DNA of 64,000 nucleotides from a bacterium (GTDB lineage Bacteria > UBP15 > UBA6099). Positions 1-64,000 of this stretch are shown one piece after another. The notes under the pieces are model-generated. The model searched no databases. It worked only from the letters and a program-made list of their open reading frames with translations, and had not been told where the DNA came from. Each line of letters starts with the position of its first letter. The first letter of the stretch is position 1. The translations under genes and the position numbers were made by a program. The stretch is taken from assembly GCA_029564595.1 (NCBI GenBank), contig JAKQPS010000001.1, positions 124,001 through 188,000 on the forward strand. Reading direction: 5' to 3'.

Positions 1-378
1 CGCTTTTGTTATCTCCGCGCTGTCTGCGGTGATGTTGCGCTTCTTCGCTTCCTGAAGGAACAACTCTTGGCTGACGAAGATGTCTACGGCTTGGGTTCTC
101 AGAAAGAGATCCGCGACATAGTTGTTCATGCGCTGCCCGGTCTGAGCTTCGTAGTTTTGCTTGAACTGAATGTACTTGTAGTTGTATATCTCGGAAGGCA
201 CGTCCACTCCGTCAATGCGCATCGTGTTAGCCAAAGGTTTTGCGTCTTTGCGCGACTGGTCGGGTTTCAGGCCGGGGGCGAAAGCTCCATAGGTGAAGAA
301 CACCCCGAAGATAAGGAATATCCCGAGGAACGCCCAGACGATGATAGATGTGTTCTTTCTCAAATAGGAAATAATCAT
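1..378 (-). CDS. PpiD/SurA-N-like periplasmic folding factor, N-terminal part
   Basis: The C-terminal end lies outside the window; 126 codons are visible. The start ATG at 378 follows a good AGGAG site. Residues 1-10 are short and basic, then a single hydrophobic segment (about 12-32) anchors the protein in the inner membrane. After that comes a hydrophilic region with 'MRIDGVDVP' and a helical stretch 'QELFLQEAKKRNITADS', the pattern of SurA_N/PpiD N-terminal chaperone modules ('G..I...e.......q..l..eA...gi.vsd.ei'). By family knowledge this would be a membrane-anchored periplasmic chaperone, often with a parvulin PPIase domain; that domain is not visible here. It follows the exported protein at 444-1259 on the same strand with a 65 bp gap. 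Confidence 0.7.
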   Translation of the reverse strand, partial: MIISYLRKNTSIIVWAFLGIFLIFGVFFTYGAFAPGLKPDQSRKDAKPLANTMRIDGVDVPSEIYNYKYIQFKQNYEAQTGQRMNNYVADLFLRTQAVDIFVSQELFLQEAKKRNITADSAEITKA

Positions 379-443
379 TCCGCACACTCCTTTAAGGATA
401 AAGGCCGCGGGTCGCGCGGCGGTATTATGACAGCCTCTGCTTG

Positions 444-1259
444 TTATTTCTTTTTAAAACTCGGGACGGCGGTCAGCGCTTTCCCGTCTTGCGCGCCCGG
501 CGCGAAATCCCGCCATTCAATAGTTCTTTTAAATAGAAAATCCTTGCCTTTTTTCACATACAGATCCTGTCTTGTCAGCATGACGGGACTGCCTGAGAAG
601 TAGTTCACGGTGCGGCTCAGTTCTCCTGTCACCTGCATCACGTGAGAGCCTGTCGCAGGAAGGAACTCGAAGACGACTTCGTTCTGAGCCTTCGAGCCTT
701 CGACGTGGGCGCTGACTGAGCCGGCTCCATCTATCGAAGCGCGCAGGTTTTTCAGAAACATCCTGTAGTCCGCTCCCGGAATATCCCTCACTCTCGGTTC
801 GCTCTGTGGCAGGGTGGTAAGCCCGGCCGGCTTATAAACATAATATTTATAATCTCCGGCTTTAGCGTCTTTTTTATGAACAACTACTGTGTTTTGGTGG
901 TGCCCGCGCAGAGCTTCAAGCCTCATGAGCCAGCCGTCTTCTTTTTCGACGTATTTCATCGTGAACTCGTTGCGCAGCGCTTCTCGCTTTTCATCGTCGA
1001 GTTTTTTTGCGGGTTGAAGCGGTTGAATCAGGCTGAAACTAAGCGAGTATTCCTTAACCGGCTCCACGTAAGCGAGGATGGAATCCAAGAATTCGGCGGG
1101 GGAGGGCGGTTTGGGCGCAGGCTGTTCCGCGGCGGCCTGAGCGGGCTGTTCTTCGGCTGATGTGACCGCGGGCGCAGGGGCGGCCGGGCTTTGAGCGAGC
1201 GCGGCCCCGAAGGATGCGAATAGAATTGAAGCGATTATTGCGGCAAATAGCTTTTTCAT
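444..1259 (-). CDS. Exported protein of unknown function, Pro/Ala-rich linker
   Basis: 271 residues. A clear Sec signal peptide (MKKLFAAI... to about residue 22, cleavage after 'GAALA') is followed by a Pro/Ala/Glu-rich linker to about residue 55. The remaining ~215 residues alternate beta-type stretches with sequences such as 'GWLMRLEALRGHH' and 'YKYYVYKPAGL', reminiscent of LolA-like or DUF1571-type exported proteins. I do not recognise the family firmly. It lies 16 bp downstream of ruvB on the same strand and upstream of a periplasmic folding factor, so an envelope role is likely. No obvious Shine-Dalgarno precedes the ATG, which suggests coupling to ruvB translation. Confidence 0.75.
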   Translation of the reverse strand: MKKLFAAIIASILFASFGAALAQSPAAPAPAVTSAEEQPAQAAAEQPAPKPPSPAEFLDSILAYVEPVKEYSLSFSLIQPLQPAKKLDDEKREALRNEFTMKYVEKEDGWLMRLEALRGHHQNTVVVHKKDAKAGDYKYYVYKPAGLTTLPQSEPRVRDIPGADYRMFLKNLRASIDGAGSVSAHVEGSKAQNEVVFEFLPATGSHVMQVTGELSRTVNYFSGSPVMLTRQDLYVKKGKDFLFKRTIEWRDFAPGAQDGKALTAVPSFKKK

Positions 1260-1275
1260 AAAACGTGTCGGCGGC

Positions 1276-2319
1276 CTATTCTTTCCAGAGATCGGCCTGC
1301 CGGTTCTCCCTTCCCGGTTTGATATTGAGATGCTGGTAGGCGAGGTCTGTTGCGACGCGGCCTCTCGGCGTTCGCTGTATGAAGCCGAGTTTCGCCAGAT
1401 AAGGCTCGTAAACGTCGTTTATGGTGTCCTGTTCCTCGCTGACTACGGCGGCAAGCGTGTCGAGTCCTACTGGGCCGCCTTTGAATTTTTTTATTATCGC
1501 CTCAAGGATGAGGCGGTCCATTTTTTCGAGTCCGACGGAATCGACTTCGAGCATGGATAGCCCCTCGGCGGCTAGAGATGGAGTGATAGCGCCGTCGCCT
1601 TTGACCTGAGCGTAGTCGCGCACCCGTTTGAGCAGCCGGTTGGCAACGCGCGGCGTGCCTCTGGAGCGTTTGGCAAGCTCTTTGGCCGCTTCTATTTCGA
1701 TAGTTATGCCGAGCACGCCCGCCGCTCTTAAAATGATTTCCGTCAGGTCCCGCTCCTCGTAAAAATCCATGCGGTGGGCGATGCCGAAGCGGTCGCGGAG
1801 AGGGGATGTCAGGAGAGCGGCGCGTGTGGTCGCTCCCACAAGAGTGAAGCGCGGAAGGTCGAGCTTGATGGAGCGGGCGCTGGGTCCTTCTCCGATTATT
1901 ATGTCGAGCTTGTAGTCTTCGAGAGCGGGATACAGCGTTTCTTCGACTACTCTATTCAGGCGGTGCACTTCGTCGATGAAGAGGACTTCTCTGTCCGCGA
2001 GGTTGGTGAGAATGGCGGCGAGATCGCCCGCGCGCTCAATGGCCGGGCCGGAAGTCGATCTGACGTTTACGCCGAGTTCGGCGGCGATTATGTTTGCGAG
2101 GGTGGTTTTTCCGAGTCCGGGCGGGCCGTGAAGCAACACGTGGTCCAAAGGCTCGCCCCGTTCGAGGGCGGCTTTGATGGATATCTCCAGATTCTCTTTT
2201 ACCCGATCCTGTCCTATGTATTCGGCCAGCCTCGACGGTCGAAGCGAGTTCTCCGACTTCTTTTCGTCGTCGGCGGGTCTACCCGATACAATGCGGTCCG
2301 GCCTGTCCGATTCTCTCAT
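1276..2319 (-). CDS. ruvB: Holliday junction branch migration helicase RuvB
   Basis: 347 residues, the normal length. RuvB is the AAA+ hexameric motor that, with RuvA, drives branch migration of Holliday junctions in the cytoplasm. Visible marks are the N-terminal '[13 protein letters not shown]' segment, Walker A '[14 protein letters not shown]', Walker B '[10 protein letters not shown]', sensor '[20 protein letters not shown]', and the C-terminal winged-helix ending in '[13 protein letters not shown]'. It sits 6 bp after argF on the same strand, an unusual partner; ruvA and ruvC are not in the window. Confidence 0.97.
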
Positions 2320-2325
2320 TTTATG

Positions 2326-3273
2326 TTATTCGCCAATAAGCAGCGCCATTACGGCTTTCTGCGCGTGAAGCCTGTTCTCGGCCTGATCTATCACTATGGA
2401 GCGGTCCCCGTCCATGACGTCGGGGTGGACTTCTTCGCCTCTGTGAGCCGGCATATCGTGCATGAAAAGCGCGCCGTGCGCCGCCAGCGACATCAATTTC
2501 GGCGTCACCTCGTATCCGGCGAACGCCTTTTTCCTTCGTTCAGTCTCTCCCTCGTCTCCCATGCTAATCCAGACATCGGTGTAAACGATGTCCGCGCCCC
2601 TTACGGCGTCCTCAGGATTCTTGAATACCTCTATCCTCGCCCCGCTCTTTTTTGCGTCCGCAAGGGCGGCGCTCATCACGTCCTGCGAAGGCCCGTAACT
2701 CTCCGGACACCCCAGCGACACGTCTATGCCCACTTTTGCCAGAACGACTGTGAGCGAAGAAGCGACGTTGTTTTCCGCGTCGCCGATGTACGCCACCTTG
2801 GTTTTTACACCCCGGCCCCTGTGTTCGTAGATGGTCAACAGGTCGGCGAGCGCTTGGCAGGGATGCGCCTTGTCGCATAGCGCGTTGATAACCGGAGCCC
2901 CGCTGTGCTCCGCCATCTCTTTTACGTCCTCGTGGTTGTACGCGCGGTACACGATTCCGTGAATATATCGCGAAAGCACCCGGGCGGTGTCCATCAGAGG
3001 CTCTCCGCGCCCAGAGTGGGTGGAGCCGGAATTTATGAATATCGTCTGTCCGCCGAGTTGGTGAATCCCCACCTCGAACGAAACCCGAGTGCGGAGCGAC
3101 TGCTTTTCGAAGTAGAGGGCGATTGATTTCCCGGCAAGCGGCAGCCGGGCGTGGCGACCAGCGTCCTTCAACTCGCTTTTAAGCGCCGACGCTACGGATA
3201 TGATTTCCTGTATCTCAACCGCCGTGTAGTTCTTCAGGTCGATTAGGTCGCGGCCTTTAAGCGAGACTGTCAT
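2326..3273 (-). CDS. argF: Ornithine carbamoyltransferase (HCLP motif altered)
   Basis: 315 residues. It is expected to transfer a carbamoyl group from carbamoyl phosphate to ornithine, giving citrulline in arginine synthesis. The carbamoyl-phosphate motif reads 'SLRTR' (usually STRTR), 'HPCQALADLLTI' is standard, and the ornithine-side motif reads 'FMHDMPAHRGEEV' where most OTCases have HCLP, so the usual active-site Cys is Asp. The neighbours argC-J-D support the arginine assignment. Its start overlaps the argD stop by 4 bp (ATGA). The altered residues leave room for a different amino-acid acceptor such as an N-acylated ornithine. Confidence 0.9.
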   Translation of the reverse strand: MTVSLKGRDLIDLKNYTAVEIQEIISVASALKSELKDAGRHARLPLAGKSIALYFEKQSLRTRVSFEVGIHQLGGQTIFINSGSTHSGRGEPLMDTARVLSRYIHGIVYRAYNHEDVKEMAEHSGAPVINALCDKAHPCQALADLLTIYEHRGRGVKTKVAYIGDAENNVASSLTVVLAKVGIDVSLGCPESYGPSQDVMSAALADAKKSGARIEVFKNPEDAVRGADIVYTDVWISMGDEGETERRKKAFAGYEVTPKLMSLAAHGALFMHDMPAHRGEEVHPDVMDGDRSIVIDQAENRLHAQKAVMALLIGE

Positions 3274-4484
3274 TTTTCTTTCTCCGAGCTGGCGCGGGCG
3301 CGGAGGAACTCCTCCAGCAGCCTCGTGAACTCGCCGGCGTGTTTCTTTTCGATGATGAACGGCGGAAGTATCCTTATGATATTGCTTCTTATGGCGTTGA
3401 TTAGGACGCCGTTCTGCATAAAGAACGCCGCCGCGTCAGCCGCGATATCGTTTTCAAGCTCGACCGCGAGCATCAGTCCCTTGCCTCTGACTTCGCGTAT
3501 GCCGAGGCCGCTCCTGCGGAGTTTTTCCACATCGGCGGTTATCCGCTCGCCCGTAGTTTTTACGTTGACCAGCAGTTTCTTCTCTTCCACTTCGTCGAGG
3601 AACGCGTTTGCGGCAGCGCAGGCGACCGGGCCGCCCCCGAAAGTCGTGGCGTGCGCTCCCGGCGCGAATCCTTCGGCAAGTTTTCCACGCGCCATCATGA
3701 CTCCCAGCGGCAGGCCTCCGCCTATCGGTTTCGCCAGAGTCACCGCGTCAGGCCTGACGCGGTAATGCTCGAACGCGAACCATGTCCCAGTCCTGCCCAT
3801 TCCGCACTGCACCTCGTCGAATATCAGTTGAATCCCGTGTTTGTTACGGAGCGCGGCAAGCCCTCGCATGAATTTCGGGGATGCCGGATATATTCCCGCC
3901 TCGCCCTGCACCGGCTCAATCATGATGGCGGCTGTCTTTTTCGTTATCGCTTTCTCAACAGAATCGATGTCGTTGAAAATAGCGTGCTTGAATCCGGGAG
4001 CCAGCGGGTCGAATCCTTTTTTATACACGTCCTGTCCGGTGGCGGTCAGAGTCATCAGCGTTCGTCCGTGGAACGAGTTCTTGAAGCAGATTATTTCATG
4101 GCGTCCGTCATTGAGGACTTCAGAGTGGAATCTGCGGACAAGTTTGATGGCCGCCTCGTTAGCCTCGGCGCCGCTGTTGCAGAAGAAAGCCTTGTCCATG
4201 CCGGACAGGGAGGTCAGCCGTCCTGCCAGCCTGAGCATCGGCTCGGTGTAGTAAAGGTTCGATACGTGAGACAACCGGCGCGCCTGCGCGCTTATCGCCG
4301 CCGCCACGCGTTTGTTGCAGTGGCCCAGCGCATTCACCGCAAGCCCTGTCACGAAATCCAGATAGCGGTTCCCGGAATCGTCGTATACGTATACGCCGGC
4401 GCCGCGGTCGAGCATAAGCGGCGTCCGCCGGTACGTTTGAAACACATGTTTTTTGTCCAACTCAGATGCTTCCGAGAATTTCAA
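3270..4484 (-). CDS. argD: Acetylornithine aminotransferase
   Basis: 404 residues. A PLP-dependent class III aminotransferase, converting N-acetylglutamate semialdehyde to N-acetylornithine. Visible marks: N-terminal 'VYVYDDSGNRYLDFVTGLAVNALGH', cofactor-binding 'NSGAEANEAAIKLVR' and 'FHGRT', and the lysine region 'LIFDEVQCGMGRTG' followed by 'LAKPIGGGLPLG', whose Lys carries PLP. It lies 12 bp after argJ and overlaps argF by 4 bp, so it is an internal gene of the arginine operon. Some family members also act on succinyl-diaminopimelate; context favours arginine. Confidence 0.95.
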   Translation of the reverse strand: MKFSEASELDKKHVFQTYRRTPLMLDRGAGVYVYDDSGNRYLDFVTGLAVNALGHCNKRVAAAISAQARRLSHVSNLYYTEPMLRLAGRLTSLSGMDKAFFCNSGAEANEAAIKLVRRFHSEVLNDGRHEIICFKNSFHGRTLMTLTATGQDVYKKGFDPLAPGFKHAIFNDIDSVEKAITKKTAAIMIEPVQGEAGIYPASPKFMRGLAALRNKHGIQLIFDEVQCGMGRTGTWFAFEHYRVRPDAVTLAKPIGGGLPLGVMMARGKLAEGFAPGAHATTFGGGPVACAAANAFLDEVEEKKLLVNVKTTGERITADVEKLRRSGLGIREVRGKGLMLAVELENDIAADAAAFFMQNGVLINAIRSNIIRILPPFIIEKKHAGEFTRLLEEFLRARASSEKEK

Positions 4485-4496
4485 AATCCGCTCCCG

Positions 4497-5735
4497 TCAC
4501 GTCGTATATTCGGCGTTAATCTTAACATAGTCGTAAGATAAATCACAAGACCAGAAGCGGGCTGAAGAGCGACCCGCGCCGGCGTCCAGCTTTATTGTCA
4601 CTTCTTTGCCCTTGAAAATGCTGTCCGGGGCCTCGGCAATCCGGCCCTTGTCGTACACCCTGAGACCGTCGATGTCCAGCCGCGCTTTTGCCGGGTCGAG
4701 CGCTGCTCCGCTTGTGGCCGCCGCTGAAACGATTCTTCCCCAGTTGGGGTCGCCTCCGAAGATGGCGGTTTTGACAAGCAGCGACTCCGCGATCCCTCGC
4801 GCCATCCGCCTCGCGTCCGCTTCCGACGCCGCTCCGACTATCTCAATGGACACCAGTTTTGTGGCTCCTTCGCCGTCTCTTGCGATTTCCCGCGCGAGCG
4901 CTCCGGCGACAAGACAGAGCGCTTCTCTGAATCTCTCGCGTCCGCCAGCGTCTTTCGCGTCCAGCTTCACCCCGCTCATTCCGTTTGCCATTACCAGCGC
5001 AGTGTCGTTCGGACTCATGTCGCCGTCGACCGACACCGAATTGAACGTGTCGTCCACGCAGTCCGCCGCCACCGAGCGCAGCATCGAAAACGGGATGTCG
5101 ATGTCGGTGAAAATGAAGGCGAACATCGTTGCCATGTTGGGAGCGATCATCCCGGAGCCTTTCGCGACTCCGCCAATGTGATATTTTTTTCCGCCTTGTT
5201 TGACGGAGACCGCGAACATTTTTTCTCGCGTGTCAGTGGTGAGGATGGCGCGCGCGGCTGAGAGCGCTCCTTCTTTTGAAAGCGCCGCCACGAGAGAGTC
5301 CAGACCGCCGCTTATCAGGTCTACTGGCAGCGGACGCCCGATTACTCCGGTCGAGCAGAACAGAGACATCTCCGGCGGAACCCCAAGCTTGGAGGCGAGA
5401 GCGGCGGCCACCGCGAGGTTGTCCCTCTCTCCCTTTTCGCCGGTGGCGCAGTTCGCGTTCTTGCTGTTAACCAGTAGCGCGCGGCATCTGTTCCGACTGG
5501 CCTTGAGTGTTTCTCTGAAGACGGGGATGTGAGCTCCGAGGAGTTTATTTGTGGTGAAGAACGCGGCGGTTTTGCAGGGTTGTTCCGACACGAAGAGGGC
5601 GCAGTCCGGCGCGCCGTTCGGTTTCAGGCCGATGTGAGCGCCCGCGCAGGCTATTCCCTCCACCGCGCACGGCCCTCCGTCTACCGCCTCAAGATATGAT
5701 TTCCGCGCAACTTCGCTATTGAACGCTTCCGTCAT
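4497..5735 (-). CDS. argJ: Glutamate N-acetyltransferase / amino-acid acetyltransferase ArgJ
   Basis: 412 residues. ArgJ recycles the acetyl group from N-acetylornithine to glutamate; bifunctional forms also use acetyl-CoA. The self-cleavage site is visible as 'KGSGMIAPNMATM' (Thr after Ala is the nucleophile that starts the beta chain), with 'GDMSPNDTALVMANG' and 'FGGDPNWGRI' later on. An oxyanion-hole motif 'STGVIGRPLP' lies upstream. It is separated from argC by only 3 bp. argB (acetylglutamate kinase), which often sits next in such operons, is absent here and must be elsewhere. Confidence 0.96.
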   Translation of the reverse strand: MTEAFNSEVARKSYLEAVDGGPCAVEGIACAGAHIGLKPNGAPDCALFVSEQPCKTAAFFTTNKLLGAHIPVFRETLKASRNRCRALLVNSKNANCATGEKGERDNLAVAAALASKLGVPPEMSLFCSTGVIGRPLPVDLISGGLDSLVAALSKEGALSAARAILTTDTREKMFAVSVKQGGKKYHIGGVAKGSGMIAPNMATMFAFIFTDIDIPFSMLRSVAADCVDDTFNSVSVDGDMSPNDTALVMANGMSGVKLDAKDAGGRERFREALCLVAGALAREIARDGEGATKLVSIEIVGAASEADARRMARGIAESLLVKTAIFGGDPNWGRIVSAAATSGAALDPAKARLDIDGLRVYDKGRIAEAPDSIFKGKEVTIKLDAGAGRSSARFWSCDLSYDYVKINAEYTT

Positions 5736-5738
5736 TTC

Positions 5739-6797
5739 TCACGGCATCCACGGCGCGGCGAGCAGCCCGGATGTCTCTTCCAGACCGAACACTATGTTCA
5801 TGTTCTGAATCGCCTGTCCCGCGGCTCCTTTGATAAGATTGTCAATCGCCGACACTATTTTAAGAATTCGCTGTTCGGAATCGTAGAAAACATTCATAAG
5901 GCAGACGTTCGTTCCGACAACCTGTTTGACCGACGGTATGCGTCCCGGCGCGGCCACCACCGCGAACGGCTCTCCGGGGTAGAAGCTTTCGTATGTTTCG
6001 CGTATCTCTTTCTCTGAGATGCCGCCTTCGAGGGGAACGCATATCGTGGTAAGTATTCCGCGCGACACCGGTATCAGGTGCGGCGTGAAAGTCAGCCTCG
6101 GAACTTGTTCGAGCGCGGCCGCGGTCTCCTGCAACATCTCCGAGGTGTGCCGGTGGCCCACCATGCCATAAGGCGCGAACTCGTTGGTCGCCTCGCAGAA
6201 AAGCAGGTGCGGCTTCAAGCTGCGTCCCGCTCCTGAATATCCTGATTTCGAATCGATTATAATCGGCCCCGCAACATAGCTCTTGATTTTCGACAGCGGA
6301 CGAGTCGCGAGCGCCACGCTTGTCGGATAACATCCGGGGTTAGCCACCAGCCGCGCGCCTTGGATTTTTTCCCTGTAAACTTCGCAAAGCCCATAAACGG
6401 CCGTCTTCAGCAACTCAGGTTTCGGATGTTCGTAGCTATACCATTTTTCATAGTCTGCCGGATTGTAGAGTCTGAAGTCCGCGCTGATGTCGATGACGAC
6501 GGCGGTCTCCAACAGGGCTTCGACTATGTCGTAAGACTTGCCGTGGGGCAGGGCGAGGAAGAAAACATCGGCGTCTTTGAAATCCGGAGCGGCGGAGTGG
6601 GGCGAGTATTTCAGCCCGCGCGGCGCGAGCGTCTGTGGAAACGTCTCGGACACTGATTTTCCATTGTAAGTGTTAGACGTGGCAAAAACGACCTCGGCGT
6701 CCGGTCGCGTTGAGAGCAGCCTCAGAACTTCAAGGCCCGCGTATCCGGAGGCTCCGACCACGGCGCATCTGATTTTTTCAACTCTTGCCTCAGCCAT
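5739..6797 (-). CDS. argC: N-acetyl-gamma-glutamyl-phosphate reductase
   Basis: 352 residues. NADPH-dependent reduction of N-acetylglutamyl phosphate in arginine synthesis. The N-terminal Rossmann motif 'CAVVGASGYAGLEVLRLL' and the active-site Cys in 'VANPGCYPTSVAL' are present, with 'GYSGAGRSLKPHL' and 'GHRHTSEM' typical of type-1 ArgC. It is the first gene of the argC-J-D-F-ruvB operon. The 194 bp upstream (6798-6991) separate it from rpsI and probably hold its promoter, but I see no convincing -35/-10 pair there. Confidence 0.96.
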   Translation of the reverse strand: MAEARVEKIRCAVVGASGYAGLEVLRLLSTRPDAEVVFATSNTYNGKSVSETFPQTLAPRGLKYSPHSAAPDFKDADVFFLALPHGKSYDIVEALLETAVVIDISADFRLYNPADYEKWYSYEHPKPELLKTAVYGLCEVYREKIQGARLVANPGCYPTSVALATRPLSKIKSYVAGPIIIDSKSGYSGAGRSLKPHLLFCEATNEFAPYGMVGHRHTSEMLQETAAALEQVPRLTFTPHLIPVSRGILTTICVPLEGGISEKEIRETYESFYPGEPFAVVAAPGRIPSVKQVVGTNVCLMNVFYDSEQRILKIVSAIDNLIKGAAGQAIQNMNIVFGLEETSGLLAAPWMP

Positions 6798-6991
6798 CGG
6801 TTATCATCGCCTTTCGACCGAAAATCTGAAATCGCGAATTGAATTCAGCGGTCTCCAAAACACAATCGGGAGCCGGCTGAATATAAAAGCTGAACCAGCG
6901 AACCGGCTTGATGAAATCGTAATGTCTCCTGAATGCCGGGAGCCTGAGAGTGACAGGAAAGCCGGTGTCCGCGCGCGAAGCGCGGGGCGCG

Positions 6992-7390
6992 TCAGCGTTT
7001 CGAGAACTGGAAACGTTTGCGAGCGCCGGGCTGCCCGTATTTCTTGCGTTCTTTCATTCTCGGGTCGCGGGTGAGGTGTCCGTATTGGCGGAGCCTCTTG
7101 CGGAGTTCCTCGTTCATCTCCAGCAGCGCGCGGGCCACGCCGAGCCTGATGGCTCCAGCCTGCCCAGACACTCCGCCGCCGCATGTGACCGCTCTGACAT
7201 CCAACTGCCCTTCGAGAGCCGTGTCTTTCAGCGGCCCGAGAATCTCTTTTAGATGCGTTGCGCGGGGGAACCGTTCCTTAACGTCCTTGCCGTCGACGAT
7301 GAACCTTCCGCTGCCGGGCATGACCCATACTCTCGCCACAGCTTCTTTCCGCCGTCCGGTTCCGTAGAATTTCTTTATCGCTTCCGACAC
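6992..7390 (-). CDS. rpsI: 30S ribosomal protein S9
   Basis: 132 residues. S9 binds the head of the small subunit, and its C-terminal tail reaches the P-site tRNA. The tail 'KKYGQPGARKRFQFSKR' is typical, as are 'YGTGRRKEAVARVW' near the start and 'GGGVSGQAGAIRLGVARALL' in the middle. The start codon is GTG at 7390, supported by a strong GGGGGAA site just upstream. It is paired with rplM 14 bp upstream, the universal L13-S9 arrangement. Confidence 0.98.
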   Translation of the reverse strand: MSEAIKKFYGTGRRKEAVARVWVMPGSGRFIVDGKDVKERFPRATHLKEILGPLKDTALEGQLDVRAVTCGGGVSGQAGAIRLGVARALLEMNEELRKRLRQYGHLTRDPRMKERKKYGQPGARKRFQFSKR

Positions 7391-7404
7391 TTGTGTGTTC
7401 CCCC

Positions 7405-7839
7405 TTAATCGTTCAGATTCACTGTAATCGGTTTTTGTGACGCGTGAGGATGTTCCGTTCCTTTATAAACTTTCAGTCTTCGGATCATCACTCTGCCGAG
7501 TTTGTTGTGAGGCAGCATGCCCTCGACGGCCTTGCGGACCGCGAACTCGGGTTTTTCAGCCATAAGCTTCTTGTATTGAGTGGCTTTTATGCCGCCCGGA
7601 TATCCTGAGTGCGTGTAGTGATATTTATCCTCAAGCTTGTTGCCCGTCAGGGCCACCTTGTCGGCGTTGATGACGATTACGAAATCGCCCGTGTCCACCG
7701 CCGGGTGAAAGGTCGGCTTGTGTTTTCCTCTCAGGATTGTCGCCGCGCGCACGGCAAGCCTGCCGAGCACGAGTCCTTCCGCGTCGAAGATATAAAACTT
7801 CTTCTCCGCAGGCTCGCATTTTGGATACGTTGTTTTCAT
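7405..7839 (-). CDS. rplM: 50S ribosomal protein L13
   Basis: 144 residues, the normal length. L13 is an early assembly protein of the large subunit. Visible marks: 'DAEGLVLGRLAVRAATILRGK', 'VIVINADKVALTGNKLEDK', 'HSGYPGG' and 'VEGMLPHNKLGR'. It is the first gene of the rplM-rpsI operon and is driven by the promoter at 7904-7931, leaving a leader of about 60 nt. I see no obvious autoregulatory structure in that short leader. Confidence 0.98.
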   Translation of the reverse strand: MKTTYPKCEPAEKKFYIFDAEGLVLGRLAVRAATILRGKHKPTFHPAVDTGDFVIVINADKVALTGNKLEDKYHYTHSGYPGGIKATQYKKLMAEKPEFAVRKAVEGMLPHNKLGRVMIRRLKVYKGTEHPHASQKPITVNLND

Positions 7840-7903
7840 TTCCTTGTTCTCCGCTGCCGCCGTTTTGTTCTTGATCCCCGGCGCGCCCCTTTCAAAACAT
7901 CTT

Positions 7904-7931
7904 ATTATAGCAACAAAAACATCCCTGTCAA
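7904..7931 (-). promoter_or_regulatory. Sigma-70-type promoter of rplM-rpsI
   Basis: Read on the minus strand this is TTGACA, a 16 bp spacer, then TATAAT: both boxes match the consensus exactly. Transcription should start near 7897, about 58 nt before the rplM ATG. A near-perfect promoter fits a ribosomal-protein operon. Confidence 0.9.
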
Positions 7932-8015
7932 TTCATGTTTTTTTATTTATTCATCTCGCCCGCCGACCATTAAATATAGCAGATTTATATAGTTTTTCAA
8001 ATAAAAAATAATTCA

Positions 8016-8044
8016 TTGACTCTAAAAGTGTTTATTAATACATT
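8016..8044 (+). promoter_or_regulatory. Promoter placed for a leaderless start of the acyl-CoA synthetase gene
   Basis: TTGACT (8016-8021), a 17 bp spacer and TACATT (8039-8044) lie just before the ATG at 8052. With the usual 7 nt from -10 to +1, transcription would begin at or next to the A of the ATG. No Shine-Dalgarno is present upstream. The boxes are good (5/6 and 4/6); the leaderless reading is inference. Confidence 0.55.
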
Positions 8045-8051
8045 ATTTCCC

Positions 8052-10250
8052 ATGTCTAAAAACAACAAAAACAACTTTCGCGTTAATCTGGACCCGCTGT
8101 TCAAGCCTAGCAGGCTCGCTTTCATCGGCGCATCCAACAACAAGATGAAATGGGGCTACATCATCCTCGGCAACATCCTGTCGGGGAAATTCAAAGGCGA
8201 GATATGCCCGGTCAGCCTCAACGCCGACGAAGTTCACGGCATCAAAACGTATAAAACAATCGCCGATGTGCCGAAACCGGTTGATTTGGCGATGGTCGTC
8301 ACGCCCGCGAAGACCGTGCCGGGAGTTATCGAGGAGTGCGCTGCGGCTGGGGTGAAGTCGGTCATAGTGGTTACAGGCGGCTTCGGCGAGGTCGGGGAGG
8401 AAGGCGCGGCGCTTCAGCGCGAGATTGCCGCCTCCGCGGCGCGCAGCGGACTGCCGGTAGTCGGGCCTAACACAATGGGCATTTTTAGCGGCGCTCCGAG
8501 CCTCTACGCGCTTATGCCTCCGGTGCGGCCGGCTTCGGGGCACATAGCCTTCGTAGCCCAAAGCGGAAACCTCGGCACTCAGCTCATGGGGCTGGGGCAG
8601 GCGCGCGGCATCGGCTTCAGCAAGTTCGCCTCCAGCGGCAACGAGGCCGTCCTCGCTTGCGAGAACTACATTGAATATTTCGGCAAAGACCCGGAATCGA
8701 AAGTCGTCATGGCGTACATAGAAGGATTGTCTCGCGGGCGCGAGTTCATTGACGCCGCGATGGAAGTTTCCGGAGAGAAGCCTCTCATCGTGTTCAAAGG
8801 CGGAAAATCCGGCGCGGGCGTCAGAGCCGCAAAGTCCCACACAGGTTCGCTCGCCGGCGTCGAAGCCATATACGACGGCGTTTTCAGGCAGGTCGGAGCC
8901 ATTCAGGCCTCCACCCCGGACGAGATGCTCGACATCGCGCGCGCCATGTCCGAACTGCCTTTGCCGTCCGGCAACCGCGCGGGAATATTCACATGGGGCG
9001 GCGGATGGGGCGTGGTCGCGGCGGACGCCTGCGAAAGCGCCGGCCTCGTCGTACCTCCTCTCTCTCCTGAAACGGTCGCTGCCATCGACAAGCTTCTTCC
9101 TCCTTTCTGGAGCCGCAACAACCCAATCGACCTCGTCGGCACTCTTGACCGCACCGCTCACATGAAATGCCTCGAAGCCCTCGTCGCCGACCCGGCCATC
9201 GATTCCGTGCTGGCTCTCGGCTTGGTCGGAACAGCGGGCGTGTTCAGGATTTACGCGGACACGCCGGACGGCGTCTCCGAGGAATTCAACGTCTATGTCA
9301 AGGTGTTCGAGCAGGCGGACGAAATGTTCGAGAAACATATCCTCGGCCTGATAGAGAAATACGGCAAACCCATCATCGGCGTCACTATGGATTCCTACTA
9401 TAACTTCAAGAAGGACGGAAAACGGCGTCCGGTGGTGTTCAACGACCCGCACCGCGCGGCTCACGTGCTGGCCCGCATGACGGACTACAAGAACTATCTC
9501 GATTCGATTTCCGGCTCCCCGAAGTCCTCTTGCGTTTACGCAGCGTCGGACGGGCGGAACGGCGGAGCGGTCAAAGCCGATTTCCTCGAAGCCGCTCTTG
9601 CGGAAGGGCGCGACGCTTTATCAGAGCATGATTCGAAGCGGCTGCTCGCGTTGTACGGAGCGCCGACCGCCTGCGAGAAGCTTGTCCGCTCCCGCGCGGA
9701 GGCTGCGGACGCAGCGGAAGCTATCGGGTTCCCTGTCGTCCTTAAGGCCTGCCATCATACGCTCAAGCATAAAACCGGTCTCGGACTCATAGAGCTTAAC
9801 GTGTCGGACAGAGCTGAGACAGAGGCGGCTTACGACAGGATCATGGGCAACGTGAAGGGCGAGATCGACGGCGTGCTGGTTCAGGAGATGGTCACAGGCG
9901 GCAGAGAGCTTCTTGTCGGGATGGCAAGAGACGCAACATTCGGCCCGTGCGTTATCTTCGGCCTCGGCGGCATAATGGCGGAGGCGCTGCGGGATGTCGT
10001 TTTCAGGGCGGCCCCGCTCTGCGAGCGCGATCTGGCGGACATGATTTCCGAACTCCGCGCAAAAGATGTGATCGGGGATTTCAGAGGCTCGGCCACCGCC
10101 GATATGGCGGCTCTCGGCTCCGCGCTTCAGGCTGTAGGCAGAATCGGCCTCGAACATCCGGGCATTAAGGAGATTGATGTAAATCCGCTTATTCTCCGGC
10201 CCGACGGCACGATTGTCGCCGCAGACGCTCTGGTGACTCTCGGCGATTGA
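8052..10250 (+). CDS. Acetate--CoA ligase (ADP-forming), fused alpha-beta subunits
   Basis: 732 residues from the ATG at 8052; an upstream in-frame TTG at 8016 is part of the predicted -35 box and is not used. ADP-forming acyl-CoA synthetases make ATP from acyl-CoA, ADP and phosphate, a fermentative energy-conserving step. Order: CoA-binding Rossmann domain ('LAFIGASNNKMKWG', about residues 15-130), succinyl-CoA-ligase-like flavodoxin domains with the phosphohistidine motif 'KSHTGSLAG', then a C-terminal ATP-grasp domain (about 510-732) with 'GFPVVLKACHHTLKHKTGLG' and 'IDVNPLILRPDG'. Related proteins include protein acetyltransferases of the Pat type, but there is no GNAT domain here. It is followed by PhnD-like genes on the same strand after 230 bp. 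Confidence 0.92.
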   Translation: MSKNNKNNFRVNLDPLFKPSRLAFIGASNNKMKWGYIILGNILSGKFKGEICPVSLNADEVHGIKTYKTIADVPKPVDLAMVVTPAKTVPGVIEECAAAGVKSVIVVTGGFGEVGEEGAALQREIAASAARSGLPVVGPNTMGIFSGAPSLYALMPPVRPASGHIAFVAQSGNLGTQLMGLGQARGIGFSKFASSGNEAVLACENYIEYFGKDPESKVVMAYIEGLSRGREFIDAAMEVSGEKPLIVFKGGKSGAGVRAAKSHTGSLAGVEAIYDGVFRQVGAIQASTPDEMLDIARAMSELPLPSGNRAGIFTWGGGWGVVAADACESAGLVVPPLSPETVAAIDKLLPPFWSRNNPIDLVGTLDRTAHMKCLEALVADPAIDSVLALGLVGTAGVFRIYADTPDGVSEEFNVYVKVFEQADEMFEKHILGLIEKYGKPIIGVTMDSYYNFKKDGKRRPVVFNDPHRAAHVLARMTDYKNYLDSISGSPKSSCVYAASDGRNGGAVKADFLEAALAEGRDALSEHDSKRLLALYGAPTACEKLVRSRAEAADAAEAIGFPVVLKACHHTLKHKTGLGLIELNVSDRAETEAAYDRIMGNVKGEIDGVLVQEMVTGGRELLVGMARDATFGPCVIFGLGGIMAEALRDVVFRAAPLCERDLADMISELRAKDVIGDFRGSATADMAALGSALQAVGRIGLEHPGIKEIDVNPLILRPDGTIVAADALVTLGD

Positions 10251-10484
10251 CTCTTTCGCGTCAAAAACGCGCGACCGGGTTTATTCAAAAGTTTTTTACG
10301 CGGCGGATGGAAGCCATTCTCTTTTTGTTTTTTGAACTTTATATAATATTTTCCTAATACATGTCAGCAACATGGCTGTGTGGCCATATATATTGAAAAC
10401 AAATCGCGCGGGTGGCGGATTTCGCGCGTTTTGTGATAGAATCTGAACAAGTCATGCGTTCAGGAATCACGGGGGAGATAAACA

Positions 10485-11411
10485 ATGAGAATTAACGTTG
10501 CGATAGTGTTAGCGGCGTTGACGGTGTTTGCTTTCGGCTACGCGAATCAGGCATGCGCGCAGGCCAGATACACCGTCGGCATTCCTGTCGTCGCGGGCAT
10601 GGAAAACACTCAACTCGCTCCTCTGTTTCAGGAATTGGTGAAAGTGGTCGGCGGCAAGCTGGGCGTCAAGGCGGAGACCAAACTGATTATCTATGAACAG
10701 GGCGACGATATCCTGAAAAAAGTCCTCTCCGAGGTTGACTCGAAGAAGGTGGACATCACGCTTCTTTTCGGACAGGAGTATTCGGAGTTTCAGGCCACCG
10801 GACGAACGGACCTTATTCCCATCGCGACGTTGTCTGCGGCGGGGCAGGCTGTGCTTTCCAACTGCCTGTACGTGCGAAAGGGCGAATTCAAGAGTTTGCA
10901 GGAGTTGCGCGGCAAGAAATGGGCGGGGGCTAGTTACAGACCCACCAGATATCTTCTCTATAAAAAAGGAATAGACGAACCTCTCGACAAGTTCTTCGGC
11001 TCGATCGATTACGCCAATGATTCGCCGATAACTTTAATAGTGAAAGGTCTCGAAGAAAAGCAGTATGACGCGTTTGCGTCTTACGACAGCTTTGTGAAGA
11101 TTTCCGGCATGATGACGAAAAAGGACGTGTTCTTCGAGCCGCTCGTCTGCGAGAAATACGACCATTCATGGATATTTGTTGCCCGGAAAGAAATACCGGC
11201 CGCTACCATCGAGCAATTCAGAAAAGTTCTCATGGGCGCCGCAAAAGACCCGGACTTCGGGAAGTTCCAGTTCGCTTTTCAGATGGTGGCCGGCAAATTT
11301 CAACCTGTGAAAGCGGATGATGTGAAATTCGTGAGGCAGATCTTCGACTTAGGCATAAAGAACGGATGGCGCAAGGAAGAAAACGCGTTTTTTAAAAAAT
11401 TCAAGCCATAG
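10485..11411 (+). CDS. PhnD-like periplasmic substrate-binding protein, copy 1
   Basis: 308 residues with a signal peptide ending near 'NQACAQA'. It belongs to the PhnD/SsuA/transferrin-like fold (periplasmic binding protein type II) related to phosphonate or phosphite binders. Marks shared with the two following genes and with 40004-40936: 'LYVRKGEFKSLQELRGKKW', then 'LLYKKGIDEPLDKFFGSI', a 'DSP' turn, 'SWIFVARKEIP' and a C-terminal 'GWRKEENAFFKK'. A GGGAG site precedes the ATG. No permease or ATPase gene lies nearby, so its transporter or sensor partner is unknown. The ligand cannot be read from the sequence. Confidence 0.85.
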   Translation: MRINVAIVLAALTVFAFGYANQACAQARYTVGIPVVAGMENTQLAPLFQELVKVVGGKLGVKAETKLIIYEQGDDILKKVLSEVDSKKVDITLLFGQEYSEFQATGRTDLIPIATLSAAGQAVLSNCLYVRKGEFKSLQELRGKKWAGASYRPTRYLLYKKGIDEPLDKFFGSIDYANDSPITLIVKGLEEKQYDAFASYDSFVKISGMMTKKDVFFEPLVCEKYDHSWIFVARKEIPAATIEQFRKVLMGAAKDPDFGKFQFAFQMVAGKFQPVKADDVKFVRQIFDLGIKNGWRKEENAFFKKFKP

Positions 11412-11465
11412 AAAGCGGCAAACGGCGAATGTTTAGATAAAACAAACTGAATAGCGGAGGAACGA

Positions 11466-12425
11466 ATGGAAAGACAAACTAAGCACAGGTTTCTAGTGGC
11501 GGTTGCTGCCGTGATTGCGGCGGCATTGCTCGCGATCCCGGCGGCCACGCAACAGCCCGCAGAGAAATACAATCTTGCCGTGCCTATGATAGAAGGTTTC
11601 GAGCAGACGAAGTTCATTGAAATGATACAGCAGATGGGTGTCGCTCTCGGAAAAAAAATGGGATGCGACATCAAATCCCAACCGTTGGTTTTTAAATATG
11701 GTCAGAGGCTGATTGATCTCGTCAGGAGCGGCGTCAAGGCCGGCAAAATAGATATCTCATATATTAACGGACTCGAACACGGAGAAGCGCTTATTGCGGG
11801 CGAAACCGACTTGACTCCGGTTTTCATCCTCGGCATGCAGAAATCGACCGTGGAGAAAGCTTGTTTCTTCGTCCGAAAAGGTGAATTCAAAGACATATCA
11901 GAATTGAGAGGAAAAAAATTCAAGGCATCCCATCCGCTGTTGTCGCGGGCCATTCTATATAAAAATGGGATAGACGAACCGCTTGATAAGTTCTTCGGCT
12001 CGGTAGGCTACGCCACCGATTCGCCTCTCAACCCGTTGGTCGACGGGCTGAAAAATAAAAGCATAGATGTTTTCGGAACCTACCTGCACACAGTCTGGCT
12101 CGCCGGAGAACTCACGAAAAAAGACTCGATTGTCCAAGCCCTCGGATGCGAGGATGTGGAAAGCCACTGGGTGTTCGTCGCAAGGAAAGATATGCCCGAA
12201 CAGAGGAAGGCGCAACTCATCAAAGCCGCCACCACTGCTCACAAAGACAAGGAATTTGCTCAATTCCAGTTTGCGTTCACCATGATCAACGGCCACTTTA
12301 TGCCCGTGGATGATAAAGCGATCAAGATCAACAAGGAATACGCTTCGATGGTCAAAAAAGGCGGATGGCGCAAGGAAGAGGCCGAGTTCTTCAAAAAATA
12401 TCATCCGGGCTACAAAGGCAAATAG
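11466..12425 (+). CDS. PhnD-like periplasmic substrate-binding protein, copy 2
   Basis: 319 residues, tandem paralogue of the gene before it, 54 bp downstream with a GGAGG-type site. The signal peptide covers about residues 1-28. It has the same motif ladder: 'FFVRKGEFKDISELRGKKF', 'LYKNGIDEPLDKFFGS', 'DSP', 'HWVFVARKDMP' and C-terminal 'GGWRKEEAEFFKKYHPG'. Differences concentrate between the motifs, as expected if the copies bind different ligands. It is probably cotranscribed with copies 1 and 3. Confidence 0.85.
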   Translation: MERQTKHRFLVAVAAVIAAALLAIPAATQQPAEKYNLAVPMIEGFEQTKFIEMIQQMGVALGKKMGCDIKSQPLVFKYGQRLIDLVRSGVKAGKIDISYINGLEHGEALIAGETDLTPVFILGMQKSTVEKACFFVRKGEFKDISELRGKKFKASHPLLSRAILYKNGIDEPLDKFFGSVGYATDSPLNPLVDGLKNKSIDVFGTYLHTVWLAGELTKKDSIVQALGCEDVESHWVFVARKDMPEQRKAQLIKAATTAHKDKEFAQFQFAFTMINGHFMPVDDKAIKINKEYASMVKKGGWRKEEAEFFKKYHPGYKGK

Positions 12426-12445
12426 CCCGACGGGGGCGGCAAACC

Positions 12446-13387
12446 ATGAAAAAAAACTGTTTCATCGTCATTGCGGCAATAGCGTTGAGCGCTGTTTCAC
12501 AGTGCGTTTTTTTCACCGAGCGCTCGGAAGCGCGGGAGAAGTATGTTCTGAAACTGCCGGTGATAGAAGGTTTCGCAACGGATAAATTGATGACGATGTT
12601 TCAGGACATGGCCAAGGTTATAAGCAAGAAGATCGACGCGGATATCACAGTCGACAAGCTTACATTCAGGCACGGAGAAAGAATGGTCGCCGTCAGAGAC
12701 CTCGAAACGGGCGCGGCCGACTTTGCGTATCTTAACGGAATCGAGTTTGCGGAATACCAGCGAACTGGCAAGAAAGACCTGATGATGCTTTTCACATTGT
12801 CGATGAACAAATCGACGATATTGAAGCAATGCCTGTATGTAAGGAAAGGCGAGATAATGACAGTGGAAGCGCTGCGGGGCAAGAAATGGGGGTCTTCCCA
12901 GTTGCTTCCCACACGGTTCCTGTTATACAAAAAAGGCGTCAACGAGCCGATTGATAAGTTCTTTTCATCCGTGCGGTTCGTGTCCGACGCGCCGATACCG
13001 AATATAGTGGCGGCTCTGAACTCCAAAGAGATAGACGTTTTTTCAGCCGCCGAATCAGCGGTAAGGCTTTCCGGCGAACTGAACAAGAAGACCGCCACTT
13101 TCGTTCCATTGTATTGCGAGCCGTTCGAGAGCACATGGGTGTTCGTGGCCCGTTCCGGCGTGCCTTCTACGGTGGCCCTTAAACTGCGCGACATAATGAC
13201 CACCGCGCACAGGAATCAGGAGTTCAACAATTTCAAGTTCGCGTTCGCCATGATAGACGGCAACTTCACCGCTCTCGACGAGAGAGCAAAGAATCTCAAT
13301 GATTCCACGTACGAGCTTATAAGAAAGAACGGCTGGCTTAAGGAAGAGGACGCGTTTATCAAGAAACACATGCCTCGCGCGAAGTGA
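12446..13387 (+). CDS. PhnD-like periplasmic substrate-binding protein, copy 3
   Basis: 313 residues starting at the ATG at 12446, 20 bp after copy 2; a longer in-frame reading would run into copy 2 and lacks a ribosome binding site. A signal peptide (about 1-30) is followed by the family motifs 'LYVRKGEIMTVEALRGKKW', 'LLYKKGVNEPIDKFFSSV', 'STWVFVARSGVP' and C-terminal 'GWLKEEDAFIKKH'. It ends the tandem array. The hairpin at 13476-13505 lies about 90 bp downstream and may also stop these transcripts. Confidence 0.85.
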   Translation: MKKNCFIVIAAIALSAVSQCVFFTERSEAREKYVLKLPVIEGFATDKLMTMFQDMAKVISKKIDADITVDKLTFRHGERMVAVRDLETGAADFAYLNGIEFAEYQRTGKKDLMMLFTLSMNKSTILKQCLYVRKGEIMTVEALRGKKWGSSQLLPTRFLLYKKGVNEPIDKFFSSVRFVSDAPIPNIVAALNSKEIDVFSAAESAVRLSGELNKKTATFVPLYCEPFESTWVFVARSGVPSTVALKLRDIMTTAHRNQEFNNFKFAFAMIDGNFTALDERAKNLNDSTYELIRKNGWLKEEDAFIKKHMPRAK

Positions 13388-13475
13388 TAATGACGGCATT
13401 GGCGGGAATGCGGTCCCTGCGTCCATTGCGTCTTGTTTCCGATAAGAAATCCGAGATGTTTTTTTTAAGCAATTA

Positions 13476-13505
13476 AAAAGGGGACGTTTCGCGAGAAACG
13501 CCCCC
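13476..13505 (-). terminator. Rho-independent terminator of the SWIB gene
   Basis: A GC-rich stem GGGGACGTTTC / GAAACGCCCCC (one mismatch) with a GCGA loop is followed on the minus strand by CTTTTTAATT. It lies about 50 nt beyond the SWIB stop codon. The hairpin could also act on the plus strand for the PhnD-like array, though the U-tract there is poor. Confidence 0.8.
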
Positions 13506-13554
13506 TCCTCTTATCTCCATTATTGTTTTAAATCGACGCGTTTTATTCAGCGCA

Positions 13555-13926
13555 TCACACAGTGTGCGCTTTGATGTATTTGCCGAGCTCGAACATGCTG
13601 GCCTGTTTCTTTCCGCCGAAGAACGGTTTGAGCTTGTCGTCAGCGTTGATCATTCTTTTGTTCTTCGGGTCCTGAAGGTTATTCTTCTTGATGTACTCCC
13701 AGAGTTTCTTGGTGATCTGGGTGCGGGGCAGAGGCTTGGAACCCACGAGGGCGCCGAGGACGGCGTCCGGCTGCACGGGTTTCATGAATTCCGGGTTCGG
13801 AGCCCTTTTTACTTTCTTTACGACTTTTTTGACGACTTTCTTCGGCGCCGCTTTTTTGGCAACCTTTTTTACGACTTTCTTCGGGGCCGCTTTTGTGGCA
13901 GCCTTCTTCACAACTTTCTTTGCCAT
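13555..13926 (-). CDS. SWIB/MDM2-domain protein with lysine-rich histone-H1-like tail
   Basis: 123 residues. Residues 1-41 are almost only Lys, Ala, Val and Pro in repeats of the KKVVKK / KKAAPKK kind, resembling H1-like DNA-compacting tails. Residues about 44-123 are a SWIB domain: 'FMKPVQPDAVLGALVGSKPL', 'KKLWEYIKKNNLQDPKNKRM' and 'DDKLKPFFGGKKQASMFEL'. Bacterial SWIB proteins occur in chlamydiae and some other lineages and are thought to affect chromatin or topoisomerase function; the role here is inferred as nucleoid association. It has its own strong promoter (13960-13988), an AGGAGG site and a terminator, so it is a monocistronic and probably well-expressed gene. Confidence 0.9.
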   Translation of the reverse strand: MAKKVVKKAATKAAPKKVVKKVAKKAAPKKVVKKVVKKVKRAPNPEFMKPVQPDAVLGALVGSKPLPRTQITKKLWEYIKKNNLQDPKNKRMINADDKLKPFFGGKKQASMFELGKYIKAHTV

Positions 13927-13959
13927 ACGTTCCTCCTAGAAAAAGTTTTGTTGTGAGCG

Positions 13960-13988
13960 ATTGTATCACTGTGAAAATGGGGTGTCAA
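13960..13988 (-). promoter_or_regulatory. Sigma-70-type promoter of the SWIB gene
   Basis: On the minus strand: TTGACA, 17 bp spacer, TACAAT. Transcription should begin near 13953, giving a short leader with AGGAGG directly before the ATG. Confidence 0.85.
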
Positions 13989-14136
13989 TAGAGGGACAAG
14001 ATAATTTCATAGGGAAAACGCCATGTTTTCCCTATGAAAAAGATCGCGCGGACGCGGGGCTGGCGCGCAAGGGCTTGAAAGGTGTAAAATATGTCCATCG
14101 GGAAGGCCCGCCGAGGCGGGCGCGCTGGAGGCTCGG

Positions 14137-14418
14137 ATGGGCGATTTCTTTCAGTTTCTCTCTGTGTATGACGACGCTCAGGTTGCAGGCGTCTTGAGCG
14201 AGGAAAGCGCGGATATCGCCGCAGCCGCTCTTGGAAATCTTCCTCCTGATAGGGCCGCCGCCATTCTCAGACGACTGCCGAAAAAGGATTCGGCGGAAGT
14301 GTCTCTGAAACTTGCTCGAGCGGAAAGCGTGGATCAATCCGTCATGGCCGCAATGGAGCGCGCCCTGCGAAAGAAGTTCTTCAGCGTTATCTCCGGCGCG
14401 CCCAAAACAGGAGAATAG
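14137..14418 (+). CDS. Stand-alone FliG middle-domain-like / MgtE_N-like protein
   Basis: 93 residues with GGAGG 5 nt before the ATG. It has the helical repeat 'ADIAAAALGNLPPDRAAAIL', then 'RRLPKKDSAEVSLKLARAES' and 'VDQSVMAAMERALRKKF', closely following the middle domain of FliG ('ialiLs.L.pe.Aa.vl..Lp.e...ev..RiA.m..v.pevl.evE..L...l'). FliG is the flagellar C-ring protein of about 330 residues; here only one domain is present, with no torque-generating C-terminal domain. It lies about 0.8 kb from a flagellin gene. Possible jobs are a C-ring adaptor or a motor regulator; MgtE-N-like function is an alternative. Confidence 0.6.
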   Translation: MGDFFQFLSVYDDAQVAGVLSEESADIAAAALGNLPPDRAAAILRRLPKKDSAEVSLKLARAESVDQSVMAAMERALRKKFFSVISGAPKTGE

Positions 14419-14488
14419 ACGGCGGCGCAATGAAACAACGCCGTTCCGTTCTCTCTGTAATTTCTTCGGATTGCTCTAGTAAAACGAA

Positions 14489-14953
14489 CTATCTTCCGAA
14501 TGTCCCCATTAGTTGTGTTTCCGCGAAAGACAGTTTTTTGACGACCGCCCAGACATTTTCGATGCTTGCGGCAGGCGGAAGCCCGGACGGTTCTGACAGC
14601 GCGAATAGTTTGAAGAAGTATCTGTGAACGGGGCCGGGAGGAGGGCATGGGCCTCCGTAGCCAGTCGTCCCATAGCTCGTCAATCCCTGCGAAGCGTTAA
14701 TCGAAGCGACCTTAGCTCCTCTGTCCACGTTCTCCGGCAGCGACGTCGTGTCCGGGCTTATCCTGTAAATCGTCCAGTGCGTCCAAGTCCCCATCGGAGC
14801 GTCGGGGTCGTCCATAATCAGCGCAAGCTCGGCAGTCCCGCTTGGGGGCGCGCTCCAATGCAATTCAGGAGACACATCAACGCCCTTGCAAGTGTGTCTG
14901 TCGGGTATGCGCTGATTTTCACTGAATGCGGGGCTGCTCAGTGTCCAGCTCAT
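14489..14953 (-). CDS. YbhB/YbcL family Raf-kinase-inhibitor-like (PEBP) protein
   Basis: 154 residues. Phosphatidylethanolamine-binding-protein fold; the bacterial members are small cytoplasmic or periplasmic proteins of uncertain function. The signature 'LIMDDPDAPMGTWTHWTIYR' and 'GYGGPCPPPGPVHRYFFKL' (ligand pocket residues D-P-D and the GPxPPxGxHRY motif) are intact. There is no signal peptide, so it is cytoplasmic. It appears monocistronic between the FliG-like gene and the flagellin gene. Confidence 0.93.
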   Translation of the reverse strand: MSWTLSSPAFSENQRIPDRHTCKGVDVSPELHWSAPPSGTAELALIMDDPDAPMGTWTHWTIYRISPDTTSLPENVDRGAKVASINASQGLTSYGTTGYGGPCPPPGPVHRYFFKLFALSEPSGLPPAASIENVWAVVKKLSFAETQLMGTFGR

Positions 14954-15249
14954 GTTCCCTCTTTCCCCGGCGGCCGCGCGGGCTTTATGCCGCCTTCACT
15001 GTGTCGGCGAGTTCGCCGCTCCGCGACGGATCTGGAGAACGGCAACGGCGGAGTCGTTTCCAATCCCGCGTCTGACATCTCCTGTAGCTCGGCGCCCGGC
15101 CTTGACCGCCGCCCACAACCCGCGCGTCTCCCGCGCTTTTTTCAAGTTTCGATTGCGCTTATTCTATCATTATGACGCGCGCGTTCAACACTTCGGCAAA
15201 AAAACAATTAGGTCGAGAAGTCTGAGAAGCCGGACTGCATCATGAAACA

Positions 15250-16911
15250 TCAGGCTAATGACATATCGATCAAATCCAACACCGTCGAGCCGTTGATGGA
15301 CGAGCTTTGTGCGAGAACCGAAGTCGCGCTTTGAGCGAGAATGTTTTCTTTGGTCAAAGAAAGCGCTTCGCTCGCGATGTCCGCGTCAAGTATCGCGCTC
15401 TTCGAGTTTTCGACGCCGATTATCTGGGCCGCAGTGTCGTTTGCGATATGATTGAGAACTCGCTCCTGTCTTCCGATGAGAGAAAGGGCGTTGCTAAGAG
15501 CGCCGATAGCTTTGTCGGCGACCGAAATGGAGCGTTGAGCCGAATCCGCGTTAGCGACGTCCACGAAGAGCAGATAGTCGAGAGCGCCGCCGACACCCCA
15601 AGGGGTCTGCGCGTCTTTTCTGAAACTGTCCCCGTTGTCCGTGCCAACCTGCAGATACCATGAATTCGACTGAACCTCGTTGGGAGGGTTGGATGTCCAT
15701 GCCATGCCGTTCGTGTCGACTGTGAGATGTTTCCCGTTGTTTATGTAGTCGTTGGACCAAGCGTCCGCCGCCGTTTCGAAATCCGCGAAAGAGGCGTATG
15801 TGTCGGCAAGAACGGTTTCGACGGCTGTGTCGAAGTCGGAGCCGTTGATTACTTCCTGCGCGATTTCGCGCATGCGGCTTGCGCCGAATTTTTCTACGAT
15901 GAATTTCCCGGCTAAGGCCGCCTCGGCGTATTGATTAGAGTCAGCCGGAGCCGATGTCAGCCCGCCGCCGATGGCGGCGAGAACTCCGGCTTCATTGCCA
16001 GTTATGCGCCTGTCAGCTTCTCCCGACACCATCGCGGCCAGCATCTCCTGTCCCCAAGCCGAGCCGCCTCCGCCTCCTAGAGCTATAAACACCGCGTGCG
16101 TCATCTCATGGACTACGACCATCTCCATCGTGAAACCGTGAACAGCCGGGTCGTAACCGAGAAGTTCGGACAACGGACCCGGCCCGTCGGGATCGAGAAA
16201 ATCTTCCACGTCGAAGTTCATGACCATATTGCCGGGAGCGCCGCCCCCGGTCGCCAGCGCGCCTCCGTTGCCGTCGATCTGGCTGAAGTTTATCGTAAGA
16301 TTAAACGATGGGTCGGGCGAAATGCCCAACATGCCGAACACTTTCTCGACGGCGCGGTTGGTCATCCTGACCACCCTGTCCGCCATTTCATCGTATTCAG
16401 CGTCTCCGGGGGCCGCCGGCGGAGCCGGCCCGGCCCATGTATGGTTGACTGTGGTCGAATTTAAATTCGTCGTTACCGAATTCTGGCCTTCATAATTTGA
16501 AGTCACGCTCTTCGTGTTGAATTTGGTGGCTTGCCCCGTCCGGTTAATTTCATTCTTCAGTGATTCGATTTCAGCTTGTATTTTTGCGAGGTCGGAGGCG
16601 GTAAGAGTCGCTTCATTCGCGCCTCGCACGCAAAGGTCTCGGATTCTTTGAGTCATATCTGATATTTCTCTAATGCCGCCTTCCGCCGTGCGCAACATGT
16701 TTATGCCGTCCTGAATATTATGCATGCAGACGTTCAGGCCGCCGATCTGCGCTCTCATGCCGCTTACGATGGCGAGTCCGGACGGATCGTCCGCCGCCCG
16801 GTTTATCCGAAGCCCGGAAGACAGTCTTTGCATCGCGACCGCAGCCGCGCTATGCCTTGAGTCAATGTCATTCAGGGATCTCATCGCGGCGATGCTTGTG
16901 TTTATTATCAA
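15250..16911 (-). CDS. Flagellin with inserted HExxH metallopeptidase domain (flagellinolysin type)
   Basis: 553 residues from a TTG start at 16911, which gives the usual flagellin opening 'MIINTSIAAMRS'; an AAGGAA site lies upstream. Residues 1-150 are the N-terminal D0/D1 flagellin region ('QRLSSGLRINRAADDPSGLA', 'RDLCVRGANEATLT'), and about 455-553 the C-terminal region ('ENSKSAILDADIASEA', 'NILAQSATSVLAQ'). Between them is a ~300-residue insert with the zinc-peptidase motif H268-E-M-T-H272, followed by 'WGQEMLAAMVSGEADRR', where E289 is the probable third zinc ligand of a gluzincin. This matches the described flagellinolysins, flagellins that polymerise while displaying protease on the filament surface. 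It has a sigma-28-like promoter at 17064-17090. Confidence 0.9.
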   Translation of the reverse strand: MIINTSIAAMRSLNDIDSRHSAAAVAMQRLSSGLRINRAADDPSGLAIVSGMRAQIGGLNVCMHNIQDGINMLRTAEGGIREISDMTQRIRDLCVRGANEATLTASDLAKIQAEIESLKNEINRTGQATKFNTKSVTSNYEGQNSVTTNLNSTTVNHTWAGPAPPAAPGDAEYDEMADRVVRMTNRAVEKVFGMLGISPDPSFNLTINFSQIDGNGGALATGGGAPGNMVMNFDVEDFLDPDGPGPLSELLGYDPAVHGFTMEMVVVHEMTHAVFIALGGGGGSAWGQEMLAAMVSGEADRRITGNEAGVLAAIGGGLTSAPADSNQYAEAALAGKFIVEKFGASRMREIAQEVINGSDFDTAVETVLADTYASFADFETAADAWSNDYINNGKHLTVDTNGMAWTSNPPNEVQSNSWYLQVGTDNGDSFRKDAQTPWGVGGALDYLLFVDVANADSAQRSISVADKAIGALSNALSLIGRQERVLNHIANDTAAQIIGVENSKSAILDADIASEALSLTKENILAQSATSVLAQSSSINGSTVLDLIDMSLA

Positions 16912-17025
16912 TGGCCTAACGCTTCCTTTCGCGCATAATTAGAACGTGCGCAACACCAGACACCATTGCAAACGACAATATCGTTTACATGTCCGACTTC
17001 GCGAACAATACAATTACCAATCCAA

Positions 17026-17050
17026 CGCGTTCCTATCATGTCCGAACGCG
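17026..17050 (-). promoter_or_regulatory. Leader hairpin with GGA loop (possible CsrA site) before the protease-flagellin gene
   Basis: On the minus strand the transcript reads CGCGTTC-GGACATGATAG-GAACGCG: a perfect 7 bp stem whose loop begins with GGA. It lies just after the predicted sigma-28 start point, about 115 nt before the TTG start. GGA in a hairpin loop is the core of CsrA/RsmA sites. The SD region itself (AAGGAAG) adds another GGA. Confidence 0.4.
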
Positions 17051-17063
17051 CCACACAATTTAT

Positions 17064-17090
17064 TTATCGAGTCTTTGTCAATAATCTTTA
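17064..17090 (-). promoter_or_regulatory. Sigma-28 (FliA)-like promoter of the protease-flagellin gene
   Basis: On the minus strand: TAAA, exactly 15 nt, then CTCGATAA, against the consensus TAAA-N15-GCCGATAA (10 of 12 positions). Expected start near 17057, leaving a leader of about 146 nt. Its match to the sites at 50185 and 60328 supports a shared sigma-28 regulon. Confidence 0.75.
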
Positions 17091-17136
17091 GAGGCCGCGC
17101 AAAAAAATGGTTCTTATATCGTTGTTATCAATGGTA

Positions 17137-17212
17137 TCGGAGTGAGAGGATTCGAACCTCCGGCCTCTGCGTCCCGAACGCAGCGCTCTAAGCCATGCTG
17201 AGCTACACTCCG
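17137..17212 (-). tRNA. tRNA-Pro (anticodon CGG)
   Basis: Cloverleaf on the minus strand: acceptor CGGAGTG pairs with CACTCCG, D-arm 'TAGCTCAGCATGGCTTAGAG', anticodon stem CTGCG/CGCAG with loop TTCGGGA (anticodon CGG, plus positions 17174-17176), and T-loop GGTTCGAATCC. The 3' CCA is not encoded directly after the discriminator. It decodes CCG proline codons, common in this GC-rich sequence. A promoter lies at 17224-17252. Confidence 0.95.
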
Positions 17213-17223
17213 TCAACGGATAA

Positions 17224-17252
17224 TTTATAATATTTTCGTGGCTGGTTGTAAA
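17224..17252 (-). promoter_or_regulatory. Promoter of tRNA-Pro
   Basis: On the minus strand TTTACA, 17 bp, TATAAA, placing the start point about 5 nt before the mature tRNA 5' end. Confidence 0.8.
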
Positions 17253-17395
17253 GCGCCGCGCGGAATTACCGCAAAAGGACGCCTTTAGGCGCGTCGCGCG
17301 TCGTCAAGGGTTTGAAATGGAAGCTGGAAAAGCGCTAAAGTGAGAGGCGCGGAGCGCCGCGACCACGAAGGCGCGGCGCGTTAGGTTTTTTCGAA

Positions 17396-18337
17396 ATGAA
17401 GCTTACACATATTCTTATAGGGATAGTATCCGTGTTGCTCAGGGTTCTGCCTTCGCGCGCTCAGGAATCTCTCGCGAACTTTCTAGGTTCTTTGTTCGTC
17501 AGGTTTTATCCCGGAAGCATGAAGCTTATGTTGAGCAACCTGAAGCGCGCTTTCAGGGACGAGTATTCCGACTCCGAACTGAGGGAAATCGCCGAACGCT
17601 CGATCCAAAACCTCGTTAAAAGCATGTTCGAGTTTTTGCGGTTTCCGGTTTACGACGAAAAGGATCTCGAACGGATGGTCTCCATAGAGGGGACTGAGCA
17701 TCTTGCCGCCGCGTTGAAGGCGGGCAAAGGCGCGGTTGTTATTTCGTCGCATTACGGAAACTGGGAGCTTCTGGCGTGGAAACTTGCCGTCTGCGGCTAT
17801 CCTCTGACCGCCGTGGGACGCGAGCAGGATGACGGCGTAATCAACGATATGATTGTGAAGCTGCGAACAAGCAAGGGCACGAAACACATACCGCGCGGCG
17901 TCCCGATGTTTCAACATATAACGGAACTGCTGGCGGCAAATCAGTGCGTCGGGCTGGTCTCTGACCAGAACGCAGGAACGAGGGGGATATTCGTGGACTT
18001 TTTCGGCTCGAAAGTCTCCGCTTTCAAAGGGCCGGGACTGTTCGCCGTTCGTTGCGGTTGTCCGGTGATACCTCTTTTCATTGTCAGGGAAGGTTATGAG
18101 AAGCATCATGCGGTGATTTTTCCCGAGGTAGTTATCAAAAAGACTGGAGACGCGGGAAAGGATATCGCCGCTTACTGTCAGGGGTACACATCGGCGATAG
18201 AGGAATTCGTGCGGAGGCATCCCGACCACTGGTTCTGGATACATAAAAGATGGAAGACGCGTCCGCCGGGGGAAGAGGAAGAGGAACCCGGAGGAACAAA
18301 TAATGGCGTGATATCAAACAGGGAGATTGATGAATGA
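17396..18337 (+). CDS. LpxL/HtrB-like lysophospholipid acyltransferase
   Basis: 313 residues. Inner-membrane acyltransferase family that adds secondary acyl chains to lipid A precursors or related lipids. An N-terminal hydrophobic segment (about 1-25) is followed by the catalytic H-X4-E motif 'ISSHYGNWELLAWKLA', then 'SDQNAGTRGIFVDFFG' and 'GCPVIPLFIVREG', and the C-terminal 'HPDHWFWIHKRWKTRP' typical of LpxL/LpxM. It supports a Gram-negative envelope. The start of the next gene overlaps its stop by 4 bp, so the two are translationally coupled. Confidence 0.9.
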   Translation: MKLTHILIGIVSVLLRVLPSRAQESLANFLGSLFVRFYPGSMKLMLSNLKRAFRDEYSDSELREIAERSIQNLVKSMFEFLRFPVYDEKDLERMVSIEGTEHLAAALKAGKGAVVISSHYGNWELLAWKLAVCGYPLTAVGREQDDGVINDMIVKLRTSKGTKHIPRGVPMFQHITELLAANQCVGLVSDQNAGTRGIFVDFFGSKVSAFKGPGLFAVRCGCPVIPLFIVREGYEKHHAVIFPEVVIKKTGDAGKDIAAYCQGYTSAIEEFVRRHPDHWFWIHKRWKTRPPGEEEEEPGGTNNGVISNREIDE

Positions 18338-20403
18338 AATCTAAAAAAGCGAAGACTGTAGTTGTTGTTGTGGCAGCGGTGGCGTTAACGCTCGTGGTTG
18401 TCTTAAAAGTGGCGATAGACGTCAAATTCGGAGTGAAAGCGGATAAATGGAAGCCGAAGGAAGGTACTCCGGCGTGGTCGAGTTCCGCGCCTGTCCCTGA
18501 CATTCAGAGGACGACCCCGGAGGACTCGACATTCGAGGAGCGCAGGGCGAAAACTCTGGCGGTTGCGGCGAATCCGGAGGCGAAATCATTGCTGGAATCG
18601 TTGCTTGCGGTGCGCGCCGGGCTGCTGGAAAAAATTCCAGACGAGATAGTGGAGGAGAGCGCGAAGATTCTCGACACCCGGGACGACTGCGCGGACTTCA
18701 CCATGATACGGGTCGTGCGCGCGCTGTACGAGCATTCGGCGTCGCCTGTTCTGACGAGTGAGCAATACGCCCGGCTCAAGGGCGCGGTCCTGAACTTCAA
18801 ATACTGGGTGGACGAACCCGGCCCGGACAAGATGATTTCTTGGACGGAAAACCATCAGATTCTTTTCCACTCAAGCGAATACCTGATGGGGCAGATGTTC
18901 CCGGACGAGACATTTAAGAACGACTGGCGCAAAGGGCGCGAACACATGAAGCACGCCGAACCTTACATCCGCAAATGGATAGACAGGCGCGCGCGCTGGG
19001 GCTTCAGCGAATGGGACTCAAACGTGTACATGGCGGAAAACCTTCCAGCGATTCTGGCGCTGGCGGACTACTCGCTGGACCCGGAGATGTCGCGGCTCGC
19101 GACGATGGCCTACGACCTAGCGCTGTTCGACATTGGCTCCGACCTTTACAGAGGGATGTACGCGGGGTCGCACGGCAGGACGTACACGAAAAAAATCGTC
19201 AGCGGCAGGGATGATTCCGTCAGGGGCGTGATTTATCAGGTTTGGGGATACGGCTATCCGACGCCGGGGATGAGTTCGACGTCGCTTGCGATGAGCAGAA
19301 GCTACAGGCCGCCGCAGGCGATTGTGAACGCGGGCCGCGCTCTTCAGGAGGAATATCTGACTCGCGAGCGCCACGGCGTCCGCCTTCAGGATTTGGCGAT
19401 GCACGGCTTGGACCCGAAGAACCCTGACGACCTTGTTTTCCTATGGGGAATGAGCGCGTTCACCCAGCATCAGGTGGTGGCTCACACCCTCGCCGCGTTC
19501 CATAAGTGGGACCTCTGGAAACACCCCTTCGTGGACTCCGCCCCGAAGGAGATTAAACTTATTCCAGCCAACGGCCTGACCGCGTTCATAACCAGATTCA
19601 TCACGATTGAATCCGACAGGGCGCTGCTCTCGGAAGTAAATAAGATAGGATACCGCACGCCGGACTATTTCCTCGGCTCGGCGCTCGACTACATGCCCGG
19701 TTACATCGGGAATCAGCATCATATCTGGCAGGCGATGTTAAGTCCAGACGCTGTGGTGTTCACGTCGCACCCCGGCTCTCCGGTGGACGAGGGAGACCGC
19801 ACGCCCACATACTGGGGCCACAACAGGCTCCCGCGCGTCGCCCAGCACAAAAACGTCCTTGTCGCTGTGTACAACCTGAAAAACACGACCGTGCTCGGCC
19901 AGCGCAACTTCCACGACTACACTCACGCGTTCTTCCCGAAATGGGCTTTCGACGCGGTGGAGACGAAAGGCAACTGGACGTTCGCAAAAAAGGGAGACGG
20001 ATATGTGGCGCTGTATTCGAGCGTCCCGACTTTCTGGGCGGAAGAGGGCAGGGACGCGGGCGCGGAACTTGTCGCTCCCGGCCGCAAGACGATATGGATA
20101 TGCCAGTTGGGCCGCCGCGCCACAGACGGCTCTTTCGACAGGTTTAAGGCTTCCATCCTCGGCGCGGATTTGAAGACGAATGGCTTGAACGTGGATTACG
20201 ACGCCCCCGGAGTCGGTAAAATCCGCTTCGGCTGGAAAGGCGATTTCACCGTGAACGGCAATCAGGAGCCGATGCGCGGTTTCAAAAGGTTCGACAACCC
20301 CTATTGTCAGGCTGATTTTAACAAGGGCGAGTTCGCGATATCCGCCGGAGGAAGCAAGCTGACGCTGGATTTCGCGAAAGCGGTGCGGCAGATTGAAGAC
20401 TGA
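18334..20403 (+). CDS. Membrane-anchored large protein with toroid / polysaccharide-lyase-like features, function unknown
   Basis: 689 residues. A single N-terminal anchor (about 8-29, rich in Val) is followed by a long extracytoplasmic part. The first ~400 residues are helical with repeated aromatic motifs ('SWTENHQILFHSSEYLMGQ', 'WIDRRARWGFSEWDSNVYM'), suggesting an (alpha/alpha) toroid. The second part looks beta-rich and ends in a charged sandwich-like segment. This helical-toroid plus beta-sandwich plan is that of polysaccharide lyases and heparinase-like enzymes, and 'ENH' could be an active-site cluster, but I do not recognise a specific family. It overlaps the LpxL-like gene by 4 bp, so a role in surface glycan or lipid processing is a reasonable guess. 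Confidence 0.7.
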   Translation: MKSKKAKTVVVVVAAVALTLVVVLKVAIDVKFGVKADKWKPKEGTPAWSSSAPVPDIQRTTPEDSTFEERRAKTLAVAANPEAKSLLESLLAVRAGLLEKIPDEIVEESAKILDTRDDCADFTMIRVVRALYEHSASPVLTSEQYARLKGAVLNFKYWVDEPGPDKMISWTENHQILFHSSEYLMGQMFPDETFKNDWRKGREHMKHAEPYIRKWIDRRARWGFSEWDSNVYMAENLPAILALADYSLDPEMSRLATMAYDLALFDIGSDLYRGMYAGSHGRTYTKKIVSGRDDSVRGVIYQVWGYGYPTPGMSSTSLAMSRSYRPPQAIVNAGRALQEEYLTRERHGVRLQDLAMHGLDPKNPDDLVFLWGMSAFTQHQVVAHTLAAFHKWDLWKHPFVDSAPKEIKLIPANGLTAFITRFITIESDRALLSEVNKIGYRTPDYFLGSALDYMPGYIGNQHHIWQAMLSPDAVVFTSHPGSPVDEGDRTPTYWGHNRLPRVAQHKNVLVAVYNLKNTTVLGQRNFHDYTHAFFPKWAFDAVETKGNWTFAKKGDGYVALYSSVPTFWAEEGRDAGAELVAPGRKTIWICQLGRRATDGSFDRFKASILGADLKTNGLNVDYDAPGVGKIRFGWKGDFTVNGNQEPMRGFKRFDNPYCQADFNKGEFAISAGGSKLTLDFAKAVRQIED

Positions 20404-20419
20404 CGCCGGGAGCCGCGCC

Positions 20420-21094
20420 ATGCCGCGAAAAGCGCCCGGCGGCCGCCCGGACGACGGTCTCGCCTTGCGGATGTACGAGGCAATGTTCGAGAGCATCGGC
20501 CCGAGGGGCTGGTGGCCGGGCCGCACTAGGTTCGAGGTCTGCGTCGGCGCGATTCTTACCCAGAACACCGCATGGCGGAACGTAAAGCGTGCCATAGCAA
20601 ACCTCAAGGCGGCGCGCGCGCTCAACCCGGTCTCTATGCGAGACATGGACGCCGACGCGCTCGCCGAGCTTATCCGCCCTTCCGGCTATTACAACGTCAA
20701 AGCGCGGAGACTAAAAAATTTCGTGTCAATGCTGTTCGACGACTTCGGCGGCTCTCTCGACAAGCTGTTCGCGCTGCCCGCTCCGGAGCTTCGCGAGAAG
20801 TTGCTTTCCGTCAACGGCATAGGCATGGAGACTGCTGACTCCATAACTCTGTACGCGGCGAAAAAACCGGTGTTCGTGGCGGACGCTTACACCCGCCGCA
20901 TCGGCGGCAGACACGGCCTCTTCTCCCCGGACGCCGATTACGAGACGATGAGGCTGTATTTCACGCGGAGGCTTCCGGAGGACGTCGCTCTTTTGAACGA
21001 ATACCACGCGCTGATTGTCGCAGTGGGAAATAGACACTGCGGCACGACGCCCGACTGCGAAGAATGTCCGTTAAAGGTTTTTCCCAGATATTGA
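20420..21094 (+). CDS. Endonuclease III-like HhH-GPD DNA glycosylase, FeS motif incomplete
   Basis: 224 residues from ATG 20420, chosen because GGGAG lies 8 nt upstream; a TTG at 20393 inside the previous gene is less likely. Base-excision repair glycosylase fold: 'FEVCVGAILTQNTAWRNV' (with the substrate-pocket Gln), helix-hairpin-helix 'LLSVNGIGMETADSITLYA' and catalytic Asp in 'VFVADAYTRRI'. The C-terminal cysteine loop reads 'CGTTPDCEECPL' and then the protein ends, so only three of the four cluster-binding cysteines of Nth are seen. That resembles the endonuclease III-domain subfamily near MagIII, which includes enzymes without the cluster. Confidence 0.88.
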   Translation: MPRKAPGGRPDDGLALRMYEAMFESIGPRGWWPGRTRFEVCVGAILTQNTAWRNVKRAIANLKAARALNPVSMRDMDADALAELIRPSGYYNVKARRLKNFVSMLFDDFGGSLDKLFALPAPELREKLLSVNGIGMETADSITLYAAKKPVFVADAYTRRIGGRHGLFSPDADYETMRLYFTRRLPEDVALLNEYHALIVAVGNRHCGTTPDCEECPLKVFPRY

Positions 21095-21115
21095 GATTTA
21101 ACCCGGATTCTATAT

Positions 21116-21212
21116 CATCGTTGCTAAGGTCTCCTTGGCAACGTATAGACCGAAAGCTCGCTTTCACCGCTTCCTCTAGTCTTCCGTTTCCAAGGAGACC
21201 TTGGCAACGATG
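21116..21212. repeat. REPIN-like palindromic element, copy 1 (97 bp)
   Basis: Left arm starts CATCGTTGC and right arm ends GCAACGATG; the ~27 bp arms are near-perfect inverted repeats, and each arm is itself palindromic (TTGCCAAGG..CCTTGGCAA). The core 'TATAGACCGAAAGCTCGC' lies between. Two further copies lie at 21463 and 23077. This copy has small losses in both arms. Confidence 0.9.
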
Positions 21213-21224
21213 AGTAAAAATGTG

Positions 21225-21378
21225 GGGTGGGGCTTACAAACTTATTCCTGCCTATGCCTAAAGATCAGCCTAAAACAATGTGGAACTTTGGAATGCGGCG
21301 ATTCATCGCCGCTCTGCCTTTGCCGGGAATTCATTCCCGGCTTCCGTGTAGGGCGGGAACGCCGATTCCCGCCGCCAA
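21225..21378. repeat. Dispersed repeat B, copy 1
   Basis: About 150 bp containing 'GGAATGCGGCGATTCATCGCC', written here by its ends: small hairpins GGCGATTCATCGCC and CCGGGAATTCATTCCCGG, then 'GTAGGGCGGGAACGCCGATT'. A diverged copy lies at 29018-29233. It is non-coding, with stacked palindromes, and its mobility is unknown. Confidence 0.75.
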
Positions 21379-21379
21379 T

Positions 21380-21440
21380 AGCGAAAAAAGGGGACAGGCA
21401 GCGCGCTTCTCTGCGATGCCTGTACCCTCTTTTCGCGCTT
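21380..21440. repeat. Inverted repeat F, copy 1
   Basis: A 61 bp sequence beginning AGCGAAAAAAGGGGACAGGC and ending TTTTCGCGCTT. It recurs in opposite orientation at 23204-23264, so the two copies flank the lipoprotein gene at 21871-22983. Confidence 0.8.
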
Positions 21441-21462
21441 GGTAACGCCAGCGAGTTCTTAA

Positions 21463-21560
21463 CATCGTTGCCAAGGTCTCCTTGGCAATGTATAGACCGA
21501 AAGCTCCGCTTTCACCGCTTCCTCTAGTCTTCCGTTGCCAAGGAGACCTTGGCAACGATG
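21463..21560. repeat. REPIN-like palindromic element, copy 2 (98 bp)
   Basis: Same element as 21116-21212, with both arms better preserved: TTGCCAAGGTCTCCTTGGCAA on the left and its near-complement on the right. Confidence 0.9.
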
Positions 21561-21870
21561 GGTAATGAACGGCAGCCTCGGAAGATATACATATTATTAA
21601 ATGATTCCACCCGCTTAAATGTGTGCCAGCACAAAGCTTTTTCCTTTGTGCATGATGCTGTTTTATCAAGTGGCTAATCGGAAGTGTCATTTAATTCTTC
21701 ATATAGAAATTATTGCGTTCCGCATTAGAATCGCGCATTGCATCTGGTATAATGATAACATGGTTGCCGAACAGTACCGATGCAAAGACCGTATTGCCGT
21801 CGCGTGAAAACGCCGTCGGGCTTCCGCGCGCGGTTTTCACAAGCAACTATTCGACATTAAGGCTGAGATT
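21561..21870. other. Intergenic leader of the lipoprotein gene
   Basis: No gene seen. A good -10 box TATAAT lies at 21748-21753 with only a weak -35. A hairpin with arms GTGAAAAC / GTTTTCAC (21804-21840) sits between it and the ATG at 21871 and could affect expression. Confidence 0.5.
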
Positions 21871-22983
21871 ATGAACAAAGACATGTCGAGAATGAATAAG
21901 CAAACAGTATTCGGCGCGTTGATGGCGTTGATAATGATGCTGAGCGTAGGTTGCGGTGGGAAAGGATTGACACCTGATTTGCCGCCGATACAGCCTCCCG
22001 CGCAAGCAAGCAAAGGGAGCATTGAGGGGTATATTTACGCGCCCGCTGAACAAGGTTCGCCTGCGAGAAGCGCCGGAACCGTCGAAGCGGCGGCAAATTA
22101 CGCGCCTTTGAGCGAGGCAGATGTCACAGTTATTTGCGGTTCGTCCTCGATAGCGACAAAAACCAACGCGGATGGGTATTATGAACTTGGCGACGTGCCG
22201 GTCGGCGTATGTTCTTTTTCAGCGACCAAGGCGGGACACGCCGCGCTTAATAAAAGGATTGAAGTAAAAAACAACGAGACTACGACATTTATGGTTACAA
22301 CGGATGGCAATATTCTTGGAAAAGCGCTTCTAGAAATGGCTGCTGACCACTCCGGCACAGAAGTAACTATAAAACAAGCCAATACCGTTATTTCCGCAAA
22401 TACGAATAAACACGGAATCTATGTAATCCCCGGTTTAGCTAATTATTCTACGGGGGAACAAATATCAATAGAAGCCCAAAGTGACTGCAATTATTATCTG
22501 TCTGCTTCAACGACTTTACAAATTGATAGTAACATGTTTTCTCCTTCAGTACCTGATCTAGAATTACTTCAGCTATTTAAATATGAAAATACTTCTTCTA
22601 AAGAAACATTCAGTCGAAGTGAAATATTGGGAGGAACTTTGAAGTTGATTTATCGTGGCAGTGAATCATATGTCATAAAGTCACCTACCGTACCACCTAT
22701 AATGGTTATAATAAACACTGAAACTAAAGATAGCTATTCTCCAAGTTTCACTATACCAGACAATGTATGGACAGAATTTACAGCAATTGATTCAATTAGA
22801 TACTTTCAAATAGCTTTTGAAACGATTGATTATGTGCTGCCCGGCACTTACGAAATGTACATGTATTTAGGAGGAGAAGCAATACCTGAATGTGTGGATG
22901 CTCACGTGATTAATCCTTATCCTGAAAGTCCGACTCACCGATTAATGCTAACTATAGAGCCGAAGACAATAGTAATTGAGTAG
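21871..22983 (+). CDS. Lipoprotein with carboxypeptidase-regulatory-like beta domains
   Basis: 370 residues. Signal peptide with lipobox 'LSVGC' (Cys about residue 28), so it is lipid-anchored in the envelope. Residues about 49-135 form a CarboxypepD_reg/Ig-like beta module ('GSIEGYIYAPAEQG', 'TKTNADGYYELGDVPVGVCS'), and a second similar module follows (about 147-215, 'ISANTNKHGIYVIPGL'). The C-terminal half matches nothing I know. Base composition changes sharply: from about 22400 the gene is AT-rich, unlike all its neighbours. It sits inside a cluster of REPIN-like and inverted repeats. Alternative starts at 21883 and 21892 would shorten only the signal peptide. Confidence 0.8.
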   Translation: MNKDMSRMNKQTVFGALMALIMMLSVGCGGKGLTPDLPPIQPPAQASKGSIEGYIYAPAEQGSPARSAGTVEAAANYAPLSEADVTVICGSSSIATKTNADGYYELGDVPVGVCSFSATKAGHAALNKRIEVKNNETTTFMVTTDGNILGKALLEMAADHSGTEVTIKQANTVISANTNKHGIYVIPGLANYSTGEQISIEAQSDCNYYLSASTTLQIDSNMFSPSVPDLELLQLFKYENTSSKETFSRSEILGGTLKLIYRGSESYVIKSPTVPPIMVIINTETKDSYSPSFTIPDNVWTEFTAIDSIRYFQIAFETIDYVLPGTYEMYMYLGGEAIPECVDAHVINPYPESPTHRLMLTIEPKTIVIE

Positions 22984-23014
22984 ACATATCTGACTGTGCA
23001 GGAATGGGTAAACT

Positions 23015-23074
23015 AGGGACAGCGGAGTTGTTGAAAAAGTCATCTTCTTTCGGGTGCCACCCCCAAACTTGCTT
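23015..23074. repeat. Truncated copy of MITE-like element D
   Basis: Contains GTTGAAAAAGTC and 'CGGGTGCCACCCCCAAACTT', matching the left end of 25737-25889. It stops where REPIN copy 3 begins, as if that element inserted into it. Confidence 0.75.
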
Positions 23075-23076
23075 AT

Positions 23077-23174
23077 CATCGTTGCCAAGGTCTCCTTGGC
23101 AATGTATAGACCGAAAGCTCCGCTTTCACCGCTTCCTCTAGTCTTACGTTGCCAAGGAGACCTTGGCAACGATG
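23077..23174. repeat. REPIN-like palindromic element, copy 3 (98 bp)
   Basis: Nearly identical to copy 2 at 21463-21560, with one clear difference near the right arm (TTACG in place of TTCCG). Confidence 0.9.
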
Positions 23175-23203
23175 TGTGGTTGCCTATTTACGGTGTGGTT
23201 AGG

Positions 23204-23264
23204 AGCGAAAAGAGGGTACAGGCATCGCAGAGAAGCGCGCTGCCAGTCCCCCCGTTTTCGCGCT
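23204..23264. repeat. Inverted repeat F, copy 2
   Basis: Reverse complement of 21380-21440 (AGCGAAAAGAGGGTACAGGC at its left end), with a few substitutions. Confidence 0.8.
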
Positions 23265-23336
23265 TGCGTTATGGCAATAGGAATGGCTATGTGAAACTAA
23301 GAATACATAAACTGAAACAAGAAAAAGACGTCGGCC

Positions 23337-24245
23337 TTATCGACGAATCTGGATTGAGACAACCGGGGCCGAGAGAGAAGGCGGAGCGCCCCCGGACGGC
23401 GGCGCGGGCAACTGGACTCTCGCAACGACCGCGTACTCGCCCGGCTCGTCGATTTCAAACATTGCGGACAAGTCTATCTCGGCCGTCAGCGAATGCCCGT
23501 GATGCAGCAGGAATGCCGCCCCTTTCGGGGGAACCTTCCAGTCGCTCTTTGCCGCGATTTCCTTTCCGTCTTTGTCCCGAACGCTTATTGCGACCGCGCC
23601 ATCAATGTTTTCATACAGCCTGAAAGCGCCGCCGGACTGATTCTTTATGACAATCGATACCCTCGCGCCGCCGGGTGGGAAAACAGCTTCTTTGCCCGCG
23701 TCGATGACCGCCGACACTTTGCCGCGCGCGGCTCCCGGTTTCCCCGTTTCCGCGCGGAGCCGCTCCAGAAGCGCGTCCGTCGGAATCTCGCTGCCGGAAG
23801 AGGGCGACAATGTGGCGAACCTGTCGGCGGCCTCTGAATGCCTCAGGAAAACCACCCGCCTGTCGCCGGATTTAAATGTTACCGGAGCCGGAATAATTGC
23901 CTTGTCCGGTTCTGTGAATTCGATGAGGATGAAGTCGCCCTCGACATGGCCCTTGAAGACCTCGACCGGGCGCGCCTCGGCGAGCATCGCCCGGCTCGTT
24001 TCCCTCCGCGTCGTTTTTCCCTGCGACTCCTGTTGAGCGTCCGGCCTGACTCCAGTTATCTCCACCAGAGCGACCACAGAAGCCTCGCTCGCAAGCCGCC
24101 CCGTCTTGTCCGTCTCCAACCTGTCAGACACCACCGCCGCCCCGCACGGCCGCGCGCAAACTGCGAATAAACACAGAAGCGTCGCGGCTGCGGCGGCGCG
24201 ACGACGGAGTGTTGCCAAACAGCTTTTGCGGTGGGATTTAATCAT
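23337..24245 (-). CDS. Exported protein of unknown function
   Basis: 302 residues with a basic N-terminus and a signal peptide (hydrophobic core about 18-32, cleavage near 'PCGAA'). Residues 40-150 contain 'ASVVALVEITGVRP' and 'VFKGHVEGDFILIEF', a pattern seen in small exported beta proteins that carry 'vv.G.V..v' motifs. The C-terminal ~130 residues look like a beta-sandwich ('VFPPGGARVSIVIKNQSGG', 'EIDEPGEYAVVARVQLP'), similar to Ig-like domains on secreted proteins. No catalytic motif seen. It is monocistronic between repeat clusters. Confidence 0.75.
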   Translation of the reverse strand: MIKSHRKSCLATLRRRAAAAATLLCLFAVCARPCGAAVVSDRLETDKTGRLASEASVVALVEITGVRPDAQQESQGKTTRRETSRAMLAEARPVEVFKGHVEGDFILIEFTEPDKAIIPAPVTFKSGDRRVVFLRHSEAADRFATLSPSSGSEIPTDALLERLRAETGKPGAARGKVSAVIDAGKEAVFPPGGARVSIVIKNQSGGAFRLYENIDGAVAISVRDKDGKEIAAKSDWKVPPKGAAFLLHHGHSLTAEIDLSAMFEIDEPGEYAVVARVQLPAPPSGGAPPSLSAPVVSIQIRR

Positions 24246-24337
24246 GTCGGCGCTCCTTAATGGTCATTCAAGAATATTCTAACACACGCGAATGGACAAG
24301 CGCGAAATTTTGCGGAGCGGCCTTCGTAAGCGGCGGG

Positions 24338-25657
24338 CTAGAAAATGTATTTGTAGAGGGCGGAGAGGGCGAGGCCGAAAAGAAGGGTGGCGGCGCAGGG
24401 GACGGCTATTTGTTTGTATATCTTGAAAAAATCGGCTTTGAAAAAGTCTTTGGTGACGATAAGGCATAGGTGGACGGGGCTTAGCATCATCCCGGCGTAT
24501 CCCATGACGTATGCGAAAGTAAAATATGCGAACCTATCGGTGGAATCCATAACTCCTGCCGGGAGCAGGGAGATGACGATGGGGAATGAGGCTCCGACGA
24601 ACCCGACGGCCAGCCCCATGACGAGGGCGGAGATGAAGGGCAGGGCGGCGATGATGACGATGGCGGGGAGGCGGTAGGTGGCCAAGTCGGTCTGGATGTT
24701 TTCAAATGCGCCGGCCCGGATAAGCGTTCCCTGAAACACCATGATGGCGGCGACGAGCAGGATCATGGGGACTTGAGCGCGGCCGAACAGGGCGGCGGCC
24801 ACACGGCGGACCCCCGCGCGCCGCGCGACGGCGAGCCATGCTATCGCCGCTGCGGCCCCCGTGATGACGGGGATGTATTTGACTGCGGAGCCATTGACGC
24901 CCGCAGCGCTGAGGGCGGGGCCGAGCGTGTATGTGGTGGCAATCATGATGATTATGGGCGCGCTTTCGCGGACTGCCGCCCGCATGGCGTCTCTGCGCGC
25001 CGGGCCTTGCGGCTGTTCACATGCGCCCGCGTTCGCGCCCGGCTTCTGCTTGAACGCGGGCCTCATGATGAATATCCATCCGAATGTGACGGCGGCGGCT
25101 GTCAGCGGCAGGTGTATCAGCATGACTTTCCACGCGGATATGCTGAATAGGATGGTGGCGAGAATGATGCCGGGGTACAGCGGCCACCAGTATTCCCATA
25201 TATGGCGGAACCAGTAGTTGACGGCGGATTTTTGTTCGGGAGACTGGGCATCGCCTTGGCAGGCCGCGCGCACAAGCGGGGCGCTGAAGACTGCGCCTCC
25301 GGGCATGGGCAGAAGCCCGATGAGGGCGGGCAGGGCCGCCGCGCTCCTCGCCGTGCCTCCCAACGCCGCCGTCAGCCCTTCCACCAGCCGGGACAGCGAC
25401 CCGGTGTCGTTCAGCAGGTGGCTCAGCCCCAGCAGCCCCACCACGATCAGGCACAGGCACAGCGTGTCCGCCGAGGCCGCGGATAGGAGCATGTTCTTTG
25501 CGGTTCCGGCGGCGCCGGCTCCGAACCAAAGCCCTGTCAGCGCGGACGCCAAGAATATGGCCGCCCACAGCGGAAGCTTCAACTTATACAGCGTCAGTAT
25601 CGCCCCGAAGAGTATCAGGACTTTCGCGAGCGACGGCGTGTTCATCAATGTTTCCAC
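24338..25657 (-). CDS. DUF401 family integral membrane protein (putative permease)
   Basis: 439 residues, about ten or more hydrophobic segments. Signature 'LIGLLPMPGGAVFSAPLV' and 'NYWFRHIWEYWWPLYPGIIL' identify the DUF401 family of predicted transporters related to gluconate/dicarboxylate-type permeases; the substrate is unknown. The start is GTG at 25657 with no Shine-Dalgarno, placed 6 nt after a -10-like box (see 25664-25693). It is on the same strand as the malic enzyme upstream, but repeats lie between them. Confidence 0.88.
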   Translation of the reverse strand: METLMNTPSLAKVLILFGAILTLYKLKLPLWAAIFLASALTGLWFGAGAAGTAKNMLLSAASADTLCLCLIVVGLLGLSHLLNDTGSLSRLVEGLTAALGGTARSAAALPALIGLLPMPGGAVFSAPLVRAACQGDAQSPEQKSAVNYWFRHIWEYWWPLYPGIILATILFSISAWKVMLIHLPLTAAAVTFGWIFIMRPAFKQKPGANAGACEQPQGPARRDAMRAAVRESAPIIIMIATTYTLGPALSAAGVNGSAVKYIPVITGAAAAIAWLAVARRAGVRRVAAALFGRAQVPMILLVAAIMVFQGTLIRAGAFENIQTDLATYRLPAIVIIAALPFISALVMGLAVGFVGASFPIVISLLPAGVMDSTDRFAYFTFAYVMGYAGMMLSPVHLCLIVTKDFFKADFFKIYKQIAVPCAATLLFGLALSALYKYIF

Positions 25658-25663
25658 AGCGAA

Positions 25664-25693
25664 AAAATAGCAGACGGCAAGGGCTATGTAAAT
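25664..25693 (-). promoter_or_regulatory. Promoter placed for a leaderless start of the DUF401 gene
   Basis: On the minus strand TTTACA, 18 bp, TATTTT, then 6 nt to the GTG start codon. It is the same geometry as at 8016 and 40945. Confidence 0.45.
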
Positions 25694-25736
25694 GGAGAAT
25701 CTATGTTATTGAGCCGCAAAGGAAAATGGGGGACTT

Positions 25737-25889
25737 GGGAACTGTTGAAAAAGTTATATCCTTTCGGGCGCCACCCCCAAACTTGCTTTGGGGGTGTTGA
25801 ATATGTATATAAACATGCTCGAAAGTTTTAAATCTTATGCCTTCTCCAACGCGCAAATCCATACTCTGTTATTTTTTTCAACAGTCCCA
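25737..25889. mobile_element. MITE-like element D with GTTGAAAAA terminal inverted repeats
   Basis: About 153 bp bounded by TGGGAACTGTTGAAAAAGTT on the left and, inverted, TGGGACTGTTGAAAAAAATA on the right. It has no coding capacity. Terminal 'CTGTTGAAAAAG' is common at ends of transposons. It contains a hairpin CACCCCCAAACTTGCTTTGGGGGTG. A truncated relative is at 23015. Confidence 0.65.
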
Positions 25890-25951
25890 CTGCGCCGCGC
25901 GCGCCCCGGCGATGCCTGTGCCGATGTTCATCCCCGAACGTCGGGCGGCGG

Positions 25952-27466
25952 TCACAGGATATCGATTTTTTTCACTTTTCCGTCGTTGATGGCAAGCTCT
26001 ACCCGTTTTCCGGCCAGAGAGTCCGGGGCCGCCCCTCCGGTTTCAACCCCCGCGTCGCACAGGTACGCGCAGCCGCCGTTCCGCTTCTTCTCGTCGATCA
26101 GTATCCAGTTGTCTTCAAAGCGGACGGCCTTTGAAATCTCCGCTCTCGCGGCGAATTCGATTTTCGGGGTGAACGCCAGCGCGGCTAGGTATTGCGGATA
26201 GTTTGAGATGTCTGACACGCGGGCGTCGCCGTCTTTGACGGCGGCTTGGGCGACCGCCAGCGCCTCGAACGTCAGCAGCCTGCGGTCGAATGGTTTCGGG
26301 ATGATATATCCGGGGCCGAATTCGAGTTCCTGTCCGCCGTACGCGCGTTTGACGTCGTCCGGCACGGACTCGCGGGCGAGCCGGGCCAGCCCTTCGGCGG
26401 CGGCTATCTTCATGTTCATTGAGATTCGTTTTGCGCGCACGTCCAACGCGCCTCTGAATATAAACGGGAATCCCAGAACGTTGTTCACCTGATTCGGGAA
26501 ATCCGAGCGCCCGGTGGACATGATATACGGCTTGTCGCCGAAGACCTCGCGGGCCTCGTCCGGGTATATCTCCGGGTCCGGGTTCGCCATCGAGAAAATG
26601 CCCGGATAGTGGTTCATCTCCTTGAGCCATGAGGGTTCGCAACTGCGCGAGCCGTCCCGGTTGAACCTGTTGGACACCATGATGGCGAGGTCGGCTCCGG
26701 CGAGCGCGTCCCGGTGCGTGCGCGCGGCGGTGTCGACGGCGTACGTCCTTTTGAAGGGATTGAGGTCGTCGCGCCCGGAATGGCACACCCCCTTGGTGTC
26801 AATCAGCAATAAATCCTTGACCCCGGCGGCCATTATCATCTGCGCTATCCTGACGCCCGCCGCTCCGGCCCCGTTCACCGCCACTTTCAACTCGTCCATC
26901 GCCTTGCCCGTGATGACGCAGTAGTTCAAAACGCCCGCCAGAGTTATCACAGCCGTTCCCCACTGGTCGTCGTGGAAGACGGGTATGTCCAGCATTTCCT
27001 GCAGTCGGTCTTCGACGTCGAAACAGGCCGGAGCCGCTATGTCCTCTAGGTTTATCCCGCCGTACATATTGGCGATGGCCGCTGTGAACTCGACCACTTT
27101 ATCGACGTCCGTCGGGCCGGAGTTCCCGTTCACGCGGGCGTTCTCAAACGTCACCGGCCACGCGTCCACCTCTCCGAAAGTCCGGAACAGAGCGCATTTG
27201 CCCTCCATGACAGGGATGCCCGCCGCCGCCCCGATGTCCCCCAGTCCCAGCACCGCCGTCCCGTCGCTGACCACCGCCACAAGATTGCTCTTGGCCGTGT
27301 GCGAGTACAGCCGGTTTCTGTCTTGGACTATCGCCTTGCAGACTTCCGCCACGCCGGGCGTGTACGCCAGACTCAGCGTCTGGCTGTCGTCGAGCCTCTT
27401 TGTGAGTTTCAGCCCGATTTTCCCGCCAAGGTGGTACTCAAGCGCCATCTCAGGTGTCAATTTCAT
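25952..27466 (-). CDS. NAD(P)-dependent malic enzyme
   Basis: 504 residues. Oxidative decarboxylation of malate to pyruvate. Marks: '[19 protein letters not shown]', '[21 protein letters not shown]', '[12 protein letters not shown]', '[18 protein letters not shown]', '[17 protein letters not shown]', the NAD-binding '[17 protein letters not shown]' and '[15 protein letters not shown]'. It is the short MaeB-like form without the phosphotransacetylase domain, but about 70 residues longer than many, with a C-terminal extension past '[11 protein letters not shown]'. It provides pyruvate or reducing power. Confidence 0.95.
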
Positions 27467-27674
27467 CTCCGACCGTCCTTTCCGAACAAGACATGATTTT
27501 ACGCTTCCGGCGACGACAAGGCAAGGGAGGGCGGCGGAACGCGGCGTCTAGTGGCGCGGCAGCCGGGCGCGCCCCCCCCCCGCAGGGCGGCGTTTTTCGA
27601 TTCTCTCGATATTGAAGACCCGCCGCTCCGCGTGTAGAATCATTTCGGATTATGTTCCTCGGAGGTCATCGCGC

Positions 27675-28055
27675 ATGAAACAAATCATTTCAACCACGGA
27701 AGCCCCGGCGGCGGTCGGCCCTTACTCCCAAGCCACAGCAGCGGGCGGCTTCATTTTCTGCTCCGGTCAGATTCCCCTGAACCCCGCAAGCGGCGAAATG
27801 GAAAACTCGGATGTCGCCACCGCGACCCGCAGAGTCCTGACCAACCTCAAGGCAGTGCTGGACGCCGCCGGGGTCGGGCTTCAGGACGTCGTGAAGACCA
27901 GCGTGTTTTTGTCCGACATGAAGGACTTCGCGGCGATGAACGAAGTGTACGGCGAATTTTTCCCGCAGAACCCGCCCGCGCGGGCGTGCGTGGCCCCTGC
28001 TGCGCTGCCCAAAGGCTCTCTGGTGGAAATCGAAGCCGTCGCCTTCAAAGGATGA
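27675..28055 (+). CDS. RidA family reactive-intermediate deaminase
   Basis: 126 residues from the ATG at 27675, which has GGAGG at proper distance. RidA hydrolyses reactive enamine/imine intermediates from PLP enzymes. Marks 'GPYSQATAAGGFIFCSGQIP', 'TRRVLTNLKAVLDAAG', 'VVKTSVFLSDMKDFAAMNEV' and 'PPARACVAPAALPKGSLVEIE', with the conserved Arg of 'ARACV'. It is followed by an overlapping gene (ATGA). Confidence 0.95.
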   Translation: MKQIISTTEAPAAVGPYSQATAAGGFIFCSGQIPLNPASGEMENSDVATATRRVLTNLKAVLDAAGVGLQDVVKTSVFLSDMKDFAAMNEVYGEFFPQNPPARACVAPAALPKGSLVEIEAVAFKG

Positions 28056-28870
28056 TATTGAAACCCGAAATAGACAAAAACGCCGCCAGTCCGGCGGGGG
28101 TCCTCCGGCTGCTCGCCGCGCGCGCGTCGCGCGTCGCCGCGCTGCTGTCGGATGCGGACGAAAATGCCCATCCGGCCATCGGCGCGACATCTCGCCTGAC
28201 CGCCATTTTCAGCGCTCTGGCGGACCTCGCAGGGCCAGCGCGCTGCGAAGCCGCCGCCGCTCTCGCCGCCCGCTCCCTCGAACTTTACATCGACATCGTA
28301 TTGCTGTCCGGCAACGACGAAACCCTGCCCCTCAAACGGCGGGAATTCGAGAGCCTGCGAGCCTTCCGCGCCGCCCACAGAATTTCTTCTTTCGGGGCGG
28401 ACGCCGAAGGCGCTACCCCCCTAGACGTTTCCGCTCAGACCGCCCGCGCTCTGCATGACGGCGGCATAGACTCCGTCAGAAAACGCGTCATAGACGTCTG
28501 GGGGCCGGACAACGGCGGCAAACCCAGCTACCCCGTCCATTGGTCGGGAAGACAGTGCACGCGCGTCATCGCCCACAACCTCGGCCCCGAGTTCGAGGAA
28601 CTTTACATCAGGGCATACTCGATGACGGACTGGCTGCTCGGCCGCGCGCTCGAAAAGAGCGACCGCATCAGCCCGGCGGACGCCGCCGCAGTGTTCGACT
28701 GGTGCGCCTCCGCGTGCTCGCTCATCGTCCTTGAAGCCCTCCGCGTCGCCCTCGAATCCGCCGGAGAAACACAACGCGCGCGACAACTCGCCCCCGCCGC
28801 CCTCAAACTCAGAAGCAACCCCGGAACCCTCCTCGCCCCCGAAGACATCGACACCTTGATTTCCCTATGA
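28052..28870 (+). CDS. Cytoplasmic protein of unknown function coupled to RidA
   Basis: 272 residues; start ATG at 28052 overlaps the RidA stop. Mostly alpha-helical and Ala-rich, no signal peptide or membrane segment. The most conserved-looking part is about residues 145-200 ('VWGPDNGGKPSYPVHWSGRQ', 'LGPEFEELYIRAYSMTDWLL'), which could be a ligand or metal site. I do not recognise the family. Tight coupling to ridA suggests a linked function. Confidence 0.7.
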   Translation: MILKPEIDKNAASPAGVLRLLAARASRVAALLSDADENAHPAIGATSRLTAIFSALADLAGPARCEAAAALAARSLELYIDIVLLSGNDETLPLKRREFESLRAFRAAHRISSFGADAEGATPLDVSAQTARALHDGGIDSVRKRVIDVWGPDNGGKPSYPVHWSGRQCTRVIAHNLGPEFEELYIRAYSMTDWLLGRALEKSDRISPADAAAVFDWCASACSLIVLEALRVALESAGETQRARQLAPAALKLRSNPGTLLAPEDIDTLISL

Positions 28871-29017
28871 AAAACAGTCCCCCGCCACCCCGCCGTGACA
28901 ACTGGCGCGCGCGAACACAGCCGTGTCACCATATCCTTCCCTAAATTCCCCTCATTCATGGATTATCAAACACTACAAATTACAGACCCGCCCCCGGCTT
29001 GTGCGCCCCTACTGAAC
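28871..29017. other. Start of an ~0.9 kb gene-free repeat zone
   Basis: From 28871 to 29768 I see no gene. The space is filled by the repeats listed next; this first part has only GC-rich unique sequence and half of an inverted repeat (29005-29030). Confidence 0.6.
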
Positions 29018-29030
29018 AAAAAGGGTGGCG
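29005..29030. repeat. Inverted repeat G, left half
   Basis: GCCCCTACTGAACAAAAAGG followed by GTGGCG; its inverted partner is at 30635-30663 (GGTGGCGCC..TTGTTCAGTAGGG). The two halves bracket the L,D-transpeptidase gene and the repeat zone. Confidence 0.7.
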
Positions 29031-29233
29031 TTCACAAACGAGTTCCTGCCGATACCTTTAATCAGCCATAAAAAATGTAGTAATTTGGAGTGCGGCAATT
29101 CATTGCCGCTTTGCTTTTCCGGGAATTTATTCCCGCTCTCTTGTAGGGCGACGGGCCCCACCCACAACCCCGTTGTGGGCGCTCAAAGCGCCAATCGCTC
29201 TTGTAGGGCGGGAACACCGATTCCCGCCGCCTG
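29018..29233. repeat. Dispersed repeat B, copy 2 (with internal insertion)
   Basis: Diverged copy of 21225-21378: GGAGTGCGGCAATTCATTGCC, the CCGGGAATTTATTCCCG hairpin and GTAGGGCGGGAACACCGATT. An extra ~60 bp including the hairpin CCCACAACCCCGTTGTGGG is inserted; that hairpin recurs at about 30570. Confidence 0.7.
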
Positions 29234-29256
29234 CATTTCTCTTGTTTCTTTCGCCG

Positions 29257-29640
29257 TCATTCCTTTTTTTTTATGCCGTCATTCTTTTTATCTTATGCCG
29301 TCATTCCCGCGAAAGCGGGAACCCATTTTCAACCCAACCCGCCGTCATTCTTTTTTTTTGCCGTCATTCCTTTTTCTTTTTGCCGTCATTCCCACGAAAG
29401 CGGGAACCCATTTTCAACCCAACCCGCCGTCATTCCTTTTTCTTTATGCCGTCATTCTTTTTATCTTGTGCCGTCATTCCCGCGAAAGCGGGAACCCATT
29501 TTCACCTATATTGCCATTCAGCCCCAATAAATAACTGTCAATAATCCCGGCCTGACCCCAAATCACCTTTCTTTATGCCGTCATTCCTTTTGCTTTGTGC
29601 CGTCATTCCCGCGAAAGCGGGAACCCATTTTTACCCATAT
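29257..29640. repeat. GTCATTCCCGCGAAAGCGGGAA interspersed repeats
   Basis: Four copies of GCCGTCATTCCCGCGAAAGC followed by GGGAACCCATTTT (one with a G-to-A change) plus shorter 'GCCGTCATTC' half units between them. Each full unit has the hairpin TTCCCGC-GAAA-GCGGGAA. This type of repeat is widespread between genes in many bacteria. It is not a CRISPR array, because spacers are short, repetitive and irregular. Confidence 0.9.
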
Positions 29641-29736
29641 CGCCAATCAGCCCCAATAATAAACTGTCAATAATCTCGGCCTGACCCCAAATTAATTCGC
29701 TGTCAATAATCTCGGCCTGACCCCAAATTATGTGAA
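29519..29736. repeat. Tandem 'CTGTCAATAATC..CCTGACCCC' units
   Basis: Three units of CTGTCAATAATCTCGGCCTG plus ACCCCAAAT, two of them preceded by CAGCCCCAATAA. They overlap the end of the previous repeat zone, so the whole is a composite of about 125 bp duplicated units. Confidence 0.8.
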
Positions 29737-29768
29737 ACCCAAACCCGGCCTGAGCCAACCCCCTTGCT

Positions 29769-30485
29769 CTAATTGGCGGCGTTGTTAAGCGAAGGCGAAA
29801 TCTGTATTTCCGGCCGGGCGTTGTCGGGTATGGCGTTAAGAATCTCCATAATGTCCGCGTTTTCCATCGCGATGCAGCCTAGTGTCCAGTCAATCGACGT
29901 CAGGTTCTGTTCGGTTCTGTCTTTAGTGCCGTGGAGCAGGATTTGACCGCCAAGCCCGGTGTTCGAAGGCGGATATGTCTTTGCGGTTGTCGCGGCTTTC
30001 ACTTTTAAGTATGACTTTTTGGAAATGACGCCGTTTTCAAGTCCTTCGAGAGCGTCTTTCTCGTTAGGGTATGCGATGTAGAAACATCTGCCGAAAGCCG
30101 GGCTGGTGTGCTTGATAAGATAGTATTTTCCCTCCGGGGTGCGGCCGTCTCCCTCCCGGGTTTTGTGTCCTTCAAGGTTCGGACCGAACGCCACGGGATA
30201 TGTTTTGAGCAATGAGCCGCCTTCGTAGAGCCTGAGTTGTCTCGCTTTCTTGTCCACCGTAATGCGCGCGTTTTTCAGAGGCAGAGATATTTGTTTCCGC
30301 CTGCAAATATCGGCAAGGCCGGCGTCGGCCGCTGACTGACCTGACGGGGTGGCAATCTTGCCTTTCGCTCCATAACACAAGGAAGCGACGCACACGGCGC
30401 CGAGAATCGCCGCGACTGCCGCCATGACATGCATTCGCTTAAGACGACTGATGATTCTGCTTTTGCCTGCGCTTATTCTTCCCAT
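29769..30485 (-). CDS. L,D-transpeptidase (YkuD/ErfK family)
   Basis: 238 residues. Cross-links peptidoglycan (3-3) or attaches proteins to it, in the periplasm. An N-terminal anchor or signal (about 18-40) precedes the YkuD domain with 'ARQLRLYEGGSLLKTYPVAF', 'GDGRTPEGKYYLI', and the catalytic block 'ILLHGTKDR' ... 'DWTLGCIAMENADI', whose Cys is the nucleophile. The usual 'S.GCIRM' reads 'TLGCIAM', a mild change. A TATAAT box lies about 25 nt before the start, with a poor -35. Confidence 0.93.
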   Translation of the reverse strand: MGRISAGKSRIISRLKRMHVMAAVAAILGAVCVASLCYGAKGKIATPSGQSAADAGLADICRRKQISLPLKNARITVDKKARQLRLYEGGSLLKTYPVAFGPNLEGHKTREGDGRTPEGKYYLIKHTSPAFGRCFYIAYPNEKDALEGLENGVISKKSYLKVKAATTAKTYPPSNTGLGGQILLHGTKDRTEQNLTSIDWTLGCIAMENADIMEILNAIPDNARPEIQISPSLNNAAN

Positions 30486-30794
30486 GCTGTTGTTTACGCC
30501 TATCTTGTTGATTATAGCAGTTCTTAATTGGTTTTACCCGTCTCGCCCCCCCCGACAAGTTTGGGAGATGGTGCCCACAACCCCGTTGTGGGTGATTCCT
30601 AACCATGCGCATCCACAAGCAAAAAACGCTTGAAGGTGGCGCCTTTTTTTGTTCAGTAGGGACGCGGTTTCCGCGTCCGATAACTGAGACATTTCGGGGC
30701 GGGGCAACCCCGCTCCTACAGCAAAAATGCGTCTTGCGTTCTTCGGTTCATTCGCTTTGAACAAAAGGGCTAGAATCCTAATGGCGGATTCGGT
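30486..30794. other. Gene-free intergenic region with repeat fragments
   Basis: Holds the hairpin CCCACAACCCCGTTGTGGG shared with 29018-29233, and the right half of inverted repeat G (30635-30663). No reading frame here looks coding. Confidence 0.7.
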
Positions 30795-32786
30795 CTAAAA
30801 GAAGCGGATGCGGCAGCCGAGGGTGAGGAGGGCGCGGGCGATGGCGCTGGGGAAGGAATGTTCGTGGGGCAGGGGTTCGATGGCGAATGATGCGGCGTCG
30901 GGGTATTTGTCTCTGATGTCCAGAAGGGCGTTGAGGGTGGAGACGGGAACGCGCGATGTTGCTGAACGGGAACAGCCGCCCCACGGGCCGTTCGATGCGG
31001 GGTCTCCGGTGTGATAGAACGCGGAGGGCTGAAATCCTTCAAATGAATGTAAAAGGCCGTGCGCGGGCGAGCCGACGGACACCATCTGAAGGGAAAACCG
31101 GAGCATGGTGTCGGCAAGGGCGCGGAAACGGTCGTCTCCTGTGGCCTCGCGCAGTTGGAACATCTCAAGGGCGCATTCGGCGGCGGAATCGTCGAACTCA
31201 AGGGCGCCGGGGGCCGGAAGCAGTCCGCCCATCGCGCGGAATCCCGCCTGCGCGAGCGTGGTTCCTTCGTGGAACGGCACGTCTCTCATATAAGTCAACG
31301 AATCGACGTATGAAGCGGCGCGTTTGGCTGCGGCCATAAAGTCGGCGCCGTTGGGTTCGTTTTTCAGGGCAAGGCACATGCGGATGAACGCGCGGGCGTC
31401 TGCGGAGGACATCCCGGCGCTTTCAGGCCCCGGAACGATTCTGGCTGTGAACGCCGGGACGAGGGGGGCTGCCAGAGCGAGGGCGGCGTCAATGTATTTG
31501 CGGTCGCCGACAGCGGAGCTGAAGAGGGCGAAAGCGGCGGCGAGTTCGGCGTCCGCGCGGGCGTTCTCCGGGGTAACGCCGACGATGGCGGAGAGTCCGG
31601 CAGGGGCTTCGCCTTCTTCGCTCTCCTGCGGCGCGGCCGCGATGAACTTGTCGCAAATTCTCCTGCAGGTGAACATCCATCTCGGATTAGAGTCCGGCCC
31701 GGCGGCGGAGTTGAGTTTGACGACCGCCGAAACGATTTGCGCGGCGGCGGTTCTGAGGGCCGGGGGGTCTTCCGGGCGCGACCATTTTCTGGAGGGCGGG
31801 CTGTAGTTGACGTAAGGCAACAGTTCGGGGTCGTCGCCGGACAGGAAGAAGTCCGCCGTGTCGAGGGCGATGCGTTTGAGGCGGCGGTCGTCGGTTTCTG
31901 CGGCGACGCGGCAGAGAGCGCGGGCGGCGTCGATGTTGCCGCCCCGGCCCGCGCCGCGCATGACCGCGCTTGCGGGGAACATCGTCTGCCCGACGGATTC
32001 GACGAAGCCGACGCAGTCGGTTCTTTCGATGAAGAAGTTTTCGACGAGGTGTCGAGCGCGGGCGCGGGCAATCGCGCCTATGTCGGGTTGAGAGTCTGCG
32101 GCGGGCGAAGCTATTTCCCGCGCCGCCTCCAGAACTGACTCCCAGCCGCCCGCTTCCGGCGGGTTGGACCACAAGTAGAACCTGCGCTCGTAAGTGACCT
32201 GTCCGTCAACGTCCCATTCGTCGAACTCGATGCTGTGGCCCCTGATGCCGCTTTTGGCGGGTGTGGCGCCGGGGATGGATATGTTGAATTCGGAATGTTC
32301 TTTTGAGATATGGACGGCAAGAGAGGAAAGTTCCTCGACCGATTCGGCGGGTTGAGCGAAGACGGCGAAAACGCGGTCGGCGGATTGGAGGACGGAAAAA
32401 GCGGGGGCGGAGGCGGCTTCTTCGCGGATAGGCCCGGTGGCGGCGGCAAGCGCGGCCAGCCCTCCGCCTGAAGCGTAAACCACTCCCGGAGCGACCCAAA
32501 GCGTAGGCTCCATCTTTGCGAACGCCGTGAACATGACGCGCGCGGAAAACTTGCCTCTCAGGCTCCATCTTCGGGTCACGCACACAAGCGGCTCGTGCAG
32601 AGATATGGTGTCGGAGATAAGGGTGTCGCCGATGCGGGCCTCGACCCGAAGCCCGTTCACTTCCAAGCTGTCCGCGAACCAAGCCATGCCGTCAACCACG
32701 CACTGGTAGGGCAGCTCGAAAAGAGGGCGGCCGTCCAGCAGTATGGACAGGAGGTGTTTGTAGGGTTTTGCTTCGAGCAGTTTCAT
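30795..32786 (-). CDS. Large protein with predicted six-hairpin toroid, in a glycan operon; function unknown
   Basis: 663 residues, no signal peptide. The first ~220 residues are beta-rich ('LLSILLDGRPLFELPYQCVV', 'WSLRGKFSARVMFTAFAK'), the rest helical with repeats of 'A..f.......D..y...A' kind ('GDRKYIDAALALAAPLVP', 'GDDRFRALADTMLRFSLQ'). That plan, beta-sandwich plus (alpha/alpha)6 toroid, is common in glycoside hydrolases, lyases and phosphorylases, but I see no motif of a known family. It is the last gene of a same-strand group with the GH35 enzyme, and close spacing (22 bp to the previous gene) supports an operon. Confidence 0.7.
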   Translation of the reverse strand: MKLLEAKPYKHLLSILLDGRPLFELPYQCVVDGMAWFADSLEVNGLRVEARIGDTLISDTISLHEPLVCVTRRWSLRGKFSARVMFTAFAKMEPTLWVAPGVVYASGGGLAALAAATGPIREEAASAPAFSVLQSADRVFAVFAQPAESVEELSSLAVHISKEHSEFNISIPGATPAKSGIRGHSIEFDEWDVDGQVTYERRFYLWSNPPEAGGWESVLEAAREIASPAADSQPDIGAIARARARHLVENFFIERTDCVGFVESVGQTMFPASAVMRGAGRGGNIDAARALCRVAAETDDRRLKRIALDTADFFLSGDDPELLPYVNYSPPSRKWSRPEDPPALRTAAAQIVSAVVKLNSAAGPDSNPRWMFTCRRICDKFIAAAPQESEEGEAPAGLSAIVGVTPENARADAELAAAFALFSSAVGDRKYIDAALALAAPLVPAFTARIVPGPESAGMSSADARAFIRMCLALKNEPNGADFMAAAKRAASYVDSLTYMRDVPFHEGTTLAQAGFRAMGGLLPAPGALEFDDSAAECALEMFQLREATGDDRFRALADTMLRFSLQMVSVGSPAHGLLHSFEGFQPSAFYHTGDPASNGPWGGCSRSATSRVPVSTLNALLDIRDKYPDAASFAIEPLPHEHSFPSAIARALLTLGCRIRFF

Positions 32787-32808
32787 ACGGCCTAACGGCG
32801 GCTCCAGA

Positions 32809-33612
32809 TTAAATTTTCAGCAGAGGCGCGAGGGCGAGCAGGATGCGCGCCCGGCGCGGAAAAGGATGAATCACGATCCATTTTCTTGAAGCGAGAGCGG
32901 CGAGCGCGCCGAGCGGGCGCGGGTGAGCGATTAGATGCTCCAAACCGGCGCGGCTCATAAAAATGCCCAGCGCGACTTTGCCGCGAGCGGACTCCATAGC
33001 TTTCACGAGCGACGCCGCGTCTCTCGCCATGTCCCCGGTCAGTTCCGGCCCCGGCCTCAGCGTGTCGGTCGTCGTTATCAAATCCGCTTCTCCGTTTGTA
33101 ATCCTGACGACGGCTGACGTCCACACATCCTTTCCGTCGAGGACAACAACCATCGACATGAAGTTTTTCGGCGACAGCAGTTTAAGGATTTTGAGAGCGA
33201 AATCCGGCAGCCGAGGCATCGCGGCAAGGATGTCGGGATATATTCTGACGCCGGAGCCGAGTTCGCGCCGAAGCGGCTCGCGGAGCGACATAACCTGCTC
33301 GAAGAGCGTCTGGTCGATGTTGATTTTCGACTGAGCGCCGGCAAGGAGGCGGGCGGGAGCGTCTCTTTCGACGCACGCCACGAAGTCGACGCCGCATTCG
33401 GCGGCAACCGCTTTGAGGTCTCTCGGCGGCCTTTCGCCGTACATGAAGTCCGAAGGCCCTTTCACGGTGTCAACCGCGTGGATGACCCTGTTTTCCTCGC
33501 AGAAAAGAATGAGCGCGCGGCGCTGCTTTGGCCTTTTGGGGGTCAGAGCCTCGACCGCCCTCTCAACGTGGTCGGGATGAATGTCTATTATTTGAACGTC
33601 TGACGATAACAA
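32809..33612 (-). CDS. Cytoplasmic protein of unknown function in the GH35 operon
   Basis: 267 residues, 14 bp after the GH35 gene. No signal peptide or membrane segment is convincing. Recognisable only as a mixed alpha/beta protein with 'RRALILFCEENRVIHAVDT', 'MSMVVVLDGKDVWTSAVVRI' and 'GIFMSRAGLEHLIAHPRPLG'. No catalytic signature seen and no family named. Its position suggests a link to the sugar enzyme next to it. Confidence 0.65.
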   Translation of the reverse strand: MLSSDVQIIDIHPDHVERAVEALTPKRPKQRRALILFCEENRVIHAVDTVKGPSDFMYGERPPRDLKAVAAECGVDFVACVERDAPARLLAGAQSKINIDQTLFEQVMSLREPLRRELGSGVRIYPDILAAMPRLPDFALKILKLLSPKNFMSMVVVLDGKDVWTSAVVRITNGEADLITTTDTLRPGPELTGDMARDAASLVKAMESARGKVALGIFMSRAGLEHLIAHPRPLGALAALASRKWIVIHPFPRRARILLALAPLLKI

Positions 33613-33626
33613 TACAGCCTCCCGGG

Positions 33627-35780
33627 CTAAGCTTTCGCGGCGGCGGCGCCGTGTATGTTGAATATCCGCACGGAATATTCTGGCAGATTGATTTTTGCGG
33701 CAGGCCCGGCGGCAAGCTCGCCGGTGTCCGCGTCGGAAAGAGTTTCATTTTCGCCGAGCGAGACGGCGGCGGAGCGCGGCTCTCCGGTGGGGTTGGCAAC
33801 GAAAAGCAACCTGTCCGGCCCGCGCTCGTGCAAGGCCGTCTCTATCAGCGGGTCGCTTGAAGTGTATCTAGCTTTCAGTCCGGCGACGGCGGCAATCCGT
33901 TTCATTATGGCCGCCAGACCCGGAGACCTGTCGTATCCGGTGTAGTCCTGAAACATGAAGCCAAGATGGATAATGGAGCCTTTTTCCGTGGGGCTGATGT
34001 AAGAGCAAACGTCCTGCCCTTCGGAGAGGAAAGGACGTTTCGGGTTGAACAAATCGACGCGCTCGAAAATCATGCCGCCGACCTGCATGCGGTCCCGGTA
34101 ACCGACAGGCTCGTGCATGTGGGAGGTGAACTTGGTGTCGCGGCGCATTTTTTCGTCGAACACGGGGATTCTGGGGCCGAGGACAAGCACGCCGCCTTTG
34201 AGAGCGTAAACCAGCAGGTTGCGCTGAAGGGCCATGCTCATGAACTCGAACGAAGGCGCGGCCACCACCGGGAACTTGTCTAGGACGGAAAGGTCCACCG
34301 AAGAGTCCGCCAGAGCGGGAGGGAACCCGGCCTGAGTGAAGCCCATCATCATCGCGCGCCACTGACGCCTGTAAAGCATCCCCACCGGCTCTCTCATGCC
34401 AGCCGGCGGCTTCGGGTCCGTCAGCCAGTCCCTCGGAACGCCCCCAAGAAGCCCGGCTTCCACCGGGTGAGCAAGCGACACAATCTGCTCGAACCTTTCG
34501 TACTCCCGGACCGAGAGCAGAAGCACGTCGTTGCGCATGGAGAACTCGTTGAAACGAGTGTCACGGATAAACCTGTTGAGATTTGCGTAGAAACGGAAAC
34601 GGGAGGGGCGGGCGGAGCCGTCTCTTGCCATCGGCGCGCCATACCACCTGTCCCGGTCGGCTATCATGTAAAAATTTACCGCTTTCAAACCGTTCATCAG
34701 AGCGGCGCGCGTCGCGAATTCCTGATCCTTCAGGAAAAGAGGTTTCCACCACGGCCATATCCCGGAGCCGAACTCAGGCGAGAAAGGCAGCCTGCTAGTT
34801 CCGGCGGCGAGCCTTACCGAGTCTCTAATCAAAGGGTAGCTCTTCCTTGATTCGTACAGGTCGATTCCCGCCGCGTCCACCGCGGTCTCCGTCATCGGGA
34901 TGTGGAACGGAGAGGAGGACTGGCCGCCCGGAAAGTTGTGGAAGAAGAACGCTTCCGAGAGACCGCGCGCCCTCAGCATGTCGGCGATGCGCTTGATTCC
35001 ATAATAGAGATAGAATTCCTTGAAGGCGCACCAGTCGAAGTGCCACGGGAGGGCCGACATCTCGCAAGGCTCGTATCTGCGCGGAGGCATGACGCGGTCG
35101 AAGTCCTTGTGGTTGGAGCGGTGAGCGCGGTTGAGCGCGTCGATCTCGCCCTCGTATTTGTCCCGAAGGAAGCGCCTGAAAAGCCCGATAGCGGGAGCCG
35201 AGTAGTCCACGTCGAAAGGAGACGTTCGGAAGAAGAACGACATTTCGTTGTCAGCCTGAACCCCGACGATGGGGCCGTTGGGATGCGTCCGAGGCTCCAG
35301 AATCGGTCTCAGCGCGTCGAAATATCCGGCGACCTCGGAGTAGAAATCTTCTGAGGCGTAAGAAGGGGCCGGGAAGAAGCGGGGCGGGGCGGGGATAATC
35401 GCCGGGGTGTCCGACGATGTGCGCATTAGCAACTCTTCTCGCCTGAGAATCCGCTCCGGATATCCGAAAAAAGTGAGTTCCGAGTTTATGTGAGGGCCCG
35501 GCCTGACAAGGACGAAAAGCCCTCGCTCCCTCGCCATGTCCAGAAACAGCCCGACGTCCTTGCGGGGGTCGGTGTCGCCGAAGTCGAAACGGCCTTTCTC
35601 AATTTCGTGGACGCTCCACGGGATATATGTGCAGATGAACTTGAAACCCATCTCGACCACGCCGTCCAGAACGGCAGCCCAATCCTTGCGCTCATGCCGC
35701 CAGTAGTGCGCCTCGCCGGATATCAGAGGCAGAACCTTCCCGTCGATTTCCACTCCGTTGCGCGATATTGAAACGCTCAT
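33627..35780 (-). CDS. GH35 family beta-galactosidase-like glycoside hydrolase
   Basis: 717 residues, no signal peptide, so probably cytoplasmic. The TIM barrel starts with 'ISGEAHYWRHERKDWAAVLD' and 'FICTYIPWSVHE', diagnostic of GH35. Predicted acid/base is E179 in 'VGVQADNEMSFF' and nucleophile E336 in 'FSPEFGSGIW', the expected positions for this family. C-terminal parts (about 520-717) are beta-rich. Good AAGGA site upstream. The substrate is likely a beta-galactoside or related glycan. It follows a DNA-binding-protein gene by 34 bp. Confidence 0.88.
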   Translation of the reverse strand: MSVSISRNGVEIDGKVLPLISGEAHYWRHERKDWAAVLDGVVEMGFKFICTYIPWSVHEIEKGRFDFGDTDPRKDVGLFLDMARERGLFVLVRPGPHINSELTFFGYPERILRREELLMRTSSDTPAIIPAPPRFFPAPSYASEDFYSEVAGYFDALRPILEPRTHPNGPIVGVQADNEMSFFFRTSPFDVDYSAPAIGLFRRFLRDKYEGEIDALNRAHRSNHKDFDRVMPPRRYEPCEMSALPWHFDWCAFKEFYLYYGIKRIADMLRARGLSEAFFFHNFPGGQSSSPFHIPMTETAVDAAGIDLYESRKSYPLIRDSVRLAAGTSRLPFSPEFGSGIWPWWKPLFLKDQEFATRAALMNGLKAVNFYMIADRDRWYGAPMARDGSARPSRFRFYANLNRFIRDTRFNEFSMRNDVLLLSVREYERFEQIVSLAHPVEAGLLGGVPRDWLTDPKPPAGMREPVGMLYRRQWRAMMMGFTQAGFPPALADSSVDLSVLDKFPVVAAPSFEFMSMALQRNLLVYALKGGVLVLGPRIPVFDEKMRRDTKFTSHMHEPVGYRDRMQVGGMIFERVDLFNPKRPFLSEGQDVCSYISPTEKGSIIHLGFMFQDYTGYDRSPGLAAIMKRIAAVAGLKARYTSSDPLIETALHERGPDRLLFVANPTGEPRSAAVSLGENETLSDADTGELAAGPAAKINLPEYSVRIFNIHGAAAAKA

Positions 35781-35814
35781 ATAACCAGTCCTTGAATGAA
35801 ATCTATCCGGACGC

Positions 35815-36327
35815 TCATTCCAGATTGCTCATGACTTCCACTAGTTTCTTGTGTTTGCCGGCCTCTGCGATGACCTGATCCGTGACAATAGCGCCGCGCG
35901 CGAATAGAAGCTCGCCGCTGTTGGAATACACGTCGTCTCTGAGCTTTTTGCCGAGCATGAAAGAGCGCTGTTTGTCCACCGGGGCGGGCTGTTGAGATGG
36001 GGGCGCAAAGACCGATGGGCGCCGCGGCTCGAACTCCACTGCGGGCGCGGGCGTCTCTCTTAAATAAGCGGGAGCTTCCTCCGGCATCGACTCTTCCGCG
36101 CTCGCTTCAATCGCCGGCTCTATCTCTTCGCTCTTGGCGGCGGGCCTGAGATCGCTTTGCGATGTCAATATCCCCAGAATGTCTTTGCCCAGAAACCTGT
36201 GTTGCCTGCCGATTCGAGTGGACGGCAACCTGCCGTCAGCCAGCATCCTTTTTATTGTCGGAAGGCTGACCTTCAATAACTCGGCAACCTCTTTTGTGGT
36301 GTAAACTTCGTTTTCGTCTATCCGCAT
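35815..36327 (-). CDS. Helix-turn-helix (MerR/excisionase-like) DNA-binding protein
   Basis: 170 residues from ATG 36327 with GGTGAG upstream; a GTG at 36336 would add three residues. Residues about 9-55 are a HTH_17/excisionase-type domain: 'VYTTKEVAELLKVSLPTIKR', then 'MLADGRLPSTRIGRQHRF'. A Pro/Glu-rich linker (60-125) leads to a small C-terminal module 'NSGELLFARGAIVTDQVIAE'. It is the first gene of the GH35 group, so it may regulate that operon; family members of this size can also be modular regulators. Confidence 0.85.
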   Translation of the reverse strand: MRIDENEVYTTKEVAELLKVSLPTIKRMLADGRLPSTRIGRQHRFLGKDILGILTSQSDLRPAAKSEEIEPAIEASAEESMPEEAPAYLRETPAPAVEFEPRRPSVFAPPSQQPAPVDKQRSFMLGKKLRDDVYSNSGELLFARGAIVTDQVIAEAGKHKKLVEVMSNLE

Positions 36328-36560
36328 AGCGCTCACCGTCCCGAGCGCAAAACAACCCGAATCAGCGGGCTTTTCTGCGCAGTTATATTATCATAGCGCC
36401 GGTGGAGGATTAATACAACAGGTATCCGCGAGGATAACTAAGCATCATAAAGGATAAAATGCGCTGTCGCTCTGAGATTTTAGATTAGACAAATAAGACA
36501 GGCGAAAAGAGTTAAATATGGATGGCGCTGACATAAGAAACAATTCCGGTGGAGCAACGC
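36328..36560. other. Intergenic region upstream of the HTH gene
   Basis: No gene seen. It should hold the promoter of the glycan operon; I see a candidate -10 (GATAAT on the minus strand near 36390) but no good -35. Confidence 0.5.
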
Positions 36561-36591
36561 AAAACCATCCGCCCGGATAAAGGACGGATGG
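36561..36591 (-). terminator. Terminator-like hairpin of the slipin gene
   Basis: On the minus strand CCATCCG..CGGATGG (7 bp) is followed by TTTT, about 60 nt past the slipin stop. Confidence 0.6.
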
Positions 36592-36650
36592 CTTGTGTTA
36601 TCGATTTAGAAAGTGATTCAACCGGAGGGCCGGTTAAGAACAAAGCCCGG

Positions 36651-37415
36651 TTAAGACTTGTCGCCCCTCTTGAGGAAGGGTGTCAGCAAATCTATCGGAA
36701 TCGGGAAGAGAGTGGTCGAGTTATTCTCGGTGGCTATCTCTGTCAGGGTTTGGAGATATCTGAGCTGAATGGCTATCGGGTCTGCAGACATGACTTTAGC
36801 GGCGTCGGCCAGTTTCTGGGAAGCTTGGAATTCGCCTTCCGCGCTTATGATTTTCGCGCGGCGTTCGCGTTCCGCTTCCGCCTGTTTGGCCATTGCGCGT
36901 TTCATTTCCTGCGGCAGCTCGACGTCTTTCACCTCGACTGTGGAAACCTTAATACCCCACGGGTCGGTGTGTTTGTCGATAATCTCCTGCAGCTTGAGGT
37001 TGATTTTTTCTCTCTGGGACAACAGTTCGTCCATTTCGCTTTCGCCCAGCACGCTGCGGAGAGTGGTCTGGGAAATCTGGGATGTCGCCGCTATGAAGTT
37101 TTCCACGTCCACGATGGCGTTTTGCGGATCGACGACTCTGAAATAAATGACTGCGTTCACTTTTACCGGGACGTTGTCTTTGGTGATAACTTCCTGAGTC
37201 GGCACGTCCATTGTGATGACTCGCATGTCCACTCTTACCGCGCGGTCGACGCCGGGGATTATGATAATCAGTCCGGGGCCGTTTCCGCCAATGAGAGCCT
37301 TGCTCAAGCGTCCGAGCCGGAAGATGACGGCTCTCTCGTATTCGGGCAGAATCTTCACGGACGCGAACAGCGCCAATGCCACTATTACTATTACGGGTAA
37401 TATACCTTCCAACAT
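36651..37415 (-). CDS. Slipin / stomatin-like SPFH protein
   Basis: 254 residues. One N-terminal membrane segment (about 4-22), then an SPFH/Band-7 domain: '[20 protein letters not shown]', '[20 protein letters not shown]', '[16 protein letters not shown]' and the coiled-coil '[20 protein letters not shown]'. Slipins form oligomers at the membrane, usually with an NfeD protease/partner. No nfeD gene is next to it here. It has its own promoter (37456-37484) and GGAGG. Confidence 0.95.
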
Positions 37416-37455
37416 TTTCTTTACCTCCGCCTTTTCTATCGGTTATCGACATCAC

Positions 37456-37484
37456 ATTCTAACAGCGGACGCGGCTTTTGTAAA
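37456..37484 (-). promoter_or_regulatory. Sigma-70-type promoter of the slipin gene
   Basis: On the minus strand TTTACA, 17 bp, TAGAAT; the start point is near 37449, about 34 nt before the ATG. Confidence 0.8.
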
Positions 37485-37933
37485 CATTACCTCTCGGAGC
37501 GCGGTCTTGTCGCCTCCTGCTTATTGCGCATTATCGCGTTGCGTCAATTCCGAAATAAATTGCGAAACGCTAAAGTTTCCCACGATTCCGCCGATCATAT
37601 CTTTGTGCGATAACTCTGTTCCAGTGGGATTTCAGGAAAGACCGGAGCGGAGCTGAACAGGACACGGATGTCCGCCTAAACCTCACGGATGAAAACAAGG
37701 ATTCAGCAGCCACCCGCAAAAGTCGAAGACGGAAGTCCCAATTTTTTTTGTCTACACTTATTCGCAAATCGCTACCCGGCATATGAGGAAGATTCGATTG
37801 CTGTTTAACAGTTTCATTCTGCTCACACACATCCATCTAAAACAATTCCCGACGTAGAATGAAAATGAAACATATTTATATATTTGTCAGTTGGTTTGAG
37901 TGGAGTGGCAGAGCGGGGCGGGGGGCGATTTTA
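37485..37933. other. Gene-free region between divergent slipin and thrS
   Basis: About 450 bp with no convincing coding frame or recognised riboswitch. It becomes AT-rich towards thrS. A short palindrome GGACACGGATGTCC is near 37660. Confidence 0.5.
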
Positions 37934-37962
37934 TTGACAAACCATATATATGGAACTAAATT
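37934..37962 (+). promoter_or_regulatory. Sigma-70-type promoter of thrS
   Basis: TTGACA (exact), 17 bp, TAAATT. The start point is near 37969, leaving a leader of about 48 nt before the ATG at 38017. Confidence 0.75.
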
Positions 37963-38016
37963 TACCAACTGCCGCAGGGGTTGAAGCGGATTGGTTCGAA
38001 AAACCGGGAGCGCGTC

Positions 38017-39918
38017 ATGAAAACGCTTGGAATACACACGAATTACATTAGAATAACCGCGACAGAGCCTGCTATGAAGGCCGCCGAGGACATCTCCGAA
38101 AAGTCTTATTCGCACGAGGGCGACTGCGTCGTTGTTTATATGGGCGTCGAAAAGGACGACGAGGCCGCCCCGGAGACTGTCGCTAGAAAAGTCGCCGAAG
38201 ACACTATTAAGCGAGCGCAGACGCTAAAAGCGAACAAAATCGTCGTTTATCCTTACGTGCATCTGACGCAGAATCCTTCCTCGCCCAGAACGGCTCTGGC
38301 TGTCCTGAAGAAGACCGCCGAACTGCTCGAACAGAGCGGACTCGACGTGTTCCGCGCCCCGTTCGGCTGGTACAAAGGGTTTGAGATAAGCGCCAAGGGA
38401 CATCCGCTTTCTGAGTGGAGCGGGGTTTTTACCGCCGACGAGCAAGAGGCGGAAGCCGAAGAAAAGAAAGAGGCAAAGGGGCCGAGGGAAAAGTTCACCC
38501 GCTATGTGGCGGTCGACCTAGAGGGCGTGATTTACGAGATAGACCCGAAAGAATTTGAAAAATGTCCGATATTCAAGAAGAAAGAGCCTGTCTATAAGTT
38601 GCTGAAAAGGTTCATCGGCAACGAGCTTGGCAAAGGGATGGACACGGAGCGCGCGCCCAAACACATCGAGTTCATGCAACGGCAGGAGCTTGTCGATTAC
38701 TGCGACGTTTCAGAAAAAGGACACTACAAATGGTTCCCGAAAGGGCTGTTCATACAGAAGCTCATTCTTGATTACGCCGGGCGTCTCGCGCGCGAATGGG
38801 GCGCGATGGAGATAAAGAACCCCCTCATCATCAGGGGCGACAACAACATTGTCGGCGAACTGATGGGCGAGTTCCACGAGAGGGACTACAAAGTGGACGG
38901 CGGCAGGGGAATCTGCTATCTGAGATACGCCTCCGACCCGCTCGGGTTCCCTTTTATGCAAAACGTCAGGTTCTCTTACAAGCAATCGCCGCTAAAGGTG
39001 TACGAAGAGGCGACGTGTTTCAGGAATGAGCAGGAAGGCGAAGTGAGCGGGCTGAAGCGGGTCAGGAACTTCATGATGACCGATATGCACGCCGCATGCT
39101 CAAACTTAGACGAAGCCCGAAACGAGTACGAGGCTCTCTGCCGGAAGTTCCGCGACCTCATGAACGACATCATTGCCCGCGAGCGCTGGGTCCTCGGATG
39201 GGAGGGAACCACCACCTTCTTCGAGGAAAACACCGAATGGCTCCTTAACATCTGCCGCGACATGAAAGTGCCGTCATTCTTCAAACTCATGCCGGAGATG
39301 TCTCACTACTACGCCATCAAAAACGAATTCCAGAGCATTACCGAGGATGAGAGCAACATTCAGGTCTCCACCGTGCAGTGGGACGTCAAGGACGGCGAGC
39401 GCTTCAACATCGGTTTCATCGACGATGACGGAAAGAAGTATCCGTCGCCCGTGATACTGCACGCTTCGAGCTTCGGCAGCATCGAGCGGACTCTCTGCAC
39501 GATTCTTGAGAACATCGCGCTGGACATCCGAGAGGGCAAACCGGGGATGTTCCCCGTGTGGCTCGCTCCCGCTCAGGTGCGCGTCGCTCCGGTTAAGGAC
39601 GAGTTTATCGATCTGGCAGACGAGATAGCCGACCGGCTGAACGCCGCGAACGTCCGCGCCGATGTCGACGACAGACCGGACACAGTGGGCAAAAAAATCA
39701 GAAACGGCGAACGCGAGTGGATTCCTTATATTCTGGTGGTCGGAGCGAAAGAAAAAGAATCAGGCATGCTCACCGTCAGGACGAGGGCTGAGCGCAAAGA
39801 GATTGAAATGACCTTCGACGACCTTGTGGCGCGAATCCGCGAGGAAACCGCAGGCATGCCGTTCCGTCCGCTGCCTCTTCCGGCGCGGGTGAGCAAACGT
39901 CCGATTTTTTTTGGATGA
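38017..39918 (+). CDS. thrS: Threonyl-tRNA synthetase, archaeal type with DTD-like editing domain
   Basis: 634 residues from ATG 38017 (GGGAG upstream). Charges tRNA-Thr with threonine. Residues about 1-145 form the archaea-type editing domain related to D-aminoacyl-tRNA deacylases: 'DCVVVYMGVEKDDE', 'ANKIVVYPYVHLTQNPSSP', and 'FRAPFGWYKGFEISAKGHPL', instead of the bacterial TGS and HxxxH editing domains. The class II core follows (motif-2 region 'ATCFRNEQEGEVSGLKRVRN', 'FMMTDMHAACSN'; motif 3 near 'ASSFGSIERTLCTILE') and an anticodon-binding domain (about 535-634). The family is known mostly from archaea, so it was probably acquired by horizontal transfer. No bacterial-type thrS is in the window. 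Confidence 0.93.
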   Translation: MKTLGIHTNYIRITATEPAMKAAEDISEKSYSHEGDCVVVYMGVEKDDEAAPETVARKVAEDTIKRAQTLKANKIVVYPYVHLTQNPSSPRTALAVLKKTAELLEQSGLDVFRAPFGWYKGFEISAKGHPLSEWSGVFTADEQEAEAEEKKEAKGPREKFTRYVAVDLEGVIYEIDPKEFEKCPIFKKKEPVYKLLKRFIGNELGKGMDTERAPKHIEFMQRQELVDYCDVSEKGHYKWFPKGLFIQKLILDYAGRLAREWGAMEIKNPLIIRGDNNIVGELMGEFHERDYKVDGGRGICYLRYASDPLGFPFMQNVRFSYKQSPLKVYEEATCFRNEQEGEVSGLKRVRNFMMTDMHAACSNLDEARNEYEALCRKFRDLMNDIIARERWVLGWEGTTTFFEENTEWLLNICRDMKVPSFFKLMPEMSHYYAIKNEFQSITEDESNIQVSTVQWDVKDGERFNIGFIDDDGKKYPSPVILHASSFGSIERTLCTILENIALDIREGKPGMFPVWLAPAQVRVAPVKDEFIDLADEIADRLNAANVRADVDDRPDTVGKKIRNGEREWIPYILVVGAKEKESGMLTVRTRAERKEIEMTFDDLVARIREETAGMPFRPLPLPARVSKRPIFFG

Positions 39919-40003
39919 TGTATCAAAGCTGAGCGCAATAAATTAAGCCGTAAGTTTGCGGGGCAACCATAATCACCGCGCGGCGCCGTCGCGGCGCTCA
40001 GGA

Positions 40004-40936
40004 TTATTTCCCGTGTTGGTATTTTTTGTGGAATTCCGCGTCTTCCTTTTTCCAGCCGCCCTTTTGCATCAGTGACACTATCGGCTCAGCTTTTTTCAAA
40101 GCCGCTTCGTCGACAGGCACGAACTTTCCGTCAATAAGTTGAAAGGCGAACCTGAAAGTGGCGAAATCCGGGTCGTTATGCGAGTTGAGCATCAGCTTGC
40201 GCATCTCGGCTATTCTTGCTTTCGGAGTCCCTTTGCGGGCCACAAAAACCCACGTAGGCTCGAACTCTTCGCAGTATATTCGCTCGACTATCGAGTCCTT
40301 TTTGTTCATCTCGCCGGAGACTTTCATAACCGTGCTGAACGCGCTGAAAACATCTATCTCTTTCTTCGCGAGCAGCGCTATCATCGCCGACATCGGCGCG
40401 TCCGACATATACCTGATGGAGCCGAAATATTTTTCCGCCGGTTCGTCGAACCCGCTCTTGTACAGAAGGAATCTTGCGCCGCGCACATTAGACCCGGCCC
40501 AGTTCTTTCCCCTTAGTTCGGATATCTTTGAAAACTCGCCGCGCCTACCGTAAAAACACATCTCCATAGTTGTCTTCTTGTTCATCGACAGCATGAAAAG
40601 CGGGACGAGTTCTGAGCCGCCGGATTTTGCGTATTCCACAAATTCCAGTCCGTTGACGTATCCGATGTCGGCTTTGCCCTTGCCGAACTCTTTGAGAAGA
40701 ATCTCCAAGAGGCTGTCGCCATAGTCGTAGACATAAAGCTGGGCGGAGACATCGCAACTCATTCTTTTCGTCATAATCTCAGCCATTTTTTCCAGATAAG
40801 AGCCGAGGTTGGTGGCGTCCAGTCCCCGAAGAGCCGGAACCGCGATTACATATTTTTCCGCGCGCGCCTGACTTGTAAGAAACATATTGGCGCAGAGAGC
40901 CAAAACTATTGCGGCGATTAACATTCTTGTTTTCAT
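40004..40936 (-). CDS. PhnD-like periplasmic substrate-binding protein, copy 4
   Basis: 310 residues from ATG 40936, chosen because it lies 8 nt after a predicted -10 box (leaderless); an upstream ATG at 40954 has GGAG only 3 nt away and lies inside the promoter spacer. The signal peptide ends near 'SQARA'. It shares the motif ladder of 10485-13387: 'GRRGEFSKISELRGKNW', 'LLYKSGFDEPAEKYFGSI', 'YMSDAP', 'TWVFVARKGTP' and C-terminal 'GGWKKEDAEFHKKY'. It stands alone, about 27 kb from the tandem trio and convergent with thrS. Its ligand and partner are unknown. Confidence 0.87.
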   Translation of the reverse strand: MKTRMLIAAIVLALCANMFLTSQARAEKYVIAVPALRGLDATNLGSYLEKMAEIMTKRMSCDVSAQLYVYDYGDSLLEILLKEFGKGKADIGYVNGLEFVEYAKSGGSELVPLFMLSMNKKTTMEMCFYGRRGEFSKISELRGKNWAGSNVRGARFLLYKSGFDEPAEKYFGSIRYMSDAPMSAMIALLAKKEIDVFSAFSTVMKVSGEMNKKDSIVERIYCEEFEPTWVFVARKGTPKARIAEMRKLMLNSHNDPDFATFRFAFQLIDGKFVPVDEAALKKAEPIVSLMQKGGWKKEDAEFHKKYQHGK

Positions 40937-40944
40937 GATATCTG

Positions 40945-40973
40945 ATGTTATCATCCGCTCCGGCGGCAGTCAA
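40945..40973 (-). promoter_or_regulatory. Promoter placed for a leaderless start of PhnD-like copy 4
   Basis: On the minus strand TTGACT, 17 bp, TAACAT, then 8 nt to the ATG. It is almost the same as the site before the acyl-CoA synthetase gene at 8016. Confidence 0.55.
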
Positions 40974-40997
40974 CTTTGTCTGTCCCGAGGTGGAAAA

Positions 40998-43298
40998 TTA
41001 TTTCACCGCGACCGGCAGATATGTTTTAACAGGCGCGCGGGAGTTGTCCGTAAACGCCGCCGTCGCAGTCAGCAGAATCCTGCTTCTGTTTGAACGCGGC
41101 GTCACGGTAAAAACAAACTCAGCGGCCGCTCCGGGTGGCGCGGAGACGACGCGGCGCGGAGGCGAAACGGAAGCGCCGGGGTCGTCGGAAGAAAGACGCA
41201 GAGATACTTCCCCTCCGCGCGCTCCGGTTTCCACTTTAACCGTAACTTTATTGGCTGAGCCTCTGGAAAATGACTCTCTTTCCGAATCAGCCGTTATCGC
41301 TTCAGGCGAGTAGGCGGGGTCGCCGGGCCGGAATTTCATGCTTCGCGGCGCGCCCGAATGCGTTTTGTAATCGACGCGCAGTTCGACCGCCATGGCTGTC
41401 TCAGGCAAAGTGAAATCAAAAGAGCGTCCGGGTTGCAACTTGTCCCGGCGCGCGATGACGGCCCCTCCGGAAGAAGTCTTGACCGCAATCTCATTCGCGA
41501 CGGAAACTCCTAGGTTTGCTATTTTATATGAGCGATCTTTTCCATTCTGCGAACCCGACGGCGAAACTGACAGGTCTCTGAAGATGGCGCTCAGGATGTC
41601 GGACATGAAGGGATTGAACTGTCTGGAGTCATGCCGTCTGACGGCTGGAGCTGAAAGAGAGCGGTCTGAAAAATTCGCGTAAAAGACTCCAGCCGCGATG
41701 TTTGATTTCACGCATTCGGAATACGAACGGACGAAGGCGGGGGCCGCAAGAGCTTCATCGTATCCTGTTCCGAGAGCGGAACCGCCGCCCCATCCCGAGA
41801 TGACAACCGCCGCGCCGGGCGATTTCTCATTTTCCCTCGGAGCGCATTCTCCGACCGCCAGTTTATCCGCGTTGATTCCGTGTATCGAGATTTTTCTGAA
41901 ACCTACGCGGGATGAATCGATGTCATCAGGGCCTGAATATGAAATAGGTCTTTTATACGTGTCGAGAGAATGCGCCGCCGCCACAGCCGCCGCGACTTTC
42001 GCGGCCCCGGACAGCGAGATGTCCCAGTACAGTATGTTCGGAAATTCGCGCAGAGCCACGACTGTTTCGGGGACGTCCCTGTCGATGACCGGGACAATCA
42101 TTATCCCCGCGTCCCTTGCCGCCGCGACTAGAGACACGGGCGGCGTTTCCACCCGAACTGCGTTGACTCCCATATTCGCAAGAGATTCGAGATCGGATTT
42201 CGCCCATGCCGCTTTATAAGTGGAAGCTTTAACCAGTCCGCCCGCTGAAACAAGCCCCGGCATCCCTTCGACGCCCTTAACTGTGAAAGGTTCGCCGTTG
42301 ACAAAAAGTTTTCCGCCAGAAGATGAAACGGACGCCGCGTGGAATTTCATCGACATGCTGTCAGAGCGGCCGTTTTCGCCGGATACCGATATTTCCGCAG
42401 TGAGAGTATCGAAAGAGTCTTCCGCTGCCCATTTGAATTCAACCGCTTTGCCCGACGGGCCAATAGTCAGCTTTTGTGATTTCTCAAACAATTTTACGCC
42501 TTGCGGATCAGAGATAACCAGAGAAACGGCGAACTTCTCAGTCTCCATGTCGGAAACGCCTATCATGGCGCGAAAAACGTGTTCCGCGCCGATTGAGTTG
42601 TTCTTTTTTGCGGATCGCAACCTTTCGAAAGCTTGTATATACACCGAAGGATGGCAGATGATGGAGACTTTGCCGGAAATCCCGGCGTCGCCTGAAAATG
42701 TTCTATCATCATGCGCGGCGATCTTTTCAGAGCGTCTAACGGGATTGTTTGACACGCGCACGGCGATGACGTTTTCAGCGCCCGCCCGCGCCCACCGTCC
42801 AACGCTGAACGCTTCCGGCCATTCCAGAGTCCATATATCCGCGTATGTGCCGGGCTGTCTGTCCTCCAACGGGTTTTGGAACCCCGGATTGACCAACTTC
42901 TCTCCGTTCACCCAAACCTCCGCCTCGTCGAGAACCCTTTCAATTCTGAGCAAAGACGGCTTAGAATTCTTCGGCAGAAAGAATTTTTTCCTGTACCACC
43001 CTACATTCGACTCCGAATAACCTTGTCTGCTCCAGAATCCGGGGACTTTGATTGATTTCCATTCCGAATCGTCCATCCTAGGGTCCGAATAGCCGGGGTT
43101 GTCCCCAGCCTTAAATTTCCATTGACCATTCAAAGAAATTACAGTCCTGTGGGAAGACGCATAATTAATCACATCTGCTCCCGCAGAAGAAGCCCCCAAG
43201 ATAGAAGAGACGCAAACCATAAGGAACGTCAAAAACGAAACGCTCAAGCATGGAGCGGAGATTTTATTCTTGATGTGTTTATTGCTTTTCACATGCAT
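40998..43298 (-). CDS. Exported GH2-like protein, probably without the acid/base glutamate
   Basis: 766 residues from ATG 43298 (AGGAAA upstream); an in-frame start at 43355 would add 19 residues without a better site. A signal peptide ends near 'SSAGA'. The order is that of GH2: sugar-binding jelly roll ('SLNGQWKFKAG', 'VGWYRKKFFLP', 'AEVWVNGEKL'), Ig-like sandwich, then a TIM-barrel part ('NGEPFTVKGVEGMPG', 'MGVNAVRVETPP'). Where GH2 enzymes have 'W..GNE', this protein has 'NILYWDISLSG', so the catalytic Glu and the Asn before it are missing. The C-terminal ~200 residues are further beta domains. Probably a glycan-binding or structural relative and not an active hydrolase. Confidence 0.8.
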   Translation of the reverse strand: MHVKSNKHIKNKISAPCLSVSFLTFLMVCVSSILGASSAGADVINYASSHRTVISLNGQWKFKAGDNPGYSDPRMDDSEWKSIKVPGFWSRQGYSESNVGWYRKKFFLPKNSKPSLLRIERVLDEAEVWVNGEKLVNPGFQNPLEDRQPGTYADIWTLEWPEAFSVGRWARAGAENVIAVRVSNNPVRRSEKIAAHDDRTFSGDAGISGKVSIICHPSVYIQAFERLRSAKKNNSIGAEHVFRAMIGVSDMETEKFAVSLVISDPQGVKLFEKSQKLTIGPSGKAVEFKWAAEDSFDTLTAEISVSGENGRSDSMSMKFHAASVSSSGGKLFVNGEPFTVKGVEGMPGLVSAGGLVKASTYKAAWAKSDLESLANMGVNAVRVETPPVSLVAAARDAGIMIVPVIDRDVPETVVALREFPNILYWDISLSGAAKVAAAVAAAHSLDTYKRPISYSGPDDIDSSRVGFRKISIHGINADKLAVGECAPRENEKSPGAAVVISGWGGGSALGTGYDEALAAPAFVRSYSECVKSNIAAGVFYANFSDRSLSAPAVRRHDSRQFNPFMSDILSAIFRDLSVSPSGSQNGKDRSYKIANLGVSVANEIAVKTSSGGAVIARRDKLQPGRSFDFTLPETAMAVELRVDYKTHSGAPRSMKFRPGDPAYSPEAITADSERESFSRGSANKVTVKVETGARGGEVSLRLSSDDPGASVSPPRRVVSAPPGAAAEFVFTVTPRSNRSRILLTATAAFTDNSRAPVKTYLPVAVK

Positions 43299-43355
43299 CA
43301 TTTTCCTGCGCCACGTTATTTTGTGCTTAACCGCAATCATTGTCGCAACCATCAA

Positions 43356-43673
43356 TTAAAGCGAGCAAACTTCATACCACATCGAGAATTGTGAATGACA
43401 GTGATTACAATCACAATCATACAGACGCGACAACAGGAAAGCAACAAACATGGCTATTGTGTTGAATTCGGCTTCAGCTTGTAATACATCATTTGCTTTA
43501 CATTGTAGGAATTCCATAAATTGACAGCGCGAGGAAGTCTGTCGATCATATAGATGCCATACAACTCTCAACGAGAAAAAACCGCTTGCGTAGGAGATTA
43601 TTTTTAGATTTATAATGAGCGTGTTTCTCGAAAAAAGCGATTTCCGGGCGCGGCCCAACGTCGTTTGTTGATA
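43356..43673. other. Gene-free AT-rich region between the GH2-like gene and apbE
   Basis: No gene seen. It contains an inverted repeat GTGATT-AC-AATCAC at 43401-43414, a possible operator upstream of the GH2-like gene. No matching regulator is nearby. Confidence 0.45.
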
Positions 43674-44681
43674 TCAGTCCGCTTCAAATTTCGAAAAGCC
43701 GGATGAACGGAAAAGCTTTCTTTCCTGACTGACAATGAGGGCTTCGACGCCGTCGATGCTCTCAATGAGTTTAATTCCGTCTGAGGGGCCTAGCACGCAA
43801 ATTGAAGTGGAAAGGGCGTCGGCCTGCATTGCGGTGCGCGCTATGACGGTGGCGCTGATGCACCCGGTTGCACTTTTGCCCGTTCTAGGATCCATGATGT
43901 GTATAAAACGTTTCCCATTTGATTCGAAATACTGCTCATAATCTCCTGATGTGGTTACAGCCAAATCTTTGACAGCCAGTTTTAACAGGAAGTCTTCGGG
44001 GTCTCGCGGATTGCGGAGGGCGACTGTCCACGGTTTGCCGGCAGGCTTTGAGCCGACGCAGAGCACATCGCCGCCTGCGTCAATGATGGCGCTCTGAGCG
44101 CCGACTGCTTTCAGGGCTGCCCCGGCCCGGTCGGCGGCGTATCCTTTCGCGATAGCGCCGAGGTCGATCTCCATGCCGTCAGACTCGAAAACCACCGTTT
44201 TAGAGGAAGAATCGAGAGATATCTTGCGGAATCCCACACGGGAGGCCGCATTCGCGACGGCGCTTTCATCCGGCGCTGTTCCTTTCTCCAACGAAGTCCT
44301 GAAAATTTTCATAAGCGGCCCGACCGTTATATCGAAAGCCCCTCCCGTTATCTCTGAATACTCTATGGATTTTTCTAACATTATGAACAGTTCGTCCGAA
44401 GACTTGAACGGAGTCAACCCGGTCTTGTTCAGTGTTGACACCTCGGAATTCTCCGAGTACCTGCTCATTAGCTTTTCCACTCTGTCTATCTCTACGTAAG
44501 CGGCTTCGAGGGCGGCTTTCGCTCGCGCTTCGTCTTTTCCGTACACCGTAATCCCCACGATAGTGCCCATTTTCATTCTCGCGTCCTGAGCGCGAGAGGC
44601 TTCCCGCGAACAGCCGCCGGATACTAGGGCTGCGGCGACGATAGCGATTATGAAAACGAATTGGAATGGCGATTTTCTCAT
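43674..44681 (-). CDS. apbE: FAD:protein FMN transferase ApbE (lipoprotein)
   Basis: 335 residues from ATG 44681, which has AGAGG 5 nt upstream; 44702 is a poorer start. Attaches FMN covalently to threonines of extracytoplasmic flavoproteins such as Rnf/Nqr subunits. Lipobox 'VSGGC' anchors it to a membrane. Marks: 'MGTIVGITVYG', 'GGAFDITVGPLMKIF', 'EIDLGAIAKGYAADRAG', 'IIDAGGDVLCVG' and 'HIMDPRTGKSATGCISATVI'. No flavinylated partner is in the window. Confidence 0.95.
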   Translation of the reverse strand: MRKSPFQFVFIIAIVAAALVSGGCSREASRAQDARMKMGTIVGITVYGKDEARAKAALEAAYVEIDRVEKLMSRYSENSEVSTLNKTGLTPFKSSDELFIMLEKSIEYSEITGGAFDITVGPLMKIFRTSLEKGTAPDESAVANAASRVGFRKISLDSSSKTVVFESDGMEIDLGAIAKGYAADRAGAALKAVGAQSAIIDAGGDVLCVGSKPAGKPWTVALRNPRDPEDFLLKLAVKDLAVTTSGDYEQYFESNGKRFIHIMDPRTGKSATGCISATVIARTAMQADALSTSICVLGPSDGIKLIESIDGVEALIVSQERKLFRSSGFSKFEAD

Positions 44682-44916
44682 GACAACCTCTTTGCCGCGC
44701 ACGGTGTTCTGCGGCTACGAAATAATTTCGGAGTTTATTATAGTCGAATCATGGCGAGCGCGGTATTGTGCCGCAAAAGCTCGAAATGAGATATTCTCCG
44801 CGATTATGCTCCAATCGCGCATGACTTGTTTAACTATAAAATTTTTTGTTCCGGGATTTCTCTGCCGCGCGAGCGCTCTATAATATGAATGAAGATTTCT
44901 TAAGGATGTGACATAC

Positions 44917-45474
44917 ATGGCTAAAGTCAAAGGAATAACGCTTCTAGGCAGAAAGACGATTCTTGCAAATAAATACGGTCAGGACGTTCTGGAAAAAGTT
45001 CTGTCAGCCATGAAGCCCGAACACAGGGAGGCGATGGGAGCGGCGATAGCTTCATCGTGGTACGAAGGAGAGATTTTCAAGGACTTCAACGAATGCATAA
45101 GAAAAACGCTGCAGGCGTCGGACCCCGATGTAATGGAGCATATCGGAGAGATGATGGCTGACGCCGGGTTAAAGGGCGTGTACAGTTCGCGCCTGAAGGA
45201 CGGCGATGTGTCGCAGACTCTTTCCCGCGCGGCCTCTCTTTGGAAGACGTTTCATGACACCGGGGAACTCACAATGGAATCGGAACCCGGCACCAAGAAA
45301 GCCATTCTCAGAATCGAAGGATACGCTCTTCCGCATAGGGAGAACTGCAGGAACCTTTTGGGTTGGGGACGTCGGATGGTCGAACTTTCCGGCGGTTCGA
45401 ATGTGAAGGTGGCCGAACACAAATGCGTCTGCAAGGGCGACGATATCTGCGAGATGAGCGTCGAGTGGGAATAA
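44917..45474 (+). CDS. V4R-domain protein
   Basis: 185 residues from ATG 44917 with AAGGA upstream; a TATAAT lies at 44879. The C-terminal half has the V4R (4-vinyl-reductase-like) pattern with a Gly-rich turn 'LGWGRRMVELSGG' and a cysteine cluster 'HKCVCKGDDICEMSVEW', which may bind a small ligand or metal. The N-terminal half is helical ('GRKTILANKYGQDVLEKVLS'). V4R modules usually sense small hydrophobic ligands in regulators. No output domain is attached, so it may act as an adaptor. Confidence 0.72.
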   Translation: MAKVKGITLLGRKTILANKYGQDVLEKVLSAMKPEHREAMGAAIASSWYEGEIFKDFNECIRKTLQASDPDVMEHIGEMMADAGLKGVYSSRLKDGDVSQTLSRAASLWKTFHDTGELTMESEPGTKKAILRIEGYALPHRENCRNLLGWGRRMVELSGGSNVKVAEHKCVCKGDDICEMSVEWE

Positions 45475-45691
45475 GTTTTTAACTGCGCTCTTAATTTTTC
45501 TGGTTGATTCATAAATCACAACATAACCAAAGCGCAAGCCGGCGTTTAGAGCGTCGGCGGAAGAAGCCGTCAGACAAATATTTATTGAGGTTGCGCGGGA
45601 AATATTTGTGTGTTAGATTTTTGTGGGCTTTTTCACAAGCCTTTGCGGATACAGGAGCAAAATAAATTCACATAACATGGAGGAATGTTCA

Positions 45692-46882
45692 ATGGGCAAG
45701 TTCGAAGATGTGGTAATCATCAGCGGCGCGCGCACTCCGATAGGGTCTTTCGGGGGCATTTTTAAGAACGTGATGGCGGCGGACCTCGGAGTGGTCGCGG
45801 TCAAAGAAGCCATTAAACGGGCGGGACTGGAAAGCGACATGGGGATTATCGACGACGTAATCATGGGTTGTTGCATGATGAGGTCGGACGAGATCAATAT
45901 CGCAAGGTGCGTTTCCCTGAAAGCGGGGATTCCGTTCACAGTTCCGGCGATGAGCATACAGAGGCAGTGCAGCAGCGGCATGCAGGCTATGGTGTGCGGG
46001 ATGCAGCAGATTCAGACCGGCGAGAGCGAGATTGTGTTGGCTGGTGGAGTCGAGGGAATGAGCCATGTCCCGTACGTGCTCAAGGACATGAGATGGGGAG
46101 CCCGGATGAGAAACGTCACGGCCACCGACGCGCTCACCGAAGGCCTGACCGACCCGCTGGGTGGTTTCATGATGGGCATCACCGCGGAGAACCTCGCCGA
46201 AAAATACAACATCTCGCGCGAGGAGCAGGATGAACTGGCTCTGACCAGCCAGATGCGCGCGGCCAACGCCATAAAAGAAGGACGTTTCAAAGACGAAATC
46301 ATTCCGGTTGTCGTCAAAGATAGAAAAGGCGAGAAGATAATGGACACCGACGAGCACCCGAAGCCGGAAACTACGATGGAAACGCTTGCTAAACTCAAAC
46401 CCGCGTTCAAGAAGGACGGAACGGTCACTGCGGGCAACGCGTCTGGAATAAACGACGGAGCTTGCGCGGTTATCCTCATGAGCGCTTCGAGAGCTGAAAA
46501 ACTCGGATTGAAACCGATGGCGCGCATAGTGTCTCACGCCGCGGCGGGCGTTGAACCTGAACTGATGGGATACGGCCCGGTTCCGGCGACGAAGAAAGCT
46601 CTCGAACGCGCGGGCTGGAAGCTCGAAGACGCGCAACTTATCGAAGTGAACGAGGCGTTCGCGGCTCAGTATCTTGCTTGCGAAAAGCTTCTTGGGCTGA
46701 ACAGAGAGATAACCAACGTGAACGGCAGCGGAGTGGCGCTCGGCCACCCGGTGGGCTGCACGGGCGCGCGCATCGTCATAAGCCTCATTTATGAAATGAA
46801 GAAACGCTCGCTCCAGAAGGGATTCGCTTCTCTTTGCGTGGGCGGCGGCATGGGCAAGACGATGTGCGTGGAAGTTCTTTGA
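45692..46882 (+). CDS. Acetyl-CoA acetyltransferase (thiolase)
   Basis: 396 residues from ATG 45692, with GGAGG 10 nt upstream. Condenses two acetyl-CoA to acetoacetyl-CoA or the reverse. Marks: 'ISGARTPIGSFGGIFKNVMA', nucleophilic Cys in 'SIQRQCSSGMQAM', 'GGVEGMSHVPYVL', 'EVNEAFAAQYLACEK', and the second catalytic Cys with its His in 'GSGVALGHPVGCTGARI'. It stands alone, with a strong terminator at 46932; a weak promoter (TTGCGC..TAGATT) may lie at about 45591-45619. Confidence 0.96.
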   Translation: MGKFEDVVIISGARTPIGSFGGIFKNVMAADLGVVAVKEAIKRAGLESDMGIIDDVIMGCCMMRSDEINIARCVSLKAGIPFTVPAMSIQRQCSSGMQAMVCGMQQIQTGESEIVLAGGVEGMSHVPYVLKDMRWGARMRNVTATDALTEGLTDPLGGFMMGITAENLAEKYNISREEQDELALTSQMRAANAIKEGRFKDEIIPVVVKDRKGEKIMDTDEHPKPETTMETLAKLKPAFKKDGTVTAGNASGINDGACAVILMSASRAEKLGLKPMARIVSHAAAGVEPELMGYGPVPATKKALERAGWKLEDAQLIEVNEAFAAQYLACEKLLGLNREITNVNGSGVALGHPVGCTGARIVISLIYEMKKRSLQKGFASLCVGGGMGKTMCVEVL

Positions 46883-46931
46883 CAGCAGCGATAACGGACT
46901 GATTTATTGTCCTGATTTACGAAGGCAATCA

Positions 46932-46965
46932 AGCGCCCGGCGGTGTTTCCTCCGGGCGCTTTTTT
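46932..46965 (+). terminator. Rho-independent terminator of the thiolase gene
   Basis: AGCGCCCGG, 11-nt loop region, CCGGGCGCT, then TTTTTT. Strong stem and U-tract, about 50 nt past the stop codon. Confidence 0.93.
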
Positions 46966-46970
46966 CATTA

Positions 46971-46997
46971 TTGCCTTATCTGCCGTATTTCTATAAA
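46971..46997 (+). promoter_or_regulatory. Weak promoter candidate just before the GNAT gene
   Basis: TTGCCT, 15 bp, TATAAA, then 8 nt to the ATG at 47006. The -10 is good and the -35 spacing is short. No Shine-Dalgarno is present, so a leaderless start is possible. Confidence 0.35.
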
Positions 46998-47005
46998 CTC
47001 TTGCA

Positions 47006-47449
47006 ATGGAGTCTGACGGCTTGAGCATAAGGGAAATGAGAATCGACGATTATGATGCGATTGTCAGACTTTGGCGTCGCGCGGGTCTAACTTTCCGGCA
47101 GGCGGGACGCGACTCGAAAGAATCGTTCAAAAAACAGCTCGAAGCGCAAGGCGGTCTGATGCTCGTCGCCGAGCAGAGTGGTGAAATCATGGGGGTGGCC
47201 GTCGGCAGCCATGACGCCCGCAAAGGCTGGATCAACAGACTGGCGGTGGAGCCTTCGCATAGAAATAAAGGCGTTGCGTCGGCTCTCGTAAAAACTTTGG
47301 AAGTTGAATTCGAGAAATTAGGGCTTCCTGTATATTCCGCTTTGATTTCAGGACGAAACAAAGATTCAATCTCCCTGTTCAACGGCATGGGCTACTCATG
47401 CGATGAGGACGTGAAATATTTCTCGAAGCGGTTCGGCGATGATTTGTGA
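47006..47449 (+). CDS. GNAT family N-acetyltransferase
   Basis: 147 residues. Acetyl-CoA-dependent acetyltransferase fold with unknown target. Marks 'LSIREMRIDDYDAIVRLW', the acetyl-CoA-binding 'RLAVEPSHRNKGVASALV' (motif A, Q/RxxGxG/A) and 'NKDSISLFNGMGY' (motif B). It sits after the thiolase terminator with its own -10 box. Confidence 0.92.
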   Translation: MESDGLSIREMRIDDYDAIVRLWRRAGLTFRQAGRDSKESFKKQLEAQGGLMLVAEQSGEIMGVAVGSHDARKGWINRLAVEPSHRNKGVASALVKTLEVEFEKLGLPVYSALISGRNKDSISLFNGMGYSCDEDVKYFSKRFGDDL

Positions 47450-47652
47450 CGCCTTATTATCGACAAGGTCAGATTTAAATACCTTGGAATATTCTCCCCA
47501 AAACCATATTTCTAACGATAACCTCAATGTGGGTCTTTAGAGGATTGTGTCGTTGCGAATGTGAGTTGATTGCAATATATTCCGCTATTCATCAGAATAA
47601 TGTAAATATTTCGGGCTGAACGTTTCTCGGCTCGGTTGCGGGAATCGGAAAA
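47450..47652. other. AT-rich intergenic region before the MBOAT gene
   Basis: No gene and no clear promoter; AT-rich compared with its surroundings. An AACGATAA at about 47513 looks like part of a sigma-28 -10 box but lacks a -35 at the right distance. Confidence 0.4.
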
Positions 47653-49074
47653 TTGTTATTTAACTCTTATGTGTTCATATTCGTTTTTCTTCCGATGACG
47701 CTGGCGGTTTATTACTATGCGGGAAAACGCGGGAATATAGGATATCCGGTCGCCGCGCTGGGGGCGGCGTCGCTGGTGTTCTATTCTTGGTGGGACTACC
47801 GCTATGTGTCGTTGCTGTTGATTTCGATAGCTTTCAACTTCTTTGTGGGCAGGGGAATCGAGAAGTTGCGGGGGAAAGCTCTGATTGTGGCCGGTGTGGC
47901 GGGAAATCTGGCGCTGCTCGGCTATTTCAAATACGCCAATTTTTTCATCGATTCAATCAACGCGGCGCTGGGCGCGGATATCGAACTGACTAAAATCGCG
48001 CTGCCGCTCGGAATTTCTTTTTTTACTTTCACCCAGATCGCGTATCTTGTGGACGCGCACAGGGGCGAAACAAAAGGCTACGGTTTTCGCGAGTACCTGT
48101 TGTTCGTTACGTTGTTTCCCCATCTGATAGCCGGGCCGATTCTTTACCACAAAAGCATGGTTTCCCAGTTCAGAGACCCGCGCGTTTTTATGTTTTCTTG
48201 GGAGTCGATGTCCAAAGGAACCGCCCTTTTCGCGATGGGGCTTTTTAAGAAGACGATTATTGCGGACAATCTGGCCCCGCTCGCCGCATTCGCCTTCAAC
48301 GCTCCCGGAGAAATGACGACCCTCGACGCATGGCAGGGCGCTTTGGCGTACACGTTCCAGTTGTATTTCGACTTCTCCGCCTACTCCGAAATGGCCATCG
48401 GGCTGGGATTGATGCTGAATATGAAACTGCCTGTGAATTTCGATTCGCCGTACAAGTCGAAATCCATAATCGAGTTCTGGCGCAGATGGCACATGACGCT
48501 GTCGTTTTTTTTAAAGAACTACCTATACATACCTCTCGGAGGCAACCGGCGCGGCGAGTTGAGAAAGATGGTCAATATATTCATTACGATGCTGCTTGGC
48601 GGTCTCTGGCACGGGGCAGGGTGGACGTTCGTTTTCTGGGGCGGCCTGCACGGCGTTTACCTTGTGGCAAATCATTCTTTTCGAAAACTTTCAATCAAGT
48701 CGCCTGCGGCTATTTCTTGGGCGCTGACTTTTTTTTGTGTCGTAGTCGCTTGGGTTTTCTTCAGGTCGTCCTCGATGTCCGACGCGTTCAGTATGATAGC
48801 GTCGATGGCAGGAGCAAATGGTCTTGTGCTTCCATATGAGTTTTTCGGCAGGTTCGATTTTATTCCATCCGCTTATGTGGGGGAGTTGAGGTTCGGGTTG
48901 AAAGGGCTTTTGTTCGTTGCTTTTTGCGGCGCTCTGTGCATGTTGCCGAATCCGACGAGATTGATTGAGAAGTTCATGCCCGACGCCCGGTGGGCGTTTG
49001 CCACAATCATTTTGCTGGCGGCGTCGCTGTTTTCTTTCAACAAAGTGAGCGAGTTCCTGTATTTTCAATTCTAA
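47653..49074 (+). CDS. MBOAT family O-acyltransferase (AlgI/DltB-like)
   Basis: 473 residues from a TTG start that gives the family-typical opening 'MLFNSYVFIFVFLP'; the Shine-Dalgarno is weak. About ten membrane segments. The MBOAT core is visible as 'FSAYSEMAIGLGLMLNMKLP', 'WRRWHMTLSFFLKNYLYIPL' and 'LLGGLWHGAGWTFVFWGGLH', the last with the catalytic His. AlgI-type proteins move acetyl groups across the membrane for polysaccharide acetylation, working with an SGNH partner such as the next gene. Confidence 0.93.
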   Translation: MLFNSYVFIFVFLPMTLAVYYYAGKRGNIGYPVAALGAASLVFYSWWDYRYVSLLLISIAFNFFVGRGIEKLRGKALIVAGVAGNLALLGYFKYANFFIDSINAALGADIELTKIALPLGISFFTFTQIAYLVDAHRGETKGYGFREYLLFVTLFPHLIAGPILYHKSMVSQFRDPRVFMFSWESMSKGTALFAMGLFKKTIIADNLAPLAAFAFNAPGEMTTLDAWQGALAYTFQLYFDFSAYSEMAIGLGLMLNMKLPVNFDSPYKSKSIIEFWRRWHMTLSFFLKNYLYIPLGGNRRGELRKMVNIFITMLLGGLWHGAGWTFVFWGGLHGVYLVANHSFRKLSIKSPAAISWALTFFCVVVAWVFFRSSSMSDAFSMIASMAGANGLVLPYEFFGRFDFIPSAYVGELRFGLKGLLFVAFCGALCMLPNPTRLIEKFMPDARWAFATIILLAASLFSFNKVSEFLYFQF

Positions 49075-49109
49075 ACCGGAGCGGGAGCGTTCTTTAAGCG
49101 GTAAACGCA

Positions 49110-50057
49110 ATGAAAACTGAAAACGACCACAAAAGATATTTCTTCGGAGTATTTTTCGGGCTTGCGGCGTTGTTTTTGACCGTAGGAGCTTTCAATTATG
49201 TTCTTGACCCGTTCGAGATGAACGCGCATTTCGATTTCGGGCTGCCGTGTGAAGCTGTTTCGATGAAAGCCAACCCGCAATTGTATAAAATCATCCAGTT
49301 CGAAAGAGAGCCGTGCCCCAACATTATTCTCGGCGATTCAAGAGGGAACGCGTTCGCGCCGGATGTCGTTAGCGGGATGACGGGCGAATGCGCTTTCAAT
49401 TTTTCATTTCACGGCAGTTCACCGTCCGAGGCCCGCGACATTCTCAAGAGAGCCTCCGGCTCCGTCGCTTTGAAAAATGTCTATATGGCGCTCAATTTCG
49501 ATTACATGGGAAGGAACGAGTTGCGGGACGCGGTGGCTCAGGCTGAAAAGACCGCCGACAGTCCGTTAATCTACTATTTTTCAATCTTCACCGCGAGAAT
49601 CGCCGCAAGAAACCTTTCGGATTTGCTGCGGAATAAAGAAGCGATTTCGACGAATCCGCCGCCGAGAAGCCAAGAGGAACACTGGCGCTTCATGCTTGAA
49701 AAACGCGGCTCGCTCATATTCAGGAATATGACCTATCCGAACCGGAATCTAGGGATTTTAATGGAGATAAAACAAATATGCGACAACGAAGGCGCGCGTC
49801 TGGTTTTTATCATTCCGCCGACCCATGCGGATTTTAGAAGTCTCATCGGCAAGCACGGGCTTGCGGAAGGTTTCGAGAGATACAAAGCCGACCTTGCCTC
49901 GATATCCGAAACGGTTGACTGCGATTACGACGGAGAATTGACAGAAGACAGGAATAATTTCTCTGACCCGACCCACGTGACGAAGGAAACGATGGAAAGG
50001 ATCGCAAAGGATGTTTTTACCGGTGAATACGAGATTTGCCGAAGTGGGGGGCTGTGA
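49110..50057 (+). CDS. SGNH/AlgJ-like acetyltransferase partner
   Basis: 315 residues, 35 bp after the MBOAT gene. One N-terminal membrane segment (about 10-30), then an extracytoplasmic SGNH-hydrolase-like domain: 'IILGDSRGNAF' (catalytic Ser), 'NFSFHGSSPSEARDILKR' and C-terminal 'NNFSDPTHVTKE' (Asp-x-x-His). With the MBOAT it forms a two-gene O-acetylation module for an exported glycan. The flagellin gene follows, so a glycan on the flagellum or cell surface is a possible target (inference). Confidence 0.82.
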   Translation: MKTENDHKRYFFGVFFGLAALFLTVGAFNYVLDPFEMNAHFDFGLPCEAVSMKANPQLYKIIQFEREPCPNIILGDSRGNAFAPDVVSGMTGECAFNFSFHGSSPSEARDILKRASGSVALKNVYMALNFDYMGRNELRDAVAQAEKTADSPLIYYFSIFTARIAARNLSDLLRNKEAISTNPPPRSQEEHWRFMLEKRGSLIFRNMTYPNRNLGILMEIKQICDNEGARLVFIIPPTHADFRSLIGKHGLAEGFERYKADLASISETVDCDYDGELTEDRNNFSDPTHVTKETMERIAKDVFTGEYEICRSGGL

Positions 50058-50071
50058 AAAGCGCGTTTTTT

Positions 50072-50094
50072 CCGAATCCCTCAGTAGGATTCGG
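50072..50094. other. Perfect 8-bp intergenic hairpin
   Basis: CCGAATCC / GGATTCGG with a 7 nt loop, shortly after the SGNH stop; it may help end that transcript, although the T-run is 10 nt away. The flagellin leader hairpin at 50231 has a similar CGAATCCC arm. Confidence 0.5.
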
Positions 50095-50184
50095 AGCTAA
50101 CCCGTTTTTTCACGAGCGATATCCGGGTTAATCATTAACTAGAACTGGGCAAACGAGAAATGACAAGATAAATTTCCGCCACTA

Positions 50185-50211
50185 TAAACTTTTCTCAAGG
50201 AATGCCGATAA
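50185..50211 (+). promoter_or_regulatory. Sigma-28 (FliA) promoter of the large flagellin gene
   Basis: TAAA (50185-50188), exactly 15 nt, then GCCGATAA (50204-50211): a complete match to the sigma-28 consensus. Start expected near 50219, so the leader is about 308 nt. Confidence 0.93.
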
Positions 50212-50218
50212 CAAGAGA

Positions 50219-50526
50219 GAGATAAATATACGAATCCCGCAATGGGGGGATTCGAGCATTTGGTTATGTCGGAACATGACATAACCATACGTCGCATTTA
50301 CATACTTCCACAAGGATGTGGAAGGCGCTGTGACATAGGCGCGCGCGATTAGGGCCTGTCGCTTTCTCCCACGGAGGGGGAGACGAAGTTTGCGTACTTC
50401 GTTTCCTGAGAGGGCGATCGGCTCTGTTTCATCGTATTCGCGCGATATCGGCAGTGCTTGTCGTGGTTATTCCGCGTATGCGGATGCGCGCGCGGATGCG
50501 CGCTTAGCAAACAAAGGGAGTTGGAT
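50219..50526 (+). promoter_or_regulatory. Long structured flagellin leader with GGA-loop hairpins (putative CsrA target)
   Basis: Successive hairpins: 50231-50254 (8 bp); 50261-50287 (10 bp, loop GGAACAT); 50305-50324 (8 bp, loop AGGA, giving ACAAGGATGT, which fits the CsrA consensus RUACARGGAUGU over its last ten positions); 50365-50383 (6 bp, loop ACGGAGG); 50383-50402 (7 bp); 50488-50503 (GCGCGC stems, loop GGAT). The Shine-Dalgarno (GGGAGTTGGAT) adds two more GGA. Four loops that show GGA, plus the SD, is the arrangement of CsrA/RsmA-controlled mRNAs; CsrA control of flagellin is established in Bacillus subtilis (hag). Not tested here. Confidence 0.6.
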
Positions 50527-53478
50527 ATGAAAATCGACAACGCTATAGGGTCTTTGAACGTCAACAATCTCCATATGAGATTTTTAGAGATGAAGACAGC
50601 GTCGGAACGGCTTTCGTCGGGGTTGAAAATCAACCGCTCTGCGGACGACCCGTCGGGCCTCGCGATACGAGACGGCATGAACGCAAAGGCCAGATCGCTG
50701 TCAACCGCCATCGCGAACGTGGAAGAGTCCATCAGGATGACGCGCATAATGGACTCTTCAATGGCAACAATCGGCGATATTCTCGTCCAGTTGAAGAGTC
50801 TCGCGGTGAGAGCGTCCAACGAAGCAGTTTTGAGGGACGATTGCTCCGACCGCACAAAACTCAACAATGAAGCCAGAGCGCTCGTAAAAGAAATCGACCA
50901 GATAGCGTATTCGACGTTGTACAACGCCAAAAAAATACTTCAGGGAGACATTGTCGAGGACATCGTCGCCGACGGGGCGACGCTGCAGACTGTCGTCTCC
51001 ACTGGGACGGCGCACAGCGCAAGCTGGGCGGCGAACAATCAGATTCTTTACATCGACGAAGTGGGTTCGGACGCGACGCGTCCCGGTGGAGCGGGCACGA
51101 CGGACAGAGCGTTTATCCAGACGATTGATCCGGCGACAAACACCGCCATCGGCGCGGCATCCCAATTCACTCACGACCCCTATGTGCTGGTCGATCCCGA
51201 CGGCGACGGGTACTACGATGTCGGGCCGGTCGGTGTAATCAATGACGTTTTGAACTTCGTGGGCGCGTCGGCCCCTAATCAGATCGACGCGGACGGCGAT
51301 GGATGGGTCGTGGGAATAGACAACAACGACGCTGACGCCACCGAAGTCGGCGCTTCGCTTAGCGCGGCGCTTCCGATATATACTATCGCTTCATCAGGCT
51401 CCGTCGATTCAACAGACATGTCGACTGTGTCGCAAACCAACACCAGAACAAGAACTTTCACAGGAGGAGCCACGCTCGTCGAAGACCTTACCGTCACTGT
51501 GACGGCGGGAATGAATTATACCGTTCAAGTCAGGGATTCCGGGACGAGCGCGTGGGTGTCTGTATTTTCAGGAGTAAGCGTAGGCGGGCCGGCGACTCAC
51601 GCCGTCGGCGGAGCGACCACATACAACGCCGTCCGGGTCGTTCTCGACGAACCGGTGAATTTATCTACTGCTATAACGATTAACAGCGTGAACGCTCCCG
51701 GTCCGGTCCCGGTGGCTCTAAGCGGCGTAGTGAACAGTTTCGTTGACATCGGCCCGGTCAACACCAATGTCAGAACATTTACGATGAATACTTCCGCCGG
51801 CGCGGTCTCTCGCAGTCTTGACAGAATCAGCGTTTCCGTAAAAAGCGGCCATGCGTTCAGAATACAATGGTCGGATGACGGCGTTTCTTGGGGCAATTTG
51901 ACGTCAAGCACAGGCACGGGCGGCCTTCAGACTTTCAGTTACACTACTGACACGAATATTGACCTTAACTCGAATGGAACAGCCTTCATTCGCGTGGTTA
52001 TAAGATCAGGCGAAGACGCTTCGACTGCGATATTGGCTAACCCGACTGTTATGAACCGCAGAGACAGGGACGGAGACGGATTCCCTGATGTCATCGAGGT
52101 TGCGGCAGGCTCCAACTCAAACGTGGTGGGAAGCATTCCCGCGTGGTCTCTTTCCGGAGACCCCGACTTAGACGCGGACGGATTTCTCGATCACGCCAGC
52201 TACGATTTGATTTACGACAACACATATTCCTCCACTAATAATCCGTTCGGAGCTGAATGGGACGGATCGGGCGCGCTGCTCGGCAATCCCCTTGACTCCG
52301 CCAGCGGGCAATATGCCGGCGGACTCAATATCGATCCGACCCAAGTTCCGTCCAATGTGGACACGGACGGCGATACGATCCCCGACCCGCTGGACCCGAT
52401 ACCCGGAACGGCTGAATGGCTCACATGGAACGATTATGGGGCGGCTTACAAGGGCGGGGATATGTGGTTTATCTCAAATCGCTCAACTCCCGGCCAGAAC
52501 GTGAGAGATATCTACACGCTCAATGGAACGACATACTCATTCGCAAGCGATTCCCTGACAGACGACGCCTCGGACATAGCGATGTCTAACGGCGGAGATA
52601 TGGTGGCTTGGATAGAAAACGGAAATATCTATTACGCCAACTCGTCCACATCCTGCACGGGCGTCACCGGCGCGATGAATGTCAACCAACTGACTTTCGG
52701 CGGGAACAACTACAATAACCCGTCGTGGAAGTATGACAACTCTCAACTCGTAGTGGACGACGGCGGTAGTATCGTCATAATCGATTTCGCCACCGGAGCG
52801 GTTTCTTCTGACAGTCCCGGCGTGGCGGGGACCAACCCCGACTGGTCTTCCGACGGCGACAACATCGTCTATGAAAGCGGCGGGGCCATAAAGGTTTACA
52901 ATCTCGTAATGGAGCAGGAATTTGATCTGGGCGTGTCCGGAACGAATCCAACGTGGTCTCCGGACGGAAGCAAGATTCTCTTTGAATCGGGCGGCAGCGC
53001 GATGGTTGTGGATGTGACGATAACTAAGCGCCCGTCTGACGTTCAGGCGAACTCGGACAACATCGATTCGCACAAGTTCGACTTCTCAATGCCGGACGCT
53101 CGCGCGTACAACCTCGGCGTGAACTCGCTGAATATACAGTCGCAGGCCGGCGCCTTGAACGGCATAGACCAAGCAGACGACGCGATCGAGACTCTCAACG
53201 GAATGAGGGCGAGCGTAGGACAGATGGAAAACGTGATGGGGCATTTGCTTGAAGACCTACGCATGGAATACATCAATGTGGTGGCGGCAAGGTCCAATAT
53301 TGAAGACGCGGACTTTGCGCGCGTCGCCGTCGATATGGCCAAAGCAAAAATCCTGACGGACTCGGCTCTCGCCGTGACTTCACAGATGGATTCGGTGAGG
53401 AGAGGCGCGCTCGACCTTCTAAGTCAGCACGGCGTCAATCCCGGCATGAAGACGGCGGAAGAACTCGCCGCTGTCTGA
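50527..53478 (+). CDS. Large flagellin with calcium-binding, beta-sandwich and beta-propeller insert
   Basis: 983 residues from ATG 50527 (GGGAG upstream). Residues 1-140 are N-terminal flagellin ('ASERLSSGLKINRSADDPSG') and about 850-983 C-terminal flagellin ('ARSNIEDADFARVAVDMAKA'). The insert holds calcium-binding DxDxDG repeats at 223-231, 254-270, 513-521, 547-554 and 612-620 (thrombospondin-3/dockerin-like), two ~100-residue beta-sandwich repeats (about 290-395 and 398-505), and PD40/TolB-like propeller blades at about 643-830 ('PDWSSDGDNIVYES', 'PTWSPDGSKILFES'). Flagellins are normally 250-500 residues. The C-terminus also extends past the usual end by about 20 residues. Filament subunit that probably displays a ligand-binding domain on the surface. 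Confidence 0.92.
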   Translation: MKIDNAIGSLNVNNLHMRFLEMKTASERLSSGLKINRSADDPSGLAIRDGMNAKARSLSTAIANVEESIRMTRIMDSSMATIGDILVQLKSLAVRASNEAVLRDDCSDRTKLNNEARALVKEIDQIAYSTLYNAKKILQGDIVEDIVADGATLQTVVSTGTAHSASWAANNQILYIDEVGSDATRPGGAGTTDRAFIQTIDPATNTAIGAASQFTHDPYVLVDPDGDGYYDVGPVGVINDVLNFVGASAPNQIDADGDGWVVGIDNNDADATEVGASLSAALPIYTIASSGSVDSTDMSTVSQTNTRTRTFTGGATLVEDLTVTVTAGMNYTVQVRDSGTSAWVSVFSGVSVGGPATHAVGGATTYNAVRVVLDEPVNLSTAITINSVNAPGPVPVALSGVVNSFVDIGPVNTNVRTFTMNTSAGAVSRSLDRISVSVKSGHAFRIQWSDDGVSWGNLTSSTGTGGLQTFSYTTDTNIDLNSNGTAFIRVVIRSGEDASTAILANPTVMNRRDRDGDGFPDVIEVAAGSNSNVVGSIPAWSLSGDPDLDADGFLDHASYDLIYDNTYSSTNNPFGAEWDGSGALLGNPLDSASGQYAGGLNIDPTQVPSNVDTDGDTIPDPLDPIPGTAEWLTWNDYGAAYKGGDMWFISNRSTPGQNVRDIYTLNGTTYSFASDSLTDDASDIAMSNGGDMVAWIENGNIYYANSSTSCTGVTGAMNVNQLTFGGNNYNNPSWKYDNSQLVVDDGGSIVIIDFATGAVSSDSPGVAGTNPDWSSDGDNIVYESGGAIKVYNLVMEQEFDLGVSGTNPTWSPDGSKILFESGGSAMVVDVTITKRPSDVQANSDNIDSHKFDFSMPDARAYNLGVNSLNIQSQAGALNGIDQADDAIETLNGMRASVGQMENVMGHLLEDLRMEYINVVAARSNIEDADFARVAVDMAKAKILTDSALAVTSQMDSVRRGALDLLSQHGVNPGMKTAEELAAV

Positions 53479-53545
53479 AACCCCGCCGGTTCATATTGAC
53501 GCGAATAACAGGCGTTCAGCGCCGCTATATATAACTGTTTACAAA

Positions 53546-53573
53546 TTGAATTCCTCAATTCGAATGCTATAAT
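53546..53573 (+). promoter_or_regulatory. Sigma-70-type promoter of secA-prfB
   Basis: TTGAAT, 16 bp, TATAAT; start near 53580, about 68 nt before secA. Confidence 0.85.
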
Positions 53574-53647
53574 GTATCCTGCCTTTATAGCGGCGGGCGC
53601 GGCTGTGCGCCGCGCTTTATTTTGATTCGAGGATGGTTTTTTTCGAT

Positions 53648-56515
53648 ATGGTGTTCGGATTATTCAAAAAGATGTTTGATGAAAACGCCAAAGTAATTGC
53701 GCGTTTGCAGAAAATCGTCGATCAGGTGAATTCTTTCTCGGACGAGATGGAGTCATTGGACGATTCGGCATTGCGCGCGAAAACGGAAGAGTTCAAAGGC
53801 AGGCTGGCGAACGGCGAGACTCTGGACGACATTCTGCCGGAGGCCTTCGCGGTTTGCAGAGAGGCTGACGACAGGAGATGCTATCCCGGCGGGCAGTGGA
53901 CCGTTTTTTATTGGGAACCAGAAGAGATAAAGGAAAAGATTAAAGACGCCGAACTGGCCGACACAATCAGGGCCGTCAAAAAAAGGATGTCGGAAGGCGA
54001 AAAAGCCCAAGACATAATGCTGCCTGCGGAGTTTTATAAAAAGCTCCGCGCGCTGGACGTTAAGGGTTTGAGGATGCGCCCGTTCGACGTTCAGGTGATG
54101 GGCGGCGTCGTCCTTCACGAAGGCAATATCTCCGAGATGAAGACCGGCGAAGGGAAAACGCTGGTCGCGACCATGCCGGTGTATCTGAATGCGCTTTCAG
54201 GCGACGGCGTTCATGTGGTTACGGTCAACGACTATCTGGCAAAGCGCGACGCCGGATGGATGGAGCCGGTGTATAAAGCTCTCGGATTGACAGTCGGAGT
54301 CGTTCAGCATTCGCTTGACCCGCCTCAGAGGCGCGTCGCTTACGGCTGCGACATCACATACGGAACCAACAACGAGTTCGGGTTCGACTATCTACGAGAC
54401 AACATGGCGATGCGGCGCGAGTATATGGTGCAGCGCGGACACAATTTCGCCATAGTGGACGAAGTGGACAACATCCTGATAGACGAAGCCAGAACGCCGC
54501 TTATCATCTCCGGGCCGGTGGATCAGGACATCAGCATCTACTACAAAGTGAACAGCGTGATGCGCCGCGCCGTGCAGAAGCAGGAATACTTCGAGTTCGA
54601 CGAAAAGGATCACACCTCCAACCTCACTGAAGCAGGGCAGGATTTCGTCGCGCGCGCAATGGGCATACCGGACCTCTTCCAGCTTGAGGACACCTTCGAT
54701 TTCGAGACCGGCAAGCAGAAGAATGTCGATAAAAAAGAGAAGAATCAGGAAATAGTAGGCATCGTCCAAAGCTCGCTCAAAGCGTACACTTTATTCAAGA
54801 AAGACAAAGATTACATCGTAAAAGACGGCCAAGTGATAATTGTGGACGAGTTCACAGGCCGTCTGATGCACGGACGCCGTTACAGCGAAGGCCTGCATCA
54901 GGCGATTGAAGCTAAGGAGTCCACCGAAGGCGCGCGGATACAATCCGAAAGCCAGACCATAGCTTCCATCACGTTCCAGAACTATTTCCGGCTTTATAAG
55001 AAACTCGCCGGGATGACGGGCACGGCCAAGACTGAAGAGTCCGAGTTTTCAAAAATATACGGACTTGACGTTATCATAGTGCCAACCAATATGCCGATGG
55101 TGCGGGTGGATAACGCCGATGTGGTGTACCGCAATGAAGAGGCGAAGTTCAAAGCCATAGTGGAAGATGTCGCCGAATGTCACAAACGCGGCCAGCCTGT
55201 GCTGGTCGGAACTGTTTCCGTAGAAAAATCCGAGCGGCTCAGCCGGCAGTTCCTCAAGCGTGGAATCCCGCACAGCGTGCTTAACGCCAAGCATCACGAG
55301 AGGGAGGCGGAAATCGTCGCCAACGCCGGACGGCGAGCGCAGGTGACTATCGCCACCAACATGGCCGGGCGCGGCACGGACATCAAACTGGGCGACGAGG
55401 TTCCGGCTCTTGGCGGGCTGTACATAATAGGCAGCGAGCGCCACGAGGCCCGCAGAATCGACAATCAGTTGAGAGGCCGCTCAGGCCGCCAAGGAGACCC
55501 CGGCGCGTCCAGATTCTACCTCTCTCTGGAAGACGACCTTATGCGGCTCTTCGGCTCAGACAGAGTCAAAGGCCTTATCGACAGGGTAGGGTTCGACGAC
55601 TCCGAGCCTCTCGAACATCCTTGGCTCTCCAGAGCCATCGAGGGCGCGCAAAAGAAAATCGAGTCCATGCACTTCGAAACCAGAAAGCACGTGCTCGAAT
55701 ACGACGACGTCATGAACAAACAGCGCGAAACCGTCTACGAGATGCGGCGCGCCGTGCTTTTCGGAAACGACGATGAAATCAGGGAGAAGTCCTCGATGTT
55801 CCTCGAAGGACACGTGGAGTCTCTCATCAAGAAACACTGCAACCCGGATGTGGAAAGCAAGGACTGGGACATCAAGGCTCTGTTGTATGAGCTTGCCGTG
55901 ACCTGTTATCCGTATTACGAAATCAGGGTGAGGCCTTCCGATCTGACGGGAAAGAACTCGGAACAGATTCGCGACATCGCCGTCGAGCTGTTCAACGGAT
56001 TCTATTCCGACAAGGAAAAGAACATGGGCGCGGACGCGATGCGCGAACTGGAGCGCATCGTAATACTGGTGACGATTGACAACAGATGGAAAGACCACCT
56101 CTATCAGATGGACAGGCTGAAAGAAGGCATCGGGCTTAGGGCGTACGGACAAGTCAACCCGATTGTCGCCTACCAGAAAGAAGCGTTCGAGCTGTTCGAC
56201 GAATTCAAGGATGACATAAGGAGAACGGTCGCCAGAGGCGTTCTGACCGGGATGCTGAAGTCTCAAAGGCGGCGTCCGGTGAATCTTGCGGCGGTCAAAC
56301 AGGAAGCCGCGCGGATGGAACAAGAGGCGTCTTCCGCTTCCGGCGGCGACGCTTCAGAACAGAATTCAACCGCGACTTCCGCCGACAGCAAACCTCGCGT
56401 CGCAGCGCAACCGCCTTTGAGCAAAAAGAAAAAGACTAAAAACAAGCTCGGCGTCAACGATCCTTGCCCTTGCGGCAGCGGCAAAAAATATAAACATTGT
56501 TGCATGAACAACTAA
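53648..56515 (+). CDS. secA: Protein translocase ATPase SecA
   Basis: 955 residues from ATG 53648; an in-frame ATG at 53633 touches the GAGG site and would add five residues. Motor of Sec export. Marks: Walker A 'MKTGEGKTLVATMPVYLNAL', 'VTVNDYLAKRDAGWM', DEAD-box-like 'AIVDEVDNILIDEARTPLII', 'VDEFTGRLMHGRRYSEGLHQ', 'ATNMAGRGTDIKLG' and 'QLRGRSGRQGDPGASRFYLS'. A short tail ends in the zinc-binding motif 'CPCGSGKKYKHCC', complete for SecB and lipid contact. It is cotranscribed with prfB, 12 bp apart. Confidence 0.98.
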   Translation: MVFGLFKKMFDENAKVIARLQKIVDQVNSFSDEMESLDDSALRAKTEEFKGRLANGETLDDILPEAFAVCREADDRRCYPGGQWTVFYWEPEEIKEKIKDAELADTIRAVKKRMSEGEKAQDIMLPAEFYKKLRALDVKGLRMRPFDVQVMGGVVLHEGNISEMKTGEGKTLVATMPVYLNALSGDGVHVVTVNDYLAKRDAGWMEPVYKALGLTVGVVQHSLDPPQRRVAYGCDITYGTNNEFGFDYLRDNMAMRREYMVQRGHNFAIVDEVDNILIDEARTPLIISGPVDQDISIYYKVNSVMRRAVQKQEYFEFDEKDHTSNLTEAGQDFVARAMGIPDLFQLEDTFDFETGKQKNVDKKEKNQEIVGIVQSSLKAYTLFKKDKDYIVKDGQVIIVDEFTGRLMHGRRYSEGLHQAIEAKESTEGARIQSESQTIASITFQNYFRLYKKLAGMTGTAKTEESEFSKIYGLDVIIVPTNMPMVRVDNADVVYRNEEAKFKAIVEDVAECHKRGQPVLVGTVSVEKSERLSRQFLKRGIPHSVLNAKHHEREAEIVANAGRRAQVTIATNMAGRGTDIKLGDEVPALGGLYIIGSERHEARRIDNQLRGRSGRQGDPGASRFYLSLEDDLMRLFGSDRVKGLIDRVGFDDSEPLEHPWLSRAIEGAQKKIESMHFETRKHVLEYDDVMNKQRETVYEMRRAVLFGNDDEIREKSSMFLEGHVESLIKKHCNPDVESKDWDIKALLYELAVTCYPYYEIRVRPSDLTGKNSEQIRDIAVELFNGFYSDKEKNMGADAMRELERIVILVTIDNRWKDHLYQMDRLKEGIGLRAYGQVNPIVAYQKEAFELFDEFKDDIRRTVARGVLTGMLKSQRRRPVNLAAVKQEAARMEQEASSASGGDASEQNSTATSADSKPRVAAQPPLSKKKKTKNKLGVNDPCPCGSGKKYKHCCMNN

Positions 56516-56527
56516 TGGAGAATATCA

Positions 56528-57671
56528 ATGGCTGATCCACAGATAAAAGAAAGCCTCAATCAACTCCGCTTCAAAGTGGAGTCGATGAGGAGGTATCTTT
56601 GACGTCGACAACCTAGTCAAAGACATCGAAAAACTCGAAAATGAAATGTCGGCGGATGGTTTCTGGTCCGACCCGGAAAAAGCTCAAACGGTAAACGAAG
56701 AGCGCGCCCGTAAAAAAGAAAAAATCGACCGCTGGAACAAAATAAACGGAATGGTCGAAGACGCCGCCGGGATGGTGGAACTGGCTGACGAGGAAAACGA
56801 CGCGCAGACCTTGGCGGAAGTGGCGGGCGACATCGCCTCCATCGAGCGCGACGTCAAAGCTTACGAGCTTGAGACTCTTCTTTCCGGCGAATACGACGAC
56901 TGCAACGCGATATTCTCCATTCATGCCGGCGCCGGCGGCACCGAGGCTCAGGACTGGTGCGAGATGCTCCTCCGCATGTACACCCGATGGTTCGAGCGCA
57001 AAAAATTCAGCGTTGACTTCATCGACGAGCTTCAGGGCGAAGAAGCCGGACTTAAGAGCGTGGTGCTGGAAGTCAAAGGAACAAACGCTTACGGTCTTCT
57101 GAGATCAGAGCGCGGCATCCATAGACTTGTGCGGATTTCCCCTTTCGACGCCAACAGCAGAAGACACACCTCCTTCAGCGCCGTAGAAGTCATTCCGATG
57201 ATTGAAAAAGACATCGAAATCGACATCAAGGACGACGATATTAGAGTTGACACATACAGGGCGAGCGGAGCGGGCGGCCAGCACGTCAACAAGACCAGCT
57301 CAGCCATAAGAATCACTCACATCTCCACCAACATCGTGGTTCAATGCCAGAACGAGCGCTCGCAGCACAAAAACAAAGAACACGCCATGCGCATTCTCAA
57401 AGCGCGCCTGTTCGAGTATGAGCGCAGAAAACAAAAAGAAAGAATGAACGAGATAAAGGGCGAGTTGAAGGACATAGCGTGGGGCAGCCAGATTCGCAGC
57501 TATGTATTCCAGCCTTACACGATGGTCAAGGACCTTAGAACCCGCCACGAAACAGGCAACATCATCGCAATGATGGGCGGAGAACTTCTGGACGATTTTA
57601 TCTGGGCGTATCTTAAACACGAGGCTGCGGGCGGCGTCCTCGCTCCGGTTGCTCCGGACGACGACGAATAA
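56528..57671 (+). CDS. prfB: Peptide chain release factor 2 with programmed +1 frameshift
   Basis: 380 residues in all. RF2 reads UGA and UAA. Codons 1-24 (56528-56599) end at CTT, followed by the in-frame stop TGA at 56600 and C; a +1 shift (CTT-T-GAC) continues to 57671. An internal SD-like AGGAGG sits just before (56588-56593). This is the classic RF2 autoregulation, in which low RF2 favours the shift. Marks 'RISPFDANSRRHTSF' (SPF tripeptide, stop-codon reading) and 'ASGAGGQHVNKTSSAIRI' (GGQ, peptide release). The annotation should be a joined CDS 56528-56599 and 56601-57671. Confidence 0.96.
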
Positions 57672-57711
57672 ACCCGGAGTCCAATGTCGGATTCGGGTTC
57701 AAAGGTTTTTT
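57671..57711 (+). terminator. Rho-independent-like terminator of secA-prfB
   Basis: AACCCGGAGTCC pairs with GGATTCGGGTT (one bulge, one wobble), and TTTTTT follows 6 nt later. The stem overlaps the prfB stop codon. Confidence 0.7.
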
Positions 57712-57778
57712 CCCAATCGCTGAAGACGATAACCTTTTTCTGACGGGTTTTCTGCTATATCTAATAATCTGAACATGG

Positions 57779-58309
57779 TCACTGGCAAATAGGGCATTTG
57801 TCAGCGCCTACTGGCTTTGGTTTGCCGCACCGCGAACAAAGTTTTTTGAGCGCCGCCCCGCAGTGCGGGCAAAACGTATAATCTTTTGTCAGACGCTGCA
57901 TGCATGCCGGACAGTTGCTAGTGCGATGAATCGCGGCGTTGATCTCTTCAATAATCGCTTCGGCTTCGAGTTTTCCGCAGTTCTGAAACTCCACCGCAAT
58001 ATCTTCCTCTTCGTTCATTTCGTTCCTGAAATTGATTGTTATGTTGCAACCGTTAAGGAAATGCTTAAACGAAGCCCCGATCACTAACCTGCGCGGATAC
58101 GCCTTGAATCCGCACTTATCTTTCAGATATCTGCCTTTGACCGATAGTATTCTTGAGTCCGTGATTAAAAGGTAGTTCCTGTCTTGCGGCAGCGTCGCTT
58201 TCTGTTCGTCGCTCGAAATCCCTCCGTAAGGAATCGCGAACATCAGAGGCTCGCCCGGCGCAAGCAGCCCGGACAGCGTTTTTAAAACATATTCTTTTAT
58301 TCTAATCAC
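57779..58309 (-). CDS. Zinc-ribbon protein with PH/bacterial-stress-like domain
   Basis: 176 residues from a GTG at 58309, proposed because a TATAAT lies at 58367-58372 and the sequence further upstream overlaps the GH4 gene's end and looks non-coding. The first ~125 residues resemble PH-type regulatory folds ('NYLLITDSRILSVKGRYLKD'); the last ~45 carry two zinc ribbons with CPxC ('CPACMQRL', 'FCPHCGAAL') and a third Cys pair 'CSRCGKP' plus 'CPICQ'. A single-protein sensor or adaptor is likely. Function unknown; start uncertain. Confidence 0.6.
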   Translation of the reverse strand: MIRIKEYVLKTLSGLLAPGEPLMFAIPYGGISSDEQKATLPQDRNYLLITDSRILSVKGRYLKDKCGFKAYPRRLVIGASFKHFLNGCNITINFRNEMNEEEDIAVEFQNCGKLEAEAIIEEINAAIHRTSNCPACMQRLTKDYTFCPHCGAALKKLCSRCGKPKPVGADKCPICQ

Positions 58310-58366
58310 AGGTTCCAGAAGAATCGCCCCCGGAATTCTCCGCGCTTGTTCTGATTTTCTATTTTT

Positions 58367-58394
58367 ATTATACCCCAAAAAGCGAAAGGTCGAA
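58367..58394 (-). promoter_or_regulatory. Promoter candidate of the zinc-ribbon gene
   Basis: On the minus strand an exact TATAAT with a poor -35 (TTCGAC or TCGACC, spacers 16 or 15). Confidence 0.45.
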
Positions 58395-58476
58395 TCTCCG
58401 ACAAAAAAAGCTTTAGAGGGATTTGATTTCTGTGAAGAACAGTTTTGTGTTTGACGCTCGCTATGTGAGGCAAATC

Positions 58477-59775
58477 TCAATCGAAAGGCAGAGCATCTTT
58501 TTGGAGAGCAAGCATCTCGTCGAACATTTTTTTGCACGAGTTGCGGTCGGGAGGAGAAAGAGGGTCCTCAAGCAGCGCTTCAAAAGCGGGGTTTGGGTCT
58601 CTCGTTAAAACAGATTCGACGATTTTGTCATGAATATCATATTGAAGCCGCATGTGATTGAGCAATTCTTCGGGCAGTCGAGGCGCTGTTTTCGGAATGA
58701 TTTCCCCGTTCGCGGCCTTCGCGGGAGTTTCCACTATCGCCCATTCGGGAAGTCCGGGAACCTGTTCTCTAGTGTTCGGCAGATTCACAGAGCCGAATTC
58801 AGCATTCGCCCCGGAAGCCGCCGCTTCCACCACATCTATGCCGCCCTCAATATTGCGCGGCATCATCCTCAGCGGCAGCCGCAATTTTCCTTTTGCGTAC
58901 ATCTCCGTCAGTTTTACTCTCATCCTGCATTCGGTTTCTGAAAACTTATGGTAGGGAAACAGTTTGGAGTTCGACCTTGTGTTTTCGCCTTCATAAGGAA
59001 GGTATTCCCCGATATGGCTGTCCGAACTTGCCGGGTACAGGCCGTGTTTCTTGAACATACTCCTCACAAGTTTCCCGTGCGCAAAAGGGAATACCTCCGA
59101 GTGCAACTTCAATTTTGGAAACAAGTCCTCGCCGGTTTGAGCGTTTTTCAACTCGTAAATCCAAGTGAAATGGTTCATCCCGGCGGCTTTAGCCGCTATT
59201 TTGTTCCTCGGCATCAGCAGATACGAGGAAATACGGAGCATGCACAGATTGAATTCAGGACACATTCCTATCGTTTTAATCTTCGTTGACCTGTTTATCG
59301 CCAGATTGACCCGGCTGAGCGGGTTGGTGACATTGATAAGCAGGGCGTCAGGAGCGCTTTTTTCGACTAGGGCGCAAATTCTCAGGACGAGATTGATAGT
59401 TCTCAACGAGTGAAACAGGCCTCCGGGCCCGCCATTCTCCGCCATGTCCTGCGGCGATCCGTATTTTCGCGGCACGGCGTAGTCTTCTTTCCATCGCTCC
59501 CATCGTCCCGCTTCGACAGACATCGCTATGTAATCGGCTCCTTCTATCCCTTTCGCCGTGTCGGTTTCGCTCTCAATGGTCAACGGGCTCCCCAACTCCT
59601 CATTCATTCTCTGCGCCGCCGAGCGGGCCACTTCCAGCCTTTCCCCGTTGATGTCCACAAGAACCAGCGTCGAGCCGCGCAAACCTTCCGCCAGCGCCGT
59701 CTCCAGAGACATCACCGGCCCGAACGAGGCTCCTCCGGCCCCCACAAGCGCGATTCTCGGTCCTCTACTGCTCAT
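58477..59775 (-). CDS. GH4 family NAD-dependent glycosidase
   Basis: 432 residues. GH4 enzymes cleave alpha- or beta-glycosides through an NAD- and Mn-dependent redox mechanism. Marks: Rossmann N-terminus 'IALVGAGGASFGPVMSLE', 'GADYIAMSVEAGRWE', 'ENGGPGGLFHSLRTINLVLR', 'LLINVTNPLSRVNLAINR' (Asn-Pro), 'GMCPEFN' (metal-binding Cys) and 'AAGMNHFTWIYEL' (His). The substrate cannot be chosen among alpha-galactoside, alpha-glucoside, glucuronide or phosphoglycosides. Clear AAGGAG site. The gene is separate from the zinc-ribbon gene downstream. Confidence 0.93.
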   Translation of the reverse strand: MSSRGPRIALVGAGGASFGPVMSLETALAEGLRGSTLVLVDINGERLEVARSAAQRMNEELGSPLTIESETDTAKGIEGADYIAMSVEAGRWERWKEDYAVPRKYGSPQDMAENGGPGGLFHSLRTINLVLRICALVEKSAPDALLINVTNPLSRVNLAINRSTKIKTIGMCPEFNLCMLRISSYLLMPRNKIAAKAAGMNHFTWIYELKNAQTGEDLFPKLKLHSEVFPFAHGKLVRSMFKKHGLYPASSDSHIGEYLPYEGENTRSNSKLFPYHKFSETECRMRVKLTEMYAKGKLRLPLRMMPRNIEGGIDVVEAAASGANAEFGSVNLPNTREQVPGLPEWAIVETPAKAANGEIIPKTAPRLPEELLNHMRLQYDIHDKIVESVLTRDPNPAFEALLEDPLSPPDRNSCKKMFDEMLALQKDALPFD

Positions 59776-59835
59776 ATCAGACTCCTTTCCAACGGCAATT
59801 CATTGAATGATACCATATATCTTCAACCGCCGCTA

Positions 59836-59864
59836 ATTATCATTCATCGAATTATCAATATGAA
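59836..59864 (-). promoter_or_regulatory. Promoter candidate of the GH4 gene
   Basis: On the minus strand TTCATA, 17 bp, GATAAT; start near 59829, about 54 nt before the ATG. Confidence 0.4.
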
Positions 59865-59930
59865 TTAAAGCTTTTTTGTCATCGCCGACATTTTATTTCA
59901 TTTTTTAGGAATTTTTTTAGGGATAAAAAA

Positions 59931-59957
59931 AAGCCACCGGTTCGGGTGGCTCTTTTT
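59931..59957 (-). terminator. Rho-independent terminator of the 60-residue motility gene
   Basis: AGCCACC / GGTGGCT stem with a 6 nt loop. On the minus strand it is followed by TTTTTTTT. About 95 nt beyond the stop codon; a second hairpin GTTGCTG / CAGCAAC lies at 59965-59985. The plus-strand U-tract (CTTTTT) makes it possibly bidirectional. Confidence 0.8.
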
Positions 59958-60050
59958 AGGAGGAGTTGCTGTGGCTAGCAGCAACCATGTCATCTATTTT
60001 ATTTATCGTCGCTTTTTCAGATTACTTAATAGCTCCTCGAAAAAAAATTT

Positions 60051-60233
60051 TTAAGCGTAAATATCCACGACATTCTGCGGCGTATTGGCCAAGTTCGCTA
60101 AAGGAGTCGTCTGAGCTGTGGCTGCCTGTTTGACTACTTCGAACAGATTCAGCAACGCAATGTTCTGGGCTCTCAGCGAATTGGTCACGATGCTGGAGGC
60201 ATAATCAAAACTTCCAAATGATACTGACGACAT
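60051..60233 (-). CDS. Small putative motility protein (YjfB-like)
   Basis: 60 residues with GGGGAGG 8 nt before the ATG. Opens 'MSSVSFGSFDYASSIVTNSL' then 'RAQNIALLNLFEVVKQAATA' and ends 'TPQNVVDIYA'. Length, the short helical Gln/Ala-rich middle and the final '(V)DIxA' resemble the YjfB putative-motility family (60-residue proteins, C-terminal '.iDi.a'), but I cannot confirm by search. It has a sigma-28-like promoter (60328-60354), which supports a late flagellar role. Distinct from neighbours, monocistronic with its own terminator. Confidence 0.6.
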   Translation of the reverse strand: MSSVSFGSFDYASSIVTNSLRAQNIALLNLFEVVKQAATAQTTPLANLANTPQNVVDIYA

Positions 60234-60327
60234 TTCTCATACCTCCCCTTCTAAAAAATTTATCACTTCTTCCCCTCCGTGGTCAGACAGTGAATTTTGT
60301 TTCAAACGACCTCCGTGTCCAATATAT

Positions 60328-60354
60328 ATATCGGCGTTCCCGGAAAAATCTTGA
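60328..60354 (-). promoter_or_regulatory. Sigma-28-like promoter of the 60-residue protein
   Basis: On the minus strand TCAA, 15 nt, GCCGATAT (10 of 12 consensus positions). Start near 60321, leader about 88 nt, containing ACGGAGG twice. Confidence 0.7.
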
Positions 60355-60463
60355 GCGGAAGCGATATTAATTTCCATAGCGGCGCGAGCTTGACACTAGC
60401 TGACGTTATCCACAACAATAGGGTCGCGGAAAAGAGGCGCGGAACGCCGCGCGCGGGGACAGG

Positions 60464-61108
60464 ATGATTTTCGACCTTCACGTCCACACGATAGTCGCAT
60501 CGACATGCAGCAACATAGACCCTGTCGAGTGCGTGGAAGCCGCCATAGCGCGCGGGCTGGACGGGATATGCGTCACCGAACACGACAGTTTGGAGGGCGG
60601 GCGCGCTCTCAAACAGATTGCCGCCGACTATCCGCGACTAACCGTGCTGGAAGGCATGGAGGTGTCCAGCAGGGAAGGGCATCTCCTCGTCTACGGCTTC
60701 GACCGGGAGATTAAAGGCTCTCCTCCCGCGAGGGATGTTATTGAAGTCGTCCGCTCGGCGGGCGGAATCGTAATCCCCGCCCACCCTTGGCGCGCTCCTT
60801 TCGGCTGGTATTCCGGCTCCCTAGAAAAACCTTTGGAAGACACCGATTTCCCTGAGCTTTTCAGCGTCATCGAAAAATACAACGGCCTTTCATCTCCCGA
60901 ACAGAATAGACGCGCGGATGAATATTGCGCTAAGACTTCAGCGTCCGGAACAGGCGGCAGCGACGCCCATGTGGCGTCCGACATCGGATGCTGCGTGACA
61001 GTTTTCGAGGACGAAATAACCGACGAGCGCTCTCTTGTGGAAGCCCTGCTCTCAGGCAGGTTCCGCGCCGAGATGCGCGACTCATACCATCAACTCTGGA
61101 GCGTGTAA
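60464..61108 (+). CDS. PHP-domain phosphoesterase-like protein
   Basis: 214 residues. PHP metal-dependent phosphoesterase fold with trinuclear site. Marks 'MIFDLHVHTIVAS' (H-x-H), 'GICVTEHDSLEGG', 'GMEVSSREGHLLVYGF', 'IVIPAHPWRA' and 'GTGGSDAHVASDIG'. Likely a nucleotide or small-phosphate hydrolase; the substrate is unknown. Followed at 3 bp by the DUF1232 gene. Confidence 0.92.
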   Translation: MIFDLHVHTIVASTCSNIDPVECVEAAIARGLDGICVTEHDSLEGGRALKQIAADYPRLTVLEGMEVSSREGHLLVYGFDREIKGSPPARDVIEVVRSAGGIVIPAHPWRAPFGWYSGSLEKPLEDTDFPELFSVIEKYNGLSSPEQNRRADEYCAKTSASGTGGSDAHVASDIGCCVTVFEDEITDERSLVEALLSGRFRAEMRDSYHQLWSV

Positions 61109-61110
61109 AT

Positions 61111-61611
61111 ATGGAAGAGAATATCGTTCAAGTTCAAAAAGTCATCCCAAGCGCCGTCAACTGCTTGGCTTTGTTTCCGAAACTGGCTAAGTTGACGCTC
61201 GGCCTTTTCAGAGACGACCGGATTCCCCGCTATCTAAAAATACTCACCGCCGGAGCCATACTTTATGTCGCCTTGCCTCTGGATTTCCTGCCTGATTTCG
61301 TTCCGAGCGCGGGATTGCTGGACGATCTTATTGTGATTCTTTTAATTTTGACTCAGTATATGCGGTCGGCCCCAGCGGAGGTTTTTCAGGAGCATTGGGA
61401 CGCTCAATTCGGAGACGGATTCGACATCAAGAGCGAACTCGAAGCGGCGCTCAAAGAACTGGAGCCGCAGGTCGGCGAAAGATTTGCTTGGCTCAAGGGG
61501 CTTGCGTCGAAACTCATCGCGAAAATCGGCGAATTCAACGCGCGCCGCTCGGACGCGGATTCCGAACAGGACGCTTGCGCGCCGGCGGCTGAATTGCCTG
61601 AGTCCGTTTAA
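61111..61611 (+). CDS. DUF1232 family membrane protein
   Basis: 166 residues from ATG 61111 (GGAG upstream), 3 bp after the PHP gene. The DUF1232 signature 'IPRYLKILTAGAILYVALPL' and 'DFLPDFVPSAGLLDDLIVIL' forms one or two membrane segments (about 45-95). The C-terminal ~60 residues are hydrophilic and helical. Function unknown; the two genes probably form an operon. Confidence 0.9.
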   Translation: MEENIVQVQKVIPSAVNCLALFPKLAKLTLGLFRDDRIPRYLKILTAGAILYVALPLDFLPDFVPSAGLLDDLIVILLILTQYMRSAPAEVFQEHWDAQFGDGFDIKSELEAALKELEPQVGERFAWLKGLASKLIAKIGEFNARRSDADSEQDACAPAAELPESV

Positions 61612-61685
61612 CCTCGCCGCAGCGCGCTCATTATCATTTATTAATTGGACATACATTTTAGGCTGTATTTCATTTCATTTTCAGA

Positions 61686-61714
61686 TTGAATGCGCGCGCT
61701 CAGTCTCGTATACT
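61686..61714 (+). promoter_or_regulatory. Sigma-70-type promoter of the McsA-McsB fusion gene
   Basis: TTGAAT, 17 bp, TATACT. Start near 61721. Confidence 0.75.
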
Positions 61715-61766
61715 GAAAAACGGGTATATTAAAGTTTGAGCGGTTCCAGCCGCAGCGGAGATTTCG

Positions 61767-63443
61767 ATGAAGTGCTCGAAATGCGGTGAAAACAAGGCTG
61801 ATTACTTCCTGTCTTGGGGAAGACAGGAATCCCCGCGAGTGGGTTTCTGCGCGGAATGCGCGGAATCCGTGGGGATGCTGGCGGCGCTTAGGCGCGTCGA
61901 GTCCCAGATAAGAGGGCTTGGCGGCGCGGACGACCTCTCCCAGACTCTCTCCTGCTACGATTTGCCTGTCGAGTTTGCGGACAGTTGCAGGGCTTGCGGA
62001 ACCAAACTTCGGGAATTCGAGCGCGGTTTCAGGCTCGGTTGCCCGGAATGCGCTTCCGTTTTCGGCTCGATGCTTACCGGTTATCTTTCTTTGCTCGGTT
62101 GCTCGCTCGCCGACGGCGTGTCGTTTTACAGAGGGCCGTCCCCGGCGGCTTACTCTGAGCGTTCGAAACTCCTGAAACTGAAAAACAGAATTGAAGAAGA
62201 AATCAGGACGGAAGACTATGCGTCCGCTGGGAAACATAAGGAAGCCCTTCTGAAGCTGGAAAAGAAAGTGGAATGCCGCGCGAAATCCCGGATAGATGCG
62301 TCGAAAAGGGCCGCGCAGGGGTTCCCGGCGGCGTTGAAGCTCGACGCTTCCGCAAAATCGGCAATCAACTCCGGCGGCGGTTGCTCGCCGTCTTCCAACG
62401 ATACGGGAATAGTATGGAGCCGCGTCGAACTCAGACGCAATTTCTCCGGTTTCAATTTTCCCGGCAGGCTTTCGCCCTCAAGACGCGAGCTTGTCGAGCT
62501 TTTAGCCGTTTCACTTTTGCCAAAGGGCTTTATTTCATCTTCAATGAGAATAAATATGAAGCCTCTGTCCGTGATTGAGAGGCTCGCCCTCGGCGAACGT
62601 TTTTTCATGAGGCGGCCTGAACCCCGCTCTTCCGCCCTCATCAATCGCGACGGCTCAATGTCGGCGCTGATAAACGACATTGATCATCTCTCGGTGAGCG
62701 CGTTCCAGTCCGGCGCTGCCGGCGCGGACGCCGCATCTCTGATGGCAAAGGCTCTTAAGGCTGTCGAGGGAATGGAAAAGGACGCCGAACCGGCGTTCTC
62801 TCCGAGGTTCGGTTATCTTGCGGCCTCGCCGAAATATATCGGGTCGGGAGCATCGGCGTCCATTCTGTTGCATCTGCCTTACAGTTTTTTGAGCGGCGAC
62901 ACATTTTTCTGGCCGGACAGAGCGGAGCGCTATTCAGTGAAAGTAGAACCCTTCAGAGGCTCCAACTTAGAACATCACGGATTCTATCTTGTGTCGGCTC
63001 TCGTCGGATTCGGCCAGACCGCCGAAGAGATAGCCGTTTCGACCGGGGAATTTGCAGCGCGCCTTATCCAGAGAGAAGGGGAGTTGCGCGACGCCTTTTC
63101 GCCCGACGACGAAAACAGAATGCATCGCGCCATTCCGCGCGTCATCCACAACGCAAAACGCGCGCACAGGCTTTCATATCAGGACACTCTCAGGTTCGTT
63201 TCGCTCTTTTCCGTCGCTTTGGATAGAGGCTTGGTCGAGATGCCCGCGTTCGCCGTTTCCGACGTCCTGCCCGCCATGTCGTCCGCCGGAATTATGCTTG
63301 CGGACGGAAAAACGAGCAGTATCAACGAATGCGAGGCCCGCCGCGCGGACCTATTCGCGGAAATCGTTGACGCATGGCTGTATTCGAAAGACTCCGAAAT
63401 CGCGAACGGAAGGGGCGCGGGGAGGTCGCGCTCCCGCAGATGA
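61767..63443 (+). CDS. McsA-McsB fusion; arginine-kinase domain with altered active site
   Basis: 558 residues. Residues 1-100 hold four CxxC pairs (C3/C6, C28/C31, C74/C77, C92/C95), the McsA zinc fingers, followed by a UVR motif at about 134-169. Residues about 215-540 are an McsB/phosphagen-kinase fold: 'RRNFSGFNFPGR', 'SALINDIDHLSVSAFQSG', 'FSPRFGYLAASPKYIGSG' and 'ASILLHLP'. In McsB, protein-arginine kinase of Gram-positive bacteria, 'SRxRxxRN', 'EEDHxR' and 'GTGxRAS' supply arginines for ATP; here they read SRVELRRN, DIDHLS and GSGASAS, and the GE(G) loop is lost. This looks like a pseudokinase or an enzyme with a new chemistry. clpC and ctsR are not near. Its stop overlaps mobA. Confidence 0.87.
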   Translation: MKCSKCGENKADYFLSWGRQESPRVGFCAECAESVGMLAALRRVESQIRGLGGADDLSQTLSCYDLPVEFADSCRACGTKLREFERGFRLGCPECASVFGSMLTGYLSLLGCSLADGVSFYRGPSPAAYSERSKLLKLKNRIEEEIRTEDYASAGKHKEALLKLEKKVECRAKSRIDASKRAAQGFPAALKLDASAKSAINSGGGCSPSSNDTGIVWSRVELRRNFSGFNFPGRLSPSRRELVELLAVSLLPKGFISSSMRINMKPLSVIERLALGERFFMRRPEPRSSALINRDGSMSALINDIDHLSVSAFQSGAAGADAASLMAKALKAVEGMEKDAEPAFSPRFGYLAASPKYIGSGASASILLHLPYSFLSGDTFFWPDRAERYSVKVEPFRGSNLEHHGFYLVSALVGFGQTAEEIAVSTGEFAARLIQREGELRDAFSPDDENRMHRAIPRVIHNAKRAHRLSYQDTLRFVSLFSVALDRGLVEMPAFAVSDVLPAMSSAGIMLADGKTSSINECEARRADLFAEIVDAWLYSKDSEIANGRGAGRSRSRR

Positions 63444-64000
63444 GAACCCTTATTCTTCTCATGGGCGGGAAAAGCTCCCGTATGGGCGCGGATAAAACCT
63501 GCTTAGAACTCAACGGCCGCCCGATTATCGAAGACATAATAGAAAAGCTTTCACCTTACTTCCCGGAAATAATTCTATCGACCAACGAGCCTGAACGCTA
63601 CTCCCGGCTGGGGCTTCCCGCCATTGCGGACGATACCCCCGGACAAGGGCCTGCGGGCGGTTTGCTCTCCGTTATGAACGCTTTTCCTAGAGAACAATAT
63701 CAAGTCGCCCCCTGCGACACACCTTTCATAGACGGAGCCACACTCGCTCGCGTTTTCGACCTTTCGAAAGACTCGGACGCCGGAATTGTGTTTTCTAAAG
63801 AAGGCCCTCAGCCCCTATTGTCTTCATACTCCATTGCGGCGCGCGACGCGCTTGAGCGCGGAATAAATCGCGGCGTCTTCAAAATAATGGCCTGCATCGA
63901 AAACCTGAGAATTCGTTGGATATCCGCCGCCGACCTCGGTCTAGATGAAGATTCGTGGCGCAGGTTCGTCTTCAACGTGAACAGCCCGCAAGACCTTGAA
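63440..64000 (+). CDS. mobA: Molybdenum cofactor guanylyltransferase MobA, partial at window end
   Basis: 187 codons visible; the C-terminus is outside the window. Adds GMP to molybdopterin to make the guanine-dinucleotide cofactor. N-terminal 'LILLMGGKSSRMGADKTCLE' is the nucleotidyltransferase P-loop-like signature, with 'DDTPGQGPAGGLLSVM' and 'VAPCDTPFIDG'. Start ATG overlaps the previous stop (ATGA). Implies molybdoenzymes elsewhere in the genome. Confidence 0.9.
   Translation, partial: MRTLILLMGGKSSRMGADKTCLELNGRPIIEDIIEKLSPYFPEIILSTNEPERYSRLGLPAIADDTPGQGPAGGLLSVMNAFPREQYQVAPCDTPFIDGATLARVFDLSKDSDAGIVFSKEGPQPLLSSYSIAARDALERGINRGVFKIMACIENLRIRWISAADLGLDEDSWRRFVFNVNSPQDLE

Follow-up and report, generated by a model that had tools for sequence, protein, structure and literature searches.

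The window analysed here, a 64-kb (64,000-nucleotide) stretch of a bacterial contig, contains on its + strand an open frame of 983 codons (positions 50527-53478) whose product, termed here P0001, starts and ends like a flagellin, raising the question of whether this is one real gene and, if so, what its middle folds into and does on the outside of a filament. Its parts are as follows:

50527..53478, + strand: propeller flagellin P0001, 983 aa (Pfam, AlphaFold2, Foldseek)
50527..50949, + strand: N-terminal D0/D1 helices, residues 1-141, with ERLSSGLKIN..ADDPSGLAI (Flagellin_N 9e-23; AlphaFold2 helices 6-31, 42-103 and 106-129)
50950..51168, + strand: probable first blade, residues 142-214 (AlphaFold2 strands)
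51193..51228, + strand: calcium-type loop 1 (DPDGDGYYDVGP), residue 223 (motif count)
51286..51321, + strand: calcium-type loop 2 (DADGDGWVVGID), residue 254 (motif count)
51385..51684, + strand: beta-sandwich repeat 1, residues ~287-386 (internal repeat score)
51712..52041, + strand: beta-sandwich repeat 2, residues ~396-505, weak F5/8 type C similarity (Pfam; internal repeat score)
52063..52098, + strand: calcium-type/TSP3-like loop 3 (DRDGDGFPDVIE), residue 513 (Pfam; motif count)
52165..52200, + strand: calcium-type loop 4 (DLDADGFLDHAS), residue 547 (motif count)
52360..52395, + strand: calcium-type/TSP3-like loop 5 (DTDGDTIPDPLD), residue 612 (motif count)
52432..53085, + strand: predicted propeller blades 2-6, residues 636-853, TolB/PD40 type (PD40; TIGR02800; AlphaFold2; Foldseek)
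53086..53478, + strand: C-terminal D1/D0 helices, residues 854-967, plus a 16-residue tail (Flagellin_C 3e-14; AlphaFold2 helix 873-967)

Both ends of P0001 matched their Pfam families above the curated cut-offs, Flagellin_N at residues 13-140 (9e-23; 81.3 bits against a cut-off of 26.6) and Flagellin_C at residues 880-965 (3e-14; 53.5 bits against 23), confirming the intact termini claimed in an earlier note on this DNA, and the same ends aligned with many solved flagellin structures. Among NCBIfam models, those for flagellins matched best (2e-30), ahead of the hook-associated protein FlgL (7e-15), and the score of ~100 bits fell below the flagellin equivalog and subfamily cut-offs (330 bits and more), as expected from the foreign middle. 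Aligned with ordinary flagellins, the whole insert starts where the N-side D1 ends and stops immediately ahead of the 'lQhGpdN' element in the C-side D1: P0001 is a genuine flagellin with a foreign middle.

That this arrangement is an assembly artefact or a decaying gene, in which mis-assembly or recombination would have fused originally separate genes for a flagellin, calcium repeats and PD40, is very hard to credit. A second genome of the genus carries a copy (L017, the same locus as L019; contig JAKQBV010000530.1) that is 97% identical over residues 1-869, the contig ending at the latter residue, and up to that point all junctions are identically placed, such that the pairing of flagellin and propeller, whose conservation the earlier note had proposed as a check, is kept in this relative. 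Purifying selection acts on every segment in this comparison (dN 0.016, dS 0.35, dN/dS ~0.05 overall), including the propeller (0.010/0.323, ~0.03), and a related architecture recurs in G006, another genome of the order, at 47% and ~31% identity. In favour of a join, the two close genomes have different neighbours upstream of the gene and share only ~340 bp of upstream DNA; nevertheless, the copy in the second genome refutes an artefactual fusion of separate genes at this locus. The gene was not found in G003, a 92% complete genome of the same genus, and its role would thus be dispensable.

Judging from the sequence upstream and the genomic context, P0001 looks to be expressed as a flagellar gene. 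Two features precede its coding region:

50185..50211, + strand: sigma-28 (FliA)-type promoter, TAAA-N15-GCCGATAA (exact consensus match)
50212..50526, + strand: 315-nt 5' leader, strongly structured, single copy (comparison with L017; folding)

The window contains this one exact match to the promoter, against 0.01 expected, and L017 keeps both boxes (at 3842) despite a diverged spacer; a Shine-Dalgarno-like AAGGGAG lies upstream of the ATG. The leader is 96% identical to that of L017, with ~140 nt unchanged, while synonymous sites differ by 0.35, and its folding energy of -138 kcal/mol corresponds to z = -7.3 relative to shuffles. It occurs once in G000 and once in G001, with no others, and a search against Rfam returned no family match; we regard it as a possible new cis-regulatory RNA. 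The genome that carries P0001 also encodes FlhA, a MotA-type protein and ~15 flagellin genes (from 16 matches, of which two are parts of a single broken copy).

The earlier note had read a PD40/TolB-like propeller into the middle of the protein, and structure prediction, run as a check on this reading, bore it out: Foldseek ranks 1-11 in the PDB for the P0001 model were all TolB, with a best E of 8e-10, and TolB was already matched (3.6e-8) by a model from 12 sequences. The model used here, from a 26-sequence alignment, has a pLDDT of 58 (52 with 12 sequences), with values mostly of 70-95 across residues 680-840 and likewise in most flagellin helices. Sequence profiles point in the same direction, with a PD40 match at residues 806-822 (4.8e-6; 26.8 bits against the Pfam cut-off of 20.9) and a match to the TolB model TIGR02800 (4.8e-8) that, at 32.4 bits, misses the full-length cut-off of 343 bits. 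A repeat model built from the C-side blades of the propeller-flagellin family placed four blades at residues 680-831, which themselves contributed to building that model, and a fifth is visible at residues 637-677 in the AlphaFold2 model, in line with the earlier count of at least three. On this modelling, the middle of P0001 is a propeller of the TolB/PD40 type.

The remainder of the insert combines calcium-type loops with a tandem repeat. Of the five DxDxDG motifs claimed earlier, four are exact (residues 223, 254, 513 and 547) and the fifth, DTDGDT at residue 612, is instead DxDxDT; shuffles of the same composition contained 0.07 DxDxDG motifs on average and 2 at most. The TSP3_bac match at residues 513-532 is weak (0.003; 17.8 bits, under the cut-off of 25), the motif itself being present. 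The two beta-sandwich repeats described earlier do form a tandem pair, in that residues ~287-386 and ~396-505 align with each other at a score of 87, equalled by none of 2000 shuffles, and residues 443-494 show weak F5/8 type C similarity, below the Pfam cut-off. The insert is strongly acidic, with a pI of ~4.05 for the propeller and for each of the two calcium segments, and a net charge of about -59 over residues 146-850 (summed over segments). Across residues 215-635, comprising these loops and sandwiches, the AlphaFold2 pLDDT is ~30.

The propeller is probably not a domain of its own placed after the calcium repeats; it probably starts at D1 and is split. In siblings that lack calcium loops (L069, L070 and P0002), blades run from the end of the N-side D1 to the C-side D1, whereas in P0001 and L067 a short strand-rich segment follows the N-side D1, then the calcium-type loops, and then the remaining blades, the calcium repeats of L067 (14 DxDxDG motifs) occupying the same place as those of P0001. 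AlphaFold2 predicts strands in P0001 at residues 142-157, 162-167, 172-179, 192-200 and 207-214, in a block with pLDDT of ~42-86. The equivalent segment of L067 scored 9.8 bits with the blade model, against a best of 8.5 in 2000 shuffles; P0001's own N-side segment (residues 142-214) received no score, and its similarity to that of L067 lacked significance, 1212 of 2000 shuffles doing equally well, such that the case for a split relies on the AlphaFold2 strands and the siblings. From these we infer that blade 1 (residues ~142-214) probably adjoins D1 and is separated from blade 2 by the inserted calcium and sandwich segment, and that the P0001 propeller probably has six blades, interrupted by an insert of ~420 residues.

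Propeller flagellins are not restricted to this genus: at least five further ones occur in the same order, including L066, L067, L069 and L070 in G006 and L060 in G005. L066 (675 aa) is cut at its contig start, and P0001 residues 314-953 are 47% identical to L020/L066; L067, a frame of 1027 codons with ~1009 aa from its ATG, is 31% identical to P0001 overall; and L060 is likewise cut at its contig start. The TolB character is strongest in L070, which matches TIGR02800 at 1.6e-89 (300.8 bits) and PD40 at 1.1e-54. Outside the order, at least one of ~330 sampled genomes (G275, unrelated) has a propeller flagellin, a lower bound in that the five top candidates per genome were scored; this protein, P0002 (L097:412-2052), is a 547-aa flagellin with a TolB-like propeller and, when sought in 60 genomes, was present in its own alone.

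Within the order, flagellins carry other decorations as well. VWA domains were detected above the Pfam cut-off in L064 and L072 and below it in L071 and L081, and L062, L073 and L075 are assigned to the same type by a D-x-S/T-x-S motif resembling a metal site. In all seven the VWA-type insert with this motif sits right after the N-side D1. Flagellins with HExxH comprise L057, L074 and one in the window itself:

15250..16911, - strand: flagellinolysin-like flagellin with an HEMTH motif (Flagellin_N 6e-31; NF033876 6.9e-24, 85 bits against a cut-off of 205)

The window copy has an orthologue within the genus (L057) and another in G006 (L074). A further five flagellins of ~900-1000 aa (L048, L056, L058, L061 and L068), from three families of the order, carry large beta-rich inserts for which no Pfam match exceeded the cut-off. 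In a tree of the D0/D1 regions, the short tandem flagellins fall on short branches within a single clade (99/98), while the decorated ones have long branches and are dispersed over the tree; the propeller flagellins are not placed together (5 changes, a number as low in 103 of 500 shuffles), and with its deep forks unresolved the tree favours neither a single insertion nor several.

Taken jointly, we think these observations are fairly probably explained by a functional, probably minor, flagellin that has a propeller in place of D2 and a storey of calcium-type loops and sandwiches, and that binds a ligand or surface. The D0/D1 ends would, by family and model, be an ordinary core that packs into the filament, and model and homologues suggest that the chain passes from D1 directly into a TolB-like propeller replacing D2. 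After blade 1, it would run into the calcium-type loops and the two beta-sandwiches and return for five blades. External calcium may stiffen this outer part, the acidic chain crossing the export channel unfolded and folding on the filament surface, by analogy with other calcium-folded exported repeats; such calcium-dependent folding outside the cell fits the strong acidity of the outer part. Propeller and sandwiches would then bind, for example, a polysaccharide, a particle or another cell. The bulk of the filament would likely be made of this genome's tandem short flagellins with P0001 mixed in, and part of the swimming filament would probably be coated with binding modules. Because PD40/TolB propellers are mostly protein-interaction modules and a catalytic family was not detected, its most likely role is in binding or attachment. 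Of the ligand-binding or enzymatic domain proposed earlier, the enzymatic half found no support, as Pfam and NCBIfam searches of P0001 returned no catalytic domain and the protein has no HExxH zinc site. Whether its outer face is specifically a display module for binding, not an enzyme, we hold to be evenly balanced.

The main competing explanation, which we consider rather unlikely, is mechanical only: the outer domains would pack into a thick, stiff or sheathed filament for viscous surroundings, without any ligand. Proteins often use calcium loops and beta-sandwiches as structural spacers. Bermanella and Oleibacter have giant flagellins that form thick filaments (PMC6248924), and outer-domain sheaths change motility in viscous media (PMC8931119). 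However, the order holds varied inserts (propeller, VWA with a metal-site motif, HExxH) beside its short-flagellin family, which looks like diversification of surface functions and not like one mechanical solution. An enzymatic filament, in which the propeller itself would be catalytic, this fold being that of sialidases and some lyases, is less probable still. L070 does have a match (1.3e-7) to the oligogalacturonate lyase propeller, and several siblings match DPPIV_N, but DPPIV_N is the propeller of that enzyme, distinct from its hydrolase domain, and no hydrolase domain is attached. P0001 itself matches PD40/TolB alone, and neither lyase nor sialidase in Pfam or NCBIfam, even though protease-active flagellins exist (PMC5595980) and sialidase domains occur in 10 flagellins.

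Beyond the binding role favoured for P0001, a more tentative reading, to which we give appreciably less credence, is that the filament of the whole order serves as a modular display rack, with short flagellins as its shaft, mixed-in decorated flagellins each contributing another binding or cutting surface, and external calcium as the trigger for folding after export. The decorations would then comprise TolB-like propellers, split and fitted with calcium rods, as well as VWA domains bearing a MIDAS-like motif, peptidases of the HExxH type and giant beta-sandwiches. If this is true, the order-wide decorated flagellins would make the flagella of this lineage a multi-purpose surface organelle.

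Insertion of domains into flagellins is known: a 2017 survey of the hypervariable regions counted 61 kinds of inserted domain, VWA and sialidase among them, and a protease is proven among the domain-inserted flagellins (PMC5595980). The earlier statement that such an architecture is not described thus holds in part. PD40, TolB, propeller or TSP3 in a flagellin was not found described in the literature, a comparison that excludes the survey's supplementary domain list; a PD40/TolB propeller with calcium-type loops is apparently a new variation. The vWFA- and sialidase-insert flagellins show that the hypervariable region can accommodate domains that are adhesive or have a propeller fold, but belong to other families than P0001, and none of the 10 listed is a PD40/TolB propeller with a calcium-loop insert (Eckhard 2017, Table 1). 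Flagellinolysin (NF033876) similarly displays a foreign folded domain on the filament between intact D0/D1 ends; P0001 differs in lacking HExxH and predicted catalysis, its insert consisting of a TolB-like propeller, calcium-type loops and sandwiches. The Bermanella and Oleibacter giants share an outer region larger by several hundred residues, tandem repeats included, but theirs are tandem DE regions without similarity to known enzymes, in contrast to a propeller (PMC6248924), and at 983 aa P0001 falls just under the giant-flagellin line of >1000 aa, its sibling L067 (~1009 aa) lying above it. The Geovibrio thiophilus flagellin 9au6 (793 aa, cryo-EM) is also large and matches P0001 in D0/D1, the sequence match being limited to these and short adjoining stretches. 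TolB resembles P0001 in blade sequence, fold and, probably, a count of six blades; the rest of TolB is unmatched, and the P0001 propeller would differ in being split by the calcium and sandwich segment and in taking the flagellar export route.

The flagellar filament ranks among the largest polymers that bacteria make, and flagellin inserts are what it exposes at its surface. The proposed architecture, if true, would add propellers of the protein-interaction type to a list of known inserts that includes proteases and simple outer domains. A propeller of the TolB-like kind, joined precisely to D1 and itself carrying a second insert of calcium-type loops, would also offer a testable case for the export and outside folding of a large acidic insert.

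Three further observations concern the surroundings of the gene and other loci. Directly upstream of the flagellin, window positions 47653-50057 (+ strand) encode an MBOAT acyltransferase followed by a Pfam-less protein, neither of which is conserved in L017. Another flagellin locus, L051 (G000:C36:18000-23500), has its N-terminal part in a different frame, with overlapping frames of 63 and 431 aa, and is probably frameshifted or mis-assembled. Window positions 37981-39918 (+ strand) encode a threonyl-tRNA synthetase with the editing domain PF08915 (8.5e-40), which Pfam terms archaea-specific.

Follow-up and report, generated by a model that had tools for sequence, protein, structure and literature searches.

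A fused McsA–McsB protein that has very likely lost arginine kinase activity and may act as a single-chain adaptor of ClpC

The McsA/McsB systems of B. subtilis, G. stearothermophilus and S. aureus (6TV6, 6FH1-3, 8GQD, 8WTB) are composed of two proteins, with McsB as an active kinase, and McsB is discussed as an enzyme that marks proteins for ClpCP. In B. subtilis the mcsA and mcsB genes lie in an operon with ctsR and clpC, and tagging and ClpC bridging are entangled in this organism. The ClpC-adaptor activity of B. subtilis McsB has been reported to require kinase activity; the removal of CtsR from DNA by McsB under thiol stress is kinase-independent, with the McsA thiols in control (both reviewed in PMC5506225). 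Chlamydial McsB, too, features in the literature as a putative active kinase (PMC5177608, PMC10128030, PMC11708050).

In the 64,000-nucleotide stretch of DNA analysed here (the window) the two proteins are joined in a single gene, the features of which are collected in Table 1. The product shares with the described systems the order of the proteins, the McsB fold and the McsA cysteine pattern; it differs in being one chain and in having no catalytic residues. A first-pass annotation had read the gene as McsA followed by McsB, and this reading is borne out by the uninterrupted ORF, by matches to models of both families and by a sequence search in which the McsA chain and the McsB chain of PDB complex 8WTB each match the one ORF; the McsB domain is complete. 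The McsA model NF053706 aligns with residues 1–171 (E 5e-8) at 32.8 bits, which falls short of its equivalog cut-off of 210 bits, and the McsB model NF002194 aligns with residues 214–532 (E 1.6e-26). The guanido phosphotransferase C-terminal domain PF00217 passes its cut-off (E 3e-14, 53.3 bits versus 22.4), whereas the McsB equivalog NF053707 reaches 74 bits against a cut-off of 500. A profile of McsA from related loci, with the fusion protein itself among its seeds, scores 147 bits against the N-terminal part.

Table 1. Features of the fusion gene and of the replaced McsB positions, in coordinates of the window
Feature	Position	Strand	Basis or remark
mcsA-mcsB fusion gene	61767..63443	+	558 aa, ATG start, stop included, one unbroken frame
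McsA-like part, residues 1-180	61767..62306	+	NF053706 E 5e-8
First zinc site (predicted), C3/C6 + C28/C31	61773..61859	+	invariant across fusions
Second zinc site (predicted), C74/C77 + C92/C95	61986..62051	+	invariant across fusions
UVR-like helical hairpin, about residues 135-172	62169..62282	+	alignment; model helices 129-147, 151-184
McsB-like part, residues 211-540, phosphotransferase and dimerisation domains	62397..63386	+	family models, AlphaFold
E221 replacing R31 (SRxR motif)	62427..62429	+	alignment
IDHLS, 305-309: I305 for E121, S309 for R125	62679..62693	+	alignment
S354 for C167, S363 for R176	62826..62855	+	alignment
E394-P395 for R207-G208, S399 for E212	62946..62963	+	alignment
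C522-E523 for R337-D338, phospho-arginine receptor site	63330..63335	+	alignment

All four CxxC motifs noticed at first were located, and their eight McsA-type cysteines, forming two predicted four-cysteine zinc sites, are invariant in the aligned fusions. By position, the second site would correspond to the finger through which S. aureus McsA docks on McsB (PMC12467219). The UVR motif, also named in that annotation, is visible as a segment of the alignment and in the helices of the model, but the Pfam scan made no UVR call; the segment is deleted in the most divergent fusion described below (G006).

The same fusion is encoded in a genome of the same genus (G001, contig L003, 96% amino acid identity), in another family of the order (G005, 39% identity) and in a third family (G006, about 35–36% identity), so it is not an assembly artefact. 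In a maximum-likelihood tree the fusions form a single clade with support of 100/100. Comparison of the window copy with L003 revealed 49 synonymous and 24 non-synonymous changes and a dN/dS of 0.14 overall (0.06 for the McsA part and 0.19 for the McsB part); the gene is under purifying selection. The fusion went undetected in G003 (of the same genus and 92% complete) as well as in G002 and G004, both less complete than G003, and hence it is either dispensable or unassembled in these three genomes. Loss is plausible in the case of G003, an assembly gap being the alternative; in both G002 and G003 the part of the neighbouring region that aligns is confined to its far end. Such absences, together with the lost catalytic residues, are what one would see if the gene were a functionless, decaying remnant. 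This explanation is largely refuted by the selection data and is barely tenable, since the frame is open in four genomes down to about 35% identity, dN/dS is 0.14, and all eight cysteines as well as many core residues have been kept.

The surroundings of the G005 copy offer a hint as to its origin. There the fusion gene adjoins three genes that we read from the sequences as encoding a PIN/TRAM-domain protein and as ispF-like and rlmB-like. These match the genes that we take to flank the B. subtilis clp operon (yacL, ispF and rlmB), which suggests that the fusion descends from an ordinary mcsA-mcsB-clpC region.

To describe the active site we placed the McsB half in an alignment with B. subtilis McsB and some 75 McsB domains drawn from other genomes. 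Residue numbers are those of B. subtilis McsB (8WTB chain numbering minus 2) and agree with R337 and D338 of the phospho-arginine receptor site (PMC8370763). The motifs quoted in the first-pass annotation, SRVELRRN, DIDHLS and GSGASAS, are present exactly as written, and the corrected alignment upholds the claim that the arginines of the catalytic site had been lost. We take R31, E121, R125, R176, R207 and E212 to be the catalytic set of McsB, and E212 and C167 to have the roles assigned to them here. In the window protein all six positions are replaced (by E, I, S, S, E and S, in that order), as they are in G005 (E, M, T, S, E and N). The loss also goes beyond what had been noted, extending to R207 (E394), E212 (S399), C167 (S354) and the receptor pair R337/D338 (C522/E523). 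The G006 protein, with Q, E, C, R, E and R, retains E121 and R176, which indicates that catalytic decay was gradual and stepwise within one clade. The replacement of R207 by glutamate, followed by proline, is fixed across all three families of the order. One could still suppose that the protein is an active arginine kinase whose residues were misplaced by the alignment, given that R219 aligns with R29 and that several arginines lie near the site. However, the anchors RN, DH, P-x3-GxG and HLP align and the superposition of the structures extends across the entire domain, making such misplacement very unlikely.

An AlphaFold2 model of the fusion, built with 84 aligned relatives, has a mean pLDDT of 80; most of the McsB half reaches about 90–98, and the linkers and parts of the McsA half score low. 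The predicted McsB half superposes on 6FH3 with a Z of 33.6 (333 residues, 2.9 Å) and on 6TV6 with a Z of 33.5; arginine and creatine kinases score about 19–22, well below the McsB crystal structures. As modelled, the McsB scaffold is retained in both domains, and the kinase chemistry is gone. The intact core fold of the model and the invariance of E394-P395, R347-F348 and H404-G405-F406 in the three families indicate that parts of the domain are constrained, as would be expected if a rebuilt active site still catalysed something, for instance phosphotransfer to another group, or served to bind nucleotide only. We regard this as decidedly improbable: at the nucleotide-phosphate arginine positions R125, R176 and R207 the protein has S, S and E, S399 takes the place of the catalytic glutamate, and the families differ from each other at E121 (I, M or E), R125 (S, T or C), R176 (S, S or R) and E212 (S, N or R), a pattern of loss and not of a new site taking over. 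As to the two functions initially suggested, nothing speaks for a new activity as against simple loss. With the six catalytic positions and the phospho-arginine receptor site all gone, a regulator lacking kinase activity has the best support. Judged by its residues, the fusion protein is very likely devoid of arginine kinase activity. Among bacterial Ser/Thr pseudokinases, whose Hanks-type fold is unrelated to McsB, dead kinases are likewise kept, presumably for binding or regulation.

Next, we consider the genome around the fusion (G000; 4.4 Mb, 203 contigs, 97% complete). In this genome the fusion is the sole PF00217 match and the sole McsA match, and no second McsB or McsA was found here or in the other genomes searched. 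Searches for clpC and ctsR, proposed along with the initial observation, found the former and not the latter. The ClpC protein (828 aa) has Clp_N repeats, a UVR-like middle domain and a VGF loop of the ClpP-binding type; ClpC is also present in relatives, and ClpP is encoded in the window genome and the other genomes searched as well. Unlike in B. subtilis, clpC is not directly downstream of the fusion: it lies on contig G000:C108 and the fusion on G000:C138. CtsR was found in none of the seven genomes of the order, a search in which the L. lactis control matched and the B. subtilis control did not, which marks a blind spot. The B. subtilis control genome had no match to PF00217, PF02861 or PF05848. 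B. subtilis carries genes for all three, and the ctsR-mcsA-mcsB-clpC operon thus appears to be missing from the control copy; absence calls therefore carry some risk.

The position of the fusion away from clpC, the invariance of all eight zinc-site cysteines and the known kinase-independent removal of CtsR from DNA by McsB (PMC5506225) would suit a zinc- or thiol-controlled partner of some target other than ClpC, such as a DNA-bound repressor, on which the fusion would act as McsB acts on CtsR. We consider such a target unlikely, as the seven genomes of the order yielded no CtsR and pseudo-McsB elsewhere is often encoded upstream of clpC.

To place the degenerate site in a wider context we surveyed 386 genomes chosen as relatives of the window genome, in most cases at the level of the domain only. 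A PF00217 match was present in 140, and McsB regions were taken from essentially all of these. McsB was called degenerate when at least two of the six catalytic positions were lost or when the active-site loop carried a deletion. Most McsB proteins in the survey keep six of six positions. Degenerate McsB is found in about 30 of the 140 McsB-bearing genomes (21–23%), with five or six losses in several lineages, and degeneration is thus not special to the fusion protein, contrary to what the first-pass annotation might have led one to think. On well-supported branches of the maximum-likelihood tree no fewer than three changes are needed to account for the degenerate state, and the best tree requires four; many degenerate sequences sit on long branches, and their exact placement is unsafe.

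We examined the neighbours of 29 degenerate loci: mcsA is directly upstream in 18, fused in four and overlapping in one, and thus adjacent or fused in 23, with no mcsA neighbour detected in the remaining six (L107, L108, L110, L111, L112 and L103). At 12 of the 29 loci, distributed over several families, clpC follows in the order mcsA, degenerate mcsB, clpC (L087, L091, L102, L092, L093, L094, L096, L100, L105, L106, L109 and L113). Loss of the kinase site therefore did not cost these operons the gene or its association with clpC, and the position of pseudo-McsB beside mcsA and often upstream of clpC ties the non-catalytic form to ClpC. Unfused degenerate proteins such as L087/L091/L102, L092, L096, L100, L105 and L106 resemble the fusion in their lost catalytic residues and the mcsA upstream, but are encoded by separate genes directly upstream of clpC, and the tree does not show them in the same clade as the fusion.

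Nor is fusion as such tied to a degenerate site. A second McsA–McsB fusion of about 531 aa (G178; L081, G178:C46:23000-28500) likewise has McsA followed by McsB in one frame, but it keeps six of six catalytic residues, has clpC directly downstream and groups with the intact enzymes on the tree. Since this fusion is fully intact, fusion and decay are separate events, and the unusual feature of the window protein is the combination of the two. Frames of more than 500 aa in G331, G213, G075 and G057 were considered as further fusions and rejected, being long open frames that adjoin a separate mcsA.

Two possible correlates of the kinase pathway were also considered. The phospho-arginine pockets of ClpC (E32 and E106), compared with a B. 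subtilis ClpC sequence that we take as the reference, were rejected as a pathway marker: intact and degenerate lineages both retain the glutamates. At L021, L095 and L098 an intact McsB adjoins a ClpC with Leu at the E32 equivalent (TTLD, not GTEH). As for phosphatases, the window genome encodes a single low-molecular-weight enzyme. It shows the CTGNSRRSQMAEG...CDNAKKTCP pattern, which we take to be arsenate-reductase-like (ArsC), and not the CTGNTCRSPMAE pattern, which we take to denote the phospho-arginine phosphatase YwlE. By this motif rule, read by eye, no YwlE-like phosphatase was found in the genomes of the window order. With the same by-eye rule, and with not every locus readable, YwlE-type phosphatases were seen in about 10 of 20 genomes with intact McsB versus 3 of 20 with the degenerate form, which is only suggestive of a correlation with intact McsB. 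Two loci of the order (L134 on G005:C58 and L133 on G006:C426) encode a protein of about 590–610 aa in which an ArsC-like low-molecular-weight phosphatase domain is combined with what appear to be a PAS sensor domain and a sigma-54 activator.

We favour, with somewhat more confidence than doubt, the reading that the fusion is a pseudokinase that serves ClpC(P) as an adaptor or regulator, with its zinc/thiol sites on the same single chain. The retention of the McsA cysteines and the McsB body, together with the undetected CtsR target, makes a thiol- or zinc-controlled ClpC adaptor the most economical model. According to this model, an ancestral mcsA-mcsB pair would have fused to one gene in the window order, and the McsB half would have shed its arginine-kinase chemistry stepwise, the fold and the McsA zinc/thiol sites being kept under selection. 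The McsB body and the UVR/zinc part would bind ClpC and its clients, ClpC(P) being the likely partner, and the cysteines could possibly act in redox sensing, with zinc or thiol stress as the signal, in the manner of B. subtilis McsA. Counting against the adaptor model are the position of the fusion away from clpC in the window order, its apparent absence from G002–G004 and the UVR deletion in G006. Moreover, since the adaptor activity of B. subtilis McsB is reported to need the kinase, a kinase-free adaptor is not established.

A broader and more tentative proposal, to which we give rather less than even credence, is that McsAB has a conserved kinase-independent role at ClpC, with arginine phosphorylation as a repeatedly lost layer. 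Pseudo-McsB adaptors would then operate in roughly a fifth of McsB-bearing lineages, and the fusion would be their extreme, self-contained form. The repeated occurrence of pseudo-McsB suggests that McsB has a kinase-free job: the kinase site has been discarded repeatedly while the McsA–McsB unit, the fold and often the neighbours were kept, which provides a natural means of telling tagging and ClpC bridging apart. Our search of the open-licence literature, with subscription papers outside its reach, found no report of an McsA–McsB fusion or an McsB pseudokinase, and provisionally pseudo-McsB is apparently a wider and undescribed pattern. In many lineages it is unsafe to label such genes automatically as 'protein arginine kinase', and the single-chain fusion lends itself well to structural studies with ClpC.

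Finally, the promoter and terminator scan at the window was uninformative, and no CIRCE elements were present within the window. Elsewhere in the window, positions 57779-58537 (minus strand) encode a protein with a C-terminal double zinc ribbon (PF12773). A sequence of about 220 bases just past the window end (G000:C138:189712-189931, L002:6712-6931) is an interspersed repeat, of which G001, G002 and G003 carry dozens of partial copies; it may be a small element with a mobile or regulatory character.
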